From IMG/VR virus record IMGVR_UViG_3300006037_000014, positions 1 through 40,889 of that record: 40,889 bases of DNA; one strand, 5' to 3'. The position numbers and the translations under genes were made by a program. The first letter of the stretch is position 1, and every line of letters starts with the position of its first letter. This DNA is from a virus. Shown here in pieces: positions 1 through 40,889 of the stretch. Below the pieces are notes generated by a model, which was given only the letters and a program-made list of their open reading frames with translations, made no database searches and was not told the DNA's origin.

Positions 1-350
1 CCTGTTTGTCCAGAAAATTGGGTAACAACTACCCAAGTAAATGCTACAGATGTAGTACCTGTAACCCATGCTCCCTCACTGTTAAATGCTGTATCAATAT
101 TAGCCTGTGTACTAGAATTAAAAGTTGTTATAAAACGTGATTGTCCATTTATCGTAATTCTGCATTCCCTAAACTTTGCGTTTTGTGCTGTAGAAAAATT
201 AATAACCGTACCTCCTGCTGTTATAGTAGCAGTGCCAGTTCCTGCAATTGTTGCTAGTGTAAATCTACTATCAATTACATTTGTAGTCTGTTTTACTTGT
301 AATACAGAAGGAGCGTGTTGTGGGGCTATATGTTTTGCAACGTTCATCAT
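1..350 (-). CDS. Partial tail-fibre or adhesin protein, C-terminus beyond window
   Basis: An open frame runs on the minus strand from an ATG at 350 to the left edge (about 116 codons visible, no stop). It begins Met-Met-Asn-Val and overlaps the stop of the preceding 1455-residue fibre gene in an ATGA arrangement, so the two are probably translationally coupled. The visible part is rich in Thr, Ala, Gly and Ser, with alternating beta-prone stretches such as TIAGTGTATITAGGTVINF, as in phage fibre or fibre-tip domains. It continues the adhesin chain to its right. No family is recognised. It could be a fibre tip, a fibre assembly protein or another short beta-structured virion protein. The frame is certain; the product is inferred from context. 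Confidence 0.6.
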   Translation of the reverse strand, partial: MMNVAKHIAPQHAPSVLQVKQTTNVIDSRFTLATIAGTGTATITAGGTVINFSTAQNAKFRECRITINGQSRFITTFNSSTQANIDTAFNSEGAWVTGTTSVAFTWVVVTQFSGQT

Positions 351-3300
351 ACTAAATCACCAGCTAATTGATAAACATCTGTCATAATATATTCCAACTC
401 AAATGCACTATGTTGTGCAACTGACTTTAATAAATTGTCTCTGCTATTTATTGTTGTAGAACTTGGTACAACTGTTACCATTCCTGTACCAATTACATGA
501 ACTCTAATTGTGAAACCAATAGGAACAGTCAAAGCTGGTACAGTAAAGTTGCCCGCAGTAGTTGAGTTGTAAACATAAGTAATACCAGAGTAACCCCCTG
601 CAATAGTATTATTAACGTCTGTTTGAGTTATTGACCAAGAAGCTGTTTTATTAATTATAAATCTAGTACCTATTGTTGTGGGTATTGCTCCACCTCCTAC
701 TTGAACATAAGCACTACCTGACCATCTATAAGTTAAATTCGTATCTAAAGCAACATATATTTTACCTGTCTCACCAGTTGCAGGAAAACTAGCTAAATTT
801 GCAAATTCAAGTATATCATCCACCTCAGTACCTGTAATACCGACACCTACCAATCTATAAGAGTCTGGATAGAAATTCCTCAAACATACATATAATCCAC
901 CTCCTACATCACCTGACTGCAATGGTGTACCATCTTGACGATTAAGAGGCAAAGTTTGCCCTGCTATTGTTAAAGTACTTGCCCCTGTAGGTCTGTACCC
1001 TGCGTATTGTGTAGAAAAAGATATTAAAAACATGTAAGGCAGATCTGTAAAACCTGCAATGACAAAATTATTTCCAGCGTGTGAATTATCTGCATATTTT
1101 GCAATTTTATCAGATAGTATGTCTATATAGTTTGGCACTGAATCTACAGCCCAAACGTAACTATTAGTTAGATCGTCCGCAGCTCTAGCAACTGTGACAA
1201 ATTGACCAGCTTTAGCAGCTAATGACCCATTCATTACGCCATTTACTTTACGGCCTTCTCCTTGAAATACGCAATCTGCAGTTAAGGCATATGTTACTTT
1301 ATATGGAGTGTTAAAAATAGTTGCTAAGTTGCCGCCATAAGTAACGTATCCGTGTATTTTTTCTTGATTAGTATCAATTTCTGTTTTAGAATAATAATTT
1401 TCTGCGTCTGCTTTGCTTGCTAAAGTAGTTGCTAATGCGTCTGTCCACCATCTACGAGTAGGGCTTAAATTACTCACATTAGCAGAATCTAAGTTGGTAA
1501 GGTTTACCCCACTCAATGCAGGTATCTGTCCTGACCCATTTAGTAACAGATAACCATTTCCCATATTAGCATTAGTGATTAATGCTGTGTATAAAGCATC
1601 AGTAAATGAGCTGGGCTGAGATTGATAAGCACTTTTAATTTGACTGCCTGTCATTACTGCATTGAGCAAATCAGGGTCAGATATTTTTATATCATTTGCA
1701 TCTCTATTGATGCCTAATGTAGTACATTTATACAATGACCATTTGCCATCCCCATCGTCAAGTACAAATATTGAAGTTGGCAATTTAGTAACATTGTAGG
1801 CATTTCTTGCTGCTGTGGTTGCTACAGTTACCTCACTTTGACTTGCTACAATTAGATTGTACAGTTTTAGTAAGTTGTCCCCTTCAGTACTAACACCTGC
1901 TCTTAGTGCAGTAATTAAGCTATTAGCAAATGCCTCTGTTTGTTGCTTAGTTGCTGCCCCTAAGTTAGCAGTTGCATCTGCTGCTAGTATAACTGCACCT
2001 GTAAAGGTTTCACCTGCTTTATTTGCAGGTGTGTATGGTGCCGAGGCTAAGTCTTTGTTTGCATCAACAACTAACCAAGTACTTGCTATAGTAGAGCTAA
2101 ATCTTGGTGCGAGAGTAAATGTTATTTTTTGAGCAAAAGTCTGCACTTGCGTTTTTACCCATATCCACCATGCAGTCAAGTTTCCAGAAGTAACAACTCT
2201 ACTTGAATTAGTATTACTTTGGATATTTGCATCTGTATCAAGTTGAGCTATGCCTTTGGTTGCGATTGTTGCATCCTGTATAGTAGGTACATTACCAGCA
2301 ACGTAGTTTTCTAATGTTTGTAAATTTACAGCATCCAAATCACTCTTAGGGTCAGCAACTTTAAATGTTGTAATATCGTCTACATCATTTATTGCAGCCA
2401 TGCCTACTGTATAGTTACCAACTGAAACTAAATCAGAAATAATTTCTATAGAGGCTTCTTTAAATATATAAATAGAGTTATTGGTAAATACTACGTGTAG
2501 GGGCAAACCTTCAAAATTAGTATGCACTTTTTGGTAATCAAATGATACCTTATCCGATAAATAGATTACATCTTCAACTATCTTAAAGTACTTACCTGCT
2601 TCAACTTTAGCCACATTCTCAAAGTCTGGTATTTGTTGAAGCACTCGTAAACCGTTTTTATATTTTTTACTGTCTCCTAAATTTATAAAATAGTCATTCT
2701 CAGAAGTGTAAAAAGAGATAACAGGTATATTTTGATTATAAGTAGGAACACCACCATTTTCATCTAAATCATAGCCGTTTGATGGCTCTTCCCATCTAGC
2801 TAGTTCAGCTAAGGTAGTGCTGTACGTAAATACATTAGCTTTAAAATAGGTATTACCATATATACCATAATAAGATATATACCTAACAACCACTATATTG
2901 TTATTGTCTAGTATAGTTAGTTTTAGATAAAACGGACGATTAGGCCAATTAATATTTGAATTACCTAAACTTACTGTAAAAGTACTGCCTTTATTTGCAG
3001 ATCTAGAAATAAAACACTCACCGCCAGGGCCCTCTCCAGCAACCACTAAAACATTATCCTTTGCTGCTATTCTTAGATTACCAACTAAGGCTGGCGTGCC
3101 TGAAACAATATTATAACCTGTTACCACCGTAAAAGTAGGCATTGAGCTATAACTCTCACTTTTATAGACAGTAAAAACACCTGCACTGTCTACTACTATG
3201 TAGCAAGTGTCATCGTTTGTAAATTGTATGTCTATAATAGTTCCAATAATTTCTTCATCTGCATTATCAAAAGTAGTACGAGACCTAAAATTGTTTACTA

Positions 3301-4714
3301 AAGTTGAAGGGCTTCCTACTAAAGAATAGTTTTCCAAAATTTTATTTTGGTACAAAAAATAAGCTTTACCTCCAGTACTAACTAACATCAAAGTTCTTAT
3401 ATCTGGAGGTGTGGGTAAAATTTCACCGTCAAAAGTTAAATATTTTTGAGTGAGATTTAACTTGGGTACTTCGCTGTACCCTAAATTAACATCACCATCT
3501 ACTTTTATTTTTTTGGTGAATTTTTTTGCTCCTGTAACTGTTTGGTTAGTGGATAAAGTAACATAAGTAGAATCCGCCTCCGTTTTAGTATACCTATTTT
3601 GTAGCTCATTGTTTATACTTGCTATCTCTGTATCATAAACTGATGGTACTTCATCAACAACGAAAACCAGATAATTATCATCATTGTTTTGTACCCCCTT
3701 TATCACTGCAAATTGATTTGGTTTTACAACTATTGATTTGTTTATTTGTCCGTTAATTTTACAACCAGTGTAATATGTTTGAACAGCTATATCTACTGTT
3801 CCACCATTCCTAATAATTTGACTTGGATACAATGGATAATCTAATCTAAAGTTAGTTGTTCTTGTGCTTCTTAATATTTTTGGCTCTGCCCAGTTAAACA
3901 CCCAATTTGTTGTAGCATACGCGCTTAAATCGGGTGCAGGAGAACTTATAACTCCATCCCCTACAAGTATGTACCCAATAAGAATTGTATTAGGAGGCAA
4001 GTCAGGATATACAGCCAATGTAGATTCACTACCCTCCAATTTGTTTATTTCATTGTTCGTATCCCCATAGATAGCAATATACCTCTGATTTCCAGAGGTT
4101 GATAGGGTTATGTTGCTAAAAGTTATTATAGGAGCTGAATAATTAACAAAACCTATCATCCATTGGGTAGCACCAACTGTTATGTAATCAATACCTGTTT
4201 CAATTTCACCCCCTGCTGTTACACCATTGGGCCTGTCAGCTTTTGTATAGGCAAGGCTATCAATTTGCCCTTGTGTTTTAGAAGCAAAAGTATTTATATT
4301 ATCATTATCAACAATAGGATTGTTTTGAGGGGTAATATCTCCGACACCGTCTGTTATACCTACACCAACCAATGAATATCTAGAATTTTCAAATATAGCA
4401 ATATATCTTTTACCACCAACAACATCTCCACTTCGCAAAGGAGTACCATCTTGTCTAGTCAAATCCACTGTACCAACAGAATCAACAGTGATTGTGCTTG
4501 CACCAGTTGGTACATGACCACTTACTTCTGAAAAGGTCAGTATCAGCATTTTTGGAAACGATCCAGTTAATTGTGGTGTTGTGGTAAATATGAATGCATT
4601 ACCAGAACCACCATTATCTGCTAGTGCAGTTATATTGTTAGAATATCTGTCTATCGAATCCTGTGATAATATTTTTCTACCATTAATTTCTTTGATATTC
4701 ATAAAGGTATACAA
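347..4714 (-). CDS. Large phage tail-fibre protein with duplicated modules
   Basis: This 1455-residue protein is the largest of the adhesin cassette. Typical tail-fibre heptad-like signatures are visible (YTKTEADSTYV, YYSKTEIDTN, and SKTQGQIDSLAYTKAD near residue 150). Two different domain types each occur twice: a domain with the pattern PTGASTxTxxxxxxxLxRQDGTPLxSGDVxGG followed by LVGVGIT, at about residues 15-127 and again about 1195-1300; and a domain with KxNGxxN and a VDxVPxxxD ending, at about 305-365 and 1130-1200. The last 110 residues are a separate beta-rich domain. It should form a trimeric fibre binding the host surface. The start is the first Met of the frame; Met-5 is an alternative. 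Some 90 bases upstream are non-coding. Function is from family pattern and neighbours; receptor is unknown. Confidence 0.8.
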   Translation of the reverse strand: MYTFMNIKEINGRKILSQDSIDRYSNNITALADNGGSGNAFIFTTTPQLTGSFPKMLILTFSEVSGHVPTGASTITVDSVGTVDLTRQDGTPLRSGDVVGGKRYIAIFENSRYSLVGVGITDGVGDITPQNNPIVDNDNINTFASKTQGQIDSLAYTKADRPNGVTAGGEIETGIDYITVGATQWMIGFVNYSAPIITFSNITLSTSGNQRYIAIYGDTNNEINKLEGSESTLAVYPDLPPNTILIGYILVGDGVISSPAPDLSAYATTNWVFNWAEPKILRSTRTTNFRLDYPLYPSQIIRNGGTVDIAVQTYYTGCKINGQINKSIVVKPNQFAVIKGVQNNDDNYLVFVVDEVPSVYDTEIASINNELQNRYTKTEADSTYVTLSTNQTVTGAKKFTKKIKVDGDVNLGYSEVPKLNLTQKYLTFDGEILPTPPDIRTLMLVSTGGKAYFLYQNKILENYSLVGSPSTLVNNFRSRTTFDNADEEIIGTIIDIQFTNDDTCYIVVDSAGVFTVYKSESYSSMPTFTVVTGYNIVSGTPALVGNLRIAAKDNVLVVAGEGPGGECFISRSANKGSTFTVSLGNSNINWPNRPFYLKLTILDNNNIVVVRYISYYGIYGNTYFKANVFTYSTTLAELARWEEPSNGYDLDENGGVPTYNQNIPVISFYTSENDYFINLGDSKKYKNGLRVLQQIPDFENVAKVEAGKYFKIVEDVIYLSDKVSFDYQKVHTNFEGLPLHVVFTNNSIYIFKEASIEIISDLVSVGNYTVGMAAINDVDDITTFKVADPKSDLDAVNLQTLENYVAGNVPTIQDATIATKGIAQLDTDANIQSNTNSSRVVTSGNLTAWWIWVKTQVQTFAQKITFTLAPRFSSTIASTWLVVDANKDLASAPYTPANKAGETFTGAVILAADATANLGAATKQQTEAFANSLITALRAGVSTEGDNLLKLYNLIVASQSEVTVATTAARNAYNVTKLPTSIFVLDDGDGKWSLYKCTTLGINRDANDIKISDPDLLNAVMTGSQIKSAYQSQPSSFTDALYTALITNANMGNGYLLLNGSGQIPALSGVNLTNLDSANVSNLSPTRRWWTDALATTLASKADAENYYSKTEIDTNQEKIHGYVTYGGNLATIFNTPYKVTYALTADCVFQGEGRKVNGVMNGSLAAKAGQFVTVARAADDLTNSYVWAVDSVPNYIDILSDKIAKYADNSHAGNNFVIAGFTDLPYMFLISFSTQYAGYRPTGASTLTIAGQTLPLNRQDGTPLQSGDVGGGLYVCLRNFYPDSYRLVGVGITGTEVDDILEFANLASFPATGETGKIYVALDTNLTYRWSGSAYVQVGGGAIPTTIGTRFIINKTASWSITQTDVNNTIAGGYSGITYVYNSTTAGNFTVPALTVPIGFTIRVHVIGTGMVTVVPSSTTINSRDNLLKSVAQHSAFELEYIMTDVYQLAGDLV

Positions 4715-4806
4715 TTTTAGTCTTGATGATAGTCATATTAATTATTCAAAATGTATTAATTTTACATATTTAACATACTAAATTATTATTCATTAATTTT
4801 AAATAG
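4715..4806. other. AT-rich gap between two fibre genes
   Basis: This 92-base gap separates the 1455-residue fibre gene from the SGNH-like gene, both on the minus strand. It is almost entirely A and T. It holds no open frame and no strong hairpin, and neither the GAAAC nor the NATAAATA promoter-like box described elsewhere in this window. It may carry the promoter of the large fibre gene, but nothing there is recognisable. Confidence 0.4.
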
Positions 4807-6105
4807 TTAGCCTACTTCTTCCACAGATAATTGGCCTATGTCTACTATAACTGAACCTTCTCCTGCATTACTATCAAATATTAAAAGTACTTGTACTTCA
4901 AAATTAGTTAAACTAGATGCTGTAGGTATGTTTAATATGGGTGTTTCCAAAGTTAATGTACAGCTTTCGGGGATATACCCATTTAAATTAGGAGAAGTAT
5001 CTGACATATCTCTCACAGATTTAACAGTACCATTTTCGGTATAAACAATCCTCAACATAACAGTATGTAATCTTACAGGATTAGTTATAACTACTTTGCC
5101 TCTTGCTATATAATTCACCCCTTTATTAACTCTGCTGGTTATAGCAGAGGTTGGTGCAAATTGATAGGTAGCTCCAGCAGTATTTTCTGTCACAATTTTA
5201 AATCTTTGTACTTGGCCTACTATTTTACTATTAACTCCTACTGATAAATGACCTGTTCCAGTGCCTGAGTTTCTTCTGGTAGTATAACCTGTAGTAACTC
5301 CAGCAACAAATCCACCAGTGGGAGAGGGGTCATTTATAGTGAATCCTGTAGCATGATGTGCACCAGTAGTACCTACCATCATGGGGTTACTATTGATATT
5401 GCTACTTATAGTATTATCGGTATTAGTTCTGACATTCAATTGAGAGGTTATTAGCTTGTCTGTGAAAGGTACATTGCTGAAAATATTAACTAGTTCTTTA
5501 GCGATTAACCAAGCACCTCTAACGTTTATATGCAAGGTTGTATCAAAGAATAAATTGCTGGGTGTAGTTGATGTCAAATAATCTCCTAAAACCCTGTGAC
5601 AATCTATTACTCTTAGGTTTTTCCTAACAGCTGCCTGTCTCTTTTTAAAATCAGATATTTTTTGGAATTTTCTTTGTTCTGTAACAGATAATGCGGCAGC
5701 TGGGTAGTAACCCGCAGTATCTATTATATGGAAATTATCTCTTTCCATATAATCATATAAGGTATTTAAATTACTCAAAATAGTTGCTAGATCCGTAGTA
5801 GCATAAACATCGTTTATATCTACCATGAGGTAGATATACTTACACAAACCTGAATATATTTTTATGTCTGTGTCATACCTGGCTAATAATAAACTAGTAG
5901 TATCACCCCCAATACCTTTGTTAGCTATCACTCCTAGTCTTTTATCTAAAAGACTATTTGCAATATTTATAGGTCCTCTATTATAATTGATTATGGTTGA
6001 TGAGGTTACTCCATATTCATTTTGTATACGACTATCACCAAATAATATTATTTTATTACTAGGATTTTGTTGTAATTGACTGGCTGATAATGTAATTGCT
6101 GGCAT
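4807..6105 (-). CDS. SGNH/GDSL esterase-like tail protein
   Basis: A 432-residue protein with an N-terminal SGNH-hydrolase-like domain (about residues 17-210) and a C-terminal beta-rich domain. Visible blocks: I, ILFGDSRI (nucleophile Ser-25); II, NKGIGGDTT (about 63-70); III, VDIND (Asn-98); V, FFDTTLHINVRGA (Asp-188, His-192). The block V Asp-His spacing is one residue longer than canonical DxxH. SGNH domains on phage tails commonly remove O-acetyl groups from surface polysaccharide, so this may process the host capsule or O-antigen during adsorption; that is inference. The first residues (MPAITLSASQLQ) resemble those of the next gene upstream (MPATVVSTRQLP), suggesting a shared attachment or assembly segment. 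The C-terminal half (about 225-432) resembles carbohydrate-binding or fibre domains only in general character. Confidence 0.72.
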   Translation of the reverse strand: MPAITLSASQLQQNPSNKIILFGDSRIQNEYGVTSSTIINYNRGPINIANSLLDKRLGVIANKGIGGDTTSLLLARYDTDIKIYSGLCKYIYLMVDINDVYATTDLATILSNLNTLYDYMERDNFHIIDTAGYYPAAALSVTEQRKFQKISDFKKRQAAVRKNLRVIDCHRVLGDYLTSTTPSNLFFDTTLHINVRGAWLIAKELVNIFSNVPFTDKLITSQLNVRTNTDNTISSNINSNPMMVGTTGAHHATGFTINDPSPTGGFVAGVTTGYTTRRNSGTGTGHLSVGVNSKIVGQVQRFKIVTENTAGATYQFAPTSAITSRVNKGVNYIARGKVVITNPVRLHTVMLRIVYTENGTVKSVRDMSDTSPNLNGYIPESCTLTLETPILNIPTASSLTNFEVQVLLIFDSNAGEGSVIVDIGQLSVEEVG

Positions 6106-6127
6106 ATTATATTATTAAATGAATTTA

Positions 6128-7666
6128 TTAAAAGTAAGATCCGAAAGGAGCTGATACAAATGGGTATATATACCCATTCTTGTCAACAATATCAACTATT
6201 ATGTCAGCTTTATTGCCATCTGTGATTAAACCAGCTGCTAGCCTATTATAAGTTAAAGGATTTCCAGTATAACCAGCATCCTGAAACAAATAAGTATTCC
6301 CATCTGTAGACTGCATTAGTATTCTATTATCAATAGCATTACCTACTCCATTATTTTTGAAGTACTGCCACCATCTAATTTTGAAATTGGATATATCAAA
6401 TGAATAAGGACTTCCATTGGCTATGAAGTTAGGATTCAAAGTAAATATATTACCAGAGTAACTTATAGTAGGTGATAAGTATGCTTTCGTATAAGAATCT
6501 CTAACAATAGGGAACAAACTTTTCATTTGAGATATGTTAGTATTTCTTTCTGTAGTGGTAAAAGATCCTGAACTCTTAATAACACCCCCAAAATGATCTG
6601 CAATCAAAGGATGAGAAGATGTGCCTATTACAACCTTAGTTAAAGGTTTAGCTGTAGGGAAAGTAACATCCCAATTAGGATCTCCTTGGTAATAATTTCC
6701 ATTCAGCTGAGATGAAATTCTAAAAGACAGAGTAGTGCTACTAGTCATATTAAAATGGAGTATTATTATTTTATCTACCAATGGGGTTATATTCCAAGTT
6801 ATATTCTGAAAATGATCATTACCTTGGTAGCTACTATACAACTGCCAATTGTTTCCCCCTAAATACTTTAACCCAAAAGTACCTGATACTACAGATTCAT
6901 AAGGAACTAATCCTTTGTTAAATCTTATAACATGCATATATTCATATGGAGCATTCTTTACAGGAGAATAATCAGATTTCATCCCCATCTGTGCATTAAG
7001 TGTATTACAAATATGAACAAATCCTCCATCATATTTGTAATATACCACATTGTCCCCATTTAAACCACTAGGTGTAGATCTATTTATATCAGGTTGTAAT
7101 CCTGATTCACTAAATATCAGCTGATCGCCCCCTTCACCCGTAGGTACATTTAGATCTACAGATAATATACTATCACCATTTACAGCTTGAGTAGAAGATG
7201 TAGTACGACCTATTCTACTATTTCTAGCTAACCAATATTGGGTCTGTCCTGAAAAAGTGGGGTTATAGTTTAAATAAGTCGTTTGATTTAGATTATCATC
7301 TTGAGTATTAAATATTGCTATTGGGTCTATTACAGGAGGAGTAGAGTACTGATATAACAGTACATAATCAACAGTATAAATACCTCTAGCATTCCCCACT
7401 AAAGTACCCCTTATAGTAAAAGAAGTATAATCTACTATATTTTCTATGTTAAATCTAACTAGATTTAATTCAAAATCATTTAAACTAGTCTGAACAGTTC
7501 CTTTGGGGATAAAGCTAATACCTCTGAAAGTAGTAGATGAAAATGATGTTTGAGCTACAGTTATAATAGTACCTGAACTTCCACCCCCAAAATCTAAAGT
7601 TAAAGTACCACTAATACTTAATATACTATCTGGTAATTGTCTAGTTGATACTACAGTTGCTGGCAT
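6128..7666 (-). CDS. Putative receptor-binding tail protein, lectin-like
   Basis: A 512-residue protein with high Ser, Thr, Asn, Tyr and Gly content and no hydrophobic segment. The N-terminal 100 residues form a beta-rich module beginning MPATVVSTRQLPDS, like the start of the downstream SGNH-like protein. The central part (about 140-390) has the look of a concanavalin/LamG-type lectin: YWLARNSRIGRT, EYMHVIRFNKG, WNITPLVDKIIILHFNM, then TKVVIGTSSHPLIADHFGGVIKSSG, and a characteristic NISQMKSLFP tail. A last beta domain follows. It sits between two tail proteins on the same strand with gaps of about 20 bases, so it is part of one late transcript. I call it a receptor-binding or decoration protein of the tail fibre; no specific family name is certain. 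Confidence 0.62.
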   Translation of the reverse strand: MPATVVSTRQLPDSILSISGTLTLDFGGGSSGTIITVAQTSFSSTTFRGISFIPKGTVQTSLNDFELNLVRFNIENIVDYTSFTIRGTLVGNARGIYTVDYVLLYQYSTPPVIDPIAIFNTQDDNLNQTTYLNYNPTFSGQTQYWLARNSRIGRTTSSTQAVNGDSILSVDLNVPTGEGGDQLIFSESGLQPDINRSTPSGLNGDNVVYYKYDGGFVHICNTLNAQMGMKSDYSPVKNAPYEYMHVIRFNKGLVPYESVVSGTFGLKYLGGNNWQLYSSYQGNDHFQNITWNITPLVDKIIILHFNMTSSTTLSFRISSQLNGNYYQGDPNWDVTFPTAKPLTKVVIGTSSHPLIADHFGGVIKSSGSFTTTERNTNISQMKSLFPIVRDSYTKAYLSPTISYSGNIFTLNPNFIANGSPYSFDISNFKIRWWQYFKNNGVGNAIDNRILMQSTDGNTYLFQDAGYTGNPLTYNRLAAGLITDGNKADIIVDIVDKNGYIYPFVSAPFGSYF

Positions 7667-7679
7667 ATTATATTAATTA

Positions 7680-8504
7680 TTATTTCCTATAAGAAACTCT
7701 TATTTTTTCACCAGTTAACGGGGCTACAACGAAAGTTATATTCCCACCAGATATTGTATAATCGTTACCACCACCAAGTTCTTGTAACAGACCATTTAAA
7801 TAGATATGTTCACTACCACTAACTGGAGTATTTGCCAGAACAAATGTGGTATTTGAGCCATTTATTGAGCCTGATGGTATTTCTTTATCAACAAAATTTG
7901 TGTTGGATAAACCAGCAGTTGTTGGAATCTGTTGCCAAGTGATAGCAGTTGTTCCTAAAGTACCACCTTGATTTGATGTACACAACCAAATAGTATCTTG
8001 GTATGTAGTACCTTGTTCAATTGCTACAAAAGCGGCCGGTACTTCAGCCCAAGAATCCATATCAGTAGCCCTTGTTAGAGCAACTCCAGATCCATTGAAA
8101 ATATAAATACCATTCTCTGCCTGTGTGGTTTGCAGACCCAAAAACAATCTATCTCCGTTCGATAAAGTGATTCCATCAAAAACCGCTGTTCCAGGATTGG
8201 ATATGGTTATATTACCAGTTGTTGATGCTTTACATGAATTCTTTGCTTTGAACAAATTGTTCAAATTTGACAGAGCAGAATTTAATTGCCCCAAATTTAC
8301 CGCTTCATCATTGTTAGTAGCAGTTGCAAGACCAGTGATCTTGTTGCCACCCATTGGCAAATTGGCTGTTGCTGGAACAGAACCATCTCTTTTAATAAAA
8401 TTTACACCATCAGCTAATTTGGTGGTATCTATGGCTGCTCCTGCCTGTATTTTGTTATTATCTATAGATCCATCTTGGATCTGTCTTTTGGAAATTTGTG
8501 ACAT
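7680..8504 (-). CDS. Tail-fibre adaptor-like protein
   Basis: A 274-residue protein of recognisable phage tail-fibre architecture. Residues 1-80 contain a fibre shaft motif (LPMGGNKITGLATATNNDEA then VNLGQLNSALSNL) of the kind found before fibre tips. Residues about 88-190 are a widespread phage tail domain of the pattern CKASTTGNITISNPGTAVFDG, LSNGDRLFLGLQT, ENGIYIFNGSGVALTRATD, FVAIEQGTTYQDTIWLCTS. The C-terminal 70 residues (IPSGSINGSNTTFVLANTP, YLNGLLQELGGGNDYTISGG) form a small beta domain that also ends the next protein upstream. It lies in the minus-strand fibre chain with short gaps on both sides. It probably forms part of a fibre, with the C-terminal domain as a connector or tip. The start at 8504 follows an A/T-rich leader. 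Confidence 0.75.
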   Translation of the reverse strand: MSQISKRQIQDGSIDNNKIQAGAAIDTTKLADGVNFIKRDGSVPATANLPMGGNKITGLATATNNDEAVNLGQLNSALSNLNNLFKAKNSCKASTTGNITISNPGTAVFDGITLSNGDRLFLGLQTTQAENGIYIFNGSGVALTRATDMDSWAEVPAAFVAIEQGTTYQDTIWLCTSNQGGTLGTTAITWQQIPTTAGLSNTNFVDKEIPSGSINGSNTTFVLANTPVSGSEHIYLNGLLQELGGGNDYTISGGNITFVVAPLTGEKIRVSYRK

Positions 8505-8533
8505 AACCTAATATATTTTTATTATTTAATGTA

Positions 8534-9832
8534 TTATACTTTAATGTAATCTATTGATATAATATCTGAAATCTCTGGTGAATATGAAAATAATATTGTA
8601 TTGTTACCAGTATTATTGTAATCAATTATTGGTGTTTGTTTTATACCATTCAAATAAACCTTTAATGTTTCTGGTATAAAATTGAAATCTGAAATGAATG
8701 TGGCATTAACACCATTTATGACACCATTTGGTATTTCATTATATACAAACGAAGTATAATCCGAAATAGAACCAGAAGATCCAGAAGATGAAGAATCTTG
8801 TAAGGTTAATTGCGAATAATTTTGATCTGGATCAAAATCGAATTCGTTGATTTTGGTACAAACACCAACATATTTTTGAAAAATACCTTCTATAGATGGT
8901 ATATTAGTATCAGCAACAAGCCCACCATTAGCACCAATACAATATGATTTACCTATTATTAAGCCAGATATTGTTGCTTTACCAAATCTATAAACTTCTA
9001 TGGTATCGTCAAGAACACCAGCAGATTTAGCCATTCTATTGGCTGTGGATACACTATTTTCGTTTGTATAATCTGCTTTATACCATTTACCATTGCTAGA
9101 AACGTATAAAATATCGTTAACTGAAACAGTTTCACCTAAAACAATAGTTTCAGTACCAGTAGCACCGCCAGAACCAACCAAATTGGATATTTTATCTGAA
9201 CTCCATGTAGAATTCAATGATGTAGAATTATCATCTATCAGAAGAAATTCTTCTAAAATTTTCGTAGCCTGATTTATTCTTGTAAACTTATTTTGGTCGC
9301 CAGTTAGATACGTAAATTTTACATCATTATTAAATTGTTGTATACCTGTGAATATGTTGTCTTTATTAACAGTCGGTATGGTAGCAGATCCTTTATTACC
9401 AATATACCTATACCCAGATATTTTATATGGCTTATTTGCTGATATTTGTGAATTTGATATTAATATACCAGTAACGGTATCAAAAAACCATTGCGATGAA
9501 TCTGTAGGAAATATCTCTTGATTTAAAGAATCATACAGTCTAACATTATATGAAGGACCAAATTTGTCAGAAACCCAATCAACATATATTGATTTCCATG
9601 CTTGAGAATTTGGTACTGTTATGTCTTCTTGTAAGATGTGTAAAGTTTCTTGTAATATTACACCATTTGCAACACCAAGAGATGGATTATCATATGGTAT
9701 ATCATCTACCTTTAAATCTGATATATTTAAATCTAAAGTATTAGCACCAAATTCCTCATAATATTTCTTATTGGAATTTGTTGTTGATTTATTGATTAAC
9801 TTTTTATATGATAAATCCTGCTGATTCCACAT
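8534..9832 (-). CDS. Tail-fibre or fibre-baseplate connector protein
   Basis: A 432-residue protein of the fibre chain. Its C-terminal 70 residues (IPNGVINGVNATFISDFNF, VYLNGIKQTPIIDYNNTGN) are clearly related to the C-terminus of the 274-residue fibre protein encoded just downstream, so the two share a terminal module. The N-terminal part contains ITVPNSQAWKSIYVDWVSDK and a strand-rich domain; the middle has a shaft-like motif (NKDNIFTGIQQFNNDVKF) and a domain with GETVSVNDILYVSSNGKWYK, LKSA-type, as in phage tail proteins that carry small hedgehog- or coat-like beta modules. The start ATG is separated by a single base from the stop of the gene upstream, so coupling is likely. Role as fibre or connector comes from position and pattern. 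Confidence 0.65.
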   Translation of the reverse strand: MWNQQDLSYKKLINKSTTNSNKKYYEEFGANTLDLNISDLKVDDIPYDNPSLGVANGVILQETLHILQEDITVPNSQAWKSIYVDWVSDKFGPSYNVRLYDSLNQEIFPTDSSQWFFDTVTGILISNSQISANKPYKISGYRYIGNKGSATIPTVNKDNIFTGIQQFNNDVKFTYLTGDQNKFTRINQATKILEEFLLIDDNSTSLNSTWSSDKISNLVGSGGATGTETIVLGETVSVNDILYVSSNGKWYKADYTNENSVSTANRMAKSAGVLDDTIEVYRFGKATISGLIIGKSYCIGANGGLVADTNIPSIEGIFQKYVGVCTKINEFDFDPDQNYSQLTLQDSSSSGSSGSISDYTSFVYNEIPNGVINGVNATFISDFNFIPETLKVYLNGIKQTPIIDYNNTGNNTILFSYSPEISDIISIDYIKV

Positions 9833-9833
9833 T

Positions 9834-11471
9834 TTAAGATGCTGTTATGGAGGTTAGACTGTATACATTATTTTTAAATATGATAATAATTCTATATTTG
9901 TTTGAGTTATTAGCAGTAGAATATGTACCGAAAGTGAAATTGACAAGATTTGAAGAGCCTGAAACCCTAGCACCTTTCGAGTTGGCCATAGTTAAACCAT
10001 TACCATTACCGTTGTTAGAACCAAAAGGTCTACCCAAATCAAAATAGATATTATCGTTTTCAAGTTGTAATATTATATTTATAGAACCAGTTCCAAAAGG
10101 AGAAATATTTGTATAAGTAAGACCACCGAAAGTGACAGATCCAGAATTGGCTGTTGCTTTAACAATATATCTATCATACCTCTGATCACCAGATTTCAGA
10201 GGATAATCTGTATTACCATACACAAGAGTTCCCACTCTGACCTGTGCCTCACCATTGGATAGTGCTGTTATCGAATTGAATGGTAATGCTGTATTCTGTA
10301 CCAATCTTTGGTTTTCATCTTGGAATGAATCGGATGTTGTGGTCGAAACTATACCAAAAGTGCATATACCCAAGCTAAGATTCGATTTTATATTAAACTG
10401 TGAATTTGCGACGTTGTTATTGTTTGGTTTAGTAGCCGTTGCAATCATTATTGGTGACAATGATGATTGGTTAGGATTGTTGAGGGTTACAGTTCTGTTT
10501 GCAACAATAAAATTATCAGTATAATTTGGAACAGAAATTGGATCTACATCCAAATTTGTCATACCGATACAAGAAAGTATACAAACACCAGAACTTGAAT
10601 AAACCTTGTTGAAAGAATTTGCTGTGGTGAAAGATATATCAAATGTAGAACCAAGACCATAATATTCTATACCAGAAAGATATTTCGAAGATTTTGTATT
10701 AACAGACACCACCAATGGTGATATAAAATTTGGTGAAGCACCAATATTGTCATAAACAAATTTATTCAAGATAGATGCACCAGCCTCGGTGTGTAGAATT
10801 CTATATCTATTAAATCCTTCTGTGGCTGTAGCCGATGCTTTTATATCAGTTTTCTGCCAAAATGTATTGTGTGTTTGTAGATTCAATATTTGGATTACAC
10901 CATTTGTTCCATTACCAAGAGAGATGTTATATGATGATATAGTTGATCCATCCTTCTCAAAATTTACTACACCATAAGTAGAATTTTGTCCAGATTTTCC
11001 ACATCTTATGTTGTTGGCTTCTAAATAGAATATGTTGTCATATATCAAATTTGTTACAGTGTCACCTGCAGAATTCTCCGTGTACCAAGAAGATGCTAGA
11101 TCAGCTGATATTTTACCAACATATAATACCGTGTCTGTTATTATAAGACTAGAAAGGGTTGATGCCTTGGGTGGTAGCAGAAGATCTATAGTACTATAGA
11201 TATCTTTCGTAGAAAAGGCTAAGGTATCAAGAGCAACTTCAACATTGGTTGGTACTGCAGTAGCCCATGACCAAAGATTGTTATCAGTGGTCAAATATGT
11301 CACAGATTCAGCATCAGAAGCACCACCTCCACCTCCTTGTTCAAGATCTACTAATAAACCATTATCTTTTAGTATTGTATAATTACCAGTCAAAGAGTTC
11401 AGAAATACAATAGCCTTACCAACAGGAGGTGTTTGTATTAATGCTGGATTTATTTCTTTGATTTTAAGCAT
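9834..11471 (-). CDS. Putative tail-fibre protein with glycine hinge
   Basis: A 545-residue Ser/Thr/Asn-rich protein. The first 50 residues (MLKIKEINPALIQTPPVGKA, LTGNYTILKDNGLLVDLEQ) form a small head that ends in a run of five glycines, a plausible hinge, before a long beta-rich body. The N-terminal head resembles attachment segments of other phage fibres. No enzymatic motif is visible. A T4-late-like TATAAATA lies only a few bases before the start codon, on the coding strand, at 11486-11479. The gene opens the downstream fibre run and is followed one base later by the next fibre gene. It is likely a proximal fibre or adaptor; this is inference from context. Confidence 0.6.
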   Translation of the reverse strand: MLKIKEINPALIQTPPVGKAIVFLNSLTGNYTILKDNGLLVDLEQGGGGGASDAESVTYLTTDNNLWSWATAVPTNVEVALDTLAFSTKDIYSTIDLLLPPKASTLSSLIITDTVLYVGKISADLASSWYTENSAGDTVTNLIYDNIFYLEANNIRCGKSGQNSTYGVVNFEKDGSTISSYNISLGNGTNGVIQILNLQTHNTFWQKTDIKASATATEGFNRYRILHTEAGASILNKFVYDNIGASPNFISPLVVSVNTKSSKYLSGIEYYGLGSTFDISFTTANSFNKVYSSSGVCILSCIGMTNLDVDPISVPNYTDNFIVANRTVTLNNPNQSSLSPIMIATATKPNNNNVANSQFNIKSNLSLGICTFGIVSTTTSDSFQDENQRLVQNTALPFNSITALSNGEAQVRVGTLVYGNTDYPLKSGDQRYDRYIVKATANSGSVTFGGLTYTNISPFGTGSINIILQLENDNIYFDLGRPFGSNNGNGNGLTMANSKGARVSGSSNLVNFTFGTYSTANNSNKYRIIIIFKNNVYSLTSITAS

Positions 11472-11478
11472 TTTCTTT

Positions 11479-11486
11479 TATTTATA
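11479..11486 (-). promoter_or_regulatory. T4-late-like TATAAATA box
   Basis: TATAAATA read on the minus strand, ending eight bases before the start codon of the 545-residue fibre gene. It matches the T4 late-promoter core recognised by gp55-type sigma factors. The spacing would give an almost leaderless message, and the octamer is expected by chance many times in DNA this AT-rich, so support is weak. Confidence 0.3.
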
Positions 11487-11492
11487 TATCAG

Positions 11493-13370
11493 TTACAAAG
11501 TTTTGCCTATTTGCGGTATGTTTAGGGGGTTTATTGCATTATCAATCACTAAAGTTTTAGATGAGTTTCTCACAAATTCTGAATTCAAAATTATTGAATT
11601 ATTATCTTCTTGTATTGTGGTATTCCAAATTCTAATGTTTGTCAATAACATATTGGAAGATATGATAGAAGCTGTTGATTTGTCCAAGAAATCAATGTTT
11701 TTGTTTAATTCATTTGTTAAAAAAGATTTCGATACCAATTTCAATTTGGTGGAATATTTGGCTGGATATCCAACATGATCCTGTGGTTCATAAACGAAAC
11801 AAGAGATTTGATCATTGTCTGAATCATGGTTTATCACAATACCATACCATCTTTCTTTTAAAAGTTCATTTTGTAAAACAATTTTGGATACGATTTTGCC
11901 TGATACAATGAACAAAACTCTATTGTCAACCAAATCATATCTAAATTGATTTTCTGTCTCACCTATTTTAAGCAAAGTGTTCAGACTTGTTGTGAAATAA
12001 AGAATATCTGTTTCTATTTGTTTGTTATAATCAGTTATAACAAAGTTGGATTTATCGATGATTTTTGTTATTCTGAAATATTCACCATTTTCTGATTTTA
12101 TAAAAGAAAATATCTGTAAATTTTCTATTGTTCTATCTATTGTACAGATATGGTTGAATTTATCTATCTCTTGTATTGAAATTATAGAAAATGGATCATT
12201 TACAAATCCATCATCTGTAAATGATAACAATGCTGAATATGCCGAATTTTTAATTGAATTTGAGATTTCCGCTAAATATTTCACGGCAACAAGACCTTTA
12301 TCTATGCTTGACAAATCATAGTAAAACTTTGTTATGTTTGTACCATTGTTCAATAGAACAAAATTGGGAATTGTTATATTGCGATTTATATAAGAACGTA
12401 TTTCATTTTTATTTGTGGTCAAAAATCTATCTTGTGTTGATATTGAATCTTCCATTTCTATAGCAATTTTATCACCAAAGATATTTTCTTTATCAAGTGT
12501 TATATTATCAATAAAATCTTTAACAGATTTTGGCTTAAGCATTGATACATCATTGTCATATTTTTTAAGAGAGCAGATGTAATAAGTGAGTTCGTTGTTC
12601 AAGCCCCTATCCAAATAAAATGAATTTATATAAAACATTTTATTTGCAAATTTGAATAAAATGAAATCTTCCTCCCTAACCTCGGAATTCTTACCAAACA
12701 CAGATTTAAAATGATTCCTATCGATATTAATTATGAATACATCAATGTCGATTCCCCACTCGGTATATTGTGGTTTTGGTTCTGGCATTCTACCATCTGG
12801 AACTACAACTTTAATACAATTGTGATCAACAACACCTCTCATTGAATATTCATTCAAGAAAACATCTGTTGTGTCTTTATCTGGAGAAGTTTTGAAATAC
12901 AGAACTTCAACACCCTGCATTTGATTTATAACAGTATTTAGTTGATTCTGTAGATTAAACCCTTGGAGAAGTTCATATGGATTAAAAGGTGTCTGATTCA
13001 CAATATCGACACCTGTTGAGGTTTCTGTGTCTATACAACCACAACCTTCGAATTCTTCAATATCAAAGGTAACTGAATTTATAGTTATTGCGGTGTCATC
13101 TGAACCATTCTTTGTGTAACGAATTTTAAAATATAATTCTGATGATATACTTATTTTGTTTATATCAAGATTTTTGAAATCAATATAAGGTGTATAACGA
13201 TAATTATTGGAAGACCAAGATATTTCTTTTGAAAGATATTGATTATCGTTGTTGCCTGTTATAGAATCTGAAATTTTGTTTATTTTGAAAAGATTATCAA
13301 ACCTCAAATCTATTACAAAAATAGATTTATCTGGTATCAAATTGTGGTTTATATCTAAAGTTTGTAACAT
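11493..13370 (-). CDS. Virion structural protein, baseplate/fibre-associated
   Basis: A 625-residue protein. Residues 1-110 are beta-rich and end in a GCGC cysteine cluster (FEGCGCIDTE). A second domain (about 150-290) has a pattern I associate with structural proteins of T4-like phages outside the enterobacteria: VEVLYFKTSPD, CIKVVVPDGRMPEPKPQ, EWGIDIDVFIINID, FKSVFGKNSEVREEDFILF, NKMFYINSFYLDRG. The C-terminal part (about 420-600) looks like a concanavalin-type module closed by LLTNIRIWNT. The gene heads the adhesin cassette with no overlap and follows the small genes at 13389-14286. It could attach fibres to the baseplate. No T4 counterpart is assigned, and the family is not named with certainty. 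Confidence 0.58.
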   Translation of the reverse strand: MLQTLDINHNLIPDKSIFVIDLRFDNLFKINKISDSITGNNDNQYLSKEISWSSNNYRYTPYIDFKNLDINKISISSELYFKIRYTKNGSDDTAITINSVTFDIEEFEGCGCIDTETSTGVDIVNQTPFNPYELLQGFNLQNQLNTVINQMQGVEVLYFKTSPDKDTTDVFLNEYSMRGVVDHNCIKVVVPDGRMPEPKPQYTEWGIDIDVFIINIDRNHFKSVFGKNSEVREEDFILFKFANKMFYINSFYLDRGLNNELTYYICSLKKYDNDVSMLKPKSVKDFIDNITLDKENIFGDKIAIEMEDSISTQDRFLTTNKNEIRSYINRNITIPNFVLLNNGTNITKFYYDLSSIDKGLVAVKYLAEISNSIKNSAYSALLSFTDDGFVNDPFSIISIQEIDKFNHICTIDRTIENLQIFSFIKSENGEYFRITKIIDKSNFVITDYNKQIETDILYFTTSLNTLLKIGETENQFRYDLVDNRVLFIVSGKIVSKIVLQNELLKERWYGIVINHDSDNDQISCFVYEPQDHVGYPAKYSTKLKLVSKSFLTNELNKNIDFLDKSTASIISSNMLLTNIRIWNTTIQEDNNSIILNSEFVRNSSKTLVIDNAINPLNIPQIGKTL

Positions 13371-13388
13371 TTTTAGATATATAACAAC

Positions 13389-13703
13389 CTATTTGTTCAA
13401 CTTTGACATCAAAGAATTTTGATGAATCATATTAAATTCATCTTTGGTTAAATATCTTTTTTTCTTTGTATTACTGTTATAAACTGGTGGGAACATATAA
13501 GAACCTTGCATAGAATCGAGAGTGGCCATACCTTGTGGTGGGGATGATTGTGCTGAGCCACCATCCTCTACTATATTGTAATCATCAACATTATAATTTA
13601 TATCAGCAATGGATGTTTTCGAATCCTTGGTATAAACAAAGAATTTATCAAAACCAATAATTGGTTTTGATAAATTCTTATTATAATTTTCTAGTATCAG
13701 CAT
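13389..13703 (-). CDS. Small uncharacterised protein, probably virion-associated
   Basis: A 104-residue protein. The frame is open further upstream, but the ATG at 13703 (MLILENYNKN) lies two bases from the stop of the preceding gene and is the natural start, so I prefer it to a start overlapping that gene. It contains a short basic stretch (NTKKKRYLTKDEFNMIHQNS) at the C-terminus and a Gly/Ser/Gln/Pro-rich middle (GGSAQSSPPQGM). No known domain is recognised. A perfect 37-base palindrome lies within its coding sequence, shortly after the start. It is embedded in a minus-strand row of structural genes, so a virion or assembly role is possible but unproven. Confidence 0.6.
   Translation of the reverse strand: MLILENYNKNLSKPIIGFDKFFVYTKDSKTSIADINYNVDDYNIVEDGGSAQSSPPQGMATLDSMQGSYMFPPVYNSNTKKKRYLTKDEFNMIHQNSLMSKLNK
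13641..13677. repeat. Perfect 37-base palindrome inside a gene
   Basis: Eighteen bases (GAATTTATCAAAACCAAT) are followed by one central A and then by their exact reverse complement. The element lies 26 bases inside the 104-residue gene and is fully translated there (through KPIIGFDKF). In RNA it could fold as a long hairpin near the start of this gene and just after the end of the previous one; in DNA it could be a dyad for a dimeric protein. Confidence 0.85.
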
Positions 13704-13704
13704 A

Positions 13705-14286
13705 TTAGTCTTTAAATGAACGGATTTCGTTGTAAAAATTTGGACTATCCAACAGATTTGATATAACAATTTTTAAGGCTTCAGCAATTTCTTCATTCAA
13801 ATCAGCATTATCTTTATCGGAAATCTCGAATGATATACCGATTTTGATTTGATCTAAATCCTTTGGATAAGCATCAAAATTGTCGTTCAAAATTGTTAAT
13901 AAATGTCTATCCGAAATTTCATATTTTTGCTCAAAACTTTCATTAACAAGATTGTGAACCATATCTTCTAAACCAAGTGCTTTTGCTCTTTTGATGATGT
14001 GTTTTTTAGAAGCTATTGGATGTTTAGAGAAATGCAATAATTTCAATGCGGAGGATAATTGTTTCTCATTTGAAATAGGAAAAGAACCATCTTTCATTGC
14101 TATTCCAGATTTGGCATATTTCTCCCTGTCTTTGGCTGATACAGATTCATTTATTTCTCTATCAACAAGGCCTGCAACAAGAGGCTTTATTTTATTTTGA
14201 AATTCCTCATCAAAATTCTCTATTGATATAGTACCATCAAAAATCCCTTGTGCTATCTTGAATATTTTACCATTATTTGCTTCCAT
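13705..14286 (-). CDS. Uncharacterised protein with phage head-associated motif
   Basis: A 193-residue protein, largely helical. Residues about 50-110 carry a recognisable motif found in phage-encoded proteins often linked to prohead protease or capsid genes: KDREKYAKSGIAMKDGSFPI, followed by NEKQLSSALKLLHFSK and HIIKRAKALGLEDMV. That motif (AKSGxAxxDGSFPIxNxxxL ending in IxxRAKxLG) is known from phage and mobile-element proteins of unclear function; I am confident of the resemblance but not of the role. The rest is acidic (DNADLNEEIAEALKIV). The gene is three bases downstream of the 412-residue gene and shares its transcript. It may be a head or internal virion protein. Confidence 0.6.
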   Translation of the reverse strand: MEANNGKIFKIAQGIFDGTISIENFDEEFQNKIKPLVAGLVDREINESVSAKDREKYAKSGIAMKDGSFPISNEKQLSSALKLLHFSKHPIASKKHIIKRAKALGLEDMVHNLVNESFEQKYEISDRHLLTILNDNFDAYPKDLDQIKIGISFEISDKDNADLNEEIAEALKIVISNLLDSPNFYNEIRSFKD

Positions 14287-14288
14287 TT

Positions 14289-15527
14289 TTATTTGGTAAA
14301 TTTAATTTTTATGATATCTGGATCTGTCGTAATTTCCTCTAAATTAAGAAGACCACCAAAAGTTTCAGAAAGTTCTGATAATTCTTCAGAAATTTCATCT
14401 ATTGTCATTTTACCAAGTTTTTCAATGTGTGCTTCAAACAAGCCATTTTTGAATTCAAATTTGTTTTTACCAACAATTTTTGATAAAACTATATTCAAAC
14501 CAGCTATGATATCTTTGTTCAAATCTTCTTGTGATCTTGTTGGATTTATTTTTGAATCTTCTTTACCAGCATTGTTCTCATTTTCAGATATATGATCAAA
14601 AATTTTCTTACCAATTTTTGTCAAACCAATATAAGATTCTTTACCAATATCAAATTTTCTGAACAAATGACTGTTCATATTAACATAATTCTTGTTTATC
14701 TTCTTTCCAGAATTTTGATTTTCTTGGATAGAGTTAATATATGTCAAATATTCATAATTTTTCCTTCTGAAATTTTCTCCACCGCCAATAAAAGCCAAAA
14801 TTTTATCTCTTGTTGAAGATTTTGAAGCCACACTGTATGAAAGTTTAGATTCAGCAAGTTCAGCTACATTTTCGAAATTCTTTATGTTATGGACTTCAAT
14901 AGATCCATTTACAATTTCAGTTTTACAACCATGTTCCTGAGCGATATCCGAAATTTTTTTGATAATTTCTTCAGCTTTACCTTTTTCTTTAAAATAAAGT
15001 GTTAGAGTATCATCAAAATCAGAGAAGAATATATTGCCTAATTTACCAGTTGTAAGTCCGTTGTCATTAGCAAAGGTTGCGAATTTAACGGAATCTTGTC
15101 CTATTGAATGGAAAAAATTCTGAACACCAATAGCAGATTCAGTAACTCTTGCCTCGATAACACCTGTCATTTTGTTCCATTTAACAAATTCCTTTGATAA
15201 AGCTTGTATTAAAACATCTCTGTTTTCATCTGAAACCAAACCACCTGTTGCCTTATATAGAGCGTCTGTGAAACTCGAACTTTCTTTTTTAGGATTTTTA
15301 GCATACCACAGAGAATTGTCCATAACAATTTCTTGTACGATTTCCTCCAATTCTTCTTTTGAATATGTTCCATCTTGAATTTCAGCAACCAAGAATTTCG
15401 CTTTTTCTATTGGATCTGTGAATTGTTCATCGGTTGGCTTACCAGTAAATGCCCAAGAACTTTCAGAAATTTTTTGTTTCTTGTTTAAATAAATATCACT
15501 AAATTTTTGTAGTCTATTGTTAGCCAT
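14289..15527 (-). CDS. Uncharacterised 412-residue virion-associated protein
   Basis: A mostly helical, charged protein with no membrane segment. Residues about 30-150 include EKAKFLVAEIQDGTYSKEEL and an ATGGLVSDENRDVLIQALS segment, then a middle section with FFSDFDDTLTLYFKEKGKAE, which is reminiscent of a DxDxT phosphatase signature but lacks supporting motifs. The C-terminus (ADxI-type, LNKDIIAGLNIVLSKIVG and GGLLNLEEITTDPDIIKIKF) resembles the C-terminal region of the next gene (alpha/beta plait with paired ISNLL/LSKIV helices), suggesting two related domains. A GATAAATA box precedes it by 16 bases, and a terminator-like hairpin separates it from the histone-like gene. Function unknown; late expression suggests a head or internal virion protein. 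Confidence 0.55.
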   Translation of the reverse strand: MANNRLQKFSDIYLNKKQKISESSWAFTGKPTDEQFTDPIEKAKFLVAEIQDGTYSKEELEEIVQEIVMDNSLWYAKNPKKESSSFTDALYKATGGLVSDENRDVLIQALSKEFVKWNKMTGVIEARVTESAIGVQNFFHSIGQDSVKFATFANDNGLTTGKLGNIFFSDFDDTLTLYFKEKGKAEEIIKKISDIAQEHGCKTEIVNGSIEVHNIKNFENVAELAESKLSYSVASKSSTRDKILAFIGGGENFRRKNYEYLTYINSIQENQNSGKKINKNYVNMNSHLFRKFDIGKESYIGLTKIGKKIFDHISENENNAGKEDSKINPTRSQEDLNKDIIAGLNIVLSKIVGKNKFEFKNGLFEAHIEKLGKMTIDEISEELSELSETFGGLLNLEEITTDPDIIKIKFTK

Positions 15528-15543
15528 AGCTGAAATTTTAAAT

Positions 15544-15551
15544 ATTTATCT
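15544..15551 (-). promoter_or_regulatory. T4-late-like GATAAATA box
   Basis: GATAAATA on the minus strand ends 16 bases before the start of the 412-residue gene and lies just downstream of a terminator-like hairpin. The position fits an independent late promoter (NATAAATA type) for the structural genes that follow. The motif is short and the surroundings are AT-rich. Confidence 0.4.
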
Positions 15552-15573
15552 CAAATTTCACATTCTTTATACA

Positions 15574-15607
15574 AAATGGGCTATCTTTATATAAAGATAG
15601 CCCATTT
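15574..15607 (-). terminator. 34-base perfect inverted repeat, terminator-like
   Basis: A complete palindrome with arms AAATGGGCTATCTTTAT and its reverse complement. It lies between the stop of the histone-like gene and the late-like box of the next gene on the minus strand, and is followed on that strand by a short T run. The GC-containing stem in AT-rich DNA fits a terminator for the short histone-like transcript. Because it is symmetric it could also act on the opposite strand. Confidence 0.65.
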
Positions 15608-15633
15608 ATGATTTTCTATTATTTCTTAAAATA

Positions 15634-15810
15634 TTAAGCGTTGGCTTCTCCTGCACCAACAATAATTTTCCTACCTTCGTGGGCAAGATTTTTGATTTCC
15701 ATAAGAGCCTTTCTAACTCTTGTTCCAGCGGATTTGTTTCCAGAATCTGATTTTTCAACATCTGCCTCCATTGAAGCTACAATCTCTTTTATTTTTTCGT
15801 ATTGTATCAT
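15634..15810 (-). CDS. Histone H1-like (Hc1-type) nucleoprotein
   Basis: A 58-residue protein, MIQYEKIKEIVASMEADVEK followed by GNKSAGTRVRKALMEIKNLA and HEGRKI. The core pattern (E-A-D-x-E-K, G-N-K-x-A-G-T-R-x-R-K-A-L, I-K-x-L-A-x-E-x-R-K) is that of the short histone H1-like proteins common in Bacteroidota genomes and in some of their phages. Such proteins are expected to bind DNA; here it may coat or compact phage DNA, accompany it in the virion, or affect host transcription. The usual serine-rich or lysine-rich tail is absent and the C-terminus is VGAGEANA. A GAAAC box lies 60 bases upstream inside the end of the preceding gene, and a strong hairpin follows the stop, so it looks like a single-gene transcript. 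The start is the only in-frame Met before the domain. Confidence 0.85.
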   Translation of the reverse strand: MIQYEKIKEIVASMEADVEKSDSGNKSAGTRVRKALMEIKNLAHEGRKIIVGAGEANA

Positions 15811-15859
15811 TTTAAATTTTTAAGATTAATAAAATTTTTGAACAAGTTTTATATTATGA

Positions 15860-16705
15860 TTACATATTGGTTTCAGTTGCCATGAAATTGATATATTTGT
15901 TCCTATGGTATTCAGACAAAAAGATATCAGATTTTATATTTGATTTTTCAAATAAACATAAAACGAATTTGAATTGATATAAAATATTGAAGTTTTTTTG
16001 TATCAAAATCTTCAGATCATACGGTAAGTATATGTTCCAATCGGAATGTTTTTCGACAAAAGATTTATATACAAAGTCTGAAATATCATAATTCCCATAA
16101 AGATCATTGTAATTCTCAACAAAAATCTTTGCTACATTAAAAATCAAATTATCATCTTTAGATTCTCTTAATCTTTCAATTTTATCTGGTAGGCTATCAA
16201 CTATGTCATTAAAAAATAAGATGAGTGGTCTATAGTTAAAATCTTCGAATTCTGATTCAGTTATTAGATATTTGAAACAGAATTTACAATTAACTGATTT
16301 AACAAACAAATTGTTTAGATCAAAAGATTCAGACTTCAGACCAAGATCTTTAGAGCCGAAATTTAATAGACCTTTATAGACAGCTTTATTTTCCTCTATG
16401 CCATCTATGCCAAGATTTGAAAAACCAACAAAAGAATTTGATTCTAAATCTATACAAAATTTGAATTTGCCGTTAGGCAATTCTTTTATATTATTTTTTA
16501 TTATGGCCTCAAAATTTCTAAGACTTGGATATAGGAATTTATCTGTGTTTGATAAGATTTGATTTCTATTCTTTTTTAAAATATACCAAAGATCATCATT
16601 TTTTATTAAAAGAACATAGATTCCTTTTGGTTTTTTGAAAATTTCGAATACTGTATTTTTATGGAGTTTTTTTGTGGAATTCGGAATTTCATTTAGGCCT
16701 ATCAT
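15860..16705 (-). CDS. Uncharacterised 281-residue protein
   Basis: A soluble protein rich in Lys, Asn, Phe and Asp, with no recognised family. It begins MIGLNEIPNSTKKLHKN and has an alpha/beta N-terminal half (KGIYVLLIKNDDLWYILKKN, KFKFCIDLESNSFVGFSNL) and a helical C-terminal half (LLFFNDIVDSL-like and YLPYDLKILIQKNFNILYQF). Three cysteines occur close together or nearby (CKFCF, residues about 140-145), too few for an obvious zinc site. It is transcribed divergently from the gp15 gene across a 380-base structured gap. A minus-strand GAAAC box 147 bases upstream would give it a long leader containing a stem-loop. It is followed by the histone-like gene. I cannot assign a function. Confidence 0.6.
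   Translation of the reverse strand: MIGLNEIPNSTKKLHKNTVFEIFKKPKGIYVLLIKNDDLWYILKKNRNQILSNTDKFLYPSLRNFEAIIKNNIKELPNGKFKFCIDLESNSFVGFSNLGIDGIEENKAVYKGLLNFGSKDLGLKSESFDLNNLFVKSVNCKFCFKYLITESEFEDFNYRPLILFFNDIVDSLPDKIERLRESKDDNLIFNVAKIFVENYNDLYGNYDISDFVYKSFVEKHSDWNIYLPYDLKILIQKNFNILYQFKFVLCLFEKSNIKSDIFLSEYHRNKYINFMATETNM
15870..15874 (-). promoter_or_regulatory. GAAAC box before the histone-like gene
   Basis: On the minus strand GAAACCAATATGT is followed 17 bases after its first G by CATAAT and then TATAAA, the same layout as the boxes before the plus-strand early-type genes. It lies within the last codons of the 281-residue gene, 60 bases before the histone-like start, and would let that gene be transcribed separately. 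Confidence 0.5.
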
Positions 16706-16751
16706 AAATTGATTTAAAAATATTAATTTTAACTTTAGGAGAATTTTGTTT

Positions 16752-16809
16752 AGAGCAACGCTTCGATTTGTTTTACTTCATTACATTTCGTAAAACTTCA
16801 TCTTGCTCT
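16752..16809. ncRNA. Nested stem-loop, leader or small-RNA candidate
   Basis: Outer arms AGAGCAA (16752-16758) and TTGCTCT (16803-16809) enclose inner arms GTTTTAC (16770-16776) and GTAAAAC (16790-16796). Both stems are exact and nested, so one molecule can form both. On the minus strand it lies in the leader of the 281-residue gene, 47 bases before its start. Orientation is not settled. Confidence 0.45.
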
Positions 16810-16847
16810 CCCACCCCCACACCCATGTAATTGTCCAATTTGTGCAA

Positions 16848-16852
16848 GTTTC
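16848..16852 (-). promoter_or_regulatory. GAAAC box, minus strand, leader of 281-residue gene
   Basis: GAAACTTG read on the minus strand, 147 bases before the start of the 281-residue gene. It faces away from a plus-strand box 25 bases to the right. No clear TATAAT follows it, so support comes only from the shared pentamer and its divergent placement. Confidence 0.35.
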
Positions 16853-16877
16853 AGAAAATGTGAATTTAATAGAGAAA

Positions 16878-16882
16878 GAAAC
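16878..16882 (+). promoter_or_regulatory. GAAAC box, plus strand, upstream of gp15
   Basis: GAAACTTAATTTGT matches the fuller box (GAAACYY, then TTTGT) seen before other plus-strand genes. It is about 208 bases before the gp15-like start, so a transcript from it would include the second GC-richer island. Confidence 0.4.
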
Positions 16883-17018
16883 TTAATTTGTAAAAAAGAA
16901 AGGAAATTTGTAATTAAAAATAAACATTTAAATTGAAAATGTTATAGTTCGTAGATTACCGTAGACATGTTCCTACTCAACCCACCCTAACCACCCACGT
17001 TATATCCCATCTTCGCCA

Positions 17019-17034
17019 CGGTTTCACCGAACCG
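17019..17034. repeat. Short GC-rich inverted repeat upstream of gp15
   Basis: CGGTT and AACCG flank a six-base loop in the second GC-richer island, followed on the plus strand by AATTTA. It may be the terminal hairpin of a small RNA starting near the box at 16878, or part of the gp15 leader. Confidence 0.35.
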
Positions 17035-17051
17035 AATTTATCAGCATCAAT

Positions 17052-17056
17052 GAAAC
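17052..17056 (+). promoter_or_regulatory. GAAAC box before the gp15-like gene
   Basis: GAAACCAATTTTCTAATAG begins 34 bases before the start codon of the gp15-like gene. The downstream TAATAG/ATAAAG stretch is a weak match to a -10 element. It is one of the shared boxes before plus-strand genes. Confidence 0.45.
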
Positions 17057-17085
17057 CAATTTTCTAATAGATAAAGAAATATCAA

Positions 17086-17841
17086 ATGGCTAATTTTACA
17101 GATTTAGAGAGAAATTATGATAATGTATTTTTAAGAGATATTATAGTTGGAACTCAATCATTTTTATTTGATAAAATAAAATATAAACAGTTAGAAAATA
17201 ATTTATGGAAAGAATATAATGTTCCATTCTATTATTCATATACTGGCTCGGAGGATTTTATACAAGATTATTTTCTTCCTTATCATAGAAATTGTAATAA
17301 TTTGAAACTTGATGGTAATGTTGTACCTATACCCTCTGGTATATTAACAATTGGAACAACAACAATTAAATCAGATGAATTAACTAACAATCATGAAAGG
17401 TACGTTTATAACAAGAAGATTGTAAACGATTTTGGCTCTGAAATTAGATCTTATTCAGCAAGAGTGTTATGGATGCCCATACTTGTAAATTTTAATGTTT
17501 CCATTAAAACAAGTTCTGATATGATGAGGATGAAAATCTGGCAAAATATCATTAGAACTCTATATAAAGCCCAAAAATTTCAAATTTCTTTTGAGGGTTT
17601 CTCATCTATACCATGTTATATTGTTATATCTGATGATTATGATATGGAGAAAGAATTTCAATTTTCCTCACTAGAAGGGAACAGAAGACCAGAGATAAAA
17701 TTTCAAATAGAAGTTCATACTTACTTACCAGATGAAGATACTTCTACTGAATTCCACACTGAAGAAAAAATGACAAATGGGATTATTTCAAATATAAATA
17801 TAGATAATAATCTTGAGGATACTGTGATAAAAGATAGTTGA
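17086..17841 (+). CDS. 15: T4 gp15-like tail completion and sheath stabiliser
   Basis: A 251-residue protein matching the T4 gp15 family pattern: an N-terminal NVFLRDIIVGTQSFLFDKI helix region, VPFYYSYTGSEDFIQDYF, IPSGILTIGTTTIKSDELT, the long central ARVLWMPILVNFNVSIKTSS, then IIRTLYKAQKFQISFEG and a final RRPEIKFQIEVHTYLPD. T4 gp15 is a 272-residue ring at the head-proximal end of the tail that caps tube and sheath and receives the head. Length and strand order agree. The gene starts after an A-rich leader without Shine-Dalgarno and is preceded by a GAAAC box. It is followed 29 bases later by an unknown coiled-coil gene with a late-like box. Family assignment is by pattern; no alignment was run. 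Confidence 0.78.
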   Translation: MANFTDLERNYDNVFLRDIIVGTQSFLFDKIKYKQLENNLWKEYNVPFYYSYTGSEDFIQDYFLPYHRNCNNLKLDGNVVPIPSGILTIGTTTIKSDELTNNHERYVYNKKIVNDFGSEIRSYSARVLWMPILVNFNVSIKTSSDMMRMKIWQNIIRTLYKAQKFQISFEGFSSIPCYIVISDDYDMEKEFQFSSLEGNRRPEIKFQIEVHTYLPDEDTSTEFHTEEKMTNGIISNINIDNNLEDTVIKDS

Positions 17842-17843
17842 TA

Positions 17844-17851
17844 TATAAATA
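17844..17851 (+). promoter_or_regulatory. T4-late-like TATAAATA box
   Basis: An exact TATAAATA lies 19 bases before the start codon of the 499-residue gene, in the short gap after gp15. Spacing is as in T4 late genes, and no GAAAC box occurs here, so this gene may be switched on by the gp55-type sigma factor. Confidence 0.5.
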
Positions 17852-17870
17852 AATAAAACAAAATACTGTT

Positions 17871-19370
17871 ATGTATCATTTAATTTACGGTTTAGAAAAT
17901 TCAATACAAAATATATCCAATAGAAAATCCAAAAGAGAAGCAACGAAGATACTTGAATCTTATAAAGTTGATAATCGAGAATCAATTCTCGATGAGTTGG
18001 CTATTTATGCTACAGAATCTAAATCTTTGGCAATTGTTCTTGAATCTTATAAGGCTGAAAAGAAACTTGTCGATATGGGGATCATAAAAGATATTAACAA
18101 TCTTAAAAGAAATCCTGTGTTTGAAAACTCTGAAGATTTTCAAGCCAAAATGGATGGCTTGAAAGAATATATCAACAAAGAGAATATTCCAGATTATCAA
18201 ATGGCTGAAGCTTATGTTGGTGTTTTAAAAGATTTTTCTTGGAATACAAGAGTGAAATCATCCATTGACAGATATAAAACTGAAGTTGAGAGAGATCTAC
18301 CAAAGATAATGATAAAAAATTTCTTGGATATTCTCTATAAAGAGATTGGTCAAGAAATCAATAAAGAAGTCTACAAAAATATTGTTACAAGACTTGAATT
18401 TGCTATTGGTTTACCTTCCAATCAAATACCTTCATATATAAAATCCTCTGTTTCTGATTATTATTATATTCTGCCAGAACTCAAAAATTTGGTTGATGAA
18501 CTTTTGAAAACTGATTTTCATAAAAATTCCTCTACAAATTCGGTTCTTTCTTATTTTGGTGATACTAAAATATCAAAAGACAAGAAGACTGTTGTTGAAT
18601 CTAAAAAAGATGGTAGTAAAATTGTTTTATTAAACAATACTTTATATAAAGTTACTGAAAGTTCAGTTCAACTTCTCTCAGAAGAATCAGAAGTTTCTGA
18701 ATCAACAATAAGACTTTGTGAAAGTTTTTGTAAATTAAACCATATAGACAGAAACAAATTTTCTTATAAAAATTCAAAAGATGATTCTATTATATTCAAT
18801 TTTGATGGTAAAAAACCAGTTGTAAATATTGGTGAATCAGAAGTTGATAGCAATGATGCCAATATGGCAGACACTTTATATACAACTGGCTTTGAACCTT
18901 CTGAAATATCTGATGTTGTTGATATAGCTTCTGGTTCTAAGAAAATTTCAGAGTTTGAAGCGATCTATGTTGAATCACCATCTGTTTCTTATACAATTAT
19001 CAAAAAAGATGGTAAAGCTTTTGTTATAGTTGATAATGAAGCACAACTTAAAGATGCTATTGAATATGAAATACCAAGCATAATTGAAGAAATTTCCAAT
19101 GTTTTGGGTGTTGATATCTCATCTTACTTTGGTGAAGAAATCGAAAACAATGAACAAGAAACATCGGAACTTGAATTTGAAAAAACCGAATATGAAAATG
19201 CTTTGACTGATATAAACGATGCTATAGAGAAGATAGAGGCATCAGACGATATTGATAGTGAAGATAAAAAAGAACTTTTGACTGAGGCCAAAAAATTGAA
19301 AGATGAAACTGTTTCTTATATTAATCTTATAAAAGAAAAATTAGAAACATGTCAAAAAAGCACTATATAG
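17871..19370 (+). CDS. Uncharacterised coiled-coil protein, possible virion component
   Basis: A 499-residue acidic, Lys/Glu/Ser-rich protein. Residues 1-190 are helical (MYHLIYGLENSIQN, KREATKILESYKVDNR), about 240-420 is a mixed domain with paired lysine/aspartate hairpins (KKDGSKIVLLNNTLYKVTES and YTIIKKDGKAFVIVDNE look like related units), and the last 75 residues form a long charged coiled coil (EYENALTDINDAIEKIEASD onward). No known family is recognised. Its short upstream gap holds an exact T4-late-type TATAAATA, and its end overlaps the start of the late sigma gene by 22 bases. A head-internal or scaffold-type role is possible, but this is only inference from its charge, helices and late box. 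Confidence 0.6.
   Translation: MYHLIYGLENSIQNISNRKSKREATKILESYKVDNRESILDELAIYATESKSLAIVLESYKAEKKLVDMGIIKDINNLKRNPVFENSEDFQAKMDGLKEYINKENIPDYQMAEAYVGVLKDFSWNTRVKSSIDRYKTEVERDLPKIMIKNFLDILYKEIGQEINKEVYKNIVTRLEFAIGLPSNQIPSYIKSSVSDYYYILPELKNLVDELLKTDFHKNSSTNSVLSYFGDTKISKDKKTVVESKKDGSKIVLLNNTLYKVTESSVQLLSEESEVSESTIRLCESFCKLNHIDRNKFSYKNSKDDSIIFNFDGKKPVVNIGESEVDSNDANMADTLYTTGFEPSEISDVVDIASGSKKISEFEAIYVESPSVSYTIIKKDGKAFVIVDNEAQLKDAIEYEIPSIIEEISNVLGVDISSYFGEEIENNEQETSELEFEKTEYENALTDINDAIEKIEASDDIDSEDKKELLTEAKKLKDETVSYINLIKEKLETCQKSTI
17973..17992. repeat. Twenty-base near-palindrome in coding sequence
   Basis: ATCGAGAAT and ATTCTCGAT flank two central bases about 100 bases into the 499-residue gene. 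It may be a hairpin in the message or only a coding coincidence. Confidence 0.4.
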
Positions 19371-20059
19371 ATAGAAACGTTTATCACCAAGAATTGTGTG
19401 AATGCAAGAAAAATGGTGAACTGTCTAAAAAGGCTATTGAATTATTTTATAAACACGCAAGGGAAGTAAGGAAAAAATATAAAGGTAGGTCAGCCGATGA
19501 TGCGGATGACCTACTACAAAGGGCAGTAGAAGATTTTCTAAAATATTGGAAAAAATTCAAAGATAAAAGCCTTGTCCAATTCAAAATAAAGAGAAATTTG
19601 AAGCCAGGTGAAAGAATAACATTTGATATTAAAAATTCTGAACCAATCATTTTCGAAGCTTCAAATAAACCAACAGAACCCCATCATTTTTTAATAGAAG
19701 AAAAAATCAACAAAACTCTCCAAAATCTTGTTGATATAAATAGGAATCCCTCCTTACAGATTACTCTCGATAAAATAAAATCGAAAATAACTTTTATGGA
19801 TTTGATAAATGGTCACTCACCAGAGCCAGAAAATAGATCGACTGTTCAAGTTTTTTGTATTGATGATAGTTTCCATGATAGAAAAAAGGATTTTGATGTT
19901 TTCAGTGATCCACCGAATGCATTTTCTTATTTCACCTCTCTTATTGACAATGCTATGATTAAATTTTTGGATGAAATAGATTCACCAGAACAAAGAGAAG
20001 GTAAAATTTCTTATTTCGGTTCTTTTAGAGATGATCCGAACGGAATTTACAGTATTTAA
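19349..20059 (+). CDS. 55: T4 gp55-like sigma factor for late transcription
   Basis: A 236-residue protein. The N-terminal helices (YHQELCECKKNGELSKKAIE, then SADDADDLLQRAVEDFLKYW at about 48-67) resemble the sigma region-2-like core of T4 gp55, where the phage protein binds host RNA polymerase core. Residues about 190-211 (NAFSYFTSLIDNAMIKFLDE) match the conserved gp55 helix with Tyr-Phe-Thr and a following DNA-binding-type helix. T4 gp55 is 185 residues and directs polymerase to TATAAATA late promoters with the sliding clamp; this one is longer, with a charged insert at about 95-180. The hydrophobic C-terminus (YFGSFRDDPNGIYSI) may contact the clamp, by analogy. It overlaps the previous gene by 22 bases and ends one base from the convergent gp4 gene. 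Confidence 0.75.
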   Translation: MSKKHYIDRNVYHQELCECKKNGELSKKAIELFYKHAREVRKKYKGRSADDADDLLQRAVEDFLKYWKKFKDKSLVQFKIKRNLKPGERITFDIKNSEPIIFEASNKPTEPHHFLIEEKINKTLQNLVDINRNPSLQITLDKIKSKITFMDLINGHSPEPENRSTVQVFCIDDSFHDRKKDFDVFSDPPNAFSYFTSLIDNAMIKFLDEIDSPEQREGKISYFGSFRDDPNGIYSI

Positions 20060-20551
20060 TTATTTCCCAAAGAAAGATTCTGTAACAAGTTTATATTTCG
20101 CATTGTTCCTGATACAATATTCAGTAGAAGCTTTCAATTTTATCATATTTAGGATATATGACTTTAATCTAAAATTGTAATTTTTCAGTGCTTTTGAATT
20201 ATTAGATTTTGGTTTTTGAGGTTCTTCTAACATCGATTTTGGTTTGACCTCTATTATCCACCTTTCTATTTTGTTATCAACTTTTATGAAAATTTCGAAA
20301 TCTGGAAAATACGTGTGTTTTTTATTGTCCATGGGTGACATATATGGTATTTCCAAACATTCTGAACTCCATTTTACAATATTCGAATTTTGATCACAAA
20401 AATTGCAGAATTGTAATTCAAGAGAACTTCTATAAATTATGTTCTTTACATCACCATCATACTTCAACCTATTTTTTGGTATGAATTTCCCTTGTTTGAA
20501 AGATTTAGAAAATTCATTTGAATATGGGTTCAAGGCTTTTATTATGCTCAT
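20060..20551 (-). CDS. 4: T4 gp4-like head completion protein
   Basis: A 163-residue protein with the strong T4 gp4 (gp50) pattern: N-terminal GKFIPKNRLKYDGD, YRSSLELQFCNFCDQN, NIVKWSSECLEIPYMSPMDN, KHTYFPDFEIF and WIIEVKPKS, then a helical tail. T4 gp4 is 150 residues and is needed to finish packaged heads before tail joining. The arrangement Glu-45, Asp-84, Glu-101 and Lys-103 (ExK) resembles the PD-(D/E)xK nuclease/TnsA-type active site, which the family is thought to share. The gene lies downstream of the tape-measure-like gene on the minus strand and abuts the convergent sigma gene with no gap. Confidence is high for the family. Confidence 0.85.
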   Translation of the reverse strand: MSIIKALNPYSNEFSKSFKQGKFIPKNRLKYDGDVKNIIYRSSLELQFCNFCDQNSNIVKWSSECLEIPYMSPMDNKKHTYFPDFEIFIKVDNKIERWIIEVKPKSMLEEPQKPKSNNSKALKNYNFRLKSYILNMIKLKASTEYCIRNNAKYKLVTESFFGK

Positions 20552-20556
20552 ATGTG

Positions 20557-23508
20557 TTAATATTTGTTTGATTCCTTTGTTGAAATTGTGCCAGTCATTA
20601 AATGGTTCTTCATTGCTGATAATTCTTTACTTTGAGCAATTTGAACTTCAACTAACATCTGAATATTCTGAGAAAGTTGCATTATAATTTCTTTCAACAT
20701 TTCAGTATCTCCTTGAGGTTTTTCTTTTGTGTTAGAAGTTTTCTGTTGCTTAGAATTAGTCTTTTTTGCAATTTCATATGTATCATACTCTTCCTCTATC
20801 TGTTGTTGAATTGGTGCTTTCGTTGGTGTCATGTTGACATTTTTACCATAATTTATGGCTTCAACATTTCTTTCCATCGAGTAATCAGCAGTACCAAGTT
20901 TTGTTAAACCATCTCCATATCTTGCTAAAAGTTCAAGATTGGAAGTTTTACCAGAATTGATAATAGAAAATTGTTTTGCTAAAGCAACATTTGATTTTTC
21001 GATGGCTTTAGCCATATTATCAAATGGTGTCGCAAGTTTGGTTAAATTTGAATATAACTTTGTTACAGTGGCGAATCTAACCATATCTTTTTGTGTAACA
21101 TTTTTCGTGTCCGTTACAGCACCGAAAATTTTACCCATGCCAGTTTGCAGATCTGTACCGAAACTTCCAATATTGACATTTTTGGAAGACATCACAAGCT
21201 TTGCTATTGTATCAAGGCTTGGTGACAGTTTATTAACAAGTTCTATACCATTTGTAACATCACCGTCTGACCAAGGAAACCAACCTTCTGTCTTTCTATC
21301 TTTTGAACCAATTTTTGCAAAAGCACTTGGTATGACATCCAAAAGATCTGTAATATTTTTTGAAATTAATGGTATATCTGCTGGATTTATTGCTGATTTA
21401 CCTCCTGGTCTCCATGCTGATACACCTTTTTGTAAAGATATCAAAGTATTACCGATGCTTTTTGTGGATTCAATACCTCTCGATACATCATTTTGACCAA
21501 ATTGTATGCCAGCGAATTCTCTCATCCCAGATGTAGATCCAGAACTTGCAAATGCCCCAGGAATAACTGCCAAAGTGTCTTGTATATTTTTGGATACAAT
21601 AGCTAAATCTTTTGGATCTATTAAACCTTTCCAAGCTATTACACCTCTAGCCAATGATTCTAAGGTGACCCCTATATTTCTTGTGGATTCAATGCCTCTT
21701 TCAATGGCATTATCGCCAACGCTGAATCCAAGAAAGGTGTTCATACCTTCCGTTGATCCTGCTGTTGCAAAAGCAGAACTTACACTAATTATTGTTGTTG
21801 ATAAATTCTTTGAATCATCTTTAGACCAAGATCCACTTACTGCCTTATAGGTGGATAAGCCTTTACCAAGCCCCATTAAAGATAAACCCATTAAACCTAT
21901 AATAGGTAATTTTAGTGGTAATGTTAAAGAATCTTTTAGAGATAAATCAGAAAAAGATTGACCAATCCCTGTTATAACTGATTTAAGAGTATATCCTATT
22001 GCATCAGCAGATTTTTTATCAAGTATTGGGAACATTGAAACACCCTTTGATATTGCCATTAAAGCAAGACCAACACCACCCATAGCCAAAGCACCAAGAC
22101 CTATAAAGACTGGCATTGGACCAGTACCAGCGAGTGCGAATGCTCCACCTATTTCTATTAAAGCAGTAGGTAATTGCCAAAGGACACTAGGGTTTTTTGT
22201 TATGACCTCAGATATTTTTTGTAATGGGAATGATAATACAAATAATGCCAATCCTGCTATACCCATGGCTAAAGCACCAATACCTATTTCATCGAATCCC
22301 TTACCAAACAAATATAATAAACCACCTACACCAGCTATTGTTAAAATCGTACCAATAACATTTGTACCATCTATGACCTTTGATGCTACGAGCATTGATA
22401 AAGAAAATGCAAGTATTGAGCCAGACATCCACAATAAATCTGCAGCACCTTTTTTACTTTCTTTACCATAAGTACCAAGCAAATGGAATAATCCGACAGT
22501 TGTTACTACAGCTAAAAATAATGAACCTACTCCAACCAAAGAGGTAGCTGTTAAAACAACAGAGGCTAAAGCCAAAGATCCTGCAAATGCAAGAACCGAT
22601 AAACCTATAAACATTAAAGATTTGCTCTTGTCGTTTGTATCTTTAGCATCTGGCATCTTTGAAAGCATATAACCAAGAGTTACAGCAGATAATGCCAAAA
22701 GAGGTAAGGCAACAGCACCAATAATTAAAAATGGCACTGATGATGCTAAAGATATGGCGAAGCCTCTTATGGAAGCACCCATAGCACCAAGTTCACCAAG
22801 GGGAGAATTTCTACTATTTTGTTTTGATCTAGAATTTTCTGTTATTTTATTCTGAATATTCAGTATACTTTGTATAACAGACGTTAGAATTGGTATATTT
22901 TTTTCGGCAAGCTTCAGTCCTTTCGTGTTAGCAAGTATCTCAATTATGGCTTGTGATGAAGTACCAACAGCTGTTAGCATTTTTATATTCCCTTTTACTT
23001 CATCATAATTCAATTTATCTTTTGGATTTATATTTGAAAGAAGTTTGTTTATAACGGATGTGAATCCACCAACTGTAACATATGCTAAAGGTATGTGTTT
23101 TGCTGAATATGCTATATTTTTTATAAGAGACCCAGATATATTAGCCACAGATGATAAAACTTTCACATTCTTTTGCAGATCTTTTTCCGAAACTGAATTG
23201 GACAGAGTTAGAATTGTTTTACAGTAATTTTCTATAAATTTAACATAATTTTCTGAATTTTGATATGTTTTACCATCAAAGTCTTTTAACCCTTCTGATA
23301 TGGACTTTATATTTTTACCATCTATTTTAGCATTATCAAGCAATTGTTTTGCTAATTTATTTGCATCGGTTTTATTCGTATCATCTTTTTTCTCATCGGT
23401 AAAATGTTTATAGATATCTTCAAGAATTTTATTGGAATCCATCAATAAACTCGATTGGAGTTTCATATGATTCACAATATATTTTTGATCTTTATTATTT
23501 TCAGCCAT
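20557..23508 (-). CDS. Putative tail tape-measure protein
   Basis: A 983-residue protein from the preferred start at 23508 (MAENNKDQKYIVNHMK); the frame is open 20 residues further, but that would overlap the gp26 start, so I reject it. The first 230 residues are helical. Residues about 230-520 form a run of hydrophobic glycine-rich segments (such as IGALALPLLAL-type and GIGALAMGIAGLALFVLS) that look membrane-active. Then come three related blocks of about 75-85 residues (AFATAGSTEGMNTFLGFSVG, AFASSGSTSGMREFAGIQFG, AFAKIGSKDRKTEGW). The C-terminus has a long helix and Gln/Lys/Glu stretches. Size, hydrophobic core and repeats fit a tape measure or a DNA-ejection protein; T4 gp29 (590) has no close match. 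gp4 follows directly. Confidence 0.6.
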   Translation of the reverse strand: MAENNKDQKYIVNHMKLQSSLLMDSNKILEDIYKHFTDEKKDDTNKTDANKLAKQLLDNAKIDGKNIKSISEGLKDFDGKTYQNSENYVKFIENYCKTILTLSNSVSEKDLQKNVKVLSSVANISGSLIKNIAYSAKHIPLAYVTVGGFTSVINKLLSNINPKDKLNYDEVKGNIKMLTAVGTSSQAIIEILANTKGLKLAEKNIPILTSVIQSILNIQNKITENSRSKQNSRNSPLGELGAMGASIRGFAISLASSVPFLIIGAVALPLLALSAVTLGYMLSKMPDAKDTNDKSKSLMFIGLSVLAFAGSLALASVVLTATSLVGVGSLFLAVVTTVGLFHLLGTYGKESKKGAADLLWMSGSILAFSLSMLVASKVIDGTNVIGTILTIAGVGGLLYLFGKGFDEIGIGALAMGIAGLALFVLSFPLQKISEVITKNPSVLWQLPTALIEIGGAFALAGTGPMPVFIGLGALAMGGVGLALMAISKGVSMFPILDKKSADAIGYTLKSVITGIGQSFSDLSLKDSLTLPLKLPIIGLMGLSLMGLGKGLSTYKAVSGSWSKDDSKNLSTTIISVSSAFATAGSTEGMNTFLGFSVGDNAIERGIESTRNIGVTLESLARGVIAWKGLIDPKDLAIVSKNIQDTLAVIPGAFASSGSTSGMREFAGIQFGQNDVSRGIESTKSIGNTLISLQKGVSAWRPGGKSAINPADIPLISKNITDLLDVIPSAFAKIGSKDRKTEGWFPWSDGDVTNGIELVNKLSPSLDTIAKLVMSSKNVNIGSFGTDLQTGMGKIFGAVTDTKNVTQKDMVRFATVTKLYSNLTKLATPFDNMAKAIEKSNVALAKQFSIINSGKTSNLELLARYGDGLTKLGTADYSMERNVEAINYGKNVNMTPTKAPIQQQIEEEYDTYEIAKKTNSKQQKTSNTKEKPQGDTEMLKEIIMQLSQNIQMLVEVQIAQSKELSAMKNHLMTGTISTKESNKY

Positions 23509-23519
23509 AACTTTTATGT

Positions 23520-23540
23520 GAAACCCTTTTGTTATATAAT
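23520..23540 (+). promoter_or_regulatory. GAAAC box plus TATAAT before gp26
   Basis: GAAACCCTTTTGT is followed by TATAAT 15 bases after the first G, and the gp26-like start is 47 bases from the box. The opposite strand of this 58-base gap must carry the promoter of the tape-measure gene. It is the clearest example of the shared motif with the TTTTGT extension. Confidence 0.55.
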
Positions 23541-23566
23541 ATTTCTTATTATAAAATATTTTTGTC

Positions 23567-24505
23567 ATGGGATTGAACGAAGAGGAAGAAATGGTTGGAA
23601 AGCAGGATCTTGGTGATCTTCAGGATGGTGAACAACCACTAATAAGAGAGAATTCTTTTACTGTACCAGTTGGTTATAAACACATAGACAATTTGGCATT
23701 GCCATCAAAGGGTATGTTCTACCAAGATGATTTTCATGTGTCTTGTAGAGGTCTAAATATAGATGAAGTTAAGCATTATTCTATGATAGATGAAAATTCC
23801 AATCTTGATATAGAAAACCATTTGAACCAAGTCTTGGATAAAGCTTGTAAAATATCTGTCGGAGATAGAAATCTTTCTTACAAAGATTTGAAATTGGCAG
23901 ATAAGCTTTATATTATATTTGTCATAAGAGATATGACAATGAATAAGCACAACAGACAGGTAAATCTCCGTTTGCCATCTGTTTGTTCCAATGGGCATAT
24001 CTCAAATTTGACCATAGATTCTGAAATGTTTTCATTTTATAAAATCAATGAGAAATTCTTTGAATCATATTATGATTCAAATTTGAAATGTTTCAACATA
24101 CCAAAATATGATTTAAGGATTTATATACCATCTATTGGTGTTGCTGAAGCTTTATTCCAATATGTCAAACATAAAGAGGAATTGAAGCAAAAGGGTGATT
24201 TATCTGGTGCTACTTACAATAAAGAATATTTCAAATTTCTTTTATTGTTAATACCAGATTTTAGAAATTTAACCATAGCTAAAATAGATGCTATGATGAA
24301 AAAATATAATGAACAACCTTTTTCTATTGAAAAGTTTGAAGCACTTGAATCTATAACAAGAAGAATATCAATCTCGATAGAACCATCTGTAACCCATAAA
24401 TGTGATACTTGTGAAGAGGAGGTCACAACACAGATACGATTTCCCAAAGGCTATAGATCTATTTTCTATCTTACAAGTGTCGATTCAGAATTATTTGGAG
24501 ATTGA
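23567..24505 (+). CDS. 26: T4 gp26-like baseplate hub protein
   Basis: A 312-residue protein with the T4 baseplate (gp26-type) pattern: after a short acidic N-terminus, LPSKGMFYQDDFHVSCRGLN (residues 45-64), KHYSMIDENSNLDIENHLN, then LADKLYIIFVIRDMTMNK. A Cys-x2-Cys pair near 279-282 (HKCDTCEEE) and an upstream CSNGH could bind zinc. The related gp26 of T4 is a component of the central hub; the family is widespread in contractile phages. The gene opens the plus-strand block and has a GAAAC box 47 bases upstream. At its 3' end the frame overlaps an alternative frame that leads into the small downstream gene (see next entry). Family assignment is by pattern. Confidence 0.76.
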   Translation: MGLNEEEEMVGKQDLGDLQDGEQPLIRENSFTVPVGYKHIDNLALPSKGMFYQDDFHVSCRGLNIDEVKHYSMIDENSNLDIENHLNQVLDKACKISVGDRNLSYKDLKLADKLYIIFVIRDMTMNKHNRQVNLRLPSVCSNGHISNLTIDSEMFSFYKINEKFFESYYDSNLKCFNIPKYDLRIYIPSIGVAEALFQYVKHKEELKQKGDLSGATYNKEYFKFLLLLIPDFRNLTIAKIDAMMKKYNEQPFSIEKFEALESITRRISISIEPSVTHKCDTCEEEVTTQIRFPKGYRSIFYLTSVDSELFGD

Positions 24506-24529
24506 AAACAAGATTCTTATTTATAGAAA

Positions 24530-24537
24530 TATAAATA
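24530..24537 (+). promoter_or_regulatory. TATAAATA octamer upstream of small gene
   Basis: An exact TATAAATA lies 17 bases before the ATG at 24555 and after the gp26 stop. It could be a late promoter for the small gene, or it may simply be chance in AT-rich sequence. Confidence 0.3.
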
Positions 24538-24554
24538 CAAAGCAACTTGGTGAT

Positions 24555-24710
24555 ATGCAATACTCACAATATATGAAAATTGTCGAGGAAATCATAGAGG
24601 ATGCTAAAAGAAAAGAAAAACAAAATTCTGATGATAGTAGTCAAATGTCGGCAAAAGCACCAAAGATGCCTACGCCAAAACTACCGAAATCACCAAAATT
24701 TAAAAGATAA
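24555..24710 (+). CDS. Small gp51-like hub protein candidate
   Basis: From the ATG this is 51 residues: a helix (MQYSQYMKIVEEIIEDAKRK) and a Pro/Lys-rich tail (KAPKMPTPKLPKSPKFKR). The same frame is open for 150 bases upstream, overlapping the end of gp26, and reads YLEIENKILIYRNINTKQLG just before the ATG, which looks like the hydrophobic helix that precedes this motif in baseplate hub assembly proteins (T4 gp51-type and related). So the true N-terminus may lie upstream, from a GTG or TTG start or by a +1 ribosomal frameshift out of gp26. The ATG start is a conservative choice. The resemblance to gp51 is general (helix-turn-helix, then charged tail), so the function is tentative. Confidence 0.5.
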   Translation: MQYSQYMKIVEEIIEDAKRKEKQNSDDSSQMSAKAPKMPTPKLPKSPKFKR

Positions 24711-24722
24711 ATAAAAAGAAAG

Positions 24723-24727
24723 GAAAC
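24723..24727 (+). promoter_or_regulatory. GAAAC box before the gp32-like gene
   Basis: GAAACTTCCATTAAAG begins 58 bases before the gp32-like start, in a gap made almost only of A and T, C and G being few. No TATAAT follows at the expected distance; CAATAAAAC is the nearest. The match is to the first seven bases of the shared box. Confidence 0.4.
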
Positions 24728-24780
24728 TTCCATTAAAGCAACAATAAAACAAAAAAGCAACAATTAAATTTTAAATAAAA

Positions 24781-25983
24781 ATGAGTACAATCAACAATCA
24801 GAACGAAGAGTTTAACGACATTTTTGACATCGGAACAGAATCAATGTTCACACAGGAATCGACAGGTGGCAACAACCAAATTGATCCAGACTATTACAGA
24901 CCATCTCTTAGACTAGAGGACAATAAAGTTCTTGAAAGATATTCGTCTATCATAAGGCTCTTGCCAGATATAAATCACAAAGTTACTGATGCCAAAGCTA
25001 AAGATTTTGGTAAACCAATCACAAAGTACATGAAATATCAGTACTACTTTGATCAAGATCCATTGTCTACACAAAAAGGTGGACTCTATCTTGATTGCCC
25101 AAGCACAGTTGGTGATATTTCAATTTTTTCCATTGCTTACCTTAATTTTTACAAACACGAATCTTCTTTTGTTCGTGATTCTGTTAAAGGTTTTTCAAGG
25201 AAACAATACTTCTGGTCTTTGTGCCAAATCATCAAAGATGTTCAAAATCTTTCTGTTCAAAACACAGTTAAAATCTTGAGATATTCTAAAGGTATCAATG
25301 AGAAAATTGAACTGGAAGCAACAGAGGACTCATCAATTGACAAAAAATCTGTGGTGGTTTTCGATCCAATGAAAGGTAAAGACCTTGTCATGATTATCCA
25401 AGAAGATGAAATTCCAGACAAAAATACTGGTGTTAAAAGAAAACAAATAACATATGACAAATCTTATTTTGCTAACAATCAGAGTGCATTGACTCTTGAT
25501 GGTGGTGTAACAAGATTACAAGATTCTCAAGAAAGCAGAAAATTGGTATTTGAATATTTGAAACAAAATTCACCAGATATGTCTAAGGTTTTCTTCAAAA
25601 CTTGGACTGATGATGATCATGACAGAGCATTACAAATGATTCGTCATTCTTTGCAAGATGAATCATTATTCAACAATCTTATGCAAGCCGCTAAAAAGAA
25701 GAATTACAGATGGACTTTGAAAAACAATGTTTATCAAACGGATTCTCCTGTTCAACAACAAGCACCAATCGTTTCGGAATCTGCTAATGTTACTTTCCAA
25801 AACCCAGTAGTAGATTCTGCACCAAAAGTATCTGCACCATCTGTTGTTGATGGTTTGGCATCTGATTTGAATTCTGAAAAAGCTAGAATTCAAAATTTGG
25901 TGGCTACTGAAAAACCTGCACAAAATTCTGCACCACAAGCGGATTCTGTGGATTTCAGCAATATTGATTTCTCTAAAATATAA
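24781..25983 (+). CDS. 32: T4 gp32-like single-stranded DNA-binding protein
   Basis: A 400-residue protein. After an acidic head (NEEFNDIFDIGTES), the core has the layout known for gp32 relatives in distant T4-like phages: YYRPSLRLEDNKVLERYSSI, IRLLPDI, YYFDQDPLS, GLYLDCPSTVGD, then RKQYFWSLCQIIKDVQN, VKILRYSKGINEKI and a basic/aromatic segment, ending in a low-complexity Ala/Gln/Pro region and a short tail (SVDFSNIDFSKI). T4 gp32 (301 residues) coats single-stranded DNA during replication and recombination and has a zinc site with Cys and His; I do not see that set here, so the fold may be zinc-free. A primase gene follows at once, with hairpins at the junction. Expression is likely strong and early. 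Confidence 0.78.
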   Translation: MSTINNQNEEFNDIFDIGTESMFTQESTGGNNQIDPDYYRPSLRLEDNKVLERYSSIIRLLPDINHKVTDAKAKDFGKPITKYMKYQYYFDQDPLSTQKGGLYLDCPSTVGDISIFSIAYLNFYKHESSFVRDSVKGFSRKQYFWSLCQIIKDVQNLSVQNTVKILRYSKGINEKIELEATEDSSIDKKSVVVFDPMKGKDLVMIIQEDEIPDKNTGVKRKQITYDKSYFANNQSALTLDGGVTRLQDSQESRKLVFEYLKQNSPDMSKVFFKTWTDDDHDRALQMIRHSLQDESLFNNLMQAAKKKNYRWTLKNNVYQTDSPVQQQAPIVSESANVTFQNPVVDSAPKVSAPSVVDGLASDLNSEKARIQNLVATEKPAQNSAPQADSVDFSNIDFSKI

Positions 25984-25988
25984 TCAAC

Positions 25989-26003
25989 ATTTCCAATGGA
26001 AAT
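25989..26003 (+). promoter_or_regulatory. Hairpin enclosing the primase start codon
   Basis: ATTTCC and GGAAAT pair around the three-base loop AAT; the ATG at 25996 begins in the loop. It could limit initiation of primase translation. A second Met codon (26002) follows in frame. Confidence 0.4.
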
Positions 26004-27126
26004 GGATTTCTTAGAATTTACAAGCCACTTAGATAGTGGCTTGTCTTTTAAAAAAGAGAAAATCACATATGATTCTGTTGAGAAAAAATTCAAATCTGTT
26101 ATTACTGATATTTTGTCCTCCAAATTCACCAATGGTGAAAAAAGGAGGACAAATTTCTTTTCTCAAAGAATAAATTTCTCTTGTCCTTATTGTGGTGATT
26201 CAAATTCTGATTCATCAATGAAAAGAGGTAATATTTATAAAAATTCTCTTCAATATGTTTGTTTCAATTGTGGTGAGAAAAAATCCCTTATATCATTTTT
26301 AAGAGATTTCAATAAAGATTCAGAATTTGAATATGAAGAACTTGAATTCATAAAAACAATACTTGCTGAATCCACACAACACAACACAGCAAGATCAGCC
26401 ACAAAAATATTTAGTCTTATCCATGAAATGGAGAAATACTGTTTCAAGAAAGATACTATCATGGGCTACTATGGTCATTTACCAATCACAAACAATAAAA
26501 GAGCTTACGATTATGTTTTCAAAGAGAGGAAACAAGATCCAAAAGATGTAAACAAATTTGGATATTCACCAAAAGATGATGCCATAGTCGTTTATAATAC
26601 CTCAAATTCTGGGCAAGAGATTATAGCCTTCCAAATGAGATATTTTAAACCAAAATTTAACAAACAGAGATTTGACACTTTTGATTATCATAGAATTTAC
26701 AGAGAGGTTTTCGGTGCTGAATTTGAAGATGAGAACACAAAAGCGAAATTAACAAGAATTTCCAATTTGTATGATATTTTCCATGTAAATTTTTCAGATA
26801 ACATTTTCATCTTCGAAGGTGCTTTTGATTCAAATCTGGTCAATAATTCTATTGCAACATGGTCTGCAGGGAATAAGGTTTATTTCCCATCTGGTTTGTA
26901 TTTATATGATAATACAAAAATAGATCAAAGAGGTATGCAAGAATCTTTGGTTATGCTACAAGCCAAATATTATGTGTTTTTATGGGGCATGTATCTTGAT
27001 GAAAATCCACAATATGCTCATTGTAAAGATTTGAATGATATCTATAAAAAATCTTTAAATCCACCAAAAGAAAAAGATCTTTTAAAATATTTTTCAAAAG
27101 ATCCACTTGACATTATATTTTTATGA
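25996..27126 (+). CDS. 61: T4 gp61-like DNA primase
   Basis: A 376-residue protein. A zinc-ribbon-type N-terminus has CPYC (63-66) and CFNC (89-92), with the intervening SMKRGNIYKNSLQYV loop. The C-terminal part contains a TOPRIM-like segment, FIFEGAFDSNLVNNSIATWS (271-290), with Glu-274 and Asp-278 as expected for catalytic residues; the paired acidic motif further on is less clear. T4 gp61 (342 residues) makes short RNA primers with the gp41 helicase. The length, zinc site and its position after gp32 fit. The start codon lies in a small hairpin, and two stronger hairpins are inside the first 55 codons. The stop overlaps the next start (ATGA), so translation is coupled. Confidence 0.8.
   Translation: MEMDFLEFTSHLDSGLSFKKEKITYDSVEKKFKSVITDILSSKFTNGEKRRTNFFSQRINFSCPYCGDSNSDSSMKRGNIYKNSLQYVCFNCGEKKSLISFLRDFNKDSEFEYEELEFIKTILAESTQHNTARSATKIFSLIHEMEKYCFKKDTIMGYYGHLPITNNKRAYDYVFKERKQDPKDVNKFGYSPKDDAIVVYNTSNSGQEIIAFQMRYFKPKFNKQRFDTFDYHRIYREVFGAEFEDENTKAKLTRISNLYDIFHVNFSDNIFIFEGAFDSNLVNNSIATWSAGNKVYFPSGLYLYDNTKIDQRGMQESLVMLQAKYYVFLWGMYLDENPQYAHCKDLNDIYKKSLNPPKEKDLLKYFSKDPLDIIFL
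26020..26044 (+). terminator. Hairpin after gp32, inside the primase start region
   Basis: ACAAGCCACT and AGTGGCTTGT flank a five-base loop and are followed by CTTTT. It resembles a terminator or attenuator for gp32, but it lies about eight codons into the primase gene. It may let gp32 be made in excess over primase. Confidence 0.5.
26112..26153 (+). repeat. Two-tier hairpin in primase coding sequence
   Basis: Outer arms TTTGTCCTCC and GGAGGACAAA (10 bp) enclose an inner stem TTCACC/GGTGAA with loop AAT. It is the third hairpin in about 170 bases at the gp32/primase junction. In RNA it is the most stable of the three by inspection. Confidence 0.5.
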
Positions 27127-27332
27127 CAGACGAAACATATGATATTGAAATTCATAAATTTTTCGAAGCATCAGAAAAGAAAGGCTTAAAATACCCAGTA
27201 CAATTTGAGGCTTCTGAGATTGAAATACCACAAATTGATTTCAATATTTCTGAATATAAACAAAAGCAAGAAGTAAAAATACTTGAATACAAGAAAACAA
27301 AAGAAAATTTAGATAAGGAAAGCTTATGGTAG
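27123..27332 (+). CDS. Small uncharacterised protein between primase and UvsY
   Basis: A 69-residue acidic, Lys/Glu-rich protein (MTDETYDIEIHKFFEASEKK, then YKQKQEVKILEYKKTKENLD). No family is recognised. It starts within the stop of the primase gene (ATGA overlap) and its own last codons overlap the UvsY-like start, so it is translated as part of the replication operon. It has a predicted helical tail and no cysteine. A role as a small regulator of primase or recombination is possible only by association. Confidence 0.55.
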   Translation: MTDETYDIEIHKFFEASEKKGLKYPVQFEASEIEIPQIDFNISEYKQKQEVKILEYKKTKENLDKESLW

Positions 27333-27805
27333 AAAATGACGATATATTTGATTTAGAAACAGAATCAACAAGACTTAAAGGTTCTGAAATTGAACATTTA
27401 TCTTCGGATGTTATTGCTATTTCCAAAACCGTTAAGAAACTTGCTTCATATATGGCAAAATCTGAGGTTATAGCAAAACATAGGTCTGAATTTTATTCCT
27501 ATAGACAAGAACTTGTGGAAATTAAACACAGATCCATTTATAAATGTTCACTTTTACAATCGAAACTAGCCAAAAAGAAGGAGAAAAACATGGTTGAAAT
27601 AAAAACTGGTAAATCAAACACACAATATAGACCAAACAACCTTGATGAACTTTCAATTATGCAAAAATCTCAACTCGCAGATGATGATTTTGAGGTTTCC
27701 GTTTTTAACAAATTCATAGATTTCGTGTTGGATTCATTAAAAAGTGTAGATCACATGATCTATGGTATAGAACAATCAATAATATTAGATAGAGATTACA
27801 GATGA
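27326..27805 (+). CDS. uvsY: UvsY-like recombination mediator
   Basis: A 159-residue helical protein. After an acidic start (MVENDDIFDLE), the pattern matches T4 UvsY (137 residues): a first helix with SKTVKKLASYMAKSEVIAKH, a basic central part (YRQELVEIKHRSIYKCSLLQ, KKKEKNMVEI), then the LSIMQKSQLADDDFEVSVFN and KFIDFVLDSLKSVDHMIYGI helices that mirror the end of UvsY (MKTVLSADKDVLKVD, then a helix ending GFAIKHI). T4 UvsY forms hexamers that load the UvsX recombinase onto gp32-coated DNA. Its place between gp32/primase and UvsW supports this; in T4 uvsY and uvsW are also neighbours. It overlaps the previous gene by 7 bases and the next by 4. Confidence 0.75.
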   Translation: MVENDDIFDLETESTRLKGSEIEHLSSDVIAISKTVKKLASYMAKSEVIAKHRSEFYSYRQELVEIKHRSIYKCSLLQSKLAKKKEKNMVEIKTGKSNTQYRPNNLDELSIMQKSQLADDDFEVSVFNKFIDFVLDSLKSVDHMIYGIEQSIILDRDYR

Positions 27806-28200
27806 AAAATTTAGTGGTAATAGAGATGGGTGGTATTGGTCTTATAGACCACGAAGAATTTGATAATGAAAAAGATGCTAGAGATAGTATCATAAACAAA
27901 AACACAGATACTTGTTTATACAACAAAGATACCAATGATTTTGTTTGGCTAAATGAAAACCATTCTGAAAATTGGGTAAGTATAAGAATGCAAAAGGATG
28001 AATTTGTTAGACAGTATATTGACAAAAAATTTAAAAGTAAAAACAATATCTCATATCCAACAGAAAAAGAAATAAAAGATGCATCTAAATATTTTTACAC
28101 GGTAGAATCTGAATATGTGCAAGCTATATCTGATCATTACTTTCAGAAAGGTGCACAATGGGTAATAGAGCAAATCCAAAATAAAAATAAACCATTATGA
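27802..28200 (+). CDS. Uncharacterised protein between UvsY and UvsW
   Basis: A 132-residue protein with no recognised family. It begins MKNLVVIEMGGIGLIDHEEF, has a Trp-containing central part (DFVWLNENHSENWVSIRMQK) and a helical C-terminus (YVQAISDHYFQKGAQWVIEQ). There are no cysteine zinc motifs or membrane segments. Its start overlaps the stop of uvsY and its stop overlaps the start of uvsW (ATGA each time), so it is an integral member of the recombination operon. It may help recombination-dependent replication; that is only guilt by association. Confidence 0.55.
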   Translation: MKNLVVIEMGGIGLIDHEEFDNEKDARDSIINKNTDTCLYNKDTNDFVWLNENHSENWVSIRMQKDEFVRQYIDKKFKSKNNISYPTEKEIKDASKYFYTVESEYVQAISDHYFQKGAQWVIEQIQNKNKPL

Positions 28201-29738
28201 GAGCAAAAGTGAGCGGTAAAAATCTCCTGTTGGAATATGACAGTGCAATGGAAAGAAAACAGCTATTTTTATCTTTCACAAAGAAGATAAGAAATTGGAG
28301 ATTCAGAACCAAAGGTAAAGCATGGAATGGTGATGTATCATTTTTATCTTCAGATGGTTCAAGAATGTCTTTTGGTTTGTGGCAAAATCTTTATAATATT
28401 TGTAACAAGTATGGTGTGAAGTTGGAAATCATAGATCTTGAAACTGTCATAAATGAGGAATTTTCATATGAATTTGTTGAATCTTTCTGTTTTAAACTGT
28501 TTGAAAAAGATCTTTTAAAACCAAGACCATATCAGATAGATTCTGTATTTAGATTTCTAAAATACAAATTTGCCATGGCTGATCTAGCACCAAGGGCCGG
28601 AAAGACTATGATAGCATATATGTATATTATGCTTCTTAAATATAGCAAAAAATTGGGCAGAATACTTATAATTTGTCCAGATGCCGATCTTGTTATACAA
28701 TTTTATAATGATTTCACAAATTTTGCTAAAACACAGAACATACAGTTGAATATGTGTCAAGTGCATGGTGGTAGTTCACTTAAAGATATTAAACAATATG
28801 ATATTATAGTGGGTAGTTTTTTAACACTTGGTAACAGAAACGCTGAATTTTTTGATGGTATTACTAGAATTTTGTGTGATGAAGTTCACAGAGCAGAATC
28901 TAAAACTATAAAAGATATCATAGCAAAAAATCAGAATGTCATATCAAGAACTGGATTCACAGGATCACTTATAACTGATGATTCTGCAGAATATTTCGCA
29001 TTGATAGAAAATTTTGGTCCAGTTATAAAGACTGTGACCAAAAAAGACCTAATGAATGCAGGGTTTGCAACACCAATAATAATAAAAGTCATAAAATTAT
29101 CTTGGGCTGATTTAAATACAAGAAAGAATTTAGCAAGACTTAACCAAAATAAGAACAAAGAAGAATATAGTGTTGACGGTATTGGTCTATACGAACTTGA
29201 AAGACAAACCATAAGAGATTCCCAAGAGAGATTAGAATGGGTATGCAAATTTATAGCGAGCATAGAGAAAAACACACTTGTTTATTTTTCAGATAAAAAA
29301 TATAAATACGGGAAGAGAATAGTAGAAAGACTGAAATTGATTTCAGGTAAAGAAGTTTATTATGTCGATGGTGATATTTCAACCGAAACAAGAAAAACTA
29401 TAATAGCAAGGATGGAAGAATCAAACAACTGCATTCTTGTTGCTAGTTTTCAGACTTTTTCTACTGGTAAAACTGTGAAGAATCTACACAATATTGTTAC
29501 AGCTGAATCTATAAAATCAGAGGTTATACTTGATCAGGCTACTGGTAGAGGTATGACACTTAGTGATAATAAAGAATCTTTGAAAGATTCTTTTGTTTGG
29601 TATGATCTTGCTGATGATCTCTCATGTATGGAAGAAGGTTATGTTTATGAATCATACCAAATGTCACACATGAGAGAAAGGATGAAATATTACAGAAAAG
29701 AGAATTTCCAATATCAACTAATAGAAAGAAATATTTAA
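28197..29738 (+). CDS. uvsW: UvsW-like SF2 DNA helicase
   Basis: A 513-residue helicase of the T4 UvsW type (T4: 503 residues). After an N-terminal domain of about 100 residues (the T4 protein has a small DNA-binding domain there), helicase motifs follow: RPYQ (110-113, Q-type), APRAGKT (131-137, Walker A), DEVH (228-231), TGFTGS (252-257), ASFQTFSTG (416-424) and QATGRG (447-452). UvsW unwinds D-loops and R-loops and reverses forks, and drives the switch from origin- to recombination-dependent replication. It is the last gene of the gp32-uvsY-uvsW operon and ends ten bases from a convergent structural gene. Its start overlaps the preceding stop by four bases. Confidence 0.85.
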   Translation: MRAKVSGKNLLLEYDSAMERKQLFLSFTKKIRNWRFRTKGKAWNGDVSFLSSDGSRMSFGLWQNLYNICNKYGVKLEIIDLETVINEEFSYEFVESFCFKLFEKDLLKPRPYQIDSVFRFLKYKFAMADLAPRAGKTMIAYMYIMLLKYSKKLGRILIICPDADLVIQFYNDFTNFAKTQNIQLNMCQVHGGSSLKDIKQYDIIVGSFLTLGNRNAEFFDGITRILCDEVHRAESKTIKDIIAKNQNVISRTGFTGSLITDDSAEYFALIENFGPVIKTVTKKDLMNAGFATPIIIKVIKLSWADLNTRKNLARLNQNKNKEEYSVDGIGLYELERQTIRDSQERLEWVCKFIASIEKNTLVYFSDKKYKYGKRIVERLKLISGKEVYYVDGDISTETRKTIIARMEESNNCILVASFQTFSTGKTVKNLHNIVTAESIKSEVILDQATGRGMTLSDNKESLKDSFVWYDLADDLSCMEEGYVYESYQMSHMRERMKYYRKENFQYQLIERNI

Positions 29739-29748
29739 TATAATATTC

Positions 29749-32700
29749 TTAATTTATTGATGTTGGTTTATATGACATTGATACTTCTATATCAAAGCTA
29801 AATAGACCTTGGTTTTTAACAGGAATATCAACACCAATCTTCTTTGTGTATGTGATGTTCGATAATTGGTTACTGTCACCACCTATATTACCAATTCCTG
29901 ATGATCCAGCCCCATTATAATCAGTTGCCCTACAGCTAAAAATAAAAGGTATTCTAAGATTGGCAGAATTTTTAACTATTTTTGTTGAATTATAAATCGG
30001 TGAATCTATGGCTATAGAACTATGATCATTTGGTGCTAAAAACAAATAAGCACCACAAGTATACTTCCCGATCAGATATTTATCATTTTTATAAAAACCA
30101 AATTTTCTTTGTAGATTAGAAACCCCAACAACATCTGATTGTGGAACTGTATCATAGCTGAACATTGATAACTGTTTAAGATAGTCATCACTTCCGCTTG
30201 GTATATTGAAAGATTTGCTATGGTAAAATTGTGGATAGAAAATTTCAGTTTTGTCAGCATTGTACGGATTTTGATTTATGAACCCATTGCTTGAGAATCT
30301 AACTTCAAATTCATTCATAAAATCAGAACCAAGCTGTATGTCTGGATGATCTGTGTGTACACAAAAATCTGAAAGGAATCCATTGCCATTTGGTGTGGTG
30401 GCTGTAGTCTTTGTTAGATTCCAAACATACGATGTTGGCGTACCAGATGTTCCATTTGGTAATAAAATATCATCTACCGTACCATTACCATCAATATAAA
30501 GTTCATTACTTAGTGTTACGTCTTTATATCTTGAATAGATAACTTGGCCTTTTGATTGGCCAGATTGTATACCAACCTTATTTATTTTCGGTGATCCTAT
30601 TGTTGTGTATAAACCTATTAAATCGACATCAGTTCTTGTTGCTCTTAAAGAAATCGGTGCTTTCCAATATTTTCTATATTCCTTATATTCTCTTGTATCA
30701 ATCAAATATCCAGTATAATCGTCTGCCGTGTTATTTGTTGAAGAACCCATTTTTGGTATTATATCTTTATAAGACCCAGGAACATAAGATAATAGTTCCA
30801 GATCTATTTGAGATAAATCAGAAATCTCAATATAATAAAGTTTACTAACAATTTCACCTTTTTTAACAACTATATCTTTTACTATGTCTGAATAATAACC
30901 ACCGAATATTTTTATGGTATCATTTTTGTTAACATCAGCAACAAAATTGCCAAATTCATCAACAATGGAGATCTTCATTGTTGGATTTTCGCCATTTATG
31001 ATAGAGGTTAATTTTGATATTGTGTTCTTCATATCAAGTATTTCATCCTCTACCGATTTAGGTTCATTCTCTGGGGTTTTAGTGCTTGTGAAAATAGATT
31101 TAGCCGAATGAGAGAAGAAAGATTTTTGTGTTCTGATCTGTTCAGCCAAATGCTCTGGTAAGCCTATGGATGTCAGTTCTTTTTTTATGGAACTAACAGC
31201 CTGTTCTATTGTGATATCATTTGTTGATGATTTTGTTTTGGCAAATTTATCCTCTGGGAATTCTATGATAACAGAACTTGACCAATCAGATTCTATTTGA
31301 TTCTTTGGATATCCTGCCTCTGATATAGACTTTATACGAATTTCAAGATTTTCTCCAGATGCTATTGGTATTTGTAATTGATTAAAATTTACAACATCTG
31401 GATTTAAGGTATCTTCATTATCCCAAATGCTATTACCGCTAGCATCCACAGTTTTATTCCTCAATTTTGAATATACCCTTTCCCATTTAGAAATAACACC
31501 TTTTATATCAGCACCAGTATTTGATTTGAAATTGAATTCGGAAATTTCTGAACTTGTATTATCTTTCTTCAAATATCTATATTCAATAATAAATTGAACA
31601 ACCTCTTGCTTCCCAATTTTATTTAGAGAATCTTTATATTTTGGTGCTGGTACACCCCAAAAGCCTCTTGTTCTATATTTTGCCACAAAATCTGCCGCAT
31701 TTTTATTCAAATTGGCTATCTCCGAAACAATAGAATCATATTGGGTAGATAAAGAATCACGATCTGATTGCATTTTGAGAAGTTTCTCATTCTCTTTTGT
31801 ATAATCTTGGCTATTGACAAATTTTGTGGTAGCAAGTTTTTCCTTTTGTAATTTTATTGATGCGTCTAAAGCGGTTATATTAGATTTTAATTGATCCTTT
31901 TGATAGGTTTTTGATTTTAAAACCTTATCATCTGAAAAAGAATTAAGATGCTGATTTATAATTTCGACTCTGAAATTTGAAACATCAAGAATTGGTGCAT
32001 CTGGTTTAACCCCATCAACATGGGATATATTATTATCTTTTGCGAATGTTTCCAAAGATTTACCAATGTCTGTTATATTGGTGTTGTAGAAATCAAGAAG
32101 ATTTGAGGTATTATCGTTTGAATTTATAAATTCGTTTGTGTAGACACCAATACCAGAACCCCAAGATAGATTTATAACAGAGCCATTCGAATTTATTGGT
32201 TTGAACCAATAAATTGCATATTGATTTGGAACAATATCGACATCTATCGACATTGAAGTATTTTTCTTTGGATATATTGCTAAGGAATCTACTGTTATTC
32301 TGATATCTGTTGCACCATAATTTCTCTTAAATTCGACTTCTGAAGTTGATAAATCAACAGACAAAACTTCATATACTGTGTCAAATTTACCAGATTTGCT
32401 TTCAATAAAAAGATCTCCTACCTTTATTGAAACCTCTGTATTATCTGCGGTGTTTATATAAGTTGGTTTATCTAATTTGTAAATTATCTTTTTAATTGGT
32501 GTTACAATACCATCAACTATGATAGAAGAAGTTTTGTTGAATTTATTTAAAACAGTGAATTTCCCAGAGATTTGTGGTATATCTGGTCTTGTCTGATAAA
32601 TCGTATCAAATTCTGAGAAAGAAATACCAGCATCCAATAGAGAATTTGTAGTATCATCGAAATCTAAATTGTTTACACCTTTTATTTTCGATTCGAAATG

Positions 32701-33213
32701 GAATAGATCATCAGAAGAGACTATATCACAAACAACCTTTCTACATAAGACAGAATTTGCCACATCAAAATTTGGTATAAGGAAAGTTGTATACAGCTGT
32801 GGTGTTAGGAATTTATCAAATATATTATTATTTCTTGTGGAAAATGTCTTTGGCATAATAAGATTTGGAACAGTTGGTAATTCAACAGAACCCACTGTAT
32901 TTACAATATATTTTATATTACCATTTTCATCTTTTATATAAGCTTTAGATAAACCTATACCAGAAATATTATTAACATTATTAGAAAGTCTTTTGATCTC
33001 TTGGATCATATAATTGAAAGACTTTATTTCTATTTTATTAACAGTACCATCTTGTAATTCATAATTAAGAATAACCGAATCAGAATTCGTTGTTGATAAA
33101 GTTTGTAAATTTTGTATGATTTCTAAAGAATTTTTTTCTCTCCTTAATATTTCTTGTACAATAGATTCTAACGTATTTTCCATTAAAATATTTTTAATTT
33201 CTTTATATATCAT
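29749..33213 (-). CDS. Large tail or baseplate structural protein, FN3-like
   Basis: A 1154-residue protein. The first 75 residues are helical (RREKNSLEIIQNLQTL), then a beta-rich body. Around residues 400-630 there are fibronectin-III-like strands (KPDAPILDVSNFRVEII, VVQFIIEYRYLKKD, LEIRIKSISEAGYPK, DWSSSVIIEFPE) interrupted by a coiled-coil insert (LDASIKLQKEKLATTKF onward, about 455-520). The middle has a helical stretch (VEDEILDMKNTISKLTSIIN) and the end is beta-rich with a Gly-Gly-Asp-Ser-Asn loop. The organisation suggests a tail or baseplate spike/fibre hinge in a large phage. No T4 counterpart can be named. The start could also be the internal Met at 33183 (MENTLESIVQ), which follows a more A-rich leader. 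Confidence 0.6.
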   Translation of the reverse strand: MIYKEIKNILMENTLESIVQEILRREKNSLEIIQNLQTLSTTNSDSVILNYELQDGTVNKIEIKSFNYMIQEIKRLSNNVNNISGIGLSKAYIKDENGNIKYIVNTVGSVELPTVPNLIMPKTFSTRNNNIFDKFLTPQLYTTFLIPNFDVANSVLCRKVVCDIVSSDDLFHFESKIKGVNNLDFDDTTNSLLDAGISFSEFDTIYQTRPDIPQISGKFTVLNKFNKTSSIIVDGIVTPIKKIIYKLDKPTYINTADNTEVSIKVGDLFIESKSGKFDTVYEVLSVDLSTSEVEFKRNYGATDIRITVDSLAIYPKKNTSMSIDVDIVPNQYAIYWFKPINSNGSVINLSWGSGIGVYTNEFINSNDNTSNLLDFYNTNITDIGKSLETFAKDNNISHVDGVKPDAPILDVSNFRVEIINQHLNSFSDDKVLKSKTYQKDQLKSNITALDASIKLQKEKLATTKFVNSQDYTKENEKLLKMQSDRDSLSTQYDSIVSEIANLNKNAADFVAKYRTRGFWGVPAPKYKDSLNKIGKQEVVQFIIEYRYLKKDNTSSEISEFNFKSNTGADIKGVISKWERVYSKLRNKTVDASGNSIWDNEDTLNPDVVNFNQLQIPIASGENLEIRIKSISEAGYPKNQIESDWSSSVIIEFPEDKFAKTKSSTNDITIEQAVSSIKKELTSIGLPEHLAEQIRTQKSFFSHSAKSIFTSTKTPENEPKSVEDEILDMKNTISKLTSIINGENPTMKISIVDEFGNFVADVNKNDTIKIFGGYYSDIVKDIVVKKGEIVSKLYYIEISDLSQIDLELLSYVPGSYKDIIPKMGSSTNNTADDYTGYLIDTREYKEYRKYWKAPISLRATRTDVDLIGLYTTIGSPKINKVGIQSGQSKGQVIYSRYKDVTLSNELYIDGNGTVDDILLPNGTSGTPTSYVWNLTKTTATTPNGNGFLSDFCVHTDHPDIQLGSDFMNEFEVRFSSNGFINQNPYNADKTEIFYPQFYHSKSFNIPSGSDDYLKQLSMFSYDTVPQSDVVGVSNLQRKFGFYKNDKYLIGKYTCGAYLFLAPNDHSSIAIDSPIYNSTKIVKNSANLRIPFIFSCRATDYNGAGSSGIGNIGGDSNQLSNITYTKKIGVDIPVKNQGLFSFDIEVSMSYKPTSIN

Positions 33214-33271
33214 ATATAGATTTGGCTACCTTTTGAGTAGCCAAAAAACTTGTATGGATTTGTCTATTTTA
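33214..33271. other. Gap with a terminator-like hairpin
   Basis: The 58-base gap between two minus-strand structural genes contains an inverted repeat with arms TTTGGCTAC and GTAGCCAAA at 33221-33245 (7-base loop). On the minus strand it follows the stop of the 282-residue gene and precedes the 1154-residue gene. It may end one transcript, or be processed between the two. Confidence 0.5.
33221..33245 (-). terminator. Hairpin between two structural genes
   Basis: Nine-base arms (TTTGGCTAC / GTAGCCAAA) with a seven-base loop. No long T run follows on either strand, so termination is likely but may be weak. Confidence 0.45.
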
Positions 33272-34120
33272 TTATCCTACATTATCTACATTTTTACTAT
33301 CCAAGACCAACAATCTCATTACACCACCACCAATGTTTGTCCATCTAACTTTTAATGAAGAAAGAGAATTTGGTGATACTGATGGTGAAAAGGTAGGCAG
33401 AACAGTAGAAGAAATTGATTGCATACCGAGGTTTGGATTAATATTTGCAAAGATTTCCTTATCAACACCACCGTTATTCAATTTCATGCCAGTAGAATTC
33501 GATCTACTCAAAATTAGATTTACAACCTGTCCATCTTTTAAAGTCGAGATATCTATTTTAACATCAGCATTACCAAGCAATGATGAACCACTATTGCTGT
33601 AATCCAAAAGAACATTGATTTCACCAGCCAATGAAACAGGATTTGCAGCAGAACCACCACAATTGGCATCAACAATCGTTTTAACTGTTAATTTTTCTTT
33701 TATGACAGAATTTGCTTGTAATAGATCAAGTTCACCATTAACGACCAATTTTGTGTTGAATGTTGCATCCCCACCAAAATCAGCAAAACCAAAAACTGAT
33801 TTATCAGAAAGGATGGAACTGGTTGCAACAAATTTTAGACCAGCATATGTCCCATCAACAGCTATTGTTGCTACAGCTAGACCATTGCTTGGTTTTACTG
33901 ACAAAACAAACCCAGAACCTGCTACAAGAACTATAGAATCTGCCCCAACAGAATTTGCTGGTACAACAAATTTTGTCAAATTTATTGTGTTGGCATTTAT
34001 ATCCAATACTGATTCTATATCGTCTATGTGTTGTTTAACCAAATCAAAATTACCATTTATGACGGCTGGTCCTTGAGATATCGGGCTATTTGGATCTATT
34101 GATACTAATGTTATTGCCAT
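33272..34120 (-). CDS. Putative tail-fibre protein
   Basis: A 282-residue, Ser/Gly/Asn/Val-rich protein without long hydrophobic segments. The N-terminus (MAITLVSIDPNSPISQGPAV, INGNFDLVKQHIDDIESVLD) is a typical fibre attachment segment in this window: the 268-residue fibre gene at 37715 has a parallel NENFKK...TIDSIWTIL segment. The body is beta-rich, with a run of short strands (STLKDGQVVNLILSRSNSTG) and a C-terminal segment SLKVRWTNIGGGVMRLLVLD. It lies between a large structural gene and the lone plus-strand gene at 34178. It probably forms a short fibre or tip; no family name is certain. Confidence 0.6.
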   Translation of the reverse strand: MAITLVSIDPNSPISQGPAVINGNFDLVKQHIDDIESVLDINANTINLTKFVVPANSVGADSIVLVAGSGFVLSVKPSNGLAVATIAVDGTYAGLKFVATSSILSDKSVFGFADFGGDATFNTKLVVNGELDLLQANSVIKEKLTVKTIVDANCGGSAANPVSLAGEINVLLDYSNSGSSLLGNADVKIDISTLKDGQVVNLILSRSNSTGMKLNNGGVDKEIFANINPNLGMQSISSTVLPTFSPSVSPNSLSSLKVRWTNIGGGVMRLLVLDSKNVDNVG

Positions 34121-34134
34121 ATTGTATTTGTTTT

Positions 34135-34157
34135 GAAACTTTTTTGTTTTATATAAT
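34135..34157 (+). promoter_or_regulatory. GAAAC box plus TATAAT before the lone plus gene
   Basis: GAAACTTTTTTGT then TATAAT 17 bases from the first G, 43 bases before the start of the 192-residue gene. The first thirteen bases are identical to those before Dda. The small gene is inside a minus-strand fibre block, so it needs its own promoter. Confidence 0.6.
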
Positions 34158-34177
34158 AAAGGATAAAATTTTAAATT

Positions 34178-34756
34178 ATGGGAACTATAAAACTGAATTC
34201 AAATTCAACAATCATAAAACTTATCAAAGATATAAACGAGGCTTGTGAATTTAATCCAGATTCCTTCATAACATCTGTTTATAAAGATTTGAGAAAAAAT
34301 TCATCATCCATAACAACAATATCCGATTCCATAGCACAAAAAGCACTTGAAACCATTGATATTTCAAAGATAAAGACAAAGGATTTCAAAGATATAGGTA
34401 ATGATTTTTGTGATATTTTTGTATCAGATATTTTATCTATAGTGGTATCAAGAAATTCTGCAACACAAGACAAAATAAAATTCTTGGTTATACACAACAA
34501 ATCTTCTGTTGTACAAAACGCATTCTATCTTGATATTGATAAAATGAAAATATCAATAGCACAAGGTGAATCAAAAGAAGATAATGAGAATCTAAATATT
34601 CAAAGAGGCCAAGTTTTGTCTATTTATTATTTTATTATAAAACAGCTTTCTACACTAAACACCACAGAAGTTGGTATGAAAACAACAAAGAAGATTGGTA
34701 TAACAACCATAAAAAATAATACAAAATTAAAATTTCACCACATTGATATTGATTAA
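34178..34756 (+). CDS. Uncharacterised protein in a fibre block, opposite strand
   Basis: A 192-residue protein rich in Lys, Ser, Ile and Asn, beginning MGTIKLNSNSTIIKLIKDIN. The first half is helical (FITSVYKDLRKNSSSITTIS, SDSIAQKALETIDISKIKTK), the second beta-rich (KIKFLVIHNKSSVVQNAFYL) and the C-terminus basic. No signal peptide, membrane segment or known domain. It sits alone on the plus strand between two minus-strand fibre genes, with its own GAAAC box and TATAAT and a four-base overlap of its stop with the convergent gene. An accessory or early host-takeover role is possible; there is no direct evidence. Confidence 0.55.
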   Translation: MGTIKLNSNSTIIKLIKDINEACEFNPDSFITSVYKDLRKNSSSITTISDSIAQKALETIDISKIKTKDFKDIGNDFCDIFVSDILSIVVSRNSATQDKIKFLVIHNKSSVVQNAFYLDIDKMKISIAQGESKEDNENLNIQRGQVLSIYYFIIKQLSTLNTTEVGMKTTKKIGITTIKNNTKLKFHHIDID

Positions 34757-36906
34757 TAATTTTTGTGGTTGATCTTAAGATACCTACTATTTAAGTTGGA
34801 AAATTCCACAAAATCATAAACCCCCACAACATTTATTGAATTTTCTGATAATATTATTCTGTTTTGTGATTTTGTGGCATCATTCAAATATGTTGTAGTC
34901 ACATTATTTGAATTTGAAAATATCTTATTAATTGTTGGATATCTATTGATGCCATTTATTATTGAAACAGATGAATTGGCTGTATTGTTTATTTTTAAGT
35001 ATTTTGCACAACCCACATCATAAAAAGCATTAGAAAGTTCTATTGTATTGCCTGTTACAGAAACAGATTCAGTGATATTTGAACCATTTAAATTAAAAAT
35101 TATACCATCTCCTCTCAGTGTATATTTATTGGCTGTCTCAGACGTATCAACATTGTGGAAATTCGTTCCATCGAAAATCATAACCAAAACATTTGTTGAT
35201 GGTATGGTATTTGATGGACTACCAAGATTCAGTATTGGATATGGTTGTGTGTTTGGCAATGAATCATTATTTGTGTCAAAATCTACTGATAGATTTGTTT
35301 GTAAAAAATTCGCATTGTTGGTGATCTTTATGGAGTCACCAACGACAGGAATGTTGGTAGTGCCAACTGTATATTTGTTGGTACTACCAACAAAGAAATT
35401 CACAACCGAGCCAATAATTCTATCTCTATAACACCCATTTAAATTTGAAATATTGCAAGATTTGTTGTATGAAAATATTAAATTTGAAGATACCTGTATA
35501 ATCGAAGATTCGACACCTAGAAGCATAGATCCTTTTAAATTGAAAACTTTGGTTCTAATTGTGTTGAGTATAGAACAATTTTCAAGTATTGATATATCTA
35601 AACCACTTGAATTTGCAACATAAGAATTTTTCATTCCAAATATTTCCGAATTTGTTATATTGGTCACAACAGAATCCTCAATATTATCAAGGGTCGAATT
35701 TGATAATGCTGTATTGAATGTTGATCTTTTTATATTCTTTATATTCAAATAATTGAAAGAACAAAATCTGCTGTTCCCAACAATACTACCATAAAATCTT
35801 GTTTTTTCCGAATTTTCTACAACAGTATTTGATATATCCTTAAATATAGATTTGTTTGAATTTATTACTTTCAAATATGATGATTCAACAGAATTGCTTG
35901 ATTTCACAAATGAACATAGATAAGAATTTTGAACTTCGATATCAGTGCAATTATAAAACACAACATTCGCTATATTTATATTTGAATTTATTGTGGTTGA
36001 ATCTACCGATGGGTTAGTTTGGTTTATAATTGGTGAAGTTATTTTTATATTTTTACATACACCATTTATAACAGAGCATGCTTGTACATTCGCACTAAAT
36101 ATTTGTGGATCACATAGAATATAAGAATTAGTTATTGGATCAAATCCTCTTTTGAATCTTATATTTCTAAAATCAAAATCAGCCTCAATATTGTTTGATG
36201 TGTCTTTCCGTTTTTTTATATTTCCATATAAAAAACTTGAATTTATATCAAAAGATATCTCATCTGTAGGATTTTCCAATGAAATAACAGAATTTGTATC
36301 AAGCTTATTGTTAGATACTGCTCTAAATACTAAAGTTTCTTGTGTGTTGGATGTTGTTATAGCACCATCATAATAATATTGGCATCTATAAGCTATTGAA
36401 TATAAAATGTTTGGTTGTAAACCGTTATTTGTTATCAAAGTTTTAAGATTCTGAATGTTTGTGTTGTTAATCACTACAACATTATATCCAGAATAAACAA
36501 CACAAGAACTACCTTCAAGTATACAATAAAGATATTCATCACCAGATAATTCATTATATGACCAAGCAGTACCATCATATTTGGTTGTAGGAATTATTGA
36601 ATTCCCTATTTTTATAGATACTTGATTTGATGATCCAGATGCAGAGGAAATTTTTATTAAAAAGAAGCTATTGTTTTTTGGTAATGTACCTCCGTTGGGT
36701 TGTAAATCATATATTGAAGTATTACTACTATATGTAAATATAGTTTCATATGGTCTAACTATAGCACCTGATGTATCAATTTCAGAGGTATCACCATTTG
36801 GATATAAGAATGTTATTTTACCTGAATCAGAATAAAAAATTCTGATTTTGTCTGATTCAGGCAAGATGAATTCGTTCCTATTTCTTTTTTTGAGTATTAT
36901 CGACAT
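34753..36906 (-). CDS. Tail spike or fibre with parallel beta-helix-like body
   Basis: A 717-residue, Ser/Asn/Ile-rich protein. The N-terminus (MSIILKKRNRNEFILPESDK) is a short fibre head with a beta-rich domain (about 30-150). Residues about 200-500 are a run of short imperfect repeats built around Ser/Asn/Ile-type strands (ENSEKTRFYGSIVGNSRFCS, NTALSNSTLDNIEDSVVTNI, NSEIFGMKNSYVANSSG), as in right-handed parallel beta-helix tailspikes. The C-terminal 200 residues look like a capping domain. No catalytic residues of a polysaccharide lyase or hydrolase are certain. It shares its block with two other fibre genes and follows the 268-residue gene by two bases. It is likely a spike that binds or degrades surface polysaccharide. 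Confidence 0.65.
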   Translation of the reverse strand: MSIILKKRNRNEFILPESDKIRIFYSDSGKITFLYPNGDTSEIDTSGAIVRPYETIFTYSSNTSIYDLQPNGGTLPKNNSFFLIKISSASGSSNQVSIKIGNSIIPTTKYDGTAWSYNELSGDEYLYCILEGSSCVVYSGYNVVVINNTNIQNLKTLITNNGLQPNILYSIAYRCQYYYDGAITTSNTQETLVFRAVSNNKLDTNSVISLENPTDEISFDINSSFLYGNIKKRKDTSNNIEADFDFRNIRFKRGFDPITNSYILCDPQIFSANVQACSVINGVCKNIKITSPIINQTNPSVDSTTINSNINIANVVFYNCTDIEVQNSYLCSFVKSSNSVESSYLKVINSNKSIFKDISNTVVENSEKTRFYGSIVGNSRFCSFNYLNIKNIKRSTFNTALSNSTLDNIEDSVVTNITNSEIFGMKNSYVANSSGLDISILENCSILNTIRTKVFNLKGSMLLGVESSIIQVSSNLIFSYNKSCNISNLNGCYRDRIIGSVVNFFVGSTNKYTVGTTNIPVVGDSIKITNNANFLQTNLSVDFDTNNDSLPNTQPYPILNLGSPSNTIPSTNVLVMIFDGTNFHNVDTSETANKYTLRGDGIIFNLNGSNITESVSVTGNTIELSNAFYDVGCAKYLKINNTANSSVSIINGINRYPTINKIFSNSNNVTTTYLNDATKSQNRIILSENSINVVGVYDFVEFSNLNSRYLKINHKNY

Positions 36907-36908
36907 TT

Positions 36909-37715
36909 TTATAATATTATAAGTTCTCCACCATCTATCTCAAATTCACCACCATCTATCTCGAAACTTTCATGGACAATATATTGAAAACCAGATAAGA
37001 CATTTATCAATATTCCAGCTGGTATGTAATTTCTTATACCAGATTTACCAGATTTCAAAGGTGTTACAGAATATGATCCGTTTGTATTATATCCCAAAAC
37101 ATATTCTTCTATTGTGGATGGTGAATTTGGTAATGAAATATTTCCAATATCTCCTAACTGTATATTTCCAAAGGTTATACCAGTACCATTTGATTTCACA
37201 AAAGTTCCTGTGCCACCAATATTTATAGATAACAAATTATCAAGATTGTTTTTGTAAAATATCTGTGGGATACCAGCTTGATATGTTACATCTTTTAAAT
37301 TTGTAAATTTATTTTCCTTGGTTTGGAATTTGTTTGATGATACATTGTATAGAAGTATAGAAGAATCTGGTAGAGGATATGAAAAATCTTCAACATCCAA
37401 CAATTCCCACAAATATTGAGAACCTGAGCCACTACCACCAGAACCGAAATTTACACTTTTTGGAACATATTCTATGCCATCAAAAACCAATATTTGACCA
37501 GGGAGTGGTTGTATATTTGAAACATCTGAATGTATTTTTATGCTACCAAGAGAATTGCTATTATAATCATAGATTATGTCAAGAATAGTCCAGATTGAAT
37601 CTATGGTTTTCTTGGTCTTTTTGAAATTCTCATTTATAGTAACCCTTGATGATGAGTTGCTCTGTGATGATGATATTTCCTGTATATTTATATTTGAACC
37701 TTTGGTGTAAACCAT
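36909..37715 (-). CDS. Tail-fibre protein with repeated C-terminal end
   Basis: A 268-residue protein. The N-terminus (RVTINENFKKTKKTIDSIWT, residues about 24-43) parallels the attachment segment of the 282-residue fibre gene, and a Gly/Ser linker (FGSGGSGSGSQYLWELLD) separates it from a beta-rich fibre body with IQLGDIGNISLPNSPSTIEE. The C-terminus ends in two nearly identical heptads (EIDGGEF EIDGGEL). No transmembrane or enzymatic feature is seen. It opens a minus-strand fibre pair, with a CATAAATA box 12 bases before its start. I call it a short fibre or adaptor from its pattern and neighbours. Confidence 0.65.
   Translation of the reverse strand: MVYTKGSNINIQEISSSQSNSSSRVTINENFKKTKKTIDSIWTILDIIYDYNSNSLGSIKIHSDVSNIQPLPGQILVFDGIEYVPKSVNFGSGGSGSGSQYLWELLDVEDFSYPLPDSSILLYNVSSNKFQTKENKFTNLKDVTYQAGIPQIFYKNNLDNLLSINIGGTGTFVKSNGTGITFGNIQLGDIGNISLPNSPSTIEEYVLGYNTNGSYSVTPLKSGKSGIRNYIPAGILINVLSGFQYIVHESFEIDGGEFEIDGGELIIL
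36928..36962 (-). repeat. Tandem 21-base repeat at a fibre C-terminus
   Basis: CCACCATCTATCTC occurs twice at a 21-base period, so the heptad EIDGGEF/EIDGGEL is duplicated near the stop. It suggests recent slippage or unequal recombination in a fibre-tip coding region. Confidence 0.7.
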
Positions 37716-37727
37716 TTTAAACCACTT

Positions 37728-37735
37728 TATTTATG
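37728..37735 (-). promoter_or_regulatory. T4-late-like CATAAATA box
   Basis: CATAAATA on the minus strand ends 12 bases before the start of the 268-residue fibre gene. It is a one-base variant of TATAAATA. The gap also holds the plus-strand GAAAC/TATAAT box for Dda, so the two transcripts diverge. Confidence 0.4.
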
Positions 37736-37745
37736 TATTAATTAG

Positions 37746-37772
37746 GAAACTTTTTTGTCCTCCGTTTATAAT
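37746..37772 (+). promoter_or_regulatory. GAAAC box plus TATAAT before Dda
   Basis: GAAACTTTTTTGT is followed by TATAAT at 37767 (21 bases after the first G), 50 bases before the start of the Dda-like gene. The first thirteen bases are identical to the box at 34135. The leader is free of the Shine-Dalgarno type. Confidence 0.6.
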
Positions 37773-37795
37773 GAATCTATACAAAAACGCACAAG

Positions 37796-39187
37796 ATGGA
37801 TGATTTTAACGATTTGTTTGATTTATCAGACAGCAGAGATATAAAAGATACTAAACCAAATATTAAACATTATAATCATAAACCAGCCAAGAAAGAGGAT
37901 ACATTTGATGTTAATTCTGTGGAAGTCACAGATGAGATGAAAAATTTTCTTTCGGCTATTGATGATAATCTAAATATATTTTTAACTGGATCTGCTGGAT
38001 CTGGTAAAAGTACTTTAATAAAATATTTCATGAAAACCACCACAAAGAAAATAGCTTTGCTTGCCCCAACTGGTATAGCTGCTTCAAATATTGGTGGTCA
38101 AACTTTCCATTCATTTTTTCAACTTGGGATTGGTATCAAGACCAATGCTGAAATGGATAGCAAAAGATATGAAGAAGACAGAATCAGAATGTTCAATTCT
38201 ATTGATGCCATCATCATAGATGAGGTTTCAATGCTTAGAGCTGATTTAGTTGATATAGCAGACTATGTTTTACAGAAACACAGAAAATCGATACTTCCTT
38301 TTGGTGGAGTACAAATGATATTTGTTGGTGATTTAAATCAATTACCACCAGTTGTTGTAAATTCTGAGAGAGATTACATTAGTCATTATTATAAAACACC
38401 ATATTTCTTCTCATCAAATGTAGTGACATCTTATCCTTTCAGAAAGATTGTTTTAAACAAGATTTATAGACAAACAGATTTAGAATTTATCAATATTCTA
38501 AATAGAATGAAAAAGAAATCCAATACACAGGAGGATTTCGATTTCATAAATAACAAATGTGTTGGTAAAAATGTAAAATCGATAGAAGGCTTGGTTTTCG
38601 TAACACCAAAAAATGATAGAGCAGATTTCATAAACACTGTGAAATTGAATCAGATCGAAGGTGAAGAATTTTTATACAAAGCACATTATGAAGGGTATTT
38701 CGATCCTAAAAACTGTAATGCTTATGATGAACTAAAATTAAAGAAGGATGCTCAAATCATGATGATAATGAATGACCCACAAAAACGCTGGGTTAACGGC
38801 ACTATAGGAACTGTTGAAAATCTTACTCAGACACAGATACAAGTTCGTATAAAAGACAAAGTATATGATGTGGAGAAATATACTTGGGAAGTTTTTGCTT
38901 ACAAATTTGATAAAAAAACCGAAAACCTAACCACTGAAAATAAAGGAACTATGACCCAATTCCCTCTCAGATTGGCATGGGCAAACACAGTACATAAAAG
39001 TCAGGGTATGACTTTTGATAATATGCATATAGAAATGGACACTGGTTTTTTCGCCCACGGGATGGCATATGTAGCATTATCAAGATGTAGATCTTTGGAT
39101 GGTTTAAGTCTATCCAATAAACTTACTCAATATGACATCATATATGACCCAAGTGTGATGTCATATCTATCAGATTTGGATTATTAA
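37796..39187 (+). CDS. dda: Dda-like SF1 DNA helicase
   Basis: A 463-residue helicase of the Pif1/RecD-like type, as is T4 Dda (439 residues). Motifs: GSAGSGKST (65-73, Walker A), LAPTGIAA (89-96), IIIDEVSML (139-147, Walker B), VGDLNQLPPV (177-186), TVHKSQGMTFD (398-408) and YVALSRCRSLDGL (425-437). Dda is a 5'-3' helicase that helps start origin replication, removes proteins and supports recombination. The first 45 residues are an acidic extension (DDFNDLFDLSDSRDIKD) not needed for the core, possibly an interaction peptide. It leads a three-gene plus-strand operon with a small gene and dCMP deaminase, preceded by a GAAAC box and TATAAT. Confidence 0.85.
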   Translation: MDDFNDLFDLSDSRDIKDTKPNIKHYNHKPAKKEDTFDVNSVEVTDEMKNFLSAIDDNLNIFLTGSAGSGKSTLIKYFMKTTTKKIALLAPTGIAASNIGGQTFHSFFQLGIGIKTNAEMDSKRYEEDRIRMFNSIDAIIIDEVSMLRADLVDIADYVLQKHRKSILPFGGVQMIFVGDLNQLPPVVVNSERDYISHYYKTPYFFSSNVVTSYPFRKIVLNKIYRQTDLEFINILNRMKKKSNTQEDFDFINNKCVGKNVKSIEGLVFVTPKNDRADFINTVKLNQIEGEEFLYKAHYEGYFDPKNCNAYDELKLKKDAQIMMIMNDPQKRWVNGTIGTVENLTQTQIQVRIKDKVYDVEKYTWEVFAYKFDKKTENLTTENKGTMTQFPLRLAWANTVHKSQGMTFDNMHIEMDTGFFAHGMAYVALSRCRSLDGLSLSNKLTQYDIIYDPSVMSYLSDLDY

Positions 39188-39197
39188 AAACCCAATT

Positions 39198-39202
39198 GAA
39201 AC
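39198..39202 (+). promoter_or_regulatory. GAAAC box before the 90-residue gene
   Basis: GAAACTTTAATAACGG starts 33 bases before the ATG at 39231, in a 43-base gap after Dda. It shares the first seven bases of the box. No TATAAT is clear; GATATTTTTA follows. Confidence 0.4.
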
Positions 39203-39230
39203 TTTAATAACGGATATTTTTAAATACAGG

Positions 39231-39503
39231 ATGACATTAGAAGAAATAAGGCCTATCCTAGAGGAATATGGTTTTAAATATACCATAGAAGGCACACAGG
39301 GAGTTTTAAAGAAACAAATACAACACAATGGAATTAAAACCCTCAAAATTATAGATGGATATTATTTGGGTGGTCAGCCAATCCTGTATAGATTCAAGTT
39401 ATATGATGATAACGGATTTTATGATAGCTACACTGGACAAATAAAATCAAAAAAATTTCTGATTGATCTTCTAGATAATTTAAACGCTCTTGATATATTA
39501 TGA
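39231..39503 (+). CDS. Small uncharacterised protein
   Basis: A 90-residue basic protein beginning MTLEEIRPILEEYGFKYTIE and having a beta-rich middle (YLGGQPILYRFKLYDDNGFY, GQIKSKKFLIDLLDNLNALD). No cysteines and no membrane segment. It has its own GAAAC box in the short gap after Dda, and its stop overlaps the start of the dCMP deaminase by four bases. The alpha-beta pattern does not match a family I know. It could be a small DNA-binding or regulatory protein; position between Dda and nucleotide metabolism is the only clue. Confidence 0.55.
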   Translation: MTLEEIRPILEEYGFKYTIEGTQGVLKKQIQHNGIKTLKIIDGYYLGGQPILYRFKLYDDNGFYDSYTGQIKSKKFLIDLLDNLNALDIL

Positions 39504-39931
39504 CATTGAACAATCCTATTATAGAGAATTATTTTAGCATAGCCATAAAGGAATCTATAAAATCTAAATGTAAAAGATTAAAGGTCGGATGTGTGGTTGT
39601 CAAAGGTTATGATATCTTAACAAAGGGTTATAATCACATGCCCAACGAAAGCGATGATTGTGAATGCAATAATGTTTCACACGATTCTGTGGTACACGCA
39701 GAATTTGATGCTATACAGAAATATTTTGATAAAATCCAAAATCTGAATTTCTTAAAAAATTCAACAATTTTTATCACACACTCTCCTTGTGTGAATTGTG
39801 CTAAATTGCTAGTTTCTATTCAACCAAAAATTGTTTATTATCTTGATTCTTATAGAGATTTGTCTGGTATAAATATCTTAAAAGAGGCAGATATAGAGGT
39901 TATCCAATTTATTAACCCTCGTCTTGAGTAG
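39500..39931 (+). CDS. dCMP deaminase
   Basis: A 143-residue zinc deaminase of the cytidine/deoxycytidylate family. Catalytic features: HAEFDAI (His-66 zinc ligand, Glu-68 proton shuttle) and SPCVNCAKLL (Cys-97 and Cys-100 zinc ligands). An additional CECNNVSHD just before the HAE motif resembles the second zinc region of T4 dCMP deaminase. The T4 enzyme is 193 residues; this one is shorter but complete. It makes dUMP for thymidylate synthesis during phage DNA replication. It overlaps the preceding stop (ATGA). Its last 20 bases overlap the convergent 3' end of the portal gene. Confidence 0.85.
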   Translation: MTLNNPIIENYFSIAIKESIKSKCKRLKVGCVVVKGYDILTKGYNHMPNESDDCECNNVSHDSVVHAEFDAIQKYFDKIQNLNFLKNSTIFITHSPCVNCAKLLVSIQPKIVYYLDSYRDLSGINILKEADIEVIQFINPRLE

Positions 39932-40889
39932 GAATATCATCTTGGGTAATATTTGAGGTATCTTCGGTGTTGTCCAAATCTTCTTCTGAATCTTCTAGCT
40001 GTGGTTCATCTTCGAAATTTTTATCAAAATTGTTTTGATAATTTTCACCCATATCACCATTGATTTCTCTAGATTCTGTACCATTTACATTTTCTTCTAA
40101 TTCTAGAAGTCTTTCATTCTCTTCTATTTCCACATCAGACATTTCGAAATATTTTTTCATTAAAAATTCTGTGGCAAAAATCTGTTTACCATTTGGTTTC
40201 GTCAAAGATAGCATGTCTGAAACTATGTCTTTAGATTGGAGATCTTTCTGCTGTCTTAAAATTCTCTCGAAATCTGAATCTGATTGATATTCTAGACCAA
40301 TACCTGGTTTGAATTCTGGATCTTTCTCAAGAACTTGTATATCCAAACAACACTGGAAATATAATGGGTTCATTATGATTTTTGAAAATTCTGTTCTAAG
40401 TCTTTTTAAAAGTTTGTGGAATTGTACCTCATCGAAAGGTACACCAGAATCTGAATATATGCTAAACACACCTGAACCCCCATCTCTATCAAATCTGGAA
40501 AAAGGTAACCATGAATCTCTTTGTAATTTCTTCTCAAAATATTTTGCAATATCCATATCAGATAGATCTGGACCATCAAGCTTTAAAGATTCAATGGTAG
40601 TATTTGAACCATCTGAATCACCCATGATGAAATTTTTTGCATAATTAAAGTTTGAACTTGAATTGATTTGAACTTGGCCAGATTTGTGATCAATATTAAT
40701 GTCTTCAGAATATTTATTTTTTATTATGGCAAGTCTTTGTTTGGCTTTTGTTTTGTCTAAGTGACCAACAGGCACAAGAATTTTCAATCTAAAAACAGAA
40801 TTCATGATAACCCAAGCCACCTTTGTGTTCTCCATGGTTCTCATTAAATTGAAAGATCTTTCAAATCTCTCTGCATAAGAGATATGGCC
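39912..40889 (-). CDS. 20: T4 gp20-like portal protein, C-terminal part
   Basis: The frame is open from the stop at 39912 through the right edge of the window, so the N-terminus is missing; an internal Met at 40844 is not the start, since the frame continues upstream (AERFERSFNLMRTMEN). The visible 325 residues match the T4 gp20 pattern: VFRLKILVPVGHLDKTKAKQ, RLAIIKNKYSED, LKLDGPDLSDMDIAKYFEKK, LQRDSWLPFSRF, and FHKLLKRLRTEFSKIIMNPL. The C-terminus is very acidic (EDEPQLEDSEEDLDNTEDTS). The portal is the dodecameric ring through which DNA enters the head and on which the neck is built. T4 gp20 is 524 residues. The gene is convergent with dCMP deaminase. Confidence 0.85.
   Translation of the reverse strand, partial: GHISYAERFERSFNLMRTMENTKVAWVIMNSVFRLKILVPVGHLDKTKAKQRLAIIKNKYSEDINIDHKSGQVQINSSSNFNYAKNFIMGDSDGSNTTIESLKLDGPDLSDMDIAKYFEKKLQRDSWLPFSRFDRDGGSGVFSIYSDSGVPFDEVQFHKLLKRLRTEFSKIIMNPLYFQCCLDIQVLEKDPEFKPGIGLEYQSDSDFERILRQQKDLQSKDIVSDMLSLTKPNGKQIFATEFLMKKYFEMSDVEIEENERLLELEENVNGTESREINGDMGENYQNNFDKNFEDEPQLEDSEEDLDNTEDTSNITQDDIPTQDEG

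Follow-up and report, generated by a model that had tools for sequence, protein, structure and literature searches.

By sequence comparison, the 380-bp non-coding region between p281 and the gp15-like gene is an ancient tandem duplication, which the initial annotation overlooked, and we read it, with a probability of about 0.55, as a divergent promoter/operator region built from the duplicated element. It lies in a linear viral record of 40,889 bases with 31% GC, the whole of which was analyzed and is referred to here as the window. An element of ~125 bp was duplicated in tandem, and the copies then diverged to 68% identity. The outward-facing GAAAC boxes are probably upstream promoter elements. 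The rightward box of copy 2 would drive the gp15-like gene, at a 34-bp spacing like that at other genes of this phage, and the leftward boxes would drive p281 and possibly the gene for the Hc1-like protein. The C-rich box may be a regulator site or may represent the first transcribed bases of a leftward RNA. Several motifs that were initially described separately thus share one cause, the old tandem duplication, which moves attention from RNA folding to DNA elements. Coordinates are given in Table 1.

Table 1. Features of the divergent non-coding region, its flanking genes, and selected other genes of the window
Feature	Position	Strand	Details
Divergent non-coding region	16706..17085		Between p281 (minus) and gp15-like gene (plus); ORF map, composition
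Copy 1 of duplicated element	16769..16896		~128 bp; local alignment to copy 2
Copy 2 of duplicated element	16940..17070		131 bp; start-to-start distance, 171 bp
AT-rich linker between copies	16885..16945		Lowest 50-bp GC 12%, reached by 0.27% of window
Nested inverted repeat	16752..16809		Partly inside copy 1; absent from copy 2
C-rich box, copy 1	16810..16828	-	CCCACCCCCACACCCATGT; minus strand GGGTGTGGGGGTGGG
C-rich box, copy 2	16981..17000	-	CCCACCCTAACCACCCACGT; minus strand GGGTGGTTAGGGTGGG
Dyad, copy 1	16846..16884		AAGTTTC (16846-16852) / GAAACTT (16878-16884); each arm GAAACTT outward
Dyad, copy 2	17020..17057		GGTTTCA (17020-17026) / TGAAACC (17051-17057)
Possible -10, TATAAC	16999..17004	-	16 bp downstream of copy 2 minus-strand GAAAC; not conserved in copy 1; weak
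p281	15860-16705	-	Orphan of unknown function, on minus-strand side of region
Hc1 histone H1-like protein, 58 aa	15634-15810	-	Pfam Hc1, E 1.8e-17; next gene past p281
gp15-like gene	17086-17841	+	Opens plus-strand unit; name from initial annotation
gp4-like head-closure protein	20060-20551
Portal gene	39912-40844		Near record end; matches C-terminal part of family only

The two copies align with 68% identity over 122 positions, with indels. The alignment score of 51 compares with 21.8 ± 3.7 (maximum, 40) for 1,000 shuffled pairs, and both the duplication and the pairing of the C-run boxes far exceed chance expectation. When the internally repetitive 1,003-aa gene is left aside, no other local tandem similarity in the window is as strong; that gene alone scores higher in the local tandem comparison on the real sequence, and the region ranks with it. 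The 1,003-aa gene itself (20557-23568, minus strand) has no family match, and its repetitive DNA gives tandem alignment scores of up to 60. Kept in both copies of the element are CCCACCC..CACCCAyGT, the GTTTC..GAAAC dyad, and GAATTTA between the dyad arms. When the copies are aligned, the surrounding sequence seems less well preserved than the C-rich box, the two dyad arms, and GAATTTA. A CRISPR-like repeat (GTTTCA..TGAAAC, 35 to 36 nt) was considered and rejected, as the units are too different and the similarity extends well past them.

The region fills exactly the gap between p281 and the plus-strand gene, in agreement with the earlier description of 380 gene-free bases, and its longest internal ORF is no more than 27 aa. 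Coding potential was rejected on the basis of this ORF limit and of the indels between the copies, which break the reading frames. The two GC-richer islands were also recovered (57% GC at 16982-17021 and 53% at 16806-16845, against a genome mean of 31%), and the first of them is the second highest 40-mer of the window by GC and the top non-coding one. Averaged over the region, GC is 31.1%, the same as in the genome, whereas other intergenic regions have 10 to 29%. The nested inverted repeats are exact as originally reported, with AGAGCAA (16752-16758)/TTGCTCT (16803-16809) around GTTTTAC (16770-16776)/GTAAAAC (16790-16796). They were rejected as an intrinsic terminator because no T-run follows them on either strand, and no intrinsic terminator (GC-rich stem plus T-run) was found in 16600-17200. 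Two other descriptions needed amendment. The GC-rich hairpin placed at 17019-17034 is present but has only a 4-bp stem, CGGT-TTC-ACCG, at 17019-17029. The two GAAAC boxes said to face away from each other do face outward, but as a consequence of the diverged tandem duplication, there are two such pairs (16848-16852/16878-16882 and 17021-17025/17052-17056). A search for a tRNA or tmRNA gave none. The minima of AT skew and purine skew and the keto maximum of the fragment all fall within the region, a pattern expected at a point of divergent transcription.

The fragment's two strongest C/G-run windows occupy the equivalent place in both copies. By a G4Hunter-type score, the top window of the 41 kb is at the copy 1 box (16800-16824; score, -1.64) and the second strongest is at the copy 2 box (16972-16996; score, -1.48). 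Furthermore, clusters of three GGG runs occur only twice on either strand of the window, both times here on the minus strand. This count was equalled by 10 of 200 whole-window shuffles and by 1 of 5,000 shuffles of the region itself. Pattern scans of viral contigs for the C-rich box, or for the box together with the dyad, returned chance matches only, and all seven matches to the combined pattern were inside ORFs.

The distance from GTTTC to GAAAC is 30 to 31 bp, center to center, in both copies. The right arm of the copy 2 dyad stands 34 bp before the ATG of the gp15-like gene, and 208 bp separate the rightward copy 1 box from its gene, much more than the usual 33 to 58 bp. Four GAAACTT sites elsewhere in the window (24723, 34135, 37746, and 39198) are in the sense orientation, 33 to 58 bp before the plus-strand genes at 24781, 34178, 37796, and 39231. 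Six of the 17 GAAACTT sites in the window are intergenic (3% of the DNA; binomial P = 7e-6), for a motif that was picked post hoc, after being seen. With the same proviso on the choice of motif, GAAACTT appears to act like a promoter element elsewhere in the phage. The sites at 34135 and 37746 (plus strand) have in common the 13-mer GAAACTTTTTTGT upstream of two plus-strand genes, a candidate promoter motif, and one of these two sites has TATAAT 16 bp further on. A similar GAAACTATTTTTAG..TATATAAT precedes the gp15-like gene of LR756500.

Of eight GAAAC boxes compared, only the one at 37746 has a perfect -10 at normal spacing. The possible -10 within the region agrees with TATAAT at five of six positions, a match equalled or bettered at 7 of the 97 GAAAC sites of the window. 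Sigma-70-type promoter matches in the region were not above those in shuffles, and the T4 late motif TATAAATA does not occur between 11486 and 17793. In related loci, GAAACTT was not enriched upstream of genes (10 sense versus 7 antisense), and its use as a general promoter across the group is unsupported by those loci. Given the post hoc motif, the lack of enrichment in related loci, and sigma-70 matches no more numerous than in shuffles, promoter function is an inference, as are the regulator and the identity of the active copy. If GAAACTT is a promoter element, it would provide a way into gene control in a lineage with kinship to Lak and other huge phages.

No homologous element was found in phage DNA, among 160 related viral loci or 45 whole records, or in two closer kin, in collections that may omit records very near the window's own. 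A model search of the 45 records gave four weak matches of at most 15 bits, the best two of which (L287 and L288) are within ORFs, and scans of viral contigs and bacterial genomes yielded no homologous element. No relative shows that selection maintains the element across phages, which we counted against the control-region reading. The nearest kin by gene content, loci L291 and L293, have a divergent non-coding region of 350 to 360 bp with 20% GC at a strand switch (L291:7300-7661 and L293:7203-7556). These two regions align with each other (score, 119) and not with 16706-17085. The presence of a divergent non-coding region at another strand switch in related phages was counted in favor of the control-region reading.

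On the minus-strand side, searches of phages, Pfam, PADLOC, and 25 related records returned nothing for p281, nor did PHROGs at an E value of ≤0.001. The AlphaFold2 model of p281 has a pLDDT of 34 and no usable fold. A role as a toxin was rejected, as no toxin family was matched in Pfam, PHROGs, or PADLOC. We infer that p281 and the Hc1-like gene form one operon. The Hc1-like gene is followed by a 15-bp hairpin at about 15574-15607 (z, -5.96), which probably closes the minus-strand unit. On the other side, the relatives of the gp15-like gene are in Lak phages of Prevotella, other huge phages, and Flavobacterium phage MaF61, at 24 to 31% identity. Its database relatives are unannotated or labeled "hypothetical protein," with none named gp15 and no named family, and none were found in bacterial genomes; gp15 is a plausible name for it.

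The initial annotation had proposed structured RNAs or long regulatory leaders for the flanking genes. A regulatory region for both genes is still the best reading, but modest folding values on one strand support a structured RNA weakly. Compared with shuffles, the fold of the whole region has a z of +0.30 on the plus strand, where the leader of the gp15-like gene would lie and where the fold is no more stable than that of shuffles, and of -2.29 on the minus strand, in the p281 direction, and copy 2 on the minus strand reaches -3.74, with none of 200 shuffles as good. The nested hairpin alone gives -4.4 on the plus strand, having been selected after the fact; a z of -4 is attained by about 1 to 2% of the phage's 120-nt windows. 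In a fragment-wide scan of such windows, the best one on the minus strand ranks in the top 2.5%, and those on the plus strand are ordinary. Terminator-like hairpins of the phage reach -6 to -7.6. No Rfam 15 family reached its gathering threshold in the window, and at a relaxed threshold the best subthreshold matches were to unrelated families (RatA, 27.5 bits versus the 49 needed). RNAalifold on the dyad-aligned copies gave no consensus beyond column shuffles (z, -0.5 plus and +0.1 minus), and therefore it appears to be the sequence, not the structure, that is conserved. The nested hairpin at copy 1 has no counterpart in copy 2. Both copies can form a GTTTC/GAAAC stem. A single flanking pair is compensatory (A-T to G-C), one event in a covariation comparison of two paralogous copies only, which does not establish an RNA. 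In copy 2 the stem GGUUUCAUUGA/UCGGUGAAACC has 11 pairs on the minus strand only, via G-U pairs.

These results bear on a minus-strand structured RNA, in which two paralogous G-rich domains would each be introduced by a GUUUC/GAAAC stem and which would be a long p281 5' leader or else one or two small RNAs. We consider it unlikely, although the better-than-expected minus-strand folding, of copy 2 above all, counts somewhat against the control-region reading. The copy 2 stem that is complete only on the minus strand, the compensatory pair between the copies (A-U to G-C), and the placement of tandem copies before a gene with the same orientation are all consistent with such an RNA. Against it, the best window is only in the top 2.5% of the fragment, the aligned copies share no common fold, the copy 1 hairpin is lacking in copy 2, and neither an Rfam match nor relatives were found. 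Because the region contains no terminator, a leader is more likely than separate small RNAs.

An origin of the T4 oriF type is improbable. A leftward promoter in each copy would start a G-rich RNA that hybridizes to the C-rich template and runs into AT-rich DNA, and the resulting R-loop would prime replication. Each copy has the corresponding order of leftward GAAAC, G-cluster on the RNA-like strand, and AT-rich DNA, the linker downstream of copy 2 being in the lowest 0.27% by GC, and the two G-clusters are the only ones of the R-loop-initiation type in the 41 kb. T4 oriF and oriG need a promoter and an AT-rich unwinding element, and T4 oriE, oriF, and oriG lie close to sites where the transcribed strand and the skew change (PMC3016281). 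UvsW-, Dda-, primase-, and SSB-like proteins are encoded by the phage. However, third-position skews do not flip at the region, so that there is no independent replication-type skew and the extremes track gene direction; AT-rich intergenic DNA is common in the phage, the promoters are unproven with sigma-70-type matches no better than those of shuffles, and the fragment spans only 41 kb, with no such origin seen in relatives. Were an origin present, what sets T4-type R-loop origins would become testable in a second lineage. Each copy might even be a self-contained RNA-primed origin, the two in tandem, in which an R-loop locked by the G-cluster opens the adjacent AT-rich DNA, a version that we regard as very improbable. 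It is also quite improbable that the region is a neutral relic, left by the old duplication, in a single phage lineage, of a segment that no longer functions. The lack of a homologue in any collection searched, the indels between the copies, and the lack of a consensus structure are as expected of a relic, but the seemingly better preservation of the C-rich box, dyad arms, and GAATTTA than of the sequence around them, in a compact genome with little non-coding DNA, counts against it.

Among known systems, type III toxin-antitoxin loci, with ToxI repeats before the toxin gene, resemble the region in having tandem copies directly upstream of a gene and in its direction. ToxI RNA repeats are about 36 nt each. 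In contrast to such short-repeat arrays, there are two long copies here, and p281 matches no ToxN/AbiQ/CptN-type family in Pfam, PHROGs, or PADLOC. The divergent control regions of T4-like phages also consist of non-coding DNA between divergent units with short, outward-facing boxes, and the window has a T4-like gene set that includes a weakly sigma-factor-like protein. T4-like promoters are of an early -35/-10 type and a late type, TATAAATA (PMC1524935). Unlike those regions, this one has no TATAAATA and has a tandem duplication with C-rich boxes, and its GAAACTT is not general in related loci. The T4 origins oriF, oriG, and oriE likewise combine a promoter-like box with AT-rich DNA beyond it, at a place where the transcribed strand changes, and oriE has direct repeats, although these are 12-nt iterons rather than two copies of ~125 bp (PMC3016281). 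The region also differs from T4 origins in that no MotA box is shown.

The T4-like gene set comprises, in addition to the portal and head-closure genes, UvsW-like and Dda-like helicases, a primase, and an SSB, and a 236-aa protein has a weak sigma-factor match. The relatives of the right-hand gene, in Prevotella Lak phages, other huge phages, and MaF61, suggest a Bacteroidota host for the phage, and its lineage is kin to Lak and other huge phages, probably of Bacteroidota. Elsewhere in the window, the coding sequence of a 717-aa gene contains a cluster of GTTGGT..ACCAAC-type inverted repeats (35310-35395), which folds more stably than anything else in the scan (z, -8.8 on one strand and -7.3 on the other). 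A near-perfect 19-bp inverted repeat with a 3-nt loop lies at 13640-13680, just 3' of the stop codon of a 193-aa gene (z, -7.6), and is probably a terminator.
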